Origin: Heliocidaris erythrogramma
Lineage: Eukaryota > Echinodermata > Echinoidea > Camarodonta > Echinometridae
Reading direction: 5' to 3'
NCBI GenBank assembly: GCA_025617745.1
Contig: CM046853.1
Span: 5,762,873 to 5,826,872, forward strand
Length of the DNA stretch: 64,000 nt
Every line of letters begins with the position of its first letter. The first letter of the stretch is position 1. The notes under the pieces were generated by a model. That model ran no database searches. It was not told the origin of the DNA and saw only the letters and a program-made list of their open reading frames with translations. Positions 1-64,000 of the stretch are shown in pieces. Both the position numbers and the translations under genes were made by a program.

Positions 1-98
1 TTCATGCTGGTGCCCCCTCAATGTTCGGACCCATTCTATGCCACTGCATGTGTGTGTATATAATGCAATAAAGACTATTAGATCTATATAGGCCTACA

Positions 99-840
99 TG
101 TAAACACAACAAAAAAAGTACCCCCCCCCCCCTATAACTATAAAAGTTGTGAGCAAAATAACTTGGCAAGAGTGTTCTTACACTTATTGACTAACTATCC
201 TGTAAAAATAAGATTGATTCTAGTCATGCATGAGTGGGCAAACATTAAAGGCAAAAATGTCACTTTTCAGAAGTCATAAGGATCATTTTTATGTACAAAT
301 AACAGTGCATTTTAGCATTTCTTGCACGATTTTTAAAGTGTGCTCACTCAACCATGACACAATGACAACCTCTTATGTTCACACAACATGTTAGGATACA
401 TTTTGGTAAAAATATCTGGAGTTATTTTTTTTTCAATAGGCTGAATGGATTTTGCAATTTCAAATTCAGGAGGGTTGAATTTTTTTTTAAATATTATTGT
501 GCTCACCCAACCATAATAACGAGAAAAGTGTTTGGAATAGGTGTGAGGGGGTCAAGCGACTGATGATAAACAACAACACATAGATATGCACCAGAAACCG
601 AATTCGCTCAAATCTCTTTTCACAGAATCCCAAAAATGACACTTGTGACTTTTGAAAAGTGACAATTTTTGCTTTGTTTGTTCACTTATGCATGACTCGA
701 TGGATCAATCTCATTTTCACAGAAAAGTTAGTCAATAAGTGTAGAAACACTCCCGCCAAGTTATTTTGCTCAAAACCTTTTCGTTAAAAAGTTATGCTAT
801 TTTGATTAAGGGGGAAGTTACTTTTTTATTTGTGTTTATA
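99..840. repeat. Foldback element with ~170-bp inverted arms
   Basis: The left arm (about 99-275) and right arm (about 645-840) are diverged reverse complements. Both run from a TGTAAACACAA-like end through a shared core (AGCAAAATAACTTGGC) to a block containing TGTCACTTTTC. The loop (about 276-644) has no coding potential that I trust. The structure is seen directly; calling it a non-autonomous DNA transposon is inference, and no target-site duplication is clear. A C-run at 121-132 interrupts the left arm. Confidence 0.7.
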
Positions 841-898
841 TCATTTCTGTGACATGACATCTCTGACATTCGGAGGGCCAGGAATTCTGAAAGAGTAT

Positions 899-901
<3 letters not shown>

Positions 902-945
<44 letters not shown>
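902..945. repeat. (TA)n microsatellite
   Basis: Perfect TA dinucleotide run of about 44 bp. It directly precedes the block that is duplicated at 2258-2472. Confidence 0.95.
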
Positions 946-948
<3 letters not shown>

Positions 949-1041
949 GTGGAAATAACATATACAACAGCTTTGGCAACTCTCGTGGAAATATATATAC
1001 AATGCGAAAGGAAATGAGAGAATAATGGTTGCGTAACTTAA

Positions 1042-1943
1042 AGGAGAATTACGCTCAAAAATAAAGACGATAGTGTTCAAAGGTGTTATTTATTCCTACT
1101 TGTTAGACTATATGGCTTCGCGTCAAAATATACGAGATCGATACGAATCAAATTTTTCTGAGCAAAATTTACCATCTGCTAGCAATATGTATCGTCTGCT
1201 AGCAGCACATGGGGGCTGCCATTTTGTTTGTGTGTACAAGAAGATTTTCTTAATCCAAATGCTCAATTGCCTTTTTCAAAATTAAAAACCCATTTGAGAT
1301 TAAAAATATAGAATAGATGTGTCAATTTATTTTTAAACTGAAGATTTCCTTATATATTTCTGTTGAAAATCGATATTCGCTTAATAGAAATCTATTTTCT
1401 CGATACTGGACGTATGGGACGGAGCAAATTAATTCAAATTTTATGGATGCTTCTTCCCTGAGCATCTATAGCGGCAAACTATGCATTCACCTGCTTTCGG
1501 ATAATGGACTTGAAAAGTCAGAATGCATGCTGCATATATTATGTTCTGCTCTGTTTGGCAAACCCAAGAAAATAGATTTTTGTTAAGCAAAACCAGACAA
1601 TTTAAAAGTATCATTATAAAGATTTAATTTTTATAATACATGTAAACACCCACTTTATATTTTCCGTCACATATGGGATTTTAGGTAATGAAGAAAATCA
1701 ATTTAGGATTTGGATTCAAAATATCTTCCTGACTGGAACATTTCTCAATGGTTCATGTACAACTCCAAATCAGCAAGAAAATGGCAGCCCCCATGTAAAT
1801 GAGTAGGAGACGATACCGGGTGTTGGAAAATCTTTATTTATACCCTTTTCTGATATCTTATTAGAAAATGATTTAGGCCAATAAGTAGGAATATATTACA
1901 CCTTCCAATATAAGTAAATTTGTAATCTGGGCTTAATTCTCCT
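1042..1943. mobile_element. TTAA-target inverted-repeat element, copy 1
   Basis: The ends are AGGAGAATTA and TAATTCTCCT, flanked on both sides by TTAA (1038-1041 and 1944-1947). The same flanking sequence occurs without the element at 2378-2400, where GCGTAAC-TTAA-ATCAAAG is intact, so both the boundaries and the target duplication are proven within the window. TTAA duplication is characteristic of piggyBac-type transposition; no transposase is present. ORFs at 1073-1285 and 1317-1586 lie inside and look accidental, because their sequence is shared only with copy 2 at 4481-7041. Confidence 0.88.
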
Positions 1944-2005
1944 TTAAATCAAAGTTCCCCAGAGCTGTCCTCCCTTTTTGAAATTTTTGCAAAGGCTGAA
2001 AAAAT

Positions 2006-2076
2006 GTCTCCGCCGGGAATCGAACCCGGGTCGTTGGCTTAGAACGCCAATGCCTTAACCACTAGACCACGGAGAC
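2006..2076 (-). tRNA. tRNA-Arg (anticodon TCT)
   Basis: The minus strand folds into a full 71-nt cloverleaf. The 7-bp acceptor stem GTCTCCG/CGGAGAC is perfect, the D-arm stem is GTCT/AGGC, and the anticodon stem TTGGC/GCCAA is perfect. The anticodon loop is GTTCTAA, which places T33 before anticodon TCT. The T-arm is CCGGG-TTCGATT-CCCGG. The discriminator base is A (2005), CCA is not encoded, and there is no intron. A box and B box (GGGTTCGATTCCC) are intact. It decodes AGA. The 3' half and its flank are duplicated at 2389-2472. Confidence 0.93.
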
Positions 2077-2257
2077 AGGTCAGTGGTTTCGGCGACACCA
2101 GATTCAATTGACCGACAGATTGACACATCTTCAACCTTGTTAATTATTTTCCGTTGTCAGGGGCAGGTGAGTTTGAACAAAGACAAGCCGCGTGCCTCAG
2201 CTGGATCCAAGCGAATGCTTTGAGATACATGTATACATTAGAATAATTATTAACAAT

Positions 2258-2472
2258 ATTGTGAGGAAATAACATATATACAACAGCTTTGGCAACTCTC
2301 GTGGAAATATATATACAAAACGAAATGGATCCGCTTAGATAATATGTAGGTCAATTAAGAAATCATGATGATCTGATGCGTAACTTAAATCAAAGTTCCC
2401 CAGAGCTGTCCTCCCTTTTTGAAATTTTTGCAAAGGCTGACAAAATGTCTCCGCCGGGAATCGAACCCGGGT
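2258..2472. repeat. Direct duplication of 945-2033, without the TTAA element
   Basis: This block repeats the sequence left of the TTAA element (945-1037) and the sequence right of it (1948-2033), including the 3' part of the tRNA. It carries a 49-bp segment (2326-2375) absent from the first copy but present again at 2755-2803. It therefore documents the pre-insertion state of the TTAA site. Confidence 0.85.
2447..2472 (-). pseudogene. Truncated tRNA-Arg 3' end
   Basis: Only the acceptor 3' strand and T-arm of the tRNA at 2006-2076 remain. The sequence then runs straight into an AT-rich tract. Lacking the D and anticodon arms, it cannot make a tRNA. Confidence 0.88.
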
Positions 2473-2856
2473 ATATATAATATATATATATATACATACA
2501 ATGCCTTATGTTTGGTCTAAAAAAGGGTTAGACCTGCTCTTTTAATAATGGAGATGACTTGATCTAAAAAAATATATATATTACATGGTCCTGAAATCAT
2601 ATTTTCAGGAAAATTGAAAGAAAACTACTCTAGCCTCCCAAATGAACAGAACTGGGAGGGTTGGCGTGCCTTAATTTTTGCCCCTTTCCAAAAAAAAAAA
2701 AAAAAGAAACTCAAAATCGATCATAATTATATCCTCATTCCTCCCAAAAGATTTTGGATCCGCTTAGATAATATGTAGGTCAATTAAGAAATCATGATGA
2801 TCTGTTATAAACAAAAGTAGAACAATTCAAGAGAATCAAAATGATTACCGATACAC

Positions 2857-3197
2857 TAGCGGATCCAGGGGGGCCGAATCGGCCGCGGCCCCCCCTATTG
2901 GCGGCGAAAAAAAAAGAAAAAAGAGGGGGAAAAAAAAAGAAGAAGAAGAAGAAAGGAGGAAGGAAAGAAGAAGAAAAGGGGAAGGAAAGAAGGAGAAAAA
3001 GGGGAAGTTTATGGGGTATATGTAAAAGCATTTTTTGGCGCCGGTTTTTGTTTACTTGTCAGGGAATTATGGAGGGAAACAGGACCCCACTGAGCGACTT
3101 TTCGAGAAGCTGGCGAGACCAAAAAAATACGGGTCTACCTTTTCAAAAACGTTCATTTTTGTGCCCCCTCTTTTACTCAATCCTGGATCCGCCCCTG
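2857..3197 (-). mobile_element. hAT-like MITE (GGGGCGGATCC family), copy 1
   Basis: The right end reads, on the minus strand, CAGGGGCGGATCCAGG, the same end as the copy at 15239-15545. The two copies share internal sequence around the block encoding a CTGAGCGACTTTT-like motif, but in opposite orientation. Flanking octamers CGATACAC and CGATATTT match at 5 of 8 bases, an eroded 8-bp target duplication. A long purine tract (2909-3005) lies inside. The overlapping ORFs are low-complexity artefacts. Confidence 0.65.
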
Positions 3198-3743
3198 CGA
3201 TATTTCTTTACTTCTCTCTCCCGTCTCTCCTAATCCCTTTACCCTGTGTGCATAATAAACATTATGCTATCATTTGGTGGCCAGCAGTCTTCTCTTTCTC
3301 TCTTCCTGCTCTGCTCATCTCACTCAGATCTCTCTCCCTGTCTCCTTTCTGCATTTCCTTTCACCACTTGCCCCCTGCCCCCTGCCCCCCTCTCTCCCAA
3401 TACATGTATATCTATACCCCTTCTCACTTCTATTTATCACTTCAGTTCATGTTAACAGAAACTTTTAAGCTATCTACTATGCATATAAGTTCGAAGAAAA
3501 AAAAAAACTTTAAAAGTCAATGCAATGTACAAATCAAATGTTAATAAACAGATTATACCAGGGGAAAAAAATTTCCTTGATGGAAGTAGTGTCACTAATG
3601 TCCATATGCCTTGTCTTTTTTATGTTATTTTGTTCTCTTATTTTGTGCGTGTGTTGTATGTTGCACAATTTGAATAGACTAGTCTCCTGTTCCTCTCTTC
3701 ATCTACTTTTTCAACACAATTTCCTGCTCATTTATTTTTAATA
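3198..3743. other. Pyrimidine-rich unique DNA, no gene seen
   Basis: The segment contains CT-rich low-complexity sequence (about 3205-3400) and AT-rich sequence after it. The predicted ORFs are dominated by Ser, Leu, Pro and Phe from CT runs and are not credible genes. Confidence 0.6.
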
Positions 3744-4363
3744 TGTGACCCTGCTCCACAAAGCCAACATAAAATGATGTCTAATCCTAAAAGTGGAGAT
3801 TCCCAGCTTTGAAATGATTGGAATTAGAAGTTCCGAAATCATAACCCAATGCAAGGGAAAAAAAAGTCTAAACCTACAGAAGTTTACTTTTGAGAAAAAG
3901 GGAGTTAGATTTAAGAGTCTATTAAAGCACTCTAACTCAACAAGTATAGTGCATGGCGACAAAAGGAAGATTTTGAAGTCCATACAAAAATTACTATGGA
4001 GAAATAATCACATTATCCCAAACCTAACACACCCATTTACCACCTATGCAATAACTTACTCTATTTAGAAATAATGGGAGTTCAAAATGAGGTCAATAAA
4101 CAGAGTCATAAACAGATGAAGACCAAAACAATAAACACCTGACTGGACAAATAATATGGTCTACAACAATTTCCAAAAGGGTACTTTTACATTGTTCTGT
4201 GCTCCTAAATGTTCGTGTGATATAGAAGAACGTAAACTCTTTTAGGAATACAAAAAACAAAAAACTAAATATCAACTAAGCTGACCAAATGTATCTTTAT
4301 AGAACTCTACCATAAAAACAAGACATGCGACATTTTGAAGGTTTTGGGGTGCACGGTCACATA
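3744..4363. mobile_element. Short TIR element (ATATGTGACC ends)
   Basis: The left end TATGTGACCCTGCTCC is matched by the reverse complement of the right end, TATGTGACCGTGCACCCC. There is no transposase; the interior is AT-rich. The superfamily is not determined. Confidence 0.55.
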
Positions 4364-4480
4364 TAAATTCAAGCTCTCCACTCCACTTATACATCAAATT
4401 TATAAAAGTCATGCTCTTCTCTCAGGGCCTCAAACATTTAATCTGTTGACTACTGAATTCTTTAACTCCAATAGGCTTAA

Positions 4481-7041
4481 AGGGGAATTAACCTCAAAAT
4501 ATAAATGTGCTTATATTCAAAGATGTAATCTATTCCTTCTTCTTGTCCTACGTAGTTTTGCATTAAAATATATGAGAACATGGGTATAAATCAAGATTTT
4601 CTCAGCAAAATTTATTGTCTGCTAGCGATACCTCGGGGCTGCCATTTTCTTGATGTACGTGTGCATAAAGCTATTTGTAATCAGATTGCAAAATTGTCTT
4701 TCTTCCTGATACAAAATCCCATTAAAAATATTTAACAGACATATACAGTTAACAACAAAATTATTCATACCCCTTGGAAACTTCTATTTTTTTGCATTTT
4801 TCCTAAAAATGAATGGTTAACTGAATTTAATCGAACATCACTTGAATACATTTAGTTATCATCTGCAAATGAATGCCGTTTCTGGTTTCACCTCATTTGC
4901 ATAACAATAGAAAAGGTGAATTATCCAAAGTGGGTGATGTTCAAAATTATTCATACCCTTGGTGATCTATTGACTTTGTCAATCAGTATGAATCCAGTCC
5001 TTGTGATTAATGCTCGTAACACTTTCTTCACACTGTCACAATGCTTCTGGAGGTCTCTACTGAGATATCAGGCCAATACCTGGCCTCCAATGGCCCAATC
5101 TCCTTGAGGATGTTGTCCACACATGCCATCACCTGGTCTTCAGGGGATTCGATGGATTTAAAGCAGATTTTGTGTTTGCAGGTGGTGTAGTTTTAGACGT
5201 CATGAAGATAGGACTATGATATTGATATTTTTTGTTAATATTCCTTACATTTTAATGACAATTCTTTATCTAAGTTGAAACAAAGCACTCTTCCAGGAGA
5301 GACTTCCCTAGAGGCTTTCACCGTTGCACTCTCAAGGGAAGGTATTTCCTGATACTTTTGTTCCATTATTTTTAAGAATGTTTAGGGAGGCCATAGTAGT
5401 TGTCTAAAGGTTGGATGGTGCCAATTTTATCAGTTTATTCAGTTACACTGATTGACACATTTTTTATATGGACACCTGCAAGTGGGTACTCTAGTGAAGC
5501 TTAAAATACTGATCTTTATGTTCCAGTGCACTGTCAAAGTGGTAGCATTTTGTGCACTGCAGCTGGTAACATGAAGGGCATATGGTATAAATTTGGTTTA
5601 CATTCATTTTGATATCAAGGATTGTAGCTTTCATACCAAAGATACAAGGAATATACCATATGAAGATTGATATACAGTAACAGTCAATGTGGGATGTGTA
5701 TGGTACTCAAAGGTTACATACTGTTATTCATGGTGACCTGACGTTAGAGTCATGAAATGACTTTAATATCACCAACATGGCCTTCCTGAGCACTCTGATC
5801 AAGAATGGGGCCAATGAATAAAGGTGAACCCTCCCACAGGCAGTGCAAAAGGAAAGGGCTCTTCAGGAATGGTGCTTTGCTTCATAAGTAGATACAGAAT
5901 TTTCATTAAAATGCATGGAATAAATGACCGAAAATTTCAATATCATAGTCCTGTCCTCATGAAGTCGATAATTGCATCACCTGTAGGACACGAAATCTAA
6001 TGAACTCCCTGAAGGTCAGGTGAAGGCATGTGTGGACACATCCTCAAGGAGATTGAGCCATTGGAGAACAGGTACTGGCCTGATATCCCAGCAGAGACCC
6101 CTCCGGAAGCCATGTGACGGTGTATTGAAATAAAGTGAATTACAAGCATTAATCACAAGGATCGGATTCATACTGATTGACAAAGTCAATAAATCACCAA
6201 GGGTATGAATAATTTTGAACATCGCCCAGTTTGGATAACTCACCTTTTCTATTGCTATGCAAATGAGGTGAAACCGGAAACGGCATTCATTTGCAGATGA
6301 TAACTAAATGTATTCAAGGGATGTACAAGTAACTTCATTTAACCATTCATTTTCAGGAAAAATGCAAAAAACTAGAATTTTCCAAGGGGTATGAATAATT
6401 TTGTTGTTAACTTTACATATATTCTAAAAACGACAATGTGTTTTGTATTTCTTTGAAAATTACTGTATTTTACTAAATATACATCTATTTTCTTGATACT
6501 ATGACGTACGCGACGGAGCAAATTAATTCAAATTTATGGATGATAACTTTCCCGAGCGTCAATAGTGACAAAATATGCATTCACCTGCTTTGAGATAATG
6601 GACTTCAATAGTCAGAATGCGCGTTGCAAAAATTATGTTCTGCTTTGCCAGGCAAGCTCAAGAAATCGATTTCTATTTAGCAAAACCAGAGAATTTAAAA
6701 AGAAATCTATAGATTTCAAATTTTAGAATATATGTACACTGTACACCTGTTATGTATTTTCCATCATATATGGGGATTTTTTGTAATGAAGAGAAGCAAT
6801 TTAGCACGAGGATTAAAAAAATCTTCCTGACGGGAACAGTTTCCAGTGGTTCATGTACAACTCCATATCATCAAGAAAATGGCAGCCCCCATGTACACTG
6901 TAGCAGATGATACTGTGTGCTAGAACGTCTTGATTAAAACCCTTTTCTGATATTTTAATTCTAAAGTGATACAGACCAATGATTAAGAATATATTACACT
7001 TTTTAACATAAGTAAATTTGTATTCTAGTGTAAATTCTCCT
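4481..7041. mobile_element. TTAA-target element, copy 2, split by a Tc1-like insertion
   Basis: The ends AGGGGAATTA and TAAATTCTCCT match copy 1 (1042-1943). Internal blocks also match, for example the GACGGAGCAAATTAATTC block at 1416 and at about 6512. Flanks are TTAA (4477-4480) and TTTA (7042-7045), a target duplication with one substitution. A 1.67-kb palindromic element (4746-6413) interrupts it. Confidence 0.8.
4746..6413. mobile_element. Palindromic Tc1/mariner-like element with IR/DR arms
   Basis: The element is flanked by TA on both sides. Inverted arms of about 475 bp (4746-5225 and about 5937-6413), with weaker pairing further in, run from AGTTAACAAC ends. Each arm holds two direct repeats of AAAATTATTCATACCC about 185 bp apart (near 4757 and 4943, and mirrored near 6200 and 6384). 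This matches the IR/DR layout of Tc1-like transposons. The interior lacks a readable transposase. ORFs at 4916-5107 (+) and 6016-6243 (-) are the same arm sequence read in both arms. Confidence 0.8.
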
Positions 7042-7045
7042 TTTA

Positions 7046-9120
7046 TACAGAAGCCACCTGGTTCCCTTAGTAAATGGGTTAAAACAACAAAGTTTTAAGA
7101 CATTAATCAATAAAGCAAGCAGACATGAATAGTATTTTTTCCTGTAATAAAAGCAAATAAATATGTTCCAACAAATTTTATGCTTATATTGAACCTGTGT
7201 AAACTGGGAATGAAAGAGTGAAATTTTCATGGACTTTGAAACTAAAAGAATTACAGAAGGATAGCCATCATGTTAGTAATCGTCATTTTAGTTGTAAAAA
7301 TATACATGTATATGAAGAGAAGGGCAAAAAGTCACACATGTACATTAAATAAGCATAGACTGGATAAACACAGTATTCAAATACTGAAAAGATTTCAATC
7401 ATTTTCAATGGAGTGGTCTTACAAACAGCCATGGCTATATGATTTGTAAACATATTTTTCAGTGTAATCACTACTTCACAAGAATTATTTATACATATGT
7501 ATTTTTTATATTCTCTTTTCTAATATTCTTGTACTATCAGAAAGCGATAATGTCTACATAGATGTTCTGCATTACTCTGCATAACTATATGGGTTGATTC
7601 TGCATCAAAATTGGAAGTAATGTGTATCATTTACACACTACTTTATTTATCACACAACATAGTACATGTCACAGCAATTTGTTAGAAAGGTTCAGTGGGG
7701 ATTCGATAGTATTCAGGCTCGGAAGAGCAGTGGATTGATTTCACCATTAATATTTTGTAACTGGTATCACTTGATAACAGAATAAATCATTCTTCATTTA
7801 ATGCATATTTTTTTAAATAAAAAAATATGGGTCTTTAGCTAATTTTTTCCAACTATATCTATGAGCGAATCTTTGACAGGCCTTGGGCTTCTGATCTCTC
7901 ATCCACTCCAACTTGAACTGTTTGCCTTTTATATCTGAATATGTATAATGTATGTATTGGTATTCTTTCATAGATTTTCATCAGTGGAATAAACTTAATA
8001 AGATAATAATAATAAGATAATTCTTTTCAAATGAAAGAAATGGTTTTAATGCATATGAAAATATTGGCCTTAATTTAAATATACATGCTAATTCACAGCA
8101 ACACACTGCACTGCTTTCTTTATATAATAAAATCCCAATTTAGGTAGATGATATACCTGATATGCCACCATATAACACTACACAAATGAGATGATCATAA
8201 TAAAACATAATCCTGCTTTCTTTGTAAATATTTCAATACTTCATTAATTCCATTCTGTTAAGACCACTTTCTTCATTTGATACCATTACACATTCATGTA
8301 CAGCTTTGGAAAGAAAAGTTAATCTTGTCAGCTTAACTGAATAAATTAAAAATGAAATTATTTAGATGTCAAACATATAGCACACATGTAGTACCTCCAG
8401 GAGCAATGAAGGGGCACTCAACAGTACATGAGAAATACATATTATCATTATTATCACTTTTTTTATTACTTTTTTTGGCAAAGAAAACATTACGAAGTAG
8501 AAACACATTTGACAAAGTAAAGGTAAAGATAATGCAACCACTGGAATACCAGGAACAGAAGAAATAAACTAAATAATTGTAGCATAAAGCTTTCTATCCC
8601 AATTCCATTGGTTGCAAACAAATTACATGTATATATAAGCTGCATATTCTTTATAAATTGCATATACAATAATTATGCACATTTGCACAAGAATGTGCAA
8701 TAGAAATTACACTATTATGTTAAACAGAGATTAATTCATACTGCATCTCCCACTGAAATGGTTAACATATCACTTATAGTTTGGGAGAGAAAATAAACAA
8801 ATGGAACATAGAAGAAAGGGGAAGAGGTAATGGGGAAGAAAGAGAGAGAGAGAGAGAGATAGCAGAATAAAATAGAATGAAACGAAGAGAGAAAGAAGGA
8901 AAAAGTGAGTGAGAGAGAGAGAAGAAATACAAATATTCACAAAAATATTACACATTTCGCATCAGTACTAATAATATTTAAAAAGATTAATATACCGCAG
9001 TATATACATTCCCTTAAAACATATGATCATTGGGCTGTGATTAATAAAAAGAACCATTATTCTCAAGTCTAAAGAGAGTTAATCAGAACCTCACAATTCC
9101 ATGATTATGAGCATCATGAC
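7046..9120. other. Intergenic AT-rich DNA downstream of FMO
   Basis: I see no exon-like ORF, RNA gene or clear element here. There is a GA-rich tract at about 8810-8930. The short predicted ORFs are low-complexity. Confidence 0.6.
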
Positions 9121-9149
9121 ATTAAAATTGAAAAATTAAAAAAAAAAAC

Positions 9150-9345
9150 AGCACGCCATGCTGAGAGCGAAGCGATGACCACCCCCAGTGCAAGGACTTG
9201 GGTAGCTCTTCCCAATAATGAGGGGAGGAGTTAATGGCAAAACAATGCATACGCCGAGTCCGCGCCCGGAGTTGAAGGGACTTTACGGGATCGACATGGC
9301 GGGCATTTACTGAGATGTAACGCCCGGCTGCATCGCAATGAACAA
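9150..9345. other. GC-richer island of unknown nature
   Basis: A roughly 195-bp block much richer in CpG than its surroundings. Read on the minus strand it ends in a run of T (9139-9147 region), as a Pol III transcript might, but I find no convincing A/B box or known snRNA core. An open frame crosses it on the minus strand (9122-9364) without recognisable domains. It may be a retroposed fragment or a small RNA gene; unresolved. Confidence 0.3.
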
Positions 9346-9827
9346 TTACACTGAAGAGGTTCATCTCATTGGTGATGTAATGGTGGGAATTAGTTTTTTT
9401 TTACAATCAGTAAAATCTACCAATTTGGGGAGACTACATATACGTACCAAACGTGACACATCCACGATAAGAGACTTGGGCCAAAATACTCTTTCTTTAA
9501 CGTACAATCCCTTTATACTAAATCATCATTAAAATTGCTTAGGGGGTAAATATTTTGGAGAAAAAGCACAAAAAAACACGAAAAGGGTGTGATTTGACCA
9601 AAGGATAAAACTTGTTTAGGGGGACTTTGGAAAACATGTGGTCACACGTGTGTATAGTAATATATTCTGACTGCCCCAAGGCAAGGAAAGGTTACAAAAC
9701 AGGTAACTGTAAATAACAAGGCCCCTATTAAAGTGAACACACTTTTGTGTGTTACAAGATGCAGAGACTTGGGATGCACCACGCCTGGGATGCACCATGC
9801 TTATTTTGCTGCAGCATTTTTTTTCTT

Positions 9828-9842
9828 GGGGGGGGGGGGGAG
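9828..9842. repeat. Poly(G) tract
   Basis: A G homopolymer run lies about 70 bp downstream of the FMO stop. It may lie in the 3' UTR. Confidence 0.7.
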
Positions 9843-9908
9843 GATGGGGAGGAGGCGTAACATGTCATAAGTAAACAAGGCTGTAAACAAAGTATAATCT
9901 TCAGCCTT

Positions 9909-12900
9909 TCACTGCTCAAGAGACTGCAACTGCACAAAGTTTTCATCATCCACAATTTCAAAATTCATCTTCTTGTAGTTGGGTACATCTGTTCTTCTGT
10001 AAACAGCTACATGATCATAAAGTTTCTCTACCACAGGCTTGGGTTGTTCAGCCCCTGCTAAACTTAGAATATTTGATGCATAACCCCACTGCCTGTCTCC
10101 CATGTAGTGTGCATAGCGATGGGGGAGCCCTTCATCTAATCTCTTTTGGAAATCATTTGCTTCATCTTCCTCCATCTCTTTCTGTGTTGGAAGCTTCATA
10201 GAGCCATCTAATGCCGCAAGGAAGTATAATGTTTGTGCATTAAAGTGAGGATAGGGACAGATGCGTATGGTGATACCAATGAAACACAGGGTGGGGAAAC
10301 TCTGGTGGATGATATGTTTGTACAGCGGAGTAACTCTCCCATCAGTCACATCTACCATGCAATCTGGATGCAAGAAGCTAAAGTCATACTCATATCCAGA
10401 ACAGAACATAATGCTATCAAAAGTATCCTTACACCCATCCAAGAACTCAACTTCACTCTTACAGACCGATTTGACAGCTTGCACTTCCCTAATGTTTGTT
10501 GGTAGCGGCGTCTTCAATCTTGGTCTCCAATGACTGATGTATATCTGCTTGGCATGCGGTGACAGGTCTAATGCTATGTCTATTCCTGAAGCACCAGCAC
10601 CTACAATCAAGACTGACCGATCCTTATAGGTTTCTGGATGACGGTAGTTGTGACTGTGAAGGATTTGGCCAGAGAAGGTATCCAACCCGTCCATGTTGGG
10701 AATCTTAGGAAGTGCATAATGTCTGCAGCAGGAAAATAAACCAATTAAAAAAACTAATGAATTACATCATAAATGAGGGCATATCAAAAACATGAATAAA
10801 TTCTTGATAATTATTCTACATGCAACTCTAAATTTCATGGGTTGTTCCTATGAACAGAGCTGAAGCCAGCTAAAACAGAAGAATCATGCAACAAGAGCAT
10901 TAAAGACACCCTCTTCATTACCATCTTGAAATTCCTATCTGACTTTGAATCTATGTCTAAGTACCATATATTTATCAATATTTACCAGTAGTTCATTCTT
11001 ATTCATATAACTCCACATACCCATTGCAAACCATGACAGCATCATAGTGGGAAGTAACAGACCCATATTCCTGGTTCTCCACATTGCGAACTTTGACCTC
11101 CCATGTGACAGCTTGAGTATTACTACCTGATTTCAGTGGTCTCACAGATTCCACCATGGTGTTGAACTTCATATGAAAGTTAAAATACACAATAAAATTG
11201 GTAAAAATGATCATATGCAGAAGTTGTGGAAGGAGCTACATAAATTTGTCATCCTTTTAATGTACAAAATGAGAAATTTCTTAACAGGAAAGTCAGAAGA
11301 ATTACTTGGTTTTAACAGAAGTAGAAAAACCAGTGAATCAAATCATAAAGGTTGGAGGAAAATCAAACAACTAACAAGAAATTTATTAATCTTGTAATGA
11401 CATGAAAAACTAGGAAAACAATGAAAATCACTAGAAAAGTTGGCAACTCGGTCATGAGTATGTGATGTTATTCCCTCACAACTCAACAATTATTATGTTT
11501 ATATTGACAATACACATTCTCAATTTTGTCCCAGAATATGATGTCCATATAACTTGAATCAAGTTATATTTATAGTAATATGTTTTTGCATGTATACTAC
11601 GGAGCCCCTAAGGGGACATAAAATGACACGAGTTTTTTTTTTATCTCGGGGCCCCGACTTATTAACTCGGGGCCCCGACTTATTAACTCGGGGCCCCGAC
11701 TTATTATCTCGGGGCCCCGACTTATTAACTCGGGGCCCCGACTTATTAACTCGGGGCCCCGACTTATTATCTCGGGGCCCCGACTTATTAACTCGGGGCC
11801 CCGACTTATTAACTCGGGGCCCCGACTTATTAACTCGGGGCCCCGACTTATTATCTCGGGGCCCCGACTTATTATCTCCGGGCCCCGACTTATTAACTCG
11901 GGGCCCCGACTTATTAACTCGGGGCCCCGACTTATTAACTCGGGGCCCCGACTTATTATCTCGGGGCCCCGACTTATTAACTCGGGGCCCCGACTTATTA
12001 ACTCGGGGCCCCGACTTATTATCTCGGGGCCCCGAGTTAATAACTCGGGGCCCCGACTTAATTATCAGCATACGATACCATGCATATGTACGGGGCTCCG
12101 TACATTATGCATACACTACCAGCCGTATCAACAATCCCCATGCTGTTTTAACGCGCCATGCTTGCCTAAGTCACCATACCTTACAGTCAAGAATGGACGA
12201 ACGAGAACAAGAACAAAATGATGTGATTTAGGTTTGTTTCGAAATGGGACTTTTGTATAAAGATATAGTCACGGTTCTTGCAACAGAGTGCGGAATTATC
12301 ATTTCTACCCGTCATTTGCATGGGCGTCGGAAGGGATTTTTGATTGGTCCGGCTCCGCCTGCCGTGCCGTAGGCACGGTGCGTGCCGCAGGCACGCCAGC
12401 CAAAAAGGTAGATTATTGGTCAGGCTCAAGCCGGGCCGGCCGGGCCGGCTCCGACGCCCATGATTTGAAACGGCTTCTCAGACAGCTTGGTTTGTTTAGA
12501 AGAAAAAACTACTGTCACATCGGTGAGGTAGTTGAATTTGTCCAAAGGCAGGTTGAGGGATCGGGTCGTCTACATGGTTACCGGTGGATGTTTGAAAAAT
12601 GTTTAGCACATCATATTAAGTGTAAAAAAGATAACCACTATAGATGGGTTGGCAATGTAAGGGGGAATTAATAAATGTAACAGAAACAATATGTGAATCC
12701 TGATTTATTAGGAAAAATATGTGTTGTCATTGTCAGATTGTTATATTTAATCAAATCTGACAAACTGTTGTTATGCTCTTTATGAATGTCAATCTGAAAT
12801 TCTTTGGATTTTCATTGATCTATGGATTAATACACAAACAGCTACTAAAATAGAAAGGTATACATTTTGTCAAGGTGAGCTTGAAGTATGTCAAAATCAG

Positions 12901-14841
12901 ATACATTTATGATCGGCTGCCAAGTTATCAATGTCAGAGAAATTTCAGCTCGTAAGTGACAATGCAATGCAATTTTAAAATCTGTGATAGAATTAAATGA
13001 ATGATGACAATAGCCCGGATATTGTAAAGTTTTGATCTTAGATGGCGCTGTTACCATTAGTACCGGCCGAGTGCGTACTGGCCGCAAGTCACATTGATAA
13101 AAATGAATGAAAATAAATTTGCCTATGTACCAAAAATTATAAAAATAATGATTATCTTGTTTTCTTTTATTTATTTCAGTTATGTTCATTATTTTAACCA
13201 GTAAAACGTGGATAAGAGAAATACTGAGAAATAAAAGAAAGATGTAGATGATGTTGATGATGATAAATTTAATGAAAGAAAACAATTTTAATACCTAGGC
13301 TTATAGTGTGGGATGAGAAGCAGAAATCTAATGAATACAGATAATAAACAAAGAGTGAAAGAATTAAGAAATTTAAGAAACAAGAATGAAAACAAAGAGG
13401 GAAGGAAGCAAAGAAGTGAGAGAGGATGAACATAAGAAAAAGGAAGGAAGGAGGGGAAGAAAAAGAACAAAAGTCGGGGCCCCGACTTATTAACTCGGGG
13501 CCCCGACTTATTAACTCGGGGCCCCGAGTTAATAAGTCGGGGCCCCGAGATAAAAAAAAAAAACTCGTGTCATTTTATGTCCCCTTAGGGGCTCCGTAGT
13601 ATACACCTTCACAAAATAGTTCATGAACTCAAAAATATTGAGAATTTTTTTCAAAATATTACATACTAATAACTTTTACATATATTTTATAAAAATTAAT
13701 CATTTCATGATTTTTTACAGAAAATTATTTAGTCTGTATTAGTGAATATGTTTTTAAAAAACCATATTACTATAATATAACTTGGTCCAAGTTATGAGGA
13801 AATCATATTCTTGGTCAAAAATTGAAATTAGTATGATTGATGTAAACAAATTGATTGGTGAGTTGTGAGAGAGTGACATCACAGCCAATCTCTCTAGGAA
13901 CTTTCAGTTTTCCCTTGTTTTTCACATGTCATTATAAAAATCATAACTTTCTTACTGATTGTCCAATTTTATTCAAAATGTTTTTGATGACCTATTTGCT
14001 TCTATCAAAACCAATTAATTCTTGGACCAGACTTTCCCTTAAATTCAAATCTTATTCATACTTCCTCATAAGTTCTTAATATGATATTGTTTGCTTTAAG
14101 TTGCCAATTACAACAAATAATATGCACAAATACTTCCCAGTGAAAAACAATGCATTTTTTAACATACAATACAAATTTGTTTAAACATTCATTGATTCAT
14201 GACTGATTCCTCAAAAGAAAAAAAAATACTTCTACCTGTATATATTTGAGGAGATCAAAATGGTCAGCATACTGTTCAAGGTATTGTAGCATGTCTGTAT
14301 GCTTGATAAAAGATGGAAGAGAACTGTTGAAGGGGAAGTCTGGGAAAGGCATCACTTCCTTAGGGAGGTTAGTTCTAGGGGAAAGAACGAAAAGATTGAC
14401 AATTTTTGACTGGTTGTTATTTAGTGTGGTGAAAATGTTCAATTTTATAAATATATAGACAAACTCTGATAAAATAACAAAGATTTTTTTAAATCATTAA
14501 AATTAACATTTTTTTCTTCCAAATGGTACAGGTAGGTATATTATGAAAAGCAGCTATTGAAAATTGCTAAGCAGAAAGATTAATCATACAAATATGAATT
14601 TTTCAATAACCAATCTTCAGAATTTTTCTGTTTCTTACTTGAGTGAAGAATACATGCTTGAATGAATGGGCAGCCCATGTCTGTCTTTCCCTGTCTCCTC
14701 TGTATATACCCAAGTACCTCCAACTCTATCTGCTTTTTCAAAGACTACTGGTTCAAATCTGTCGGGTCTAGCTCCCATGTATCTTGCAGCACAAAGTCCA
14801 GCTGCTCCACCACCAATCACTGCAACCTTCAGCTTATTCAT
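9909..14841 (-). CDS. Flavin-containing monooxygenase (FMO-like), 4 coding exons
   Basis: Coding exons on the minus strand: 14639-14841, 14236-14374, 11021-11166 and 9909-10722; all junctions are GT/AG and the phases close to 1302 nt (433 aa). FMOs use FAD, NADPH and O2 to oxygenate soft N or S nucleophiles in xenobiotics and metabolites, commonly on the ER. Visible motifs are the FAD-binding GGGAAG near residue 10, a TNLPKEVM-type segment spanning exons 1-2, the FMO signature FSGQILHSHNY (179-189, FxGxxxHxxxY), and the NADPH-binding GAGASG (about 204-209). The protein is shorter than the roughly 530 aa of vertebrate FMOs and lacks a clear hydrophobic C-terminal anchor. The start is the first Met, 8 residues before the FAD motif. 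Intron 3 (11167-14235) holds a 2-kb transposable element. Which FMO subfamily this is cannot be settled here. Confidence 0.93.
11643..12063. repeat. 20-unit, 21-bp palindromic array (left)
   Basis: I count twenty GGGGCCCC cores, one of them mutated by a single base. Spacers alternate between TTATTAA and TTATTAT, often in a T-T-S order when read as GPDLLT/GPDLLS, suggesting a 63-bp higher-order period. Unit 19 is followed by an inverted spacer. Because the unit length is a multiple of three, both strands stay open (11554-12231 plus, 11559-12071 minus); these are not genes. Confidence 0.95.
12480..12671 (+). pseudogene. Possible integrase-core transposase remnant
   Basis: The open frame here reads LFRRKNYCHIGEVVEFVQ..., then GSGRLHGYRWMFEKC, and ends at 12671. 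From memory, the GSG-x-LHGYRWM pattern resembles the region N-terminal to the catalytic core in integrase-core domain proteins that are common in marine invertebrate transposons. No catalytic DDE residues are present and the frame stops after about 60 residues. If the match holds, this is what is left of the element's own gene. The family assignment is tentative. Confidence 0.4.
13473..13548. repeat. 4-unit palindromic array (right)
   Basis: Four units of the same 21-bp repeat lie inside the right terminal repeat. Spacer orientation flips between units 2 and 4, so the array is itself partly inverted. Confidence 0.92.
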
Positions 14842-15238
14842 AATGCTGGTATCTGCTTTTTAGAGTAGATTTGTTTTTGGCGACTTGAATTCTGCAATAT
14901 AAATACTAGTACACAAGATGCAAGAAGGTAACTTGTTTGAGGTATTGCAAAACAAGGATAGACCCCCCCCCCCCCCCCCCCCCCCCCAAGGAAAAAACCA
15001 CAAACAACAATAATAACAACAAAAAACACAAAATACAAAACAAAAAATGAAAAAAAAAAAAAAAAAAAACAAGGAAAAACAGTGCAGTAAATCTATCAAA
15101 GATGTACATACATGTATGAATTCCTTTCGAACCCTATTCACTCAGGTTGGAGTCCAAATGCCTCCTGCAATTCTGAAGATTTTTGCAACTTCATTTCCAT
15201 GGTTCCACTTCCAGTTGTGTATTACAGGCTCACTGAAC
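14842..15238. promoter_or_regulatory. FMO 5' flank
   Basis: This should hold the FMO 5' UTR and promoter, but I see no TATA box at a convincing distance. It contains a C-run (14962-14987) and an A-run (15047-15069), both of which make spurious glycine- and phenylalanine-rich ORFs. Confidence 0.35.
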
Positions 15239-15545
15239 CAGGGGCGGATCCAGGATTTTGTATAAGGGGGGGGGGGGGGGGCACACAAATGCAGGTTTGT
15301 TAACTTTTGGAAAAGGGAGACCCGTATTTTTTTGGTCTCGCCAGCTCTCAAAAAGTCGCTCAGTGGGGGGGGGGGGGGGTGATGACAAAAAAAAAGAAAT
15401 TTTTGTTGCCACACCTCCATATTCGCTTAGGGTGGTTATGGGGGTCCATTTTCCTTCCATAATTCTCTGACAAGCAAAAAAAAAAGTTTTTCATTCTAAA
15501 AGGGGGGGGGGGCGCCATGGGCATGCCCCCCCTAAATCGCCACTA
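15239..15545 (+). mobile_element. hAT-like MITE with 8-bp target duplication, copy 2
   Basis: The element runs from CAGGGGCGGATCCAGG to AATCGCCACTA and is flanked by perfect octamers CACTGAAC (15231-15238 and 15546-15553). An 8-bp duplication and CAGGGGCG-type ends fit the hAT superfamily. Internal G-runs at 15266-15280, 15365-15379 and 15501-15511 inflate spurious ORFs. It shares sequence with the inverted copy at 2857-3197. Confidence 0.82.
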
Positions 15546-15601
15546 CACTGAACACCAGGTTGACACCCTATTCTTTGTGAGCAGTGTAGAGTATCAACGT
15601 G

Positions 15602-15655
15602 CATAGGGTGAGAGTATTACATGCATAGGGTGAGAGTATTACATGCATAGGGTGT
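15602..15655. repeat. 22-24-bp tandem repeat
   Basis: The unit CATAGGGTGAGAGTATTACATG is repeated about 2.3 times. Confidence 0.85.
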
Positions 15656-15784
15656 GACTCTCCAGTTAACATTCTGTTTGAGGAACACAGTTTTTTCCCC
15701 TGAACCCCAGCCTGCATCGGGGAATAGAGGGGAGGGGCACGCTTACACACAATGCGGTGACAATCTTTTTGTCCGCTTCGAGCA

Positions 15785-16731
15785 GGGGGTCGTTTCATCA
15801 AATCATGGACTTGACAAACTGTTTCACAAAGACATAATAAACGACAACTCAGCGATATTGATACTCATCGGCTAAAAACCATAGTCTATATCACAGTCTA
15901 TTGGATTTATCGTCAATTGCCCAAACAGACTTTGAGGCTCAGTTTTCCCTAAACTGTTCCTAAACTGTTCCATTAATACTGATGATACAAACATCCTGTT
16001 TACATGAAAAGATGTGTTACTTTAATATGGCATCTCAGAATTTATAAAATTGAGAAAACTCGAGGATGCTTCTGCGATGTTCGAATCTACATTTGTAAAT
16101 TATAAGAGGATACCGTAATTGACTAATTATGGAAAGAAGACCCAAAACGTGTACACTTTAGATAAAATGATTATGACCCAATTCTTAATATTCATTTATA
16201 AAAAATACATTTAATATCATCTATATCAAAGCATTGCAAGAAAATGGAAATATATAGGGAAAATACCGGTACATGATAAATTGTCGTCGTTTACATTGGT
16301 CTGTATATACAGACTGTTCTGATTTTGACGCTTTTTCTATGGTAAACCGATGTGGGTGTTTTTAATATCAATCTCATTTACTTGTTTGGGGATCAAGAAG
16401 TCATAAGAACATATTGTCCGTCTGTAAACTATTATGATAAAAACATCAGTAAAACTATTTGATAAGCGAATGATAAAGGAATGTATTTGGAGATCAGGAA
16501 ATAAATTTTCTCTTAACTTACACTTTTCATTTTTTCGCAGCCCAGAGACTAAAAAGCTGGTTTGTGATAGCGTTCTAAAAACAGGTCTGGAGTACCGACA
16601 AAGAACTTGTCAGGGAAGTTGTCGCTGATCTTCGCAAATACGGCTTTGTGAAACAGTTAGCGGACAAGTTGAGTGACAGTGTCGAGATGTCGCTGATTTT
16701 GTCGTTATGACGGTTTGATGAAACGACCCCC
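15785..16731. mobile_element. GGGGGTCGTTTCATCAAA-ended MITE, copy 1
   Basis: The terminal inverted repeats GGGGGTCGTTTCATCAAA are perfect at both ends and the length is 947 bp. Internal blocks are shared with copies at 17013, 26341 and 47881, for example the TGTCGCTGAT...TTGTCGTTATGACGG segment before the right end. No transposase is recognisable. Confidence 0.85.
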
Positions 16732-16732
16732 A

Positions 16733-16812
16733 GGAATCTAACCCATACATATGACGAAAGTCATATTCACATTCACACTCTGACGACGATCCAATTGAGC
16801 TACACCGCCTCC
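16733..16812 (-). ncRNA. tRNA-like sequence (SINE head or pseudogene), split by the MITE
   Basis: Minus strand: the A box TAGCTCAATTGG (16791-16802) and a B-box-like GGGTTAGATTCC (16733-16744) are present, with an over-long middle. If the MITE is removed, the sequence continues on its other side at 15784-15758 and ends in CACCGC, which pairs with the GCGGTG that opens the tRNA-like segment. It is probably a tRNA-derived SINE head. Confidence 0.5.
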
Positions 16813-17012
16813 TCAATAGATAAAATATGTGTTAAATTCTTTTACTTAATGATAATATTAATACACAAAAATATGATCTAGATCCATTGTAGATCTAGAT
16901 CTGTTAATAGAAATAATATGCCCTAAAATTACACCAAGCACCATGCACAGAATTATATGGAAGGGTCTCATCTATAAATCTGGAAGGAGTGGGATCCTTT
17001 ATTTGAATTGCA

Positions 17013-17575
17013 GGGGGTCATTTCATCAAATCATGGTATAACATATATGCATGGAGTACAATAACCTTGTAATACATATGTACGAGTAGTCCTTACCATA
17101 ATCAATCAGATTTATCATCAATTACCCAAATAGATTTTGAGGCTCAGTCTTACCCAAACTGCTCCAAAAGGTAGATAATGGCAGCACAAATGAAATAATT
17201 ATCACATTTACATGAAATCTTCTTCTCCTTCTTCTTCTTCTGGTCAAGTAGACTCTATGACTATGGCGTACCTTGTGCTTGTTTTACTTGTGGCATCTTA
17301 TATTTTATAAAATTGAGAAAACTCAAGGGTGCTTTGGCGACGTACTAATTTCGATTTGTAAGTAAGAGGATACGATTGACAAATTATCAAAAGAAGACCC
17401 CAATGTTTATTCATGTTTGAGAAATAATGAAATTAGGATACGGTAGGACCTAATTTTTAATGTCAATTCATAAAAAAATTTTGTAAATGTTTTTTTTTTG
17501 TCAGTGCTTTGCTTAAAAATGGAAAAATCTATATGCATTGTTGTCGTTCACATGGGTCGGTAAATACAGACTGTA
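17013..17575. mobile_element. GGGGGTC-family MITE, copy 2 (3'-truncated)
   Basis: Starts GGGGGTCATTTCATCAAATC and follows copy 1 (TTACCCAAAC..., AAAATTGAGAAAACTC..., GGTCGGTAAATACAGACTG). The right half and right terminal repeat are missing. A CTT-rich microsatellite at 17219-17240 is inserted. Confidence 0.7.
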
Positions 17576-18308
17576 AAATTTTAGTAAATGCCTCGCGCAG
17601 CCTGGAGGCATGCAATAGACCATAACAAAGTGAAAGTCAAGACTCATATTTCATAACGTTAGTCATACTTCATAAAAATGAGCAAGTCCACATTTTTATG
17701 TGCAACTCCAATTCCAAAGTGAACCCGACAATATACCCGATGGTATAAGCCTAGTGGACTGTACTTTACAAGAAGATGAAGAAGAAGAACGTGAAGTTGA
17801 ATTGACAGAAAGTGAATGAGTGATGACTGCACTGAAAATGAAAGACATAGGCCTAAGTATAACTCCAACTCCAACTCCAAGTTAAACTTAAAGGAGAATG
17901 AAGGTCAAAACATTGTAATCAAGCGTTTACAAACTAAAATTGTACTTGTTTGAATGATCCAAACATGTCACAAATCTGATGTACCATATTTGAGTAAATT
18001 CAATCTTAAAACATGGACTTGTTATGCGGAAAGTGACGAAATTGCGCTATAGTGTGTGATTGGCTGTTACCATTCATAGCTATCATTCAAAATGATGTCT
18101 CTACAAAGCGTGTACAAAATATAATTTAAAGCAGATCTGTATCTAAAAATATTGAAAAACTGTAATTTACGTATTTAAAATGAAATAAAAATAGTGATAA
18201 CAACAATACAATTAATTTTACACTGATCTTTAGATTATCAAATAGACCTGTTTCTTAATGTTTCAAATGTCACTATGAACAAGAAAACTAAAATTAGCCA
18301 AAAAAAGG

Positions 18309-19520
18309 ATGAGAGAGGGTAGTTTAAGTGATGTGGAGGAGTTGGCGGCGGATACCGACTTCGGCACCCCGCCGTCAACTCCGCTCAAAACAGGTGAAAA
18401 CGCCAAAAAAACAGACCTTAAGGTGCTCTTAGTACCCATAGAGAGAAATAAAAACCTGAGCGCAGTAAATCAGCTAACTATCAAGAAAGATATAGAAAAG
18501 GCTTGTAGGTCTCCCCCAGACTACATTAAGTTTGTTCGAGGTGGGAAGGGGCTCTTAGTAAAATGCAGAAATGACAGGCAATATAAAGCCTTAACCCAGA
18601 TACCGGAGATCGGCAAAATTGCAGTAAAAGCAGAGGAAAAAACCTACGCCTCGAAAGGGGTCATATTTGGGATTTCTCTTGAGACATCTGAGGAAGATAT
18701 TCTGCAAGAGCTAGAACGAAGTAGGGTAGTGAAAGTTGAGAGAATGAAAAAAAGAATTGAAGGTGATTTGAAGCCCCTAAAAACTATCATACTGTTTTTC
18801 TCTACCCCTCAAGTTCCTGAATATGTTGAATTTTGCTTCCAGCAGATAAGAGTCAAGGAATACATTCCACCAGTACCCAGGTGCTACAAATGCCAAAGAT
18901 ACGGGCATTTAGCAATAGGATGTAAAGCCAAGGAGAGGTGCCCTAGGTGTGGCCTAGGGCATTCGGTAGAAAGTTGCGAGCTGGAGAGACAACATTTCAA
19001 ATGTGTAAATTGCAATGGTAACCATTCGGCCGCTTATAAAGGATGCGAGTCATCGAAAGAAGCACAAGAAGTGCAGCAAATAAAAATACAAAATCGAATT
19101 TCTTTTGCACAGGCAGTGAAACTACACTCAGAACAAAATGAGGAACATAAGCAGGAAAAACAGTTTAAAAACTCAGAACTTAAGAATGTAATAAAAGAAA
19201 ATGACAAAATAAATACTCGGAAAGAGAATTTAACAATTGTAGATTCCGATCAAACCGATATGGAAATCGTCTCCGGCTCGCAATTTTCTACCAAAATGGA
19301 TACGACAAGCAATAAGTCTGAAAATACAGACCAAAACAATAGAAATTTCTTGAAAGGTGTCCCCGACATCACACTTGTCTCTTTCTTTATCAGATTAATC
19401 AGAATAGTCACAAAGCCAGATTGTAACCCATTTGATGAAATTACACATATCTTGAAAGATACACTGGGCTTACATCCCACCGTAGATGAATTACAGACCA
19501 TTCATGGCCTATTCCACTAG
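18309..19520 (+). CDS. LINE ORF1, gag-like zinc-knuckle protein (403 aa)
   Basis: A nucleic-acid-binding protein that coats LINE RNA. Three consecutive zinc knuckles are visible: CYKCQRYGHLAIGC (C192, CX2CX4HX4C), CPRCGLGHSVESC, and CVNCNGNHSAAYKGC. An RRM-like region probably lies at about residues 40-180, judging from alternating hydrophobic stretches. The C-terminal third is lysine- and glutamate-rich, polar and probably disordered. The frame is open throughout and overlaps the start of ORF2 by up to 35 nt in another frame, so ORF2 may be made by reinitiation or frameshift. The first Met, just after an A-run, is the only sensible start. Confidence 0.87.
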   Translation: MREGSLSDVEELAADTDFGTPPSTPLKTGENAKKTDLKVLLVPIERNKNLSAVNQLTIKKDIEKACRSPPDYIKFVRGGKGLLVKCRNDRQYKALTQIPEIGKIAVKAEEKTYASKGVIFGISLETSEEDILQELERSRVVKVERMKKRIEGDLKPLKTIILFFSTPQVPEYVEFCFQQIRVKEYIPPVPRCYKCQRYGHLAIGCKAKERCPRCGLGHSVESCELERQHFKCVNCNGNHSAAYKGCESSKEAQEVQQIKIQNRISFAQAVKLHSEQNEEHKQEKQFKNSELKNVIKENDKINTRKENLTIVDSDQTDMEIVSGSQFSTKMDTTSNKSENTDQNNRNFLKGVPDITLVSFFIRLIRIVTKPDCNPFDEITHILKDTLGLHPTVDELQTIHGLFH

Positions 19521-22500
19521 CCTTGTTACACTCGTGGCTTTCAGCATTCTCCAGTGGAATGCACAGGGTCTTGGATGCCACGGGGATGAGTTAATTAGTT
19601 TTTTAAATCAGCAAACAAGACCCTTTGAAATTATCTGTATTCAAGAAACGTGGTTTGACGATGGATGTATTATGCAAATTCCAGATTATATATGTGAATA
19701 TAGAAATAGACAAGGAGGAACTCGGGGTGGGTGTGCAATATACGTGTATTCTAAACTAAATTACAATAGAGTTTTCAAACACGATGATTTAGAAATCATA
19801 TCATTACAAGTTTTATTGCATGATAACGTTTCTGTGAATATAGTCAATTTCTATAACCCATGTAACAAACTCAGCATTGGTTCGTTAAACGAATTATTTA
19901 ACAATGTTGTGAAGGAAAAGCACACAATCATAATAGGAGATTTTAATGCACACAACACTTTATGGGGTAGCCAGAAAACAGATACAAATGGTAAAGTAGT
20001 GGAAGAGTTTGCAAACGAGAGAAACCTAGTTATTTTGAATGATGGGAGTGCTACTAGAGTAGACTACCACACGGGTAATTTTTCTTGTTTGGATCTAACC
20101 TTAGCCCCTCCTTGTACAGCTAACAAAACAACATGGCAAGTCCTGAACAATAGTTTGGGAAGTGACCATTACCCACTGTTATGCCAATTGAACATATTGA
20201 ATGAGAATAGTACACATACAAAGATTGATCAATCCCAACAAATTTGTTCAATGCTATCCACAAAGAATGTAAATTGGGATGAATTTAGGCATCTAACTGA
20301 GGAACAATGGGATACCTTACAGAATGAAGGTAAGGTTATAGAGTACCAAACTTTCATGGAAACAATTAGGTTTTCCCTGGAAAAAGTGAAAGCACATCGG
20401 GCGACAAAGAAAATAAAGAAAAACCCTGTGCCATGGTGGAATAAAGAATGCTCCTCTAGAATAAAGGAGAGAAATAGGGCAAGGAGCAAACTGAAAAGTT
20501 ATGTAATACCCTCTGCTGATTTAGTGGAGGATTTCAAGAAGAAAAGAGCTATCGCTCAAAGAACTTTAAGGCAAGCTAAAAGATTATACTGGGAAAAATA
20601 CTGTCAGAACATTGATCGTTTTACCCCTCTATCGAATATCTGGAGTATGATCAAAAGGATCAATAATGATGGTATTTCAACCAGGAAAAACATTGTTCTC
20701 ATGAGAGAGGATTGTTCCGCAATCACTGACAGTGAAGTCGCGGATACTTTCGCCAGCCATTTTAAAACCATTAACGAAAGTTTTCAGGGCAAGGTTAATA
20801 CCCCTGAACAAAAAGAAATTGCTAGCCAATGTGACGATATCATATCATCCTTTAGTGATGCACAGAGTAGTAGTGTCCTTGATGAACCCTTTACCATGTA
20901 TGAATTAAGTATAATATTAAAAACCTGTAAAGAGTCTTCTCCAGGTAGAGATGGAATTGGGTATGAAGTATATCAAAATCTCTCATACAAAGGGAGAGAA
21001 GTAATGTTAAATATCATGAATAACATATGGGTAACAGGAATTGTTCCCACCCAATGCAAGTATTATGTTATTGTCCCAATATTGAAACCACACAAGGTAG
21101 CTACAGATGTTTCTTCCTATAGGCCTATATCTCTTACTACCTGTTTCATCAAAATAGTTGAGAAAATTATCAAGGAACGAATGACATGGTTTACGGAAAA
21201 ACATTGTCTGTTACCAAATTGTCATAGTGCTTTTAGAAAAGCAAGAAGCACAAAAGACAATATAACCCAACTAGAAAATGACATTCAAAAGAGTATTGGT
21301 AATAAAGAACATACCCTGGCCGTTTTCTTTGATATGGAGAAGGCTTATGACAGACTGTGGAAGAAAGGATTGATTTATAAACTGAACAAACTTGGTTTCC
21401 AAGGCAACACTGTTAGGTTCTTATGGAACTACTTAAGTGGGCGCTCTTTCCAGGTCCGGGCAAATCAGTGCTACTCAGTAACACACAACATAGAGGAAGG
21501 GCTGCCCCAGGGCAGCTCACTTAGTCCTGTCCTTTTTAATTTGATGTTATCGGATATACCGATGGACGCATCTGTCAATATTTCGACATACGCTGATGAC
21601 TGTGTAATATGGAAGAGTGGGAAAAACATAGATTTTCTGAAAAGAAAAGTACAAATCTACGTAAACAACCTAAATGAGTGGTTCAACAAATGGGGTTTTA
21701 CCCTTTCTAAAGAAAAGTCTGTTACTTTATTTTTCAGCAATACTAACAAAATTGTACAGATTGACTTAGATGGGGTCCCTTTACCACCAAAGGAGGAACA
21801 TCTATTTTTAGGTGTAATGCTGGACAGGAAGCTTACATGGAGACCGCATATAAACATGATTGTAACAAAAGCTAAAAAGAAAATAAATATCATGAAAAGA
21901 CTAGCGGGAACTACCTGGGGAAGTAGCTATAAAAGCCTTCTGAAATTCTATAAGGTGGTCATTAGGCCACTCTTGGATTATGCATCTGAGGCATATGATT
22001 CGGCTCATGATCATGTGAAGAACTTCTTGCTGACTATTCAATACCAAGCTCTGAAGTTGTGTACAGGGGCGTTGCCGGGAACTTCCTTAGAATCTTTACA
22101 GGTGGACACGGGTGAATTACCACTCGACCTAAGAAGATCCATGCTTAGTAAGGTATACAAAGCAAAAATAAGGCAAAACCCCACACATCCACTCCAATCC
22201 TCCTTGAAGAACTGCTGGCAATTTGAATATGAAAAGAATAAGAAAGTGCGTAAACCATTTGGTTTGAGAGTTATGGAAGATGAAATATACATGTATCATG
22301 CAAACGAATCACTCATGTCTTTTACCCCCATGCCGCCTTGGCATCTCTCTCCACCAGAAGTGTCATTGGCGCTACATGAGCTTGTGTCAAAAAGTGATAA
22401 CATTTTTTATCAATACAATACAACTGTGGAGTATATTAATAAAATGTGGAAAAATAATCTCCATATTTATACTGATGGTTCTAGAGACCCTGCAAACGGC

Positions 22501-23337
22501 AGCGCCTCTGCTTGCTATTATGTGCCTGCAATGCGGGTAGTTGAATGTAAAAGAATGCAAAATTTTACATCATCTTACAGATCAGAATTGGCCGCAATTG
22601 TCTTGGCACTAAGGTGGCTTGAAAATTTGAATGTTTATAATAAAGTGGTAATTTTGACAGATTCTCTGAGTGCTATTCAAGCAATCAAGGAAAACAATAA
22701 CGACAATTTCGTAAAAGAAATTATAATCACCGCTACATGTCTAAAATACAAAGGCACAATAATCTGCTTAGAATGGATCCCATCTCACTGTGGGGTCCAA
22801 GGGAACGAAACGGCTGATTTCTATGCGAAAACAGCCCTAAAACAAAGAATAGAGATTAATAATGGATTGAATATCCAAGAAACCAAACATATTTTAAGAA
22901 TTTTCATACGAAATGAATGGCAGAAGAGATGGGACAGGTCAAACTCAAAATTAAGAAAATACCAAAAAGTGGTCTCAGAAAAACCATCATTTCAGTATCT
23001 CTGCACCGACAAAAGTAGTGAAAAAATGATTCACAGATTACGCTTGGCAGGTTTGGGTTTGAATGATTTCCTGTTTAAGACAGGAAGACACACAACTGGA
23101 AAGTGTGATTTTTGTAACGAGAGAGAAACGGTATACCATTTTTTATATGTTTGCCCTAGGTTTATCATTCAACGCGCCCTGTTACTTGCTGAATTAAATG
23201 TGAGCAATGTCTCTGAGGCGGAACACAAAGTGGAGAATCTCAGTGTCAAGACACAAGGTGCACTCGTCAGATATTTCAAAAGGACTCGTCGATTTGTAAT
23301 TGGTTGCCAAGAGGGCAACCGTGTTAGTAAGGTGTAA
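19486..23337 (+). CDS. LINE ORF2, endonuclease-reverse transcriptase-RNase H (up to 1283 aa)
   Basis: Nicks target DNA and reverse-transcribes the LINE RNA. In order: an APE-type endonuclease with QWNAQGL (23-29), QETW (53-56), GDFNAH (151-156) and SDHYP (226-230); a reverse transcriptase with FFDMEKAYDRLW, LPQGSSLSPVLFN and the catalytic YADD (702-705); RNase H with YTDGSR (about 995), SELAA, LTDSLSA and SHCGVQGNETAD; and a C-terminal CDFC-x7-H-x4-C motif starting near 1207. All catalytic motifs I can check are intact and there is no stop, which suggests recent insertion. The true start may be the in-frame Met at 19504 rather than 19486. RNase H presence fits I-like LINE clades. Confidence 0.92.
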   Translation: MNYRPFMAYSTSLVTLVAFSILQWNAQGLGCHGDELISFLNQQTRPFEIICIQETWFDDGCIMQIPDYICEYRNRQGGTRGGCAIYVYSKLNYNRVFKHDDLEIISLQVLLHDNVSVNIVNFYNPCNKLSIGSLNELFNNVVKEKHTIIIGDFNAHNTLWGSQKTDTNGKVVEEFANERNLVILNDGSATRVDYHTGNFSCLDLTLAPPCTANKTTWQVLNNSLGSDHYPLLCQLNILNENSTHTKIDQSQQICSMLSTKNVNWDEFRHLTEEQWDTLQNEGKVIEYQTFMETIRFSLEKVKAHRATKKIKKNPVPWWNKECSSRIKERNRARSKLKSYVIPSADLVEDFKKKRAIAQRTLRQAKRLYWEKYCQNIDRFTPLSNIWSMIKRINNDGISTRKNIVLMREDCSAITDSEVADTFASHFKTINESFQGKVNTPEQKEIASQCDDIISSFSDAQSSSVLDEPFTMYELSIILKTCKESSPGRDGIGYEVYQNLSYKGREVMLNIMNNIWVTGIVPTQCKYYVIVPILKPHKVATDVSSYRPISLTTCFIKIVEKIIKERMTWFTEKHCLLPNCHSAFRKARSTKDNITQLENDIQKSIGNKEHTLAVFFDMEKAYDRLWKKGLIYKLNKLGFQGNTVRFLWNYLSGRSFQVRANQCYSVTHNIEEGLPQGSSLSPVLFNLMLSDIPMDASVNISTYADDCVIWKSGKNIDFLKRKVQIYVNNLNEWFNKWGFTLSKEKSVTLFFSNTNKIVQIDLDGVPLPPKEEHLFLGVMLDRKLTWRPHINMIVTKAKKKINIMKRLAGTTWGSSYKSLLKFYKVVIRPLLDYASEAYDSAHDHVKNFLLTIQYQALKLCTGALPGTSLESLQVDTGELPLDLRRSMLSKVYKAKIRQNPTHPLQSSLKNCWQFEYEKNKKVRKPFGLRVMEDEIYMYHANESLMSFTPMPPWHLSPPEVSLALHELVSKSDNIFYQYNTTVEYINKMWKNNLHIYTDGSRDPANGSASACYYVPAMRVVECKRMQNFTSSYRSELAAIVLALRWLENLNVYNKVVILTDSLSAIQAIKENNNDNFVKEIIITATCLKYKGTIICLEWIPSHCGVQGNETADFYAKTALKQRIEINNGLNIQETKHILRIFIRNEWQKRWDRSNSKLRKYQKVVSEKPSFQYLCTDKSSEKMIHRLRLAGLGLNDFLFKTGRHTTGKCDFCNERETVYHFLYVCPRFIIQRALLLAELNVSNVSEAEHKVENLSVKTQGALVRYFKRTRRFVIGCQEGNRVSKV

Positions 23338-23417
23338 CCAAATAAAGAGAACGGAATCGAAGTAAATCGGATAGGATTTATGTTGTGACCATTGAATGTT
23401 AATGTGTACAATCATAC

Positions 23418-23461
<44 letters not shown>

Positions 23462-23940
23462 CTCAAAGATGAAGCACTTAGTTATATACTAACTATAGGT
23501 ATAGGTGCACTTTTCTTGTAATTTCACTTAATTGAAAGGCCCTTTAATGTCAGTAAATACTCTACTTTAAAAAAAAAACAGAAAGAAAATCTGTGTACGT
23601 ATTATTTTGCTTTTATATATTCGGATTTTCTAATCAGGTTCTATGAGGAATCAGAAAGAGCGCCCCCTGCTCACGTTTGAGAGACATAGGGAATACTTGT
23701 ATTCCTAAGACGCCCTCGAAATGTACCTCGAGCGGGCTTGTCAGGATAACGTTGTAAAATCAGGGCAGGAGTGGTGGTCCTGCATGGTATCCTGGAATCT
23801 GTACCTTTCTAACAAAAACTAAAGTTAGACCCACGGATCAACAAACAAAGTATAAGTGAAAAGAGCAATTTAGTAAGGCAACAATAGTCAAAATTGACTA
23901 GTTTGCCTATTTTAAAACAACAACAACAACAGCGAACAAA

Positions 23941-24136
23941 ATATACAGCTCCTCATTGTACCTCCCACACTTGCTCTGGTAGATTATAGATCATCCCTCC
24001 ACTGCTATTATGTAAAAGTATGTAGAACAGGTGTCACATGCATATTCACTTGTTCTACTTATTTTATACAATAGCAATGAAGGGATGTTTTTTTGTTACC
24101 AGAACGATTGTGGAGGGTACAATGAGGAGCTGTATA
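23941..24136. repeat. Hairpin repeat
   Basis: Inverted arms begin ATATACAGCTCCTCATTGTA and end with its complement, followed by diverged pairing (CCTCCCACA with GTGGAGGG, CATCCCT with AGGGATG, GTAGAAC with GTTCTAC). A short palindromic MITE is the likely explanation; a structured RNA is less likely. Confidence 0.7.
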
Positions 24137-24760
24137 TTTTGTCCGCTTTCTTTGTCATCGTGTTCATAGTGTGTATGGATATTTTTTTCTCCGAGGACCT
24201 AGTGATGAGTTATTCCATTCACCTAAGACTATAAATACACTTGAATTCCAGCTTGCATACATTAGTTGTTGCTACGTTGGGCATGCTCTGGTATGCAAGC
24301 TATGGAGTTGTCATTAGCAACCTTTGTCAAAAAGGTATGCATACAAATTTTACAATTATCTGTAAACAGGTCTATTTGATAATCTAAAGATCAGTGTAAA
24401 ATTAATTGTATTGTTGTTATCACTATTTTTATTTCATTTTAAATACGTAAATTACAGTTTTTCAATATTTTTAGATACAGATCTGCTTTAAATTATATTT
24501 TGTACACGCTTTGTAGAGACATCATTTTGAATGATAGCTATGAATGGTAACAGCCAATCACACAATAGCGCAATTTCGTCACTTTCCGCATAACATGGCG
24601 GCGCCCATGTCCGTGCCAGATCGTCGCAAGTCCATGTTTTAAGATTTAATATACTCAAATATGGTACATCAGATTTGTGACATGTTTGGATCATTCAAAC
24701 AAGTACAATTTTAGTTTGTAAATGCTTGATTACAATGTTTTGACCTTCATTCTCCTTTAA

Positions 24761-26340
24761 CAAGTGAAGTAAAAAAAAAAGAAAGTTAGGCCCTGGGAAT
24801 GTAACTGAAATGACTCAGAAAAATGTGGTTCTAGCCAAAAAAGCTTTCTAATTTCAAATTTCTTTCTTCTAGTTTTCATACAAATTACAATAAACGAAAC
24901 CCCCGGAGGAAACCTTTCCATACTTTCGTTTTACGTTACAATTCCGTCAGCAGACATAGCCCAGCCTCAAACTTCACAGAGGTATCGGAGCGCCACCCCG
25001 ACCTGCCCAATGCACGGGCAAAGCTAGCTCCCCCGCACCGCGCCGGCCCAGAAAGCCCAGCAGCACCAGTTAGAAGTTAGAAGCGGTCGACGCGATGGCC
25101 TTCGTCAACCTTTGTAAAACTAAAAAGTTTTTAAAAATTAGGCTATTAGATATTGGTGAAATCCAATCAGATGAAGAGTAAATCACTTACACAAATTACA
25201 GAAGTGAAGAAGTTCAGGAAAATCAAGCACAAGGAGAAAATAATGTCACACAAATACGCAATTTGTAGGCGAAGGGCCAAGGGAAGGTAGTTGCGCAATA
25301 GGTATAATAGGTTGTATAATATTTCATAGGATGGTAAAGGCAGGAACTAGAGTTATTTTCGTTGAGGTTTATACAATTTTCATTTTTATTTGTAGAAAAT
25401 ACTTTGATTTTCATTCATATATTTCATTCTATATTTTCAGCAAAACAAATAAAATGTAATTTAGAATTTAAACAGGATTCATAGAAAAGTTAGAAAAACT
25501 GCCTCATCATGTATTGTATTATAGGCCTAGTCTGTTTTCGCATTTATGTGCGGCAATTTATTTTCTTTTCGTAGGATGTTCTATTCTAGGTGCAAGCAGG
25601 CAGCGCAGCAAGCGCAGCCGCTACCCTCTAGCTAGTACCGCGCCAGCGAAGCCCATCGCCGCGCCCGGCTGCTCAGCGCCGATCGGCCGGCAATGCTGAC
25701 AGTGACAAGACCAGGAGCTGCATGCTGGCTGCTGGAGGTGGATGGCTTAAATTGGTTTTAATTTAAGAATTGAAGAGAATACTGAGCAACATCTGGTCAG
25801 ACACTGCTAGCTACATACAGCCGAGAAGTGACGCAGTACAGATCACATAATTAACTTGTAAAATTTTTTGTAAGTTGTGGTACCGTAATCATGGTATTAA
25901 ATAACTAATACTAACGTTACTCGTTACTCGTTAGGCCTAATAGTACGTTACTTATTCAATTGATCTTGAGACTTGAGTTGAAGCTATGCAGTTATTTATT
26001 GTTTGACATGTTAATATCTGTGTCTTTAATCTTTATCATTTATGATCATATTTTGTTATTTAAAAACTGACTTGAGTATTTATAGTCTTTAGTTTAGAGT
26101 TAGACATTACGACTTTATCAACAGACAACAGTAACCCAGTCTGTAGACCAAAACTTTTGAAAAAAGTTAAAGCTTCACTCAGTCACTCTGTTAATAATAA
26201 TGTATCATCGGTTTTTCTGCTGAGACTCCGTCTGGCTCCACTAGACCTCCGTACTGGGGAAGGTTGAGAAATGTCAGAAATATTAAAGGTTTCCCCATAA
26301 CAGACGGTTATTTCTGTCTCCCCAGACTGCAGCTACAACA
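24761..26340. other. Intergenic DNA with two GC-rich patches
   Basis: GC- and CpG-rich patches at about 24960-25095 and 25590-25735 stand out from AT-rich surroundings. They could be a promoter or first exon of an unseen gene, or fragments of repeats. The ORF at 25514-25699 covers the second patch without recognisable features. Confidence 0.4.
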
Positions 26341-27685
26341 GGGGTCATTTCATCATGACATCGACTCCATGCAAACCTAAATCTTGTCAGCAATCTAGGC
26401 CTACTACAGAAATGTCATGAATGGACCTGACTGACAAACTGTTTCACAAAAGACATATTGATAAACAGCAACTCAGTGATATTGATACTCATCAGCTTTA
26501 TCACTATCAGTTTATCACAAGCCCGGGGGCACTCGACACAAAGAGTCTGAGTGGTGGGTATGTGCCGCCGGCAAGACAAAAAAAGGGGGCTTCGGAACGA
26601 GCGTATCATGAAAACGGATGGTCTTCGGAACTACTAACATTTTTGAAAACGGGGTCTTTGGAACTAGATTACAATATAATTATGATGCTACGGAACTGGG
26701 AATCGTTTCACCAAACTGTCACAAGCACAAGTTCGCTGACATCCCATTTAAACGCATTTTAATTTTAATACACGTGTTTCAAATGGGATGTCAGCGAACC
26801 CGCAAAAGCTCCCATCCGCTATATACCTTGTGTGTCATGGCAAATCTATGGTGTCTTCGAAACGGGCGGGGCGGCCAGAATGGCCGGAGAGACGGAATGG
26901 AAAAAAAAAAACGGTGCGGAACGGTTTTCTCTCTTCTTTTTCTCAACAAGAAAAAAATGGTATGCTTTGGAACAGAAATTTGAGTGTAAAAATGGGGGTC
27001 TTCTGGGCTGCACATAATCACCGCACGCTATATACTGAGTGTCCCTTTATCAGTAGAGTAATCAGAATCAAAATCGGCCAAGAAATGACAAAGAAGAAGC
27101 AAATTTTAACATTTTAAGCATGCACGGACGGACACACACGTACGGAGCCCGTTGCATAGTCCCCTCACAAACTTTGTTAGGCAGGGACAAAAAGGAAAAA
27201 TATAGGGAATATAAACAAATGGTAAATTGTCGTCATTCACATGGGTCTGTAGCTATACAGACTGTTCCATTTTTTATGCAGCTTCTATGGTAGACAGATC
27301 TATGTTAAGAAAAATAATATTAATCTCATACATGTACTTGTAAGGGGGTCAAGACGCTGTAAGAACATATTATGTGTCTCAAAAATATTATAATACAAAC
27401 ATTAATAAAAACTTATTTGAATTTTGATATAAAGGAAAGAGCTTGGAGATCAGGAAGTAAATTTTCTCTAAATGTTTTGGCAGCCTATAGACTAACTAAA
27501 AGCTGGCTTGTGATGGCGTTCTAAAAAGATATGACAGGTTTGGAGTACTGACAAGTCACTTGTGCCATGGAAGTTGTAGCTGTTCTTGGCAAAGACGGTT
27601 TTGTGAAACACTTAGCATCCAAGTTCATCGACAGCGTCGAGATGTCACTGATCTTGTCGTTATGATGGTTTGATGAAACGACCCA
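26341..27685. mobile_element. GGGGTC-family MITE, copy 3, with a nested insertion
   Basis: Left end GGGGTCATTTCATCA and right end TTTGATGAAACGACCC match copies 1 and 4. Between about 26520 and 27190 the family sequence is interrupted by unrelated DNA starting CCCGGGGGCACTCGACAC. ORFs in that insert are not recognisable. Confidence 0.72.
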
Positions 27686-27961
27686 CAGGAGCAGGAGCAG
27701 GAAGGGAGGGGGTAGGGGTTATCAGTGAAAATGGAAGGAACAACATGCATACAGGTATGCATGGAAATTTATTGTCTTTCCATTGATGCCCCACAAATAA
27801 TAATATTCTTAATTTTGTATTTGAAGCAAAACTTTGAATGAAGCAGTTACAATTTATGATATTTCACAGTGCATAGTGGTCTGTGGGTTGTCCGTTGAAG
27901 AGTGCATAATTGATCCCTCAAAACTTTACACCATTTCCAAGATCATAAATTGCCCTGAAGG

Positions 27962-28422
27962 GGCTTGTCTCGAATGGGTGGGTTGCGGGAGCGGGATGGG
28001 AGCGGGAACGGGCACACCCTTTCGAGACAAGCCCCCCCGGTTATCTTGAATGGACGCGTTCCCAGCGAGAAGTTCAATGAACGCGCCACGAGACAACCGG
28101 GGGGGCTTTCCTCGAATGGGTGTGTTGAGCAGACTTTTGTAACAGACGTTTTAGAAATTTTTGAAAAATGTACTCTAGCTGGTTTTTTCGTTTTTCTTTT
28201 GTCTAAGATGTAGAAAATATAATAAAACAGTATCTAAAAAAAGCTTTTGACAAGGAAATCATTATTTGTGCAAAATAAATAGGAGAATTGAATAATTATG
28301 CGTTCATTGAACTTCTCGCTGGGAACGCGTCCATTCGAGATAACCTGGGGGGCTTGTCTCGAAAGGGTGTGCCCGTTCCCGCTCCCATCCCGCTCCCGCA
28401 ACCCACCCTTTCGAGACAAGCC
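27962..28422. mobile_element. Foldback element with 9-bp target duplication
   Basis: Arms of about 125 bp (27962-28085 and about 28300-28422) are nearly perfect reverse complements and are GC-rich; each arm itself starts and partly ends with GGCTTGTCTCGAA or its complement, so each can also form a smaller hairpin. The element is flanked by CCCTGAAGG on both sides (27953-27961 and 28423-28431). A 9-bp duplication suggests a Mutator/foldback-like origin. The loop is AT-rich and non-coding. Confidence 0.85.
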
Positions 28423-28669
28423 CCCTGAAGGTAATGCCATGGGGCAAACACTATGCCTATCTTTGCAAGATTTATGATAAAGGAATATTTAATATTTAAT
28501 AAGTGCACTCATATCTACATGTAGTATGAAGAAAGTATCATAATATCATTAAATTAAATGCTGAAATTTGCTGTACAACTGTCAGGAGGGGCTAGCATGG
28601 AGGCAAGCAAAATATGGGGGAAAATGCAGTACTGTTCTAAAATGTAATTTGTGGAATTATGTACATGTA

Positions 28670-28960
28670 GAGGTGTTGTGGTCTAGTGGATAAGTCTCCG
28701 GACTATGAACCACAAGGTACAGGGTTTGAATCCTTGCCGCAGCACCAATGTCCTTTGGCAAGACATTAATCTACATTTGCCACACTCGACTCTCGTGTAG
28801 TAAGTGGGTACCTGGTAAGATTTATTCCTTGAATGCACTGAGTGCTACGGTTGCCGGAGCTAAAGCCAGGGTAATAATATCCAAAGTCCTTTGGAAGCGC
28901 ATAGAGACGTTATATCATAATGTGATATGCGCTATACAAGAACGGAATATTATTATTAAT
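28670..28960 (+). mobile_element. tRNA-derived SINE, copy 1
   Basis: The tRNA-like head has A box TGGTCTAGTGG and B box GGTTTGAATCC. A conserved body follows (CCTTTGGCAAGAC, TCTACATTTGCCAC, GTGGGTACCTGGTA), then an internally deleted 3' part and an ATT-rich tail. The body matches copy 2 at 29525. It resembles deuterostome SINEs with a conserved central domain (Nin-DC type), which I cannot verify. Confidence 0.78.
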
Positions 28961-29059
28961 ACAACATTCCAGTTGTATAATGTACATGTACATGTATATA
29001 GTATATTTTAGTCAAATCCACACAATTACAAAACACAGCAGGACTGGGCAGAGAAATAG

Positions 29060-30310
29060 CAGCTTAGATGTCACCCTGACAAGTGCACTGAGTTGAATAT
29101 AGGCGGGTCACCCTCAGATCATGAATATTGCATGAAAAATGGCAATGAAACAGTAACCCTGAAGAGTCTGAAGTGGAAAGGGACCTCGGACTGCTTGTAG
29201 ATTCTAACCTGTCTTTCAAAGATCACATTTCCCATGCTGTCCAAAACAAACTACTGGGGGTAATATGAAGATCTTTCATAAACATTGATGAGGACACCTG
29301 TAAACTCTTGTACAGAGGACTTCTGAGGCCTTTCTTTAAGTATGGTCAAGCAGCATGGTCACCATACAGGATTGGTGAACAAAGGAGACTTGAAAGCATC
29401 CAGCGTAGGTCTACAAAGATGGTACCTAGTTTGAAGGATTTACCCTATAACAAGTATATAACCCAAGATGCCTTAAATTACCATCTCTTATCCATCGTAG
29501 AAGGAGAGGCGATATGATCAATGTAGAGGTGTTGTGGATCAGTGGGTAGAGGTGTTGTGGATCAGTGGATAAGTCTCCGGACTGTGAACCACGAGGTCCG
29601 GGGTTCGAATCCCACCGCAGCACTAGCGTCCTTTGGCAAGACGTTAATCTACATTTGCCACTCTCCACCCAGGTGTTAAATGGGTACCCGGTAGGATGGC
29701 GAAAGGTAATGTCCTTTGCTTAGCATGTGTGCGCTTAACAGGCGACTGGCTGAAATGCTCCCCAGGGAGTGGAGAATGTGCATACACTGTGTGCGGGCGT
29801 GCCAGAATCCAATGACCGGGGTAATAATATATCTATAGCGCTTTGAGCCAGTACTTGGGAAAGGCGCTTTATAAATGCCAGGTATTATTATTATTATTAT
29901 TATTACAAGTATCTCCATGGCTTATTATACAACACTACTACATCTAAACAATGAAGAAGGAACACGAGGTTACACCCCGAAACTAGAGAAGACATTCCCC
30001 ACCGTGATGTCAGAAAATTCTTTTTCTCAAACAGAGTGGTAGGCTCTTGGAATAAGCTACCTGAAGAGGTGGTCAGTGACCCATCTGTGAACTCTTCAAA
30101 ACAGACTAGACAACTACTGAAATACCATCTGTATGACCCTGAAGGATACCAACAAATGGCTTGAATTCTCTCTCCAAACACACCCTGCCATAGAACTACT
30201 TATGATTGAAAGATTGACTCAAATGACCACCAATCGGTTGATGAACAGGCTCAGTCCTACTAGCATCAATGGATTTAAAGTAAGTAAAGTAAGTAAAGTC
30301 ACTGTACCTC
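29060..30310 (+). pseudogene. CR1/L2-like LINE fragment (end of reverse transcriptase ORF)
   Basis: Conceptual translation gives the C-terminal part of a LINE ORF2: HPDKCTELNIG, VERDLGLLVDSNLSF, LYRGLLRPFFKYGQAAWSP, RRSTKMVPSLKDLPY, then after the inserted SINE YKYLHGLLYN and RKFFFSNRVVGSWNKLPEEV. Frameshifts and stops are present. The 3' end is a short AAGT-type tandem (30278-30299). It stops about 25 bp before the NPRL2 start-exon acceptor. Confidence 0.82.
29525..29904 (+). mobile_element. tRNA-derived SINE, copy 2, inside the LINE fragment
   Basis: The head has A box TGGATCAGTGG and a perfect B box GGTTCGAATCCC; the acceptor-like ends GTGTTGTGG and CCGCAGCAC pair. The first 23 nt or so of the head are duplicated (29525 and 29547). 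The body is full length, with GCGCTTTATAAATGCC before a seven-unit ATT tail. Removing it joins the LINE reading frame as DMINVYKYLH; no clear target duplication is visible. Confidence 0.85.
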
Positions 30311-30329
30311 TGTTTCTCTTTTGCAGACC

Positions 30330-33300
30330 ATGGCAGCATTCCATGTAGGTAAGCTGAAATGCATCTTCTTCAGTGAATTCCATCCACAAGCTGGACCTAA
30401 AATTACATATCAGGTAAAAAAAAATTGCAACATGTCTTATCTTTGCTCACAAAGTAACCTCACCCACTCACCCCAACAAGGAAATATGAAATATTATTTG
30501 CCTCATTATGAGATTTTAGGGAACTTCACATTTTGTTACAGTGTAATCTATTTTCTTGACTTTTTGTAACTGCTCTCAGCATTCCCCATCCTTTCTAATA
30601 TTTCATCAAATGAAATGTTTTCACAGAATGTAAATAAATTTCTAATCACTTTCTCAAAACTTTGCATTTTTCTTCCTGTAGGTGCCAGATGATTATATTT
30701 CCAGGGAGTTGTTTGATATACTCTCTGTCTACATCATCCCAAAGCCTGAACTTCAAGACAAGCTCATCACAGTGTAAGTTTAACAGCTACATTTAGTGCA
30801 TTGTATTGATTTGACTTTGTAGTTGTTTTGTATGGAGGTAATAAGTTTGGGTCAAGTTCAGTAGTTTTCAGCGCAAAACAATGATAATCCATATCTGACA
30901 GATCTTCTCAGTATATTTCTTTAGTGGATAAGTGATGCTATGTGCATATTTGTTTTATTACAGACTTTTTTGTGTCTGTTTCTGCATTATTTTGAAGAAA
31001 AAATGAATCAGTTTATGTTTAATTTCATGGTTGTGTCAAACATTGGCAGTTTCTGAGTATGTATCTTGTAGATGATGATTATAACATGTAAAACTTGTTG
31101 TTTCCATGTCAGTAATGTTAAGCAAGGGAAGGTGATTGGATGGCCCAGCTGTATCCGAGATGATAAATATGCACGGAATGAGTATCTCTTCAACATCTGC
31201 TTTGTATGTGATCCTACCACAGACATCTCACCATATGAAACACTGGTCAAGAAGTTATCTGCCTACTTCACTACACTTGAGGTAAATATTTGCTTCACCT
31301 GTAAATAAAGTAATATTGTACAGTGCGTCCCAGAAAAAAACCAAACCCTAAAACAAGATTTTATTGTGACCAAACTATGTGCTGTGAGACCGTAATTATA
31401 CATTTTCCATAAAGTAGAATTATTCTGCTTTAAAATGATACACTGATGGCTTTCCTACATACATGCTTTACCGAGCCGCATCATTTTTTAAATGATGTGT
31501 TAAAACCCACTTGTGCCAGATTTGGGTGAAACTGAAAATTTTAGGATCACAGGCGAACATGAACCGAAGGAATCATAAACTTTAAAACCTAATGAGAATA
31601 TTCCTTTCATTTGCTTCCTTTAATATTGAGGGTAAGGATGATTTCCTAATCGTAAAATAAAAGATGGTCTATTTTTTTATGGTGGGGGTAAAGAAAGGAC
31701 TTATTTTTGTACTGAAATGGTACCTGCAATCATTATGACAACTGAATTTTGCATTGTTCAGAACTGCAACTTCTTTAAAGAACAAAGCAGAGAAAAGTTA
31801 TTTTCATCAGAAATAGTAAAGTTAGGGCCACCTTCTATTGTTATCAAATGGTAAAGTATTTATAAAGTGCATATAAGGCAGGAAAATATCAGATTATGGC
31901 AATATTCAACCTCAGCATGGGACCTCTCCCATTACAATAGGGGCAAACCATGAGTGTACGCCCCTGCTGCCCCTGGCATTTGGCATTATCCCTTCTTTTA
32001 TGTAAATTCCAATTGAATGCATATCTTCTCATATTGGGAATCTTGTGTATCATATCTTTTAAAGCTTACATTTCACTTACATATGTTAATCATGTTCGCA
32101 TGTGATACTAAAGTTTTCCCGGATTTACAAAAATTTGGCACAAATGGATTTTTACATGCCATTTTCAAAACAATATTGCTCTGTGAAGAATGTATTGATT
32201 AATGCCATCAATGTATCATTTGAAAGCATGTTAATATTAGTTCATGAAAAACAAAGAATTATATTCATACAACTCATAGTTTGTTCACAATAAGCCTTTG
32301 TTTTAGGGTTGGCACTTCAGACAAATCTATTTTCAAAGAAGTTATCTTTATATCCTGAAGTACATTGTACTATTGTATTGTTGGAATTTCAGGTTGTGAA
32401 GAGTGCTAAACTTGTATAGGTGAGTAAAACAACTTTCCAGTGTTAGAGCTGATGAAAATTTAATTACGTAATGTTGTCAGAAAGTGATCTAGCCTACCAT
32501 TTTTTAATGATCATATGATCATTAGAAAAATAAATACTACCAATACTTTTGAGCTTTGAATGAATATCATGTAAGTTTTAGTTTATTGGTTGTTATAAAT
32601 AAGGAAAGTCCAACTCAAAAGTGAGTACCCTTGAAATTGAGACTGAATTTTTTCTCTCTTAACAGCTTGAGTGTGCCTTTTTATCGAATGAAGAAACCAA
32701 GTGTAGAGTGCCAGACATCTTGGAGAAACTTCTTAGTCACCTGAATGAGTTTGGCAAGTGTTCTGTACCAATCAGTGAGTATAAACCTATGCTTACAATG
32801 ACGACATGGTTCCTGATTGCACAAAAACAATACACCTTTATTGGAAACCAAAGTTGACTCAGTTACGTCTATCCTATTGCAATTGAATGACATGAGGAAT
32901 TTAAAAAATGAGGCTTTTAGTTCAAAGTTGCTATTTTTTTCTTATGTACATCAAATATCTTGGATCAACATTTTCTTATGTTAACCATGTTTTCCTAACT
33001 TTCCTGTCACTGAATGCATTCAATTTTGAATAGCAAGCTATCCAGATTAAGTCTAAATTGAGTTATTCCTATCTATGCATTTAGTTTGCTTGATCTTTAA
33101 ACAATGTTTTAACAATTTTTAAGTACACTAAAGGAAAAAAGAAACTTATAAAAGTTCAAGAGATCACCAAATTAAATTCTCTGCATGGAAATGTACCAAA
33201 TTTGGATATAATGTTGATTCAATGCATGGCTTTAAATGACAGTCAATAACAAAAAGTTTTCTTCAATGCCACAAAAGAAATGTGCACTGAAGCAAAGGAC

Positions 33301-36300
33301 TCTCTAATCCCCAAGTCACAAAGACAAACTGCAGCCTTGTACACCATATGCATGTCAATGAATGAAACAAAAGAATTTCAAAAGGGATTTGCAAGTTCAT
33401 ATCCAAACAGATTAATAGCCAGTATGTCCACCTCTAGCTTGCTGGCAAGCTGTACACCGTCTTCGCATGCTTCCGATCAGATTCGCGATGGTAGCCTGGG
33501 GAACATTGTTCCATTCCTCTTGCAGTGCTGCAATGAGCGTCTCCCTATTGATGGGTTGATTGTCACGCCTTGACACACGTCGACCAAGCTCTTCCCAGAG
33601 ATGTTCAATTGGGGAAAGGTCTGGTGAACGGGCGAACCATGGCAGAACATCAATATCCTCTTGCTCGAGGGGTGCAAATCCCTTTTGAAATTCTTTTGTT
33701 TCATTCATTGACATGCATATGGTGTACAAGGCTGCAGTTTGTCTTTGTGACTTGGGGATTAGAGAGTCCTTTGCTTTAGTGCACATTTCTTTTGTGGCAT
33801 TGAAGAAAACTTTTTGTTATTGACTGTCATTTAAAGCCATGCATTGAATCAACATTATATCCAAATTTGGTACATTTCCATGCAGAGAATTTAATTTGGT
33901 GATCTCTTGAACTTTTATAAGTTTCTTTTTTCCTTTAGTGTATAATATGTAGTCCTAGCTCAATATCTGAAACGTTTGATTTTTCTTTGTTGTAGCCATC
34001 TTACTCAAATGGTTTACTGTCAAACTAGAAACTTAAAGCTTTCGCGAATTGTTAATGACAGCCAACTGTGCAGCAAGAAACTTTCGCGAATTGCAATAAT
34101 TTGATGTTGTTTCAATTGTGATTTGATTATTTCGCGGCATGAAACCTTCGCGAATCTCAACCACTTGTGAAATTCGCGAAAATTTCATGCAGGCAAAAAT
34201 GTCTGGTTTGACGGTAGTAATTTGTTTATCCTAATAGATGATTCCAACACCATTCATCTAAAGATTGTACCACCAACTAAAGAACCTCAATCAGTACTGG
34301 AGCATCATGTACCTATGTTTCTCTGCAATAAAAAGTATTATGATAACAATCAGTGGGACCTCACCACACTACAGGTACCTTTATCCATCTATCATCCATC
34401 TTTCGTCCATCTACGTACACAAAGCTCTTCAATGTTTTATCAGTCATAGTTACTTGTGGGAGGGCAAGATGATATTACAGTAGATGTGTGGAATTAGAAT
34501 ACCATGTTGGAATGTGCACAGGGAATCAAGATTATCACTGTTGCTAAATGTTTATGTGTACATAAATGGGGTTGGAAAGGTTGCTTTTTTATTTTAATTG
34601 ATCAAGAAATGAAAAAAAAGTCATGTTTCATCCTTTTATTCACATTTAATACTTCATCATAGTGCAGTCCATTATCCTTTATGACAAGGTTTGTTGATTA
34701 ATTCACATCTTTGAGATTTTAGAGACTTGATAGGTTTAATGAACAATAATGTATGTAGTATTTTTTCCCCCTCTATTCATGTGTGATTTTGTTAGTAAAA
34801 AGTGCATTGCTGTTTTCTTCCCAAGATTCTTCAGTATATTGATGGAGTGAATCACGTTCAAAGAATAGCTGTGGAAGCAGACGTGGATTTGAATCTTGTC
34901 AAGATTTGCCTGCAGAACTTGCTGTAAGTGTATAAATAGTAGCTAAAATGACATATCTTTGAAAGATTGTGTTTACAGTCTCCTTAGGCCTTACACAACT
35001 GAGACTGGAGTCATTTTATAATAATAATAATATATAAGATTTATAAGGCGCCGAATCCACTTGATGATCAAATGCTCAAGGCGCAAAATTGAAAATTGAA
35101 AATCAAACTGTATCCAATGACCTAGTAATGCCGTGTTCTAATTGGTAAAGGGTCATCTCAATGAAAATTGTTTCTATAATATTTCCTCTAAATCTTACTC
35201 TGAACTGGAATTATTTTCTAAGATTTTGATTTTTATCTTGATTATTCAGGGTGGTTTTAGAGTGAAACTGCATATTGTGAATCATGGCTTGCAAACATTC
35301 TACATGATTGTTGTGATACATTTTGGTAAAGAAATGTTTTTGAATGAAAGGGCATGAACAATTAAGTGAAAATGTGATGTCAAACAATGGTATGCTTTAT
35401 TATCATAATTTCTTTGTGCAATTTCAGGTACTATGGAGTCATCACTATTGTTCCAATCTTTCAGGTAAATATAGAAACAGTTATACCAAGTTAATGTGAA
35501 GTGAAAAAAACTTCAATTCAACAATTTTCTTCTTATCGCCTTCTACTTGAGAATCCTGATTTCATGTTCAGTTTTCTTAATTAATCATAATAATAATGAA
35601 CGTTGCTTATATAGAGCATATCACATACATAAGAAAGTCCCTATGAGCTTAAAGAAAGGTCAGGATAGAAAATAAATATGCCTGGTACATGGAGTTATGA
35701 TAATAAAGAATCAAATAATTACAAAGAATCAAACTCCCAGATATTTGATTGCCTGTAAATACAATTATATGAAAATGTTGTTGTTGATTGAGGTAGTGAT
35801 TTTTTAAATACAGGTATCACCAAAATCTTGGATAGTAAGAGGCACACCCATTTTAACATTTTGCCTTGTTATGCCTCCGCCCACCGAAGGTGGGTGCCGG
35901 AGGCATTATGTTTTCGGGTTGTCCGTCCGTCCGTCCGTCCCACTTCTCGTTACCGCGATATCTGAAGAATCATTTGAGGTAGGAACCTCAAACTTGGTAC
36001 TAGTATGAATCCCCATACGAAGATGAACTGATTAGATTTTGGGGTAAGTAGGTCAAAGGTCAGAGGTGACAGAGGTCAATTTACATGAAATTACATGAAA
36101 TTCTTGGTTTTTAGCACCGTTACCGCGATATCTCAAGAACTGTTTGAGGTAAGAACTTCAAACCTGGTACTAGTATGTATCCCTATACGAAGATGAACTG
36201 ATTAGATTTTGGGGTAAGAAGGTCAAAGGTCAGAGGTCACAGAGGTCAATTTACATGAAATTACATGAAATTCTTGGTTTTTAGCACCGTTACCGCGATA

Positions 36301-39300
36301 TCTCAAGAACTGTTTGAGGTGAGAACTTCAAACTTGGTACCAGTATGTATCCCCATAGAAAGAGGAACTGATTAGATTTTGGGGTGGGTAGGTATGTCAA
36401 AGTTCAGAGGTCACAGAGGTCAATTTACATGAAATTACATGGAATTACTGGTTTTTAGCACCATTACGATATCTCAAGAACTATCTGAGGTAAGAACTTC
36501 AAACCTGGTACTAGTATGTATCCCTATGCGAAAATGAACTGATTAGATTTTGGGGTAAGGAGGTCAAAGGTCAGAGGTCACAGAGGTCAATTTACATGAA
36601 ATTACATGAAATTCTTGGTTTTTAGCACCGTTACCGCGATATCTCAAGAACTGTTTGAGGTGAGAACTTCAAACTTGGTACCAGTATGTATCCCCATAGA
36701 AAGAGGAACTGATTAGATTTTGGGGTGGGTAGGTATGTCAAAGTTCAGAGGTCACAGAGGTCAATTTACATGAAATTACATGGAATTACTGGTTTTTAGC
36801 ACCATTACGATATCTCAAGAACTATCTGAGGTAAGAACTTCAAACCTGGTACTAGTATGTATCCCTATGCGAAAATGAACTGATTAAGTTTTGGGGTAAG
36901 GAGGTCAAAGGTCAGAGGTCACAGAGGTCAATTTACATGAAATTACATGAAATTCTTGGTTTTTAGCACCGTTACCGCGATTTCTGAAGAACTATTTGAG
37001 GTAAGAACTTCAAACTTCGTACCAGTATGTATCCCCATAGAAAGAGGAACTGATTAGATTTTGGGGTAGGTATGTCAAAGTTCAGAGGTCACAGAGGTCA
37101 ATTTACATGAAATTACATGATATTATTGTTTTTAGCATCGTTATCAAATATTTCTAGAAGAGTTTGAGCCATCAACTGAATTTAGGCGGAGGCATATAGG
37201 AGACGCAGTCGCATTCATCTTGTAATGTATGAAATAGTTTTCAACTCTGTAGATACAATACACTCCCAGATATTTGATTGCCTGTTAAGACAATTGTATG
37301 AAAACTTTTGTTGATTTGAGTCAGTGATTGTCTAAATATCACCAGAAACATAATTTCTGTACCTTTGATAGTAGGAGGCATACCCTTTTTAACATTTCAA
37401 TTCAATTCAATTCAGTTTTATTTAGCAAATTCATAAAAAACATTACAAATAAAATACATGTAATACATTAAAACAATTGAAACAGTAAAATACTTCAGAA
37501 ATTGCAGGGAAATGCAGCAGAAAGACGAAGTCTTATATTGCAGCCGCACCCCATATTATACATAACTACAGTACATGAATAAAATACAGTATGTTAATGT
37601 AAAACACAGTATGTAAAACACATTGTGCCCTAACACATACACATACGCACACACAGTTACGTGTTTTCACCGGAAAACGAGGACTGTGTGTCAACATTAC
37701 CCAACCGTGGACTTATTTATAATTAATTATTCACAGTTATTTTTCAATTGTTTTTGAAGAGAATAATCCTGGAAGACTAAAAATAAAATCCTGTTCAATT
37801 GTAACATGCTTTTCCGGGCGTGCCCGTCTGTTGGATAGAGTGCTCGTCTGTTGGATAGAGTGCGTAAGCAAAAAAAAAAAAAAAAAAAAATTATACCCAC
37901 AAAAAAGTTCACGACCACCCAAACGTGGACTCTGCTCAGAAATGCTCGAAAGTTCAACAGCCTAGTTAGAAGCTAAAAATAAAGCCAACAAACTGTAAAT
38001 CAAAACAGGACAGTCCTCGGTCTCGTGTGTGTCCTCGGTTCGAAGATGTGTTTTCATAAAAGTGCCCGTGGTTGCCGGTGAACACCAACGCACCCATACA
38101 CACACACACACACATCTATATTTTCTATTGTTCGAATTTCAACCGATGACTCCACTATTGAATTGCGTCACAAAATTCATTGACGGAATAAACCTCACTA
38201 ATTGTTGACAACCGATGACCTATTGAATTACTACCGATGACCCATTGTTCTCTTTGTTCAATGTCATCGGTTGGAATGCGTAAACATGTACACACTGACA
38301 CACACTCACACACAAAATGCCTTGATATGTTATTGCACGTAATTTGTCTGAAGTAAATGCATTTTATCTCAAAAACATTCAACGATGAACTACTTTTGAT
38401 ATCAAATTATTCAAAGTATTCAAATTAAAATATGACATAATAGAAACTGGAAGAACTTTATGAAAACACATAGTTAAAGAATTTCTCCTTGTAATGTATG
38501 ACCTTTATACCCCAATTCTTTAACTGTAGTATTCCAATGTGTACATGGTGCAGCCATCTATCAACACCTTAATGGAAAACACTCAGCTGCAAAGAGAATG
38601 CATTGAATATGTCACACTACTAGGTATGTCACATGACTTCAAGTAGAAGTAGTTAATTACCAGTATCGATTTTACATTAATTAAGAACCTGTCGTTCATG
38701 TTATTTTGATAAAGACATGCACAATATCTTTTCTTTCTATGGGAAACAGAAACTTTTTAGATATATGTGTTTTTAATCTGAATTTTGTGAACTATGATTG
38801 GGATGGGTAGATATTGTAAAAATGATGTTTTATTGATTATCTGAAACGGTACTTTCAGTTTGTATTTAGTACTTTGAATCCATGATGGTTGGTATCATAA
38901 TTAATATGTACCAACACATATGTAATGCTTATTTAAATCAGTGTCATGATGTTTTTATTCTACGTACATTTCATGAGAGTTTGATTCATCAGGACTTCTT
39001 TTTTTTTTAGGTTACAATCCTCCAACCTTGAGGTCTGTAATGCTGCTGTACAGCTCACTGTGTCCAGGAATGACAGTTCGAGATCTGTGTATGAGACACA
39101 ATCCTAGAGCACTCAATATTTGTGAAAGGTGAATTAATTTGTGTTTTGATTTGAAATAAAAGCATAAGGAAGTGGCGAAGATGATGACGGCGATGACAAT
39201 GAGCAGTATGATGAAATTAGTGATAATGTTGTTGGTCATGATGAAGATGGTGTTGATCACAACAGGTGTTGCTATTGAAGATGGTAGATAATGATGATGG

Positions 39301-40241
39301 TAATGATAATGATGATGGTAATGATGATGATGATGAAAATTGTGACAAAGATATTGGTAAAGATATTATCAGGATGCATGATTTTAGAAAGGATTTCATT
39401 TTCATTGGTTGTAAATAGGAATAGTTGCAAATAAATATTCATCTAATAATGGTTTCCTGGACATACACAAAATGAGTGCATATTGCAAATGACACCATCA
39501 TTAAAGTGTAGTTTATATTTTTTCAGACATCTCATTCAGTTTGGAGTTGTAAAGGGACTGATTAGAAGGCTACACAAGTATCCTGTAAAGCTTCAGACTG
39601 CAGAAGGGCAACATAACACTAGCAGAAATCTGGACAGGTATGCAATACAAGATAGACAAAAGAAAATTAGTAGAATGCTTCTTCCAAGAACAAGCAGACT
39701 TAAAAGCTTTGTATCTGTATCAAAAAATGGTGCTGTAGAAATGCTTGGTATTACCATTATGGTACTCCATTCTTAGTGCCAATCCTCCTTGCCTCAGACG
39801 AGTTTAAGACAACTTTAAATTACGAATCTGCCATCATTCTGGAATGACCTTTGTCTCTCACAAAAATAAACCAAATTTGAGGTAGATTGACCTGGGTGAA
39901 GTCTAGAGCTTGCTAATTTGAAAGCAAATGGTTTGACATTACAAAGAAGTTCAAAGGAACAACCCTTCAGGTTTGCGTCCTTTTATTATTGTTATTTCAT
40001 TGTTCATCTTGATAAAAGTACTGTTCCATGTTATAAAACTTTATTAACTGAAGTGATTCGAGATATTGCAGTTTCCACAGGGGTTCTTAATTTGCTATAT
40101 AAAAAATTTTGTTTGGCTCTGTGCAGGTGGATGCAAGGCAAGCTGAATTTTGATGAGATCTGTTGTGGGACAGGACTGTCCAACAAGGACCTAGATGAGC
40201 AAGTGGAGAAAGATGTGGATGTTTCAGTTTGCTGGAAATGA
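30330..40241 (+). CDS. NPRL2, GATOR1 complex subunit, 11 coding exons (387 aa)
   Basis: NPRL2 acts with NPRL3 and DEPDC5 as GATOR1, the RagA/B GTPase-activating complex at the lysosome that shuts off mTORC1 when amino acids are scarce. Coding exons: 30330-30413, 30682-30773, 31113-31281, 32666-32774, 34238-34374, 34826-34923, 35428-35464, 38530-38623, 39011-39128, 39527-39637 and 40127-40241. All junctions are GT/AG and phases close to 1164 nt. Recognised segments include [18 protein letters not shown] at the N-terminus, [32 protein letters not shown] and the C-terminal CWK. Arg80 in KYARN aligns with human Arg78, the catalytic arginine finger. An acceptor (TTCTCTTTTGCAG) sits 3 nt before the ATG, so a 5' UTR exon probably lies upstream. 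Introns 4 and 7 carry mobile elements. Confidence 0.97.
31282..32665. other. NPRL2 intron 3
   Basis: Contains no recognisable element or RNA gene. Predicted small ORFs such as 32017-32202 are not supported. Confidence 0.55.
33126..33940. mobile_element. Palindromic Tc1-like element in NPRL2 intron 4
   Basis: TA flanks both ends. The arms, 268 bp each (33126-33393 and 33673-33940), start CACTAAAGGAAAAAAG and are nearly identical reverse complements (I see about one difference). Part of the arm is transposase coding sequence read in opposite directions from each end (33280 on plus, 33786 on minus). Confidence 0.9.
33412..33786 (-). pseudogene. Tc1-family transposase C-terminal fragment
   Basis: The minus-strand frame holds the catalytic-core end of a Tc1-like DDE transposase: [20 protein letters not shown], then a basic helix region, [11 protein letters not shown] and a C-terminal SMRRRC[11 protein letters not shown] stretch. 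The N-terminal DNA-binding half and the first two catalytic Asp residues are missing. The fragment is fused upstream to sequence from the terminal arm, which gives the ORF its Met. Confidence 0.85.
34017..34214. mobile_element. Short MITE next to the NPRL2 exon 5 acceptor
   Basis: TA-flanked, with ends CTGTCAAAC-TAGA and TCTGG-TTTGACGG. It contains several TTCGCGAA-type motifs (34040, 34085, 34146, 34174). It stops 23 bp before exon 5, so it abuts the polypyrimidine tract of intron 4. Confidence 0.75.
35012..35095. repeat. SINE-tail-like fragment
   Basis: An ATA/ATT tract followed by TTTATAAGGCGCCGAATCC and CTCAAGGCGC, similar in style to 3' ends of marine SINEs. It lies in NPRL2 intron 6. 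Confidence 0.4.
35870..37196. mobile_element. Minisatellite-bearing TIR element in NPRL2 intron 7
   Basis: Ends TATGCCTCCGCC and GGCGGAGGCATA are inverted. A hairpin (CCGCCCACC...GGTGGGTGCCGG) and a TCCG run follow the left end. Inside are about seven tandem units of roughly 172 bp, each beginning near GATATCT(C/G)AAGAA. Units 3-4 and 5-6 form an almost identical 341-bp dimer. Flanked by ~140-bp direct duplicates (about 35725-35868 and 37260-37398). A related, shorter copy lies at 61884. Confidence 0.85.
37397..37720 (-). repeat. Probable 3' end of an L2/CR1-type retroposon
   Basis: A TTCAA-type pentamer tract (37397-37420) precedes TTTTATTTAGCAAATTC and an A-rich segment, as expected for a LINE 3' end in reverse orientation. 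No coding sequence remains. Confidence 0.4.
38096..38115. repeat. (CA)n microsatellite
   Basis: Short CA run in NPRL2 intron 7. Confidence 0.85.
39210..39345. repeat. GATGAT-type imperfect microsatellite
   Basis: Trinucleotide ATG/GAT repeats in NPRL2 intron 9, with imperfect units. Confidence 0.8.
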
Positions 40242-40440
40242 GGTCTGTTGTGCCTTGAGATATGTTGTGGGACAGCTAGGCCTCTTACACAGAGACATAG
40301 ACTTGCTTGAAAGTAAAACAAAGTCTTCTGTAGAAAAACTTTTAGTGCTATGAGATCTGTGGTGGGATAAGTCTATGCCACAGGGATCTAGATTAAGCAG
40401 GCACAGAAGGATGTTTCTCTCAGCTGGAAGTGACAACATG
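40242..40440 (+). repeat. Two decayed copies of the last NPRL2 coding segment
   Basis: Just after the stop codon, blocks starting at about 40254 and 40350 align with exon 11 from 40152. They retain GAGATATGTTGTGGGACAG and GAGATCTGTGGTGGGAT against GAGATCTGTTGTGGGACAG. Translated, they still give EICCGTA and EICGGIS-LCHRDLD against [14 protein letters not shown]. The period is about 100 bp. They lie in the presumed 3' UTR and carry stops. Confidence 0.8.
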
Positions 40441-41280
40441 GGCTGCTATGTCATCATTGGAGTTTCCTACAGTGAAATGCTCTATGGATGGCCAAAAGTA
40501 CACCTAGTATACACACACGGTATCAGGCTGATGAAGAAGCAAAGTCGTGCAGTTCCTTTTCACTTGCCGTGATGGGTTTTCTTCTACGACTGGTCTCAAG
40601 GAATTGTGAAGAACTTCAGGTGTCTGTGCAATTCGCTGTCCCATGGAGGTGTCATAGTCGAGTGGTTTGAGCACATAACTGGAAATGCAAATGTTTTAAG
40701 GTCAATCCGTGAAACTTATGTATATTTCTATTTTACACGAATATACTACTGATACAACTGCCTTGAATATTATGCGGTAGGCCTATTATACCTGTCAGTG
40801 GCTTATAAATTCTTAGTGTCTACAATTTTGGAGATGTATAAGAGGAATTTTGATATCCTGCCAATAAGCAGCACCCAAACCAATTATCTTACCATGCCAT
40901 GTGCTGTTGTGATTCCAGTTGTACATGTACATGGTAACTGAAGTCTTAATTATCTTAACCATTTAACCATCAAGTTTTTGCACAATTGTTGTAAATGAAC
41001 TGTCAAGTGGTAGTTTTTTTTTACTTTTAATTATTATTGAAATTGTTACAGTTGGCATAAAATATATTCATGTCTATTTCAGGAAGATTAAAACACAATT
41101 CTTAGTCCTTTTCTGTTTGTAATTTAATTGAGTTCATTTGATGTCAAACTCTCTGACTGTATATAAACAGTTCATGTTCACTGATTTTTTAGTTCCCGAA
41201 GATGATCTAAAAAAAGATCGAAAATTTGAAACTCATCATGACTCTGATGTATTATTTCTATTATTATTTCTAGCACTATA
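40441..41280. other. NPRL2 3' flank
   Basis: Presumed 3' UTR and intergenic DNA. I see no unambiguous AATAAA close to the stop and no other feature. Confidence 0.45.
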
Positions 41281-42066
41281 CAGTCAACCTCGCTTAAGTC
41301 GACGTCGCATGTGTCGAATAGTCGCTCAAGTCGATGAAAATAAAAAGTCCCAATTTATCCTCATAGACTTTATACGTGTGTTAATCCTTTGTACAAGTCG
41401 ATTTTTGTAGGTCAAATACTCGCCTATATCGATCAAATTCTCAGAACAATACCATGAAAAAACATTAAATTTACACCGCACAAGTCAAACTAGACGGCGA
41501 TGTGAAGCAATCATTGTCGAAACTGCCACACATCGATTTTGTTTACAAAAATTCCCTGACTTGCTGGCGCGATCTCCGCGTCCTCTCTCGGGCACTCTCT
41601 CGCGCTCTCATGTGAAGAACAAAATGTCATGTGTTAGTCACGTTTGCACGGCAGGCTGGCCAGACGGACGCCGTACCTGCATGAGTTTTATTGCCTTCAC
41701 AAGTTCACAGCCATGTGCATATAAATGGATGCAAGGGAGGATTTAATACATTGAAATTAATCACTGGACGTGTCTGGTTTTATTCTTTATTGTCCAACTT
41801 GTAACACGAGTGTGAAGTAATATACTGGGTACATGTATGTTCTTATTTTCTCGATGTCGGCACAATATAAATCATGGTACATGATGTGATGAGAACTCCT
41901 AATCGATCAAATCGCAGGCCGCCGGCCACCGTCTGCACTGCGGCGTCCCCGTGCTATATATACACGTGTAAGTCGGATTTTCTTTGACTTCCGCACAAGT
42001 CGAAAATCGTCTATGTCGACGCACTTCACCCAGTCCCGTCATGATCGACTTAGGCGAGGTTGACTG
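41281..42066. mobile_element. Tigger/pogo-like MITE
   Basis: Terminal repeats CAGTCAACCTCGCTTAAGTCG and their near-complement at the right end, with TA on both sides. TIRs of the CAGT-x-AACCTCG type and TA targets are typical of Tigger/pogo elements. The length is 786 bp and no transposase is visible. Short GTCGA-rich motifs recur near both ends. Confidence 0.82.
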
Positions 42067-43881
42067 TATATTCACATCTTCTGTGGTAAGAATGGTTTGT
42101 TAGTCCAAACACTTGTTCTTGGGCGGGGTTTTACACACATGGCATGGAAGGGGTTAACCACTGTCAACACGTTCATTTGATAGCTAGATGCTACAATGAG
42201 CAGGCTGTTATTCTGTCAATTCCCTTTTAATTATGAAGGGGGTTTCATGCTTTGCTTTCGGGGCTCACCCTCTACATTCAGTCTCTTCAAAGTCTGCTCT
42301 GTAAACCCAAGTGTTATGGTAGGGCTAGACAAATTGAGAATTTAATGCGGATGTGTATTATTCATTTACAAATGGTACATGTAGTACATTATGCATCACG
42401 TGCACAAAATTGTGAATGTTGTACTTGTGGGTTTATAATTCATATTGATTGTGTGCTATGATACATAGATATTTTTTCATATTAATACACTTGGCTTGAG
42501 AAAGTCCACAGGATTGGACGAAAGCTTGCTTACAAAATTTAAGGTTGGTAGAAGGCTTTAGAAGCTTAAAATACTATTGTATGAATACCCCCAACCGATA
42601 GTTTTCTGTACTAGTATTTGAAATTCATGGACCAGGTAACCTCCATGTACATGATTTGTCAAGTCCCGTATGGGGAAGGTGAGAGGGCTTGGATACCTTT
42701 CAAGACGGTAGTCGGGGTACTAACACATCTATTTATTATTTTGAATCCTCAATTTACAGGAATCAAGATCGGGTGGGGGGGGGATTGGTGATCAAAGCCA
42801 ACTTACTTTTAGTCCATTGGAATCCATGGCTTAGAGAGTTGCATTCAGTTGCAATTCTCCAACTCTCCATACACAGGAAATAATTGGTGAAATCAATGGT
42901 TCATATGAGCAAGGAGGTACTAGGCAAGCTTACCTCCTTGATTATGAGCAATTTAATTCTGCAACATATTACATGTATTTCTCAGTAGAAGACATGATTT
43001 ATAATGACATACATCCCTATGTGGGTAATTTACTCCAGTCATAATGCATTTTAATGTCAATGTGTATGTAAAATACTTAATGTGTCGACAGTTCAAATCC
43101 AAACTGCAGTCCCAAGCAGAGGCCTATAATGTGCTGATAATACCTTGGGAATCATGTTACATATACCTGTAATGAGTGAACTATGTGTAGCATGGAAATT
43201 TCTTTTCAAAAATTCATTTGTTCAATTTATGAAATAAATTCCATTCAAATGACTTAGCATTGTGCTAAATGTGTATTTTTTTCAGATTAAAAAGGACATC
43301 TACAATTTGCTTTAATATCTATTTCTCCCTACCTCATCTTCCTACCTCATCTTAATCCACTCTTTTCATCTCTCTCATCTCTCTCCACTCTTTCTCTCTT
43401 TCTCTCTATTGCATTAATATCTCACTTTCTCACATACAGCTCTTCACATCTACCCTTCTCCATTTCCCCACATGACTCCATTTCCCCACATGACTCCAAA
43501 CTCTTAAATTCTCTTGAGGTAAATGTATCAATATGTAAAAAGCAGACTACTTTGGCACCCAACATGATGCATTACTTTCCCTATCACTTTAAATTAATCA
43601 AATTAATCAAATATGCATACCATACCATTTAATAATCTTCAATTCAAGGTGCAATTCCACTGATTTAATCAATGATGATAACAATACAAAAAGTATCTAC
43701 TTCATATAAAATATTGGACAAAAGTTTAGGAAATCATCAAATTCTTTCACACCATTGTTTGTATAAATTATCATTATTTACATGATTGATACCCCTTCAA
43801 AAGAAATATCTTGAATTCTAACAATGAGAAAGCAATCAAGATACAGTGGTATATTGCCTCAATTGCTAAAACCACTGTTAC
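42067..43881. other. Intergenic DNA, no gene seen
   Basis: Holds a pyrimidine-rich tract (about 43320-43450) and AT-rich sequence. Short ORFs have no recognisable features. Confidence 0.55.
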
Positions 43882-44377
43882 ATGGAAATTCCACCCTGAT
43901 ATTAAGTTTTTAAAAAAGCAGAAAAAATAAGGGAACAGATCAGTTAAAGTTTGAGCAAAATCCGATAAGAAATAAGGTTATAACTTTTTGAAGTTGTAAT
44001 TAATCAAACACAAATTGGCAACTCTGTGAAGTATCTTGCGAGCTCCGTACATAAAAATTCATAAATATTCATAAATTTTCATTTTCTTTGTTTTTGACGA
44101 GGGAATTAAATTGTATCATACAGATTTTGTGTAAAAACAAAGTGAAGTGATTATATCTAGGGTGCATGTATGATAAAACATTTGCTTTAGAGAAAATGGA
44201 AAAGGATCTCACAAGATATCACGGTGTTGCCAATTTGTGTTTTATTGATTACAACTTCAAAAATTCATAACTTTCTTATTTCTTATCAGATTTTGCTTAA
44301 ACTTTCATTGATCTGTTTCTTTATTTTTTCTGCTTCTATTAAAACCAACTTGTAATCAGGGTGAACTTTCCCTTTAA
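43882..44377. mobile_element. Inverted-repeat MITE
   Basis: Left arm from GGAAATTCCACCCTGATA through AAGCAGAAAAAATAA and ATTGGCAACTCTG pairs with the right arm that ends CAGGGTGAACTTTCCC. The arms are about 180 bp and diverged. Non-coding. Confidence 0.72.
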
Positions 44378-44509
44378 ATTGTTTATCAGAACATGTTACA
44401 TCAAAGAGAGGTATAATCTTGAGAATCAATTTCAGAACCAATGATAAACTTACAATCCATATCATAAAATCACATGATCCAATGAAGACTGCTCTGATTA
44501 ATGATAAAA

Positions 44510-44795
44510 ATAATTATAATTTATGAAGCACTGAAACTACTGTAGGCTAGGTATATACATGTATGTTCTACTATGCTGCAAGAGCTCCTGGGCCCTCTGG
44601 CATAAAAAGTTGTGTTTAATCGCAACTCAATAAATCAAACGCAAGTCCCAAATACACCATTCTAATTGGTTGAAAATCAAGTTTTTATATTTTGAGTTGT
44701 GTTTAATGGCAACTTTTTATGTAAGAGGGCCCTGATGTGCTTATAACTATGAGTAATTAAATGAAAAGATATGCTTATAGTTCTTATTTGAATGT
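44510..44795. repeat. SINE-like repeat, interrupted copy
   Basis: Shares GCAAGAGCTC and TGATGTGCTTATAACTATG blocks with 46300-46450. A small palindromic element (44590-44732) interrupts it here but not there. Confidence 0.7.
44590..44732. mobile_element. 143-bp palindromic MITE
   Basis: Ends GGGCCCTCTGGCATAAAAAG and the complement of GGGCCCTCTTACATAAAAAG, with inner pairing of the TGTGTTTAAT blocks. The uninterrupted copy at about 46384 gives the empty site; the target duplication is at most 2-3 bp. Confidence 0.78.
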
Positions 44796-45891
44796 ACAAT
44801 GTATTTACATTTCATGAATTCTAACGGTACATGTTCCAGTATGGGGGCTGCTAAGGTTAATTTTGTTGTATATGATGGGGTTTGCAGTAGTAAAGTATCT
44901 TGAGAACTGTGCAGGTTGTGGGTATGTTTGTGGGCTTCGAGTAATACTTACACTAAAGGTATAAGACAAGAATGTGCAATGTAGCAATACATAACAGTAT
45001 ACAGCTGTTCCACTACAGAGAAATACATGTACATGTAGGTTGTGAAGGCAGTTAAGATAATAATCAATAGATCAAAATATAATGAATCATTCCAATGATT
45101 TATGTTGCTTCAACAAAGAAATAACAGAAATTCATGAAATCAATCTTATGTACTTGCAAAAATACCTGACTTGTACACATACGATATACATGTACACTGA
45201 AATTCTACACAATATAAATGTAACAAGAACTGTAGCAATGAAAAGGTTGACTTCAAGTCCCTTAAAGGGATCCCTAAAATATCTTTCACTATCGAATCGT
45301 ACGCCAAAAATCCGAAACAACTTTCACTATCAAGTAGACCAAAAATACTGGTTACTTACAGCCTTTACACGATTATAAACGTTTGTTACTCCTCCCCACA
45401 CAAACATATAAGGTTGCCTTTATACATTGTTTAATAATATGTACCTGAATTTCCTTTTTAAATGATATGTATGAATACAAAAGACATTAATACTGGTAAA
45501 TGTCAAAAGTGGCCAACATGTGACTAGCCTAGAGTGCCTGGTAACACACAATTGTACAAAACATAATGAACGTTCCATTGAATCAAGGCTATCATAGTTC
45601 TACTACAGGAGTTTTAGAATGATTTTTTCAACTTTTTGAATGTTACAATGCTTATATTTGTATGTGTGTTAATATTCAGAAGTTCACACGAATTCCCTAT
45701 CTGAGTCTTCAACCCGACATAGAGCAATTCTCAACTATTCTGTGCAAAATTTCAATTGTATAGCTTGCATAGCCTCACACTAATTCCACTGTGTATACTT
45801 TTAATCAAAATATCAAATATGACAATAATATCTTTTTGAAATACATGTACTGAATCTTCCAAACATGTTTATAAGCTCATATTCAAATTCA

Positions 45892-46048
45892 GCTACACAT
45901 AAAGAAGGAATCAGTTTATAGCATGGGCAGCAATCTGGGGATATTAAATTTTGTACAGCAACCAATGGTAAAGGCTATTCACCCCCCCCCCCCCACTCCA
46001 GCTGGATCGTCACCCATGCTATAAACTGATACCTTCTTTATGTGTAGC
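45892..46048. repeat. Hairpin element
   Basis: Arms GCTACACATAAAGAAGGAAT...ATAGCATGGG and their complement enclose a loop with a C-run (45982-45996). Confidence 0.8.
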
Positions 46049-46299
46049 CATGACAAGAAATCGCCGCACATGGTTTATAGTTAGATTGCAACCCATATGG
46101 TGTACCATACAAGTGTATAGACACAGCATTTAGAACAGGATTTTTTTAAAAGAGAAATATGCAGTCAATGCATGAATAAACACAATATGTAAATTGCATA
46201 AAATACTGTACATGTAACTGTCTGAATGAGTACAATTATACACTAACTCCCACACAAATACTGATAATAGTATTTATAATCAGAGTACTGTGAACACAT

Positions 46300-46450
46300 A
46301 AATATGATGATAATAAAAATAATAATAATGATAATTTATAAAGCGCAGAAACTATGTATATATATATTCTACTGTGCTTGCAAGAGCTCTTGATGTGCTT
46401 ATAACTATGAGTAATTAAATGAAAAGATATGCTTTTAGTTTTGATTTGAG
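46300..46450. repeat. SINE-like repeat, uninterrupted copy
   Basis: Begins with an AAT-rich tract and TTTATAAAGCGC and continues through GCAAGAGCTCTTGATGTGC. It serves as the empty site for the MITE at 44590. Confidence 0.7.
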
Positions 46451-46867
46451 AGTATTTCCAAGTGGTGATTTCCTGATTTTTTTTTACGGTAAGGGACGAC
46501 CGTAAGGGACAGAGTTGCATGAATGAAAGAAATGGCTACCAGTCAATCATTCCTCACATAACCTAAACAATTTTATCCACTACATGTATTCATACATGTA
46601 TTCATACTGTCAAATTATGCATAAAGATGAGAGAGATAGAGAGAGGGAGGGGGAAGAGAACACAGCTGAAATACAGAGGACATGATCACAAGAGAATTTA
46701 GAATATACATGAGAATGAACTGATATGGTGGAATTTTATCTACACCTTCAATTGTGATACATCTTTATGCAGACAAGATGTAATCTGCCCTACAATTATT
46801 CTCAAAATAGACGTTTCTGTAATGTATACAAATTTATGCACATAAATTTATGCACATATATTCTCTG

Positions 46868-47036
46868 AGCAACTAGTGACGAGCTATTCCATGAACATGC
46901 TTTTTATAAATGAGCCTCAATGCTTGGAATCCAGTTTGCATACATTATTTGTTGCTATGCCCGGCAAGCCTCCAGCAAGCTAACAACCTTTGTTTGAAAG
47001 GTATGCATAAAATTTGCAACATTACCAAAGCGGTCT
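46868..47036 (-). mobile_element. GACCTGTTTAC-family MITE, partial copy
   Basis: Reverse-orientation partial copy of the element at 47105-47343, sharing the GGAATCCAGTTTGCATACAT and AACAACCTTTGTTT blocks. One end is missing or degraded. Confidence 0.6.
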
Positions 47037-47104
47037 ATTGACTGGCCTGAAATAGTTCTGCCTGACAGGATAAAAAACATTACGCACACTTTGGTATATT
47101 GTCA

Positions 47105-47343
47105 CAATAGACCTGTTTACTAAGTGATTCAAATTTTATGCATACTTTTGAAACAAAGGTTGTTCTTGACAACCTGACAGCTTGCCAGAGGCTTGTCAGA
47201 CATAGCAAGAAGTAATATATGCAAACTGGATTCCAAGTATTGTAGTTCATTCATTAATAACAGGTTAATGGAATACCTCGTTACTAGGTCCCCAGGAAAG
47301 AAACATCCATAAATTTGAATCACTTAGTAAACAGGTCTATTTG
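47105..47343. mobile_element. GACCTGTTTAC-family MITE, complete copy
   Basis: About 30-bp terminal inverted repeats (ATAGACCTGTTTACTAAG...) with TA available as target duplication, 239 bp in all. The same ends bracket the LINE at 18272-23457. Confidence 0.78.
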
Positions 47344-47880
47344 CTTGAACAGTCTTTCACAATATTGCTATGGAAAAGCCTGACTAGATAGCTAGGGATT
47401 CCTTTTTTGTGAAAAATTGCATACTCTAAAGAAAAAGTGTACAATTTGCAGAAGAATTTTAACTTTTGACAAATTTAAAGTCATCTGTTATTTCAATACA
47501 GTGCATTGCAAAAGTTCAAGCAGATATAGGAAGAATACATATACATAAGGCATAGCAGTTAATATTGGACTTTACATCTCTAATCCAGCCAAGGCTTACA
47601 GTATTTAAAATGCACAATATACACAAAAGAATTACCATTTCGGACCAGGTTGCTACAGAAATATTGTTTTCGGACAGAAGTTCTCACTTCCTTGAGAACC
47701 TGGACACAGAGAAAAATCTGAGATGAAAATATAAGCCTTTTCAAGCATTATGATTAAAAACCTTGAGGCATGCTATATCAGGCCACATTTTGCAAAATAC
47801 TTAATATTGCAGGTCTAAGCACCTAGAGATGCACATAAAATGTTGGTAGAAGTTTTAATGTAAATACATAATGTTGAGCA

Positions 47881-48876
47881 GGGGGTCGTTTCATCAAATC
47901 AACTCCATGACAGTCATAACTGTTGTCGGCGATCTATGGAAATGTCATGGATCTGAAAAACTGTTTCACGAAGACATGATAAACGACAACTGAATGATAT
48001 CGATATTCATCGGCGAAAAAACATAGTCTATATCACAGTCCATTGGAATTATCGTCAATTACCCAAACATATTTTGAGGCTCAGTTTTCCCCAAACTATT
48101 CCAAAATGTCAAAAATGGCAGCGAAGATGAATGCTTGTGATACAAACATCCCGTTTACATGAAAAGATGTGTTTCTTATGGCATCTTAGAATTTATAAAA
48201 TTGAGAAAACTTGAGGAGGCTTTTGCGATGTACGAATCTAGATTTGTAGGTAAGAGGATACCGTAATTGACTAATTACGGAAAGAAGACCCAAATCGTGT
48301 TCATTTTAGAGAAAATGATTAAATTAAGATATCTTATGGCCTAATTTTAAATATTTATTCATAAAAAAGATACATATAATATCATTCATATCAAAGCATT
48401 GCGTGAAAACGGAAAAATTAGCGAAAATACATACATGATAAATTGTCGTCGTGCACATGGGTCTGTATACAGAGTTTACAGACTGTTCCGTTTTCGATGC
48501 TGATTCTATGGTAGACAGATGTGGGTATTTTTAATATTAATCTCATTTACTTGTTGGGGGGTCAAGAAGCCATAAGAACATATTGTTCGTCTGTACAATA
48601 TTATAATACGTACAATATTATAATACGGACATTAGTAATACTATCTGGTAAAGGAACGATAAAGGATAGTGCTTGGAGATCAGGAAATAAATGCTCTCTT
48701 AATTTACATTTATTTTTTCGCAGCCCATAGACTGACTAAAAGCTGGCTTGTGATGGCGTTCTATAAAGATATGACAGGTATGGAGTACCGACAAGTCACT
48801 TGTCGGCGAAGTTGTCGCTGGTCTTGGCAAGATATCGCTGATCTTGTCGTTATGACGGTTTGATGAAACGACCCCC
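47881..48876. mobile_element. GGGGGTCGTTTCATCAAA-ended MITE, copy 4
   Basis: Perfect 18-bp terminal inverted repeats, 996 bp, with internal blocks shared with copies 1 and 3. Its right end is 22 bp from the stop codon of the zinc-finger gene. It contains, on the minus strand, an AATAAA at 48709-48714. Confidence 0.87.
48709..48714 (-). terminator. Candidate poly(A) signal of the zinc-finger gene, inside a MITE
   Basis: AATAAA on the minus strand, about 185 nt past the stop codon and within the transposon at 47881-48876. If used, the mobile element supplies the gene's 3' end. No closer AATAAA is visible. Confidence 0.4.
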
Positions 48877-48898
48877 AGAAGATCATCCATGCCTGATT

Positions 48899-51800
48899 CT
48901 AATAGCTCATGTCTTCATGCTGTCTGGCATGATAATCAAGATCAACCTGCCTAGTAAACTGAGCAGAGCATTTATCACACTCTAGATACTGCCCATGAAT
49001 GCTGACCATATGAACCATCAAGTCTCCTTGCCTGGAGTACTCAGCCTTACATTCTGTGCACTCCAATAGACAGGAGGTGTTTGTGGAGAGCACATGTTTT
49101 CTAGCTTCAATCATATTCTGGAAAGCCCTGCCACAGAACTGACACTGGTACACCACATTGGACACGGTATAAGAACAGCTGGCCTGGTGGTTGGGAACAC
49201 ACCCATGCTCCTCAATCTCATACATATTTACAAAGCATTGCTGACAAGCATTGCACTGGTACCGAGATCTCACATCCAAGTGGGTGCGAGCATGTTTACT
49301 CAATTCTTTAGGCGAAATGTCTTGTTCCCTACACTTCATGCAAACATCGTACTTACTATGTGTATGCTCTACAGTTTTAGTTGTCAGTGCTTCAGGTGGC
49401 AAACTTTCACTTAGGGACCTGGTGACACGACGGTAATCTTGCTTTGGTCTTGACAGAGGAGATGTCTTTTGCTTATGGGCAACTGATGACTTATGAGGTA
49501 TAGTATTAGTGGTGGGGTTTTTTTTTGACAAAACTTCTTTCTGCAATCTGGTAACAGGCCCAATATTATTCACAGGAATTGTCCTTTTCTTGAAAGTCTT
49601 CCTAGACATTGATGGAGGGTGTATCGTCACTGAAATCTGAGGGTCCAGTGACACTTTAGAAGCCTTCGGAGCATTTACAACTGAGGTCTCAACTCCACTT
49701 TCAACATGGGTCAAGATGTGCAGGGTAAGATCCGAGGGTTTCACAAACTCTGTTTTGCATATGCTGCACTTCAGACCACTACCCACTCTTCTCTTATCAC
49801 AGTCTATACAATGTTTTTTGTCCTTGCTTGTCATTATACAATAGCACTTTTTGCAATATGATGCTTCTTTGTGAGCTTTCTCCATGTGGGCAATAATAGA
49901 GCTATCAAGATAAAAGATCTTGAAGCAGATATAACAATGAAAAGGATCACGATCAGTATGGGTAAGCTCATGCTTCACACACAGGTACTTCAGTTCAAAC
50001 TTCTTCCTGCAATACCTGCATTTGAATTCATTGACTTTTGCTCTTTTTTTATTTGATTGTCGTTCAGTGGGACTTGATGAACTTCTCTTCCTCTTCTTGG
50101 ACTCTACAGGTTTGAGGTGCTCCTGTACATGACTAGCACAATGCACTTTCTTGTCGAAATGTTTGAAACACAAGTTGCATTGGAACAGTTTCCCGCATCT
50201 TTTCCTACCCTTCTTTGTGCTTTCATGACGATCAAAACAGTACTTAGAACGGAAGGACTCTTTACATGTTGAGCAATAATAGATGAGTCTCGGAGCCTCT
50301 TCTTTACGCATAGTCTTAAGTTCTTGTAGTGAATCCTTTGCACTGATCCCACTATGTGTTAGGAACATATGCCTCTTAACCTTACTTCTGGAAGTGAAAC
50401 TGCCATGGCATTTCGGACATAGCCACAATGTAGTGTTATCTTTGAATTTCATAATACCTTCTAGTTTTGCATCTGTCCGATCTGTGTTTCCCTTCAGATT
50501 TTGATTCTTTTGTTTTTTGTTACATTTAAGATTCAGATTTACTTTACTCTGTTTAGGACTGTTGTGATGAGCTCCTTCAGCTTTGATACTGGGACATTCT
50601 TTCTTAGCTGAAAAATCTAGCTTCCTACGCTCTTTGCTCAAAGATGAGAGCTGTTCAGACCTTCCGGCACGATCCCCGTTCTCATTCTTGACCCTTTTAG
50701 AATTCTGAGGATCTCCATGCAATGTCTTTCTTGGACTCTTTCTCTTCTTCCTATTGTAACAGCGCTTGAGATGGTTATTGAGGTTTCTCTGCCTTTGAAA
50801 AGAAGTGTTACAATATTTACACATGATACGTGTGACTTTTGGGTGATTGAGAAGGTGTTCTTCTAATAATTTCTTCTTTGTGAATGAGTGGAAACAAAGG
50901 TGACAATTAAAGACAGGATTATCAGGTGGGAGATTTCCTTTCACAACATCTGGCAAATTTTCCTTGACACACTTTCCAGGGGGGATTTTCTTTTCATTCT
51001 CCTCTTTTAGCAAATTGCTATATGACCTAAGCTTACTTCTGGCAACTGCAGCTCTTATGTCGTGATCTATAGAGGCCTCTGACATTTGTTTACTTTGACG
51101 ACGTAAGCCAGGGGAATCACTGTCATCCTGTGTCATTGACTTCAAGTCAGAAGCTGCTGGAGTTGGCTCCAAGAGTGCAGCTTTTTCTTTTTTCGCAGGC
51201 GATACTACAGTGTGTTTCCCAGACTCTCCTGTTCCTATCAAGAGAAGAAAATCATAAATTCAATAATAATAAGCAAAGGTAATATTTAGAACTGGTAATG
51301 GAGAGGAGTTTGTGTAATGTTAAAAGTGTTTCCAAAGTGCCTCCAGTCGATTTGGAAATACCTTTAATCTGGAAACTTTGCATAAATTCATTGGACCACA
51401 TTAACTATTCTTACATTACAGTGAAACAGGCGACTTAAAAAATCTCAGTAACCTGTGCCTACATGTACATGTAGCATGCCCTTAATCAACATGCTTCTAC
51501 ATTCATGTACTAGAGGTAGGTTTGTTCAGTTGCGGCAACACAATGACGAAAACAATCAATTATTACAATTTTATCATATGAACACTTTCATTACTTCTGA
51601 TAATTTAATTCTATACTAATGGGCAAGTCATAGCTAGTTTGTCACAACGATAATAACCACTTCCAAAATTTTAGAACATCTGATGTCTGTACCAATCTGA
51701 TAATCTGATAGCCCTCCTAGAGCTTGGATCAGACAAAATAAAAAGACAAGCCATTTAGCGATATTATGTCTCGCCCACTTGCGATAACTAGAAACATCAC

Positions 51801-54800
51801 GATCGCTGTTGCCATGCAACAGGTCCCCCAAGTGCATAAATCTGCATCAGTTATGCTTGCATAAATCTACATTATTACTGTTTGGAAAGTGACAGTTACA
51901 AAGTTATGTCATAAGAAGAGTCTTGCAGGTAAACTTTAACGTTTGACCTGAAATGACCTTTGACCTTACCATGTGACCTCTGATGGCAGCATAAACATGC
52001 AGTTCCCCCAAGAAGTGTGTTCTTGACCCAATTAAAGGATGCCCCATATTGAGAATGGTATTTTGAGAAAATGTAGACTTTCAGCTTTACTGTGATATTT
52101 TGGCTCAAAATAAAAAGTATTTCACAATGATCAAAAGAAGTGAGAGAACAAAAAAATGTGTTTTTTACAGAGATTTTACAGCGTAAAAGATTTGGCCACG
52201 AGAGGATCTGGATGAATCCTGCTTGTTTGCTCATTAACATACAGACCTGCCGACTGACTGCTCAGTCTCGCCTTCACCTTCGGTGGGCAAGACAAAAAGT
52301 GATATTCCATGTCAGTTTATGTTCATGATTCCATAATACAATACTTGGTAATATATGGGACATATCTGGACGTTCCCATTATATACATCATTACAAACAT
52401 CTTTGGGATATTTACCGTCTTGTCGACACGAAACCTTATCTGTTGTAAGTGGAGGAACTCCGTCATCCAATCTGGTATTCACCTCAGAAGCTATGGGAAT
52501 TATCCCAATGGGTACAACACTATTATCTTGCCTGGTTGTCAGGTCTGAATCCAATGGAATTATCTGAACAGATCTTGGATTAGCATCAATATCCTCTTGT
52601 CTTCTTGTAACATCTGTATGCACAAGAAAATGTAGTCACATCAGGAGAAAATTTCATGTGTATGGGTCTGTTCACAAAGTTGGGGCACCAAAACGTGACA
52701 TTTTATCGTAAAAACATTGTAGTTTTAACACTATGACTTACACCATTAAGTTGTTTTATATGAATGTACTTGGTGCCTCCAGGAAGCTTTTGAAGAACAC
52801 AAGACAAATTGTTATGAGAGGCATTTTCAAAATATTGACAAAAACATACTGGTGTCCCATGTTACATCCACAACCACCTTTTTTTTAGATTACCAGCATA
52901 TCTACATGCATGATACCTTGCATAGCTAAATCCTAATGGGTACAATGTGTTATGGTGCTGACTTAATGAAGAAAAACTTTTAACAAAAGACTAACTATCT
53001 TCCCTGAGTTTATCATGAATGTTGTGGGTGTAACGGTTTCCAATCAAATGTCACAAATTGTGGATGAACTGGACACCAAAGAATATCTGCAACTTTCATC
53101 AATAACTCTTGAAGTCAGTATACTCTCATTGCAGTTGTTGTTGCATTGAATTAAATAGAGAGCCTACAGTAACCAGGCAAATACTTATCATCAAGAGCAT
53201 TATGGATGTGCCGTTATGTCTCAAAATGAGACTTTGCCAAATTCAAATTTGGTGCCACCACGAGCCAGTTGGGAGGCAGTTTGAGCCACTACACGCCACT
53301 ACATGTAGGCACCTTATTGGCCACATTAGGCGCCACAGCAAATTGCATTGGCGCAAACTGGCACCAACTGGCGCCGGCCCAGTGGACTCCTAGCATAACT
53401 AGACTTTTGCATCGAATTACAGGGGATTAAAGAAAAAAATGCCTCAAAAAGGTGCCCAACTTTGTGAACAGACCTGTATACATGTGTACATTGTGCATGA
53501 TTTAAAAAAAAAAAAAAAAAAAAAAAACATAATATTGGAGTGTTTCAGGCAGGATGATTAGTGCATTCACATACCCTACCACATAAGAGATATATGATTC
53601 CATTGTCTTTCTATATTTCAGGGTAACTGGCACATGCACAAAAAATTGCTAAAACCCCTTTCACAATTTGTCTGCGACCGTTTGCGACCATTTGGTCACA
53701 CGACAGGCTACAACAGGCTTCAATCGCCATCGATCTCATCAGGTCGCAGAAAGGCATTCACAAATGCAACAGCTATCGTACAACAAAAGTGACTAGAAGG
53801 GACCGTTGCATGAATAAGTCGCATTTCCTCGCATACGCTTGTGCGAGTGGTCTTGCGTTCACATGCGATTGAATGAGACCATTGCGAGTGGTTGTGCGAG
53901 TGGCGTGGGGTATAAAAAACCCCACAATTGACTGGTAGTCAGTTTCAAGATGGACTTCATAATAGTCAAGATGCCAAAGAAGAAATTTACAAAGAAGAGG
54001 AAGTTGTTAGAGGAGGGCCCTGCTGCAGAGGATCATCTCCATAGTCCCTCTATATATACTCCCGAAGAATAGTCGCATACAGTCTCACACCGTCGTGCAA
54101 CGGTAGTTCAACGTTGTAAGATGTGCTGCGATCAGTCGTGCAACAGTCTCGTGGTCTTTATAGCACAATCGCTCCAACTTGCAAGATTGGTCTCTTTAGG
54201 TCGCTAGTGCAAACTCTCACATTAAGTCGTGCAACGTTGTGCAACACTCGTACAACGTTGTGCAACACTCGTACGACAATCGCACAACTGGCCGTACGAC
54301 CTAATGCGAGTGAATCGATCGCATCTGGTCACGCCTGGATTTTCAGCATGTTCAAAGTTCAGATGCGACCAGTCACGACCGCCTCAGGTTCGTGCTACCG
54401 CCTGCAATGACTGCGAGTGCTCGCAAGACCACCAAGTGATCGGCTCGGGTCGTGCAACACCCCGAAAAATCTGTTGCAGGCGGTCGCAATCTGGTCGCAG
54501 ACCAATTGTGAAAGGGGCTTACAAGTCTTCCAGATATTACTGAGATACATGTCACAAGATTATTTTCTTTCTTTTCCTTGATTTGCACACAAGTTGGATT
54601 CATTTTGCATCATTGCCCCAAAAATGTTTAGTAATATCTTTAACTACAAGGGGGAAAAAAGTAAATATAAAAAAAATATGTAGTGAATTATTTGATCGTA
54701 TCCATCATCTCATCAAAATCTATGACACTGGGAACTTTTACTCTACCATCTAGTGCTTCCTAAATTTCAGATTCCATACCAATAAATGTTTCTTTCATGC

Positions 54801-56827
54801 TTCACTCGATAAAAGATAATATTTAACTTCCTTGCCATACCACAACATCAGCTTACAACCTGATGGGGTAAAATAAAAATGAAGTCTGTTTCAGATAAAT
54901 GATTTTAAATATGTTTTTTTTTTTTAAACAGATGTTGCCTACCACTTCTCTGTTCAGTTTCTGTCCCTTTGTCAGCGGTATTGTCTGTCTTGGTAGCATT
55001 TTTATTGGAATCATCATCACTGTCAACCTGAAGGTATGAAATAAGTGAATTTAAAAAATAATTTCTAGATCTAAACACATTAGCTCTTCCAACAGGCAGT
55101 AGAAGCAATTTGCCAGAGGGCAGGTAAGTAAGTTAGTAAGAAAGTAAGTGGGAGCACAGAGAGATTTGCAGAGAAAATGCTTTGCAACTATCAAAGGACT
55201 AATAAATATCTGCAGGCCCGATCTAATAACTGACACCAGCCTGATTAAAAAAATAAAAACTTATAGATATTTGGCTTTGTACATGTACATTAGCAGCATA
55301 TGGGAATTCACAATTCACAAAATGTAAAGAAATTTGTAACTTAGGGGCTTATCAGTTGCTACTTTTGTAATGAGTGTTTTTCAAAATTTACTTCCACAGT
55401 ACTGTATAATGATAATACATTTTTTTAAAGAAACAATCTATAATGACATTGTATAATGCATTTTGTTAAACCTATCTGTTGGAGAGGTTGAAGGATACAG
55501 AGGAGAAGGAAAAAAAAGGTTAATTGATTTTCTATATTGTTTTATAACATATTTTTGTTTGTAGGGAGAAACAACCACGTCATAACTAATTTATAATAAT
55601 TTAAATAAAACCAAAAAAAAATTACTTATAACAGATTTCATGCTTAATTACCTCCCACCCATCACTGTCATAGCCATCACCAAATGGTATATCGACATCC
55701 TCAAGATCTTGTGCCTCATCATCTTGTTCAGATACGACATTGGCTAGATCTGTTGATTCCTCTTCCATGGCTGGTTCAGGGACTGATGAAGTGTCTTTGA
55801 GATTATCCTCTGTCCAACCAAGTTGATTGGTTGTCACATCTTCACTAACCTTATCAGAACCATCCAAACTACCTGGAGAGCTGGGGGGAACTGTTCCTGA
55901 TACATCTTCTATAGTAGCATTAGATTCATCCTCACTGTCTACAACAGAGCTTGCAGTAGAAGGGCGATCAGTGAATTCTTTAACAACTTCACAAACAGCC
56001 TTGCTAATAGAGTCACCTCCCTCACCTGATTCCTTCAGTGTGGAATGTGAAGCGTTGATATCAGTGACAGTTATGGCTTGATCTACTTGAATGTCTTCTG
56101 AAACAGACGAGTCCGCAGTAAGTACTGTTGCAACCTTTTCTCTGGGTTTCATATTTTGAGAGCTGGTAGAAACAGAAGGTTCTTCATCTCCCTTGATAGA
56201 GTCTTCATCATCACTGATAAGTACTATTTCATCAGATATAGCTTTAGGTTTGTCCTTTCTTTTCTTATCTGCATGCACTACATCAAGCACAATAATGCAA
56301 TCATCGTCATCATCATCATCATCATTCCTGCTATTGCGAATATCACAATCATCTTCCAAATCTATTGGCTCTTCTTTCACTTTCTTTTCCATTGGTTCTC
56401 GTTTAATTTTCTTGGCTATCGACAATGCCAAAGCTTTCTCTTGAGTTTCAGCACTCCGGTTGACACAGGTAGAGTCACAGGTTTTACCTTGTTCAAAGCC
56501 TGAACTGCAGCTACTTGATGGTGGATGGTCATACTGCTTTTCTAGTACAGGAGGATCGATAGATAATAGATGATCATCCTTTTCGTCTAAAACAGGGCCA
56601 GCAGATGACAAAAAATCATCCTGATTGTCAAGAGGATTGTCAGTAGATGTTGGATGGTCATCCTGCTTGTCTAGAGGAAGGCTATTAAAAGGTTGATCAT
56701 CATTATCCTTGTCAAGAAGAGGGCCAGTAGATGGTTGATGATCATCATCCTTATTTTCTAGAGGGGGGTCACTTGCAAGGCTAACAGACCCTTCTGATCT
56801 TGGATTATCTGGCACTTCAATTTCCAT
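48899..56827 (-). CDS. C2H2 zinc-finger protein with acidic N-terminus, 4 coding exons (1264 aa)
   Basis: Coding exons on the minus strand: 55652-56827, 54943-55027, 52416-52613 and 48899-51234. Junctions are GT/AG and phases close to 3795 nt. Probably a nuclear DNA-binding regulator. Residues 22-103 form about six degenerate repeats of 14-15 residues (P-L-D-x-x-DDH type). IKRE (141-144) and VKEE (150-153) fit the SUMO acceptor consensus, while CIIVLDVV (177-184) and IVLISDDED (201-209) look like SUMO-interacting motifs. About 13-14 C2H2-type fingers lie between roughly 597 and 1260, irregularly spaced and without the TGEKP linkers of KRAB-type arrays; two or three (for example at KCYCIMTSKDK) are degenerate. 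An acceptor (TTACTCCCTTAG) lies 5 nt before the ATG, so a 5' UTR exon is expected upstream. No orthologue name is recognised. Confidence 0.9.
52665..53474. mobile_element. TIR element in the zinc-finger gene intron 2
   Basis: Ends GGTCTGTTCACAAAGTTGGG and its complement (GGTCTGTTCACAAAGTTGGG with one G fewer in the following run). The interior includes a segment (53238-53392) dense in GGCGCC/TGGCGC motifs. No transposase. Confidence 0.78.
53501..53527. repeat. Poly(A) tract
   Basis: A-run between the two transposable elements in intron 2. Confidence 0.85.
53911..53945 (+). promoter_or_regulatory. TATA box plus initiator
   Basis: TATAAAA at 53911-53917 and an initiator TCAGTTT whose A is at 53941 are exactly 30 bp apart, the canonical Pol II core promoter spacing. 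The predicted 5' leader is only 9 nt before an ATG. Confidence 0.6.
53950..54072 (+). CDS. Short lysine-rich ORF downstream of the TATA/Inr pair (40 aa)
   Basis: Starts MDFIIVKMPKKKFTKKRK, which has a nuclear-localisation look, and ends at a stop after an acidic tail (GPAAEDHLHSPS). It is probably the truncated first exon or N-terminus of the transposon's own protein. I do not recognise a family. Confidence 0.35.
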   Translation: MDFIIVKMPKKKFTKKRKLLEEGPAAEDHLHSPSIYTPEE

Positions 56828-58286
56828 TTTAGGCTAAGGGAGTAAGAATGAAATTGTAAAAATGTAAAATCAGTTATTTAAATCTAATATATTTTTTCAG
56901 GATAATGTACATGTGATCATGTAGCCTTACGAACCACTTCAATTTATTCATTATAACACTGAAAGGAGACCTAGCTGAAATTAAATTTTCACTGTTCTGA
57001 AAATTAAAAAAAAAATTAAATAGAGCCTATGAAAGACTTTCCCCAACAACTTGCTGGTAAGTGACAACCTAATTTTCATCCTTGCAAATGTAATCTCATA
57101 TTTTTGATTTCCTATTGCCACAGATTATTGTGTAGGAGTATATTTAAGCATATAGGAGTCTCCAGCAAAGCGCACTAGAGTATATTCAAATAGTAGCTGT
57201 GCTATATAAATGAATCTTATTATTATATCATCTGTTGTTGGTCCTAAAATTCCCTCTTATTTCATTAATATCGAGGTTTCAACAAAGAGATTCAATCATA
57301 CATGAAGGAGGGCGAGAGAGTCCGAATTAAGGAGGGCAGTTCTCTCAAGCCCTCCTTCGGAAGGCATACTTTGTATGATCGATCTCTTTGTTGAGACCTC
57401 AACGTTTAGCCCAATGGAGATTTCGTCAGACATCTCCACTACTGCACCACATCGTATAGTTAATGTTGCATCGCCAACAGTGTACACGCATGTGCCAAAA
57501 AGGGGCCATTTTGAATCTGCATGAGAGTAAGACTGCCAAATATCGGACATTGCTAAATATCGGACAAAAATATCATTAACACCTTGGACGCAGAATACGA
57601 GTTTTGCTCCGGCGCGATACTTGCATGCACTGAAATTGTATACCGACCATCTGTCACAGTATCAGCCGACAGTGCAGGGTGAAGCGAATTTTTCTTAGAA
57701 GAAAGCCTGAAAGTTACCCTGGTAGCAAGGAACCATCTGATTTCACGATCCGTTAGCGGGCGAAGCTATCTGGCACCAAGTCACGCGGGGGGGGAAGGTA
57801 GCCAGCCTAAATACATTCATGCAAGGGCATTGCCAATTTAGAGAGTGCACAGATCGCTTTCTACACATGAAAGCGTCGTGTGTTGGGAGTTGTATATGCA
57901 GTGAGTGCAGTAACTCTACATAGACGGAGTGTAGCCTACGTAGTGTAGAGTTCAGTGCCCGACTGTGGATGGCCGGGTTGATGGGTGGGTTGGAGGTGGG
58001 GGGGGGGGGGGGATAAGCGGGACCCTTAATGATTGGATGGTAAATAAACGAAGAAATAGAGATAATCTTAATTATCATCCAAACCGCACTGTAGATAAAA
58101 TGAACAGGCCCGTCATGCAGTTATAAAGTGGCCGAAAATACAAGAGGGCTATGTTAATTCTTTGCTTTTCGCTAGACACAGGTCATGGGAAAGCATTATA
58201 ATAATAAGAGTAATAATAATTTTTAAAATACCGATGATAAAAATAGGTATAAGAATGATAATGCTTATATTACAAGAATACTGATA
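56828..58286. promoter_or_regulatory. Upstream region of the zinc-finger gene
   Basis: Should contain its 5' UTR exon and promoter. Visible features: an inverted repeat at 57273-57400, two AAATATCGGAC motifs (57538 and 57556), and a G-run at 57999-58012 that inflates proline ORFs on the other strand. No TATA box is convincing. Confidence 0.35.
57273..57400. repeat. Inverted repeat
   Basis: GAGGTTTCAACAAAGAGATT... pairs with ...GATCTCTTTGTTGAGACCTC, and GAAGGAGGG with CCCTCCTTC, leaving a short loop. A small palindromic MITE is likely. Confidence 0.7.
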
Positions 58287-58460
58287 ATTTCTAATTCTTC
58301 ACCAAGTCACGGCATCCCATCACCAAGTCACTGTCATGTATATTATCTATGAAGAAAATATTTTGATTCTTCACCAAGTCACCATCATGTATATTATCTA
58401 TGAAGAATATGATAGTTTAATTCTTCACCAAGTCACGGTAACTCATCACCAAGTCTTCAT
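58287..58460 (+). repeat. Tandem array of ~55-75-bp units, left
   Basis: Units begin ATTCTTCACCAAGTCACGG and include TGTCATGTATATTATCTATG. There are about 2.5-3 units. The same unit occurs in inverse orientation at 62545-62785. Confidence 0.85.
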
Positions 58461-59469
58461 TTCTAGACAATATCCAACAAATGTGATTAATTGATATGTT
58501 CTTCCGAGATTATTTTTTCGTCAGTAAAATGTCCTATAAGGATGTAATTTTATTCCGTGTCCGACTGTTCTCAAACTCTCATGAATCTTGTTTTATTTCT
58601 GCTTTCACCCAGGACAGTTTATACATTAATGGGTAAATGTTGTTCCATAGATGGTAGTCGTCCGAGAGGTGTTTATAAGAGGTTAGGTGATTGTCCTCGG
58701 GTATTTTTTCTTTTGCTTTTTTTTTTAACGCTGGTTTTTTTTCTACAAATACAAGCATAAGATATGAAATTAATACTTGGCCGTCATGTTGTTCAGTTTT
58801 TGAAGGTTAAGGGCTTTATTGTAAATTAATTGGCAGATGCATTACGGTAAACCATTTGAGAAAAGTAATAGATTTTCCACTACTTTTTTTTAAAGATGTG
58901 TCTGAGAATCAAATTTATCTTACATGCCCGTCATGCATAGTTTTTTTTTAAATATTGCACAGAAAAGCATTTGTATATATGTATACGTTCCGAATGCCAA
59001 ATAATTCATTTAAAACATTTACTGTTTGCCAGTAGACCTACACCCTGTGCAAAGTTTGCCTTCCATCACGACAAATTTCATCTTGGATATGTGAGGACAA
59101 TAATTGGTAAATGTAGTTACCTCATGAAGGTGCCCAAGTTGTAAAGGCTTATTATAGCCAATATCATGTTCAACATTCACAGCTTCATGGCGACATCTTA
59201 ACAGTCACAGAAGCAGTCACTAACTGGTATCCGTTAATTCTTTAATATCTGATTGGAAAGCTTAAAAATACCATTCAGTGACATAGTATGAAACCTCAAT
59301 CAGATACCTTTTTATTTCATATCTCGCACTGTGATCACATTTGTCCCTTTAAACAATGTTTCTACACTCTTCGACCTTTATTGAAGTTTCGGTCACTGGC
59401 CATTTGAGTGTTTTTCTTTTGGGCAAATTATATCTATCCATGCTCTACTAGTTACACACTTTCGTTTTT

Positions 59470-61291
59470 AGGTGGTCTGTCGTAGTCAACAGACCACCTC
59501 TTAATTTCGTCAGAATTTTCTTTATTATTTATTTATTTATTTATTTTTCTCCCACTTTCTTGTTTCCACGAAATCTCAAAAGGTTCTCAGTCAATTTTCA
59601 TGACATTTCCGTCAGTCATCCGGGTATATAAGGTGAAGCTCGGATATCAAATTCAAGGTCATCAGGTCATCGTGACGTCATCCAGGCGCCATTTTGTAAA
59701 ATGACATTATCGTTCATATCTTCATAACGAGTCATAAAAAATTAACCATATTTAACACACATGAACTTCAGGTCAAGGGTCAACATAAAATGTCATCAAA
59801 ATCCGCGCACGCATCGTGACGCGCACGTACGCGCGCGTCAAAATTTAGAAATGCTCAAAATCACTTTTTAATCAAATTAGAGTACGGTTCAGGACATTTT
59901 AAGCATTTAAAAATTTTCCGTCCGTGCGCGCGTTATACGCGCACACAGCGCGTAGAGAACGTAAAAACGCCAGTTTTTCGCATGTTTCATCTTCCTGATA
60001 CTATTCTTGACAATTTCCAACTATTTACAGTCATTTTCGACCTTCCATAATGTCGTACGCGCGCATCAAACTTTCAAATTCTTGCGCACGTCAATGGGCA
60101 CTCTAATGTAAAAAGTGGTAAAAACATGCCCATCTAGAATTCGCCATAGCTCCTCAGAAGGGGCGGAAACCCCCCAATTTCTTTACATATTCTGAAAGCC
60201 TGTGAGTTGCAGATATGAATTCATGTAGAATTTTTGCCGATCTCATGTTCTAACGTCATCATATTTGCATATGAACTAAAAAAAGTGATTTTGAAAAAAT
60301 TATGTCATCATTTTTGTATTCTTTTGATAATATTTCAGTAATAGGTGATCGATTTTCTTCCAAATTTTGATATGTTATAGCTGAGACAATTCTCTACAAG
60401 ATCAGTTACCACCATTTTTCATTTTGATGACGTCATCACACTGAAATCTTCAATTAAAGACGACATGTCAGATTTTCTCTATTTGCGTGTTATGTCTATG
60501 GAAGATGATTTTTTTTCGAATCATGAATCTACATGACATCGTTCTCTGAGCAGTATCTCAGTTATTTTTTGTCTATTTTCTTCCAGATTTTAATATGTTG
60601 TAGCTGAGACTATAAGCTTTTACAAGTGTGGTCTCCAATTTTTGATCAGATGTCGGGATCATGCCCAATTTTTCAGTACAAAATGGGATTTGAGAATCCC
60701 GTTTTCGTTTACGTGTTATCTCTATGGGAAATATTCTGGTCTATCGGTAAAGCACATGACTACCATGGTCAAGGTACCTGGTTCGATCCCCGGGGCCGAT
60801 TTTTTTTTTTTTTTTTTTGCTTCTTTTTGCCTGATATTTTACCATCCTCTTCGACTATTGTAACATAAAAAATCACAAATCATGTAATAAACTGCCTTAT
60901 TTTCCGTATTATGTCTATTAGAAAGTAGTGTGCAGTAGTTTGTGTACAACCCTATGGAAATTGTGATTTCCTGTCCTGTATTAGAGCTATGGGGTTAATC
61001 TCCCAAGTATCCTGTATCATCATCATTATTATCGTCACCGTCATGATCATCATCGCTATTATTATATCATCGCCATCATCATTATATCATTATAATCATC
61101 ATAATCACCATTATCATCATCACCATAATCGTTTTACAATGACCGTTACACATTTTGCTACATTCCTGTCCTCAAGAGGCATCTCCATTCATGGCATTTC
61201 TTGACATCCTATCTTCAGTTTAGCATTTCCCCATTATTATGATCATCCTGATTACAATCATGATCGTACAAATTGAAAGACAGACCACCTA
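59470..61291. mobile_element. AGGTGGTCTGTC-ended TIR element
   Basis: Left end AGGTGGTCTGTC is matched by GACAGACCACCT at the right. The left end also forms a hairpin with ACAGACCACCT at 59490. The interior repeats degenerate blocks (for example TATTTCAG-TAAT-like and GTTGTAGCTGAGAC) and holds a tRNA-like sequence and a CAT/ATC-rich microsatellite (61018-61135). Confidence 0.65.
60735..60800 (+). ncRNA. tRNA-like pseudogene followed by T-run
   Basis: An A-box-like TGGTCTATCGGT and a good B box GGTTCGATCCCC are 30-odd bp apart, followed by a T18 run. The anticodon loop lacks T33 and the stems are imperfect, so it is not a functional tRNA. Confidence 0.5.
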
Positions 61292-61348
61292 ATTCGTCCT
61301 CATGACGAATTAAAATCTAGTTTTTTTTGGTTTTGTTATATATTTCAG

Positions 61349-61621
61349 AATGTACTAGCCATCACTAAGGGAATTGAACCTGGACAAATCGGTAGTCATG
61401 CTAACGATATGAGGTCCCACGTCCAGAATGAATTGTTGGTGATGGCAGAACCACCCCCCAACCAGAGGATGGTCTGTGACATGCCGTCTTGTCCTGATCG
61501 CTCAGGGGAGGACACAGGATGGCTGTGTTGCGATATATGCGGACGGTGGCTGCATTTGTTGTGTGTTAACCTGGAGAAAGGACATAATGTATGCCCAATT
61601 TGCGTTGCATTACATTGGTAA
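61349..61621 (+). CDS. Orphan terminal exon encoding a PHD finger (90 aa)
   Basis: Preceded by a clear acceptor (TATATATTTCAG) and open in phase 0 to a stop at 61619-61621. The ligand pattern C-x4-C ... C-x2-C-x4-H-x2-C-x9-C-x2-C (from CDMPSC to CPIC, about residues 43-86) is that of a PHD zinc finger; such domains read histone tails or occur in transposon proteins. Upstream (about residues 1-40) is polar sequence (NVLAITKGIEPGQIGSHAND). I find no convincing upstream exon within 58-61.3 kb. It may be the end of a host gene entering from the left or of a transposon protein, since inverted arrays bracket it. Confidence 0.55.
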   Translation, partial: NVLAITKGIEPGQIGSHANDMRSHVQNELLVMAEPPPNQRMVCDMPSCPDRSGEDTGWLCCDICGRWLHLLCVNLEKGHNVCPICVALHW

Positions 61622-61883
61622 TATTGTTTGTACATTCATATCTTTCTAACAAGGTTAGAGCGCAAACATGCTGACATGAAACATTTGAGATAAGAAATCG
61701 GAAAACAAAGAATTAAGAGAAATGGTGTTTATTTACGATATCATGTAAACATAATATTTTCAGTTGCCCTACAAGAGATTCTCATATCATGGGTGCCTTT
61801 TAATTTGTTTCAAATATATACTTCTCTTTTTTTTTTCTATTTTGTTTCAGTTGTTGGGTGGGGGAGCAATAAATCCACCATTT

Positions 61884-62310
61884 TATGCCTCCGCCCACGG
61901 AAGGTGGTGCCGGAGGCATTATGTTTTCGGGTTGTCCGTCCGTCCGTCCATCCCTCTTTCTTGTTTGAGCGATATCTAAAGAACAACATGAGGTATGAAC
62001 TTCAAACTTGGTGCTAGTATGTATCACCATAGGAAGATGATCTGGAGAGATTTGGGGTTAGGTAGGTCAAAGGTCAAGGTCACAGAGGCCAATTTCTGAA
62101 TTTCAGGTGTTAGCCTCGTTCTCACGATAACTCAAGAACCATTTGAGGTATGAACTTCAAACTTGCTGGAAGTATGTATCACCATAGGAAGACGATCTGA
62201 TTAGATTTTGGGGTAGGCAGGTCAAAAGTCAAGGTCACAGAGGCCAATTTCTGAAATTTCAGGTGTTAGCCTCGTTCTCACGATAACTCAAGAACCATTT
62301 GAGGTATGAA
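61884..62310. mobile_element. Minisatellite-bearing element, shorter copy
   Basis: Same TATGCCTCCGCCCAC start, hairpin and TCCG run as 35870-37196, followed by about 2.5 units of the ~170-bp repeat with diverged sequence. The right terminal repeat is not found. Confidence 0.78.
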
Positions 62311-62544
62311 CTTTGTATCACCATAATGAGATGAAATTTTCGTTGTCATTTGCTTTTCGACTTTGAAGAGTTGAATGGTATCTTTGCAGTGTATTCACAA
62401 TTCATTTGCATGTTCTCATGTATTACCGCAGAGGCTTATATTTTACCTGTTATTATGTCTGTGTATGTAATAAACAAAAAAGAATGTAAAAGAATAGAGG
62501 GAATGGAGGGAATATTATAGCAATATATCCATATAAAATGTACA

Positions 62545-62785
62545 GGACAGTGACTCGGTGAAGAATTAAAATACCATTTTCTTTATAGATAATATACATG
62601 ACGGTGACTTGTTGATGAGATGCCGCGACTTGGTGAAGAATTAAAATATCATTTTCTTTATATACATGACAGTGACTTGGTGATGAGATGCCGTGACTTG
62701 GTGAAGAATTAAAATACCATTTTCTGCACAGATAATATACATGCCGGTGACTTGTTGATGAGATGCCGTGACTTGGTGAAGAAAG
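62545..62785 (-). repeat. Tandem array of ~70-80-bp units, right
   Basis: Reverse complement of the 58287-58460 array: about 3.5 units with CTTGGTGAAGAATTAAAAT and ATGAGATGCCG(T/C)GACTTGGTG blocks. Confidence 0.87.
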
Positions 62786-63640
62786 AAAAAAAGTCTAGTT
62801 GGGAAGTAGATTATTCCGGTTTACCATTTTGTATTATAATTCCGTCTTATATGACATACATATATGATATCGACAGTCTGACTCACAATCTCACGCATGG
62901 CACCCATTTTTCTCACGCACCGGGACCACTGATCTCTGAAATCAGTGATCGGGACCTGATCGGTACCCGACAGGGGGAAAAAAAAGTTGCATTATTTGCT
63001 AGACTACGCACTGGCCGACCGCCTTCGCACGAGCCGTCTAGCCTGGCGCGCACGACGAATCGAGAACGCAGTGTGCAGCAGCAATGAATGCACATATCAG
63101 GTACTACGTACATGATATACTAGTACGATGAATCGCGCACGCGCATTGCATGGTTCTTGGGTCATGGATCGTACGTCGATATGGCGCACGCGCCGAGTCA
63201 TGAAAATCTCACGCATGAAAATCTCACGCATAAAATTTTTTTGAACTTGGCATCTCTGTAAAGAGCATTTATACAATCATCACACCCAGCTCTTCCAAAT
63301 ATCAAATGCGTCTTCACGTGCTAAAGTCCACAATACCCTTAAGTGTCCGATATTCGGCGCTCTTACTCTACAAGAGAAGCCATGTTGACCCAAGCACCGG
63401 TGAGTTTTCGATAATCTCTGAAACCCGTTTTTAGCATTAAAAATAATTTCGTAATCAAACATTTTTTTAAAGAGTATGTCAGAAGTCTCCTAGGAGAAAA
63501 CACTTTTTTTTTAAAACTCTTCATAGTTTATACATCCTTTTCCAGGCTACATTGTACCCCCCCCCCCCCTGCCAGTGTGCTGGCATGCCCACAGTCACAT
63601 CTACATTACCCAAGCTAGACCGAAAATTCTGTCTCTCGTT
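62786..63640. other. Unassigned DNA
   Basis: Includes a CpG-rich stretch (62930-63190) and tandem ATGAAAATCTCACGC copies (63196-63230). A minus-strand ORF (63280-63462) has no recognised domain. GTCCGATATTCGGCG (63346) echoes the AAATATCGGAC motifs at 57538-57565 in inverse orientation. Confidence 0.4.
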
Positions 63641-63647
63641 CGTTAGC

Positions 63648-63995
63648 TCTTCACTTAAGAGACAGAAACGGCCGTATCACTCTACTGTGCAAACCGAATA
63701 CCCATTGACTTACACACTATAACAGTTTGAATACGGCTGGAAGATTTTCAAACGGAGAAAACCTTGGACCCTGAATTACCTGAAAAAGGAGCATTAAAAG
63801 GAATAACAGTCAAATTGTTAAGTTGAACATGTTCGTTTAAGTATAGAGCCTAGGCCTAATCTATTTAATTTACACAAATATTTTTAAAAATCGTAATATT
63901 CACATTTTAACGACGACATGCCTACTGTTCCTCGGCGGTCAGTGAGTTTGCACAGGCGAGTGTATGGAGCGTTTCTGTCTCTAAGTGAAGAGCCG
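63648..63995. mobile_element. Short TIR element at the window edge
   Basis: GCTCTTCACTTAAGAGACAG at the left is matched by the complement of CTGTCTCTAAGTGAAGAGC at the right, with further pairing of the TGTGCAAAC blocks. About 350 bp, non-coding. Confidence 0.72.
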
Positions 63996-64000
63996 ACCCT

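What the first reader, a model, noticed from the sequence alone, without database searches (positions are those of the whole stretch)
11592..13604. Unrecognised 2-kb element with inverted arrays of a GGGGCCCC palindrome
Long terminal inverted repeats are followed at both ends by arrays of a 21-bp unit whose core is a perfect 12-bp palindrome (TCGGGGCCCCGA), 20 units at one end and 4 at the other. Subterminal arrays can act as transposase-binding sites. Here they could alternatively form cruciforms or be a dense protein-binding platform. I know of no described family with this exact layout.
Basis: partly seen in the sequence, partly recalled or inferred. Interest (0 to 1): 0.75.

Follow-up and report, generated by a model that had tools for sequence, protein, structure and literature searches.

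The report
Non-autonomous transposon with palindrome arrays
This looks like a recent insertion of a small, crippled cut-and-paste transposon, probably in an animal genome; its ends resemble the little-studied IS3EU superfamily, and it carries 24 copies of a short DNA palindrome that may serve as docking sites for the enzyme that moves it.

Summary
In detail: 24 units of 21 bp (20 left, 4 right), 23 of 24 with a perfect TCGGGGCCCCGA, lie just inside near-identical inverted ends. The element is best read as 11598-13598, ending TACGG..CCGTA and flanked on both sides by GTATAC, a likely 6-bp target-site duplication that is itself palindromic and so mimics extra inverted repeat. TA..TA ends, 6-bp duplications, TAYGG..CCRTA and TIRs over 30 bp are published marks of IS3EU/GingerRoot transposons. 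The interior holds a broken transposase-like N-terminal fragment (12193 to about 12611) with a stop and a 149-bp insertion, and no catalytic core was found; its family link rests on sequences I recalled, not a database hit. Best reading: a recent, internally deleted, non-autonomous IS3EU-type element whose Foldback/Galileo-like arrays are, by a small margin, more likely transposase-binding sites than passive expansion. The host genome, Dfam and Repbase were not available, so a second copy and an autonomous partner are untested. New variant of a known kind; moderate interest.

The parts
11592..11597 (.). left GTATAC, candidate 6-bp target-site duplication
   Evidence: identical to 13599-13604; palindromic, so it also reads as inverted repeat
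11598..11678 (+). left terminal inverted repeat, starts TACGGAGCCCCTAAGGGG, runs through a T-run and the cores of the first two array units
   Evidence: identical to the right end except T-run length
11646..12065 (+). left array, 20 units of 21 bp, core TCGGGGCCCCGA
   Evidence: the last two spacers (12036-12044 flipped, 12057-12065 diverged) depart from the rest
12080..12112 (.). internal imperfect palindrome holding an exact minus-strand copy of the terminal 11-mer TACGGAGCCCC (12092-12102)
   Evidence: 6.4e-5 expected by chance in the interior, 0 of 300 shuffles in either control
12193..12611 (+). broken transposase-like N-terminal coding fragment: ATG 12193, stop TAG 12229-12231, interrupted by 149 bp, similarity to recalled transposases at 12465-12611
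   Evidence: family link by recalled sequences only
12319..12462 (.). 144-bp insertion with ends CATGGGCGTCGG..CCGACGCCCATG and candidate duplication ATTTG (12314-12318, 12463-12467) inside the coding fragment
13474..13557 (.). right array, 4 units of 21 bp, spacers in mixed orientation; 33-bp-arm hairpin
13516..13598 (-). right terminal inverted repeat
13599..13604 (.). right GTATAC, candidate 6-bp target-site duplication
11287..11587 (+). left arm of an older, diverged inverted repeat into which the element appears to have inserted
   Evidence: 69% identical to the right arm over 308 alignment columns
13758..14037 (-). right arm of that older inverted repeat

Best explanation
A recently inserted, non-autonomous DNA transposon (11598-13598) of IS3EU/GingerRoot type. 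It would be moved in trans by a transposase from an intact relative elsewhere: the enzyme cuts at the TACGG..CCGTA ends and joins them to staggered target cuts 6 bp apart, leaving GTATAC on both sides. The element kept both ends and the first part of a transposase gene and lost the catalytic core. The palindromic 21-bp units, spaced two helical turns, are most likely a row of dimer-binding sites on one face of the helix that raise occupancy and help pair the ends; unequal exchange or slippage expanded them to 20 on one side. Shown: anatomy, near-identical ends, flanking 6-bp repeat, broken coding fragment. Inferred: superfamily (from published terminal rules), trans-mobilisation, transposase as the ligand of the arrays, recency. 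Within the confidence given, the superfamily is the firmer part (about 0.75) and the array role the weaker (about 0.45).
For: Ends TACGG..CCGTA with identical flanking 6-mers fit 'TA..TA termini, TSDs usually 6 bp' (PMC10045372) and '6 bp TSDs, TIRs longer than 30 bps, end with TAYGG..CCRTA' (PMC12730594, passages). Ends identical over 81/83 bp bar the T-run while the surrounding older repeat's arms are about 69-73% identical: a nested, younger insertion. CpG observed/expected 1.19 in the left array, 0.88 in the interior, 0.55 in the rest of the window, and 23 of 24 units keep both edge CpGs: little decay. Coding stretch 12465-12611 is 60% (47 aa) and 51% (49 aa) identical to two transposase pieces that I recalled (57% over 47 aa by BLASTP); a recalled 84-aa core of the same kind matches Pfam rva_4, Integrase core domain, E 9.9e-18. 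Precedent: two of the four long repeats in a Galileo TIR hold sites bound by its THAP domain (PMC3688188, passages).
Against: GTATAC is a palindrome, so the same bases can be read as inverted repeat with a TA or TATA duplication; the match even runs one base further out, TGTATAC, giving TGT..ACA ends as in IS481-like elements, though without a 4-bp direct repeat outside them (flanks TGCA and CCTT). GTATAC occurs 15 times in the window and TACGG 17 times, so neither is rare alone. The array core does not resemble the terminus beyond chance (9 of 11; 28 of 300 dinucleotide and 15 of 300 mononucleotide shuffles as good), which weakens 'iterated terminal binding site'. The arrays are very unequal (20 versus 4). 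No second copy was seen in the window.
Confidence: 0.6

Rival explanations
1. Same IS3EU-type element, but the arrays have no binding role: a palindromic segment expanded passively by slippage or unequal exchange and is carried along, a possible seed of satellite DNA.
For: Arrays unequal (20 versus 4) with near-identical units; core not significantly like the terminus. Tetris of Drosophila virilis is a published case of TIR tandem repeats seeding satellite arrays (PMC4079207, passages). Satellites related to IS3EU are in print: two of the 52 Pacific oyster satellites are labelled DNA/IS3EU in a table (PMC8268682, passage) and half of the Tribolium repeat TCAST10 is 86% similar to an IS3EU element (PMC5844308, passages).
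Against: Palindromy kept in 23 of 24 units, and the array starts at the same distance from both termini apart from the T-run, though recency alone could explain both.
Confidence: 0.35
2. A TA- or TATA-duplicating element (Tc1/mariner- or Harbinger-like) with TIR TACTACGGAG or CTACGGAG.
For: GTATAC contains TA and TATA at both ends, so the duplication is ambiguous in a single copy.
Against: TAYGG exactly next to a perfect 6-bp repeat would be coincidence; the coding fragment resembles recalled integrase-type transposases.
Confidence: 0.15
3. A host-protein platform or cruciform-forming device (regulatory or recombination hotspot) rather than a transposition feature.
For: As single-stranded DNA two units fold at -16.1 kcal/mol (z -5.8) and the right array at -46.6 (z -13.9); the 48-bp end before the array does not fold beyond shuffles (z -0.65, 51 of 200 as good). 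Dense CpG.
Against: Folding follows trivially from palindromy; the arrays sit exactly between the inverted ends of a mobile element.
Confidence: 0.1

Closest known systems
IS3EU/GingerRoot DNA transposon superfamily (Kojima and Bao 2023, PMC10045372, parts 1-3 of 5 read; Kojima 2025, PMC12730594, passages read)
   Same: TA..TA ends of TAYGG..CCRTA form, 6-bp flanking repeat, TIR over 30 bp; integrase-type transposase remnant (recalled link)
   Different: no catalytic core found in this copy; 21-bp palindrome arrays are not mentioned for IS3EU in what I read ('tandem repeat' and 'subterminal': 0 occurrences in PMC12730594)
Galileo, Foldback-like P-superfamily element (PMC3688188, passages read)
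   Same: internally repetitive ends; two of the four long repeats there hold transposase-binding sites
   Different: P superfamily with THAP domain, 1.2-kb TIR with long direct repeats, not 21-bp palindromes
Tetris and other foldback elements, a sea urchin one among those it cites (PMC4079207, passages read)
   Same: modular TIR with a flanking domain and then a tandem-repeat domain; non-autonomous
   Different: about 220-bp repeats; TIRs up to 1,735 bp

Membership tests
IS3EU/GingerRoot | TA..TA termini, TAYGG..CCRTA form | tested here: met
   TACGG..CCGTA at 11598 and 13598
IS3EU/GingerRoot | 6-bp target-site duplication | tested here: inconclusive
   GTATAC on both sides, but palindromic, one copy, no empty site
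IS3EU/GingerRoot | TIR longer than 30 bp | tested here: met
   81/83 bp, of which 35 bp lie before the T-run
IS3EU/GingerRoot | DDD/E integrase-like transposase without HHCC domain | tested here: inconclusive
   no core found: Pfam on 5 of the 40 frames of 25 aa or more listed and two sub-pieces; tblastn of two recalled transposase pieces, core included, against the whole window gave only 12465-12611. N-terminal fragment matches recalled transposases only. The 2023 paper counts 45 IS3EU families, 17 of them autonomous, so a missing core does not exclude membership
Galileo (P superfamily) | THAP domain / P-type transposase | tested here: inconclusive
   not seen in the pieces scanned, but only part of a gene is left
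Foldback (structural class) | long TIRs made of tandem repeats | tested here: inconclusive
   arrays follow the ends, but exact inverted identity stops within the second unit and copy number is 20 versus 4
IS481EU | TNT..AYA ends with duplications of about 4, 15 or 25 bp; found in parabasalids | tested here: not met
   TGT..ACA can be read at 11591 and 13607, but no 4-bp direct repeat lies outside it; longer ones not searched; distribution
any named Dfam/Repbase family | sequence match to a consensus | not testable with these tools
   no eukaryotic repeat library was offered and no genome is held for the window

The most novel reading that the evidence does not exclude
The IS3EU superfamily has independently evolved a Foldback/Galileo-like end: a short TIR followed by many copies of a palindromic dimer site at two helical turns, plus an internal copy of the terminal 11-mer inside a palindrome about 90 bp upstream of the transposase start that could act as an autoregulatory operator.
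Probability: 0.3. Interest if true: 0.55.

Novelty: new variant of a known kind. Interest (0 to 1): 0.4.

Why it matters
If the arrays bind transposase, this gives a compact system for asking how many sites a transposon synapse can use, and would add another superfamily, an integrase-type one, in which internally repetitive ends arose. If they are passive, it is a young stage of satellite DNA growing inside a transposon.

Tried and rejected
Own-genome search: no genome held for this window. Relatives in public collections: window fragment in viral contigs, 53 pattern stretches, 0 confirmed; recalled core in viral contigs (2 stretches) and genome contigs (31), 0 confirmed; recalled alignments in viral contigs (66 and 62 stretches), 0 confirmed; tblastn of one recalled piece in phages, no match; array unit and terminus as exact DNA patterns in viral contigs, 0 and 0; two-unit pattern in genome contigs, 0. 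These collections are viral or prokaryotic, so the misses say little. Literature: TACTACGGAG in 28 papers, the 20 listed with titles on unrelated subjects; CTCGGGGCCCCGA in 0; TACGGAGCCCC in 4, titles unrelated; sea urchin TU elements, 0 papers; an echinoderm search led nowhere (5 of 5,096 listed). IS481EU was my first guess; set aside because the paper reports it from parabasalids and because no 4-bp direct repeat lies outside the TGT..ACA reading. Higher-order period in the left array: no clear one (period 3: 9 of 15, period 4: 9 of 14, period 5: 8 of 13). Pfam matches to pieces of the element lie below the curated cut-offs and are taken as spurious, although three have small E-values: PF10538 (0.0018 and 0.00071; 18.6 and 19.9 bits against 27), PF22498 (0.00045; 20.5 against 26) and PF21300 (0.014). 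Terminal 11-mer at up to 2 mismatches: 8 matches in the window, 3.7 expected, 5 of 100 shuffles reach 8; only the three exact ones, all in the element, are used here. Other copies of the ends in the window: none; interior and small insert: no second copy at E 1e-3.

Full report
Observation. Twenty-four 21-bp units, 20 left and 4 right, carry TCGGGGCCCCGA; 23 of 24 cores are perfect palindromes. GGGGCCCC occurs 23 times in 64 kb, all inside the element; 0.16 expected. The ends are identical through the core of the second unit except a T-run of 10 versus 12, and their 31-mer has no other match in the window at up to 3 mismatches.

Boundaries. The apparent inverted repeat begins TGTATAC, but GTATAC is its own reverse complement. 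Read as a 6-bp target-site duplication, it leaves an element 11598-13598 with ends TACGGAGCCCC..GGGGCTCCGTA. In a single copy a TA or TATA duplication remains possible. About 1.7% of 6-mers in about 2 kb on each side are palindromic and GTATAC occurs 15 times in the window, so a palindromic duplication is a modest coincidence or a target preference.

Superfamily. Kojima and Bao 2023 (PMC10045372; I read parts 1-3 of 5) state that complete IS3EU families always have TA..TA termini with usually 6-bp TSDs, and that GingerRoot belongs to the same lineage. Kojima 2025 (PMC12730594; passages) gives fungal IS3EU as 6-bp TSDs, TIRs over 30 bp, ends TAYGG..CCRTA. The element fits these as far as one copy allows.

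Coding remnant. On the plus strand a frame opens at ATG 12193, meets TAG at 12229-12231 and continues. It is interrupted by 149 bp (144-bp insert plus duplicated ATTTG); frames on both sides agree by arithmetic. The stretch 12465-12611 matches two transposase pieces that I recalled from animal genomes at 60% over 47 aa and 51% over 49 aa, the only tblastn matches of these pieces in the window at E up to 1. A recalled 84-aa core of the same kind matches Pfam rva_4, Integrase core domain, E 9.9e-18. Curated libraries give the window fragment itself no match above cut-off, and the PDB only one at E 1.5. Only 5 of the 40 frames listed were scanned whole against Pfam. That the recalled proteins are IS3EU transposases is my recollection; no call shows it.

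Age and context. The arms of an older inverted repeat (11287-11587 and 13758-14037, about 69-73% identical) enclose the element, whose own ends are near-identical; CpG is undepleted in the left array (1.19) and less depleted in the interior (0.88) than in the rest of the window (0.55). Both point to a recent insertion, although lack of methylation could also keep CpG.

Arrays. A 21-bp period is two turns of B-DNA (established knowledge), so all cores face one side. As single strands two units or the right array fold strongly, as palindromes must; the 48 bp before the left array do not. The array core matches the terminus at 9 of 11 positions, which shuffles reach in 28 of 300 (dinucleotide) and 15 of 300 (mononucleotide), so that resemblance is not evidence. 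In contrast the internal palindrome at 12080-12112 contains the exact terminal 11-mer (0 of 300 in either control). Precedent for repeats in transposon ends acting as binding sites is Galileo, where two of four long repeats bind the transposase's THAP domain, though transposition could not be reconstituted (PMC3688188, passages). Precedent for such repeats turning into satellite arrays is Tetris (PMC4079207, passages), and satellites labelled as, or similar to, IS3EU are in print from oyster and flour beetle (PMC8268682 and PMC5844308, passages). I favour binding sites over passive expansion only slightly.

Limits. No eukaryote genome, Repbase or Dfam was available; searches of viral, phage and prokaryotic collections found nothing. 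That I know of no described family with this layout rests on full-text searches (listings, three of them capped) and on the passages named above. The host is probably an animal, judged from gene content (FMO-like and C2H2 zinc-finger frames, a non-LTR element) and general look; this is inference and the species was not identified.

Noticed in passing
18279-23337 +: Two long open frames of a non-LTR retrotransposon: a weak CCHC zinc-knuckle match (below cut-off), then endonuclease, reverse transcriptase and RNase H in one 1283-aa frame.
   Followed up: partly
11287-11587 and 13758-14037: Older inverted repeat with roughly 300-bp arms that surrounds the element; 11306-11393 also matches 44260-44348 at 74%.
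   Followed up: partly
12319-12462: 144-bp element with 12-bp inverted ends and candidate ATTTG duplication inside the transposase fragment; looks rich in internal palindromes by eye.
   Followed up: partly
35948-37143: Satellite-like array of about 170 bp, also scored as a 341-bp period with higher identity (94% versus 87% matches), possibly a dimeric higher-order unit; a unit of 155 bp that looks similar by eye recurs at 61970-62313.
   Followed up: no
33412-33816 -: 134-aa frame that looks to me like a Tc1/mariner transposase C-terminus (recalled); Pfam gives no family at E 0.001.
   Followed up: partly
2004-2077 -: tRNA-Arg (TCT).
   Followed up: no
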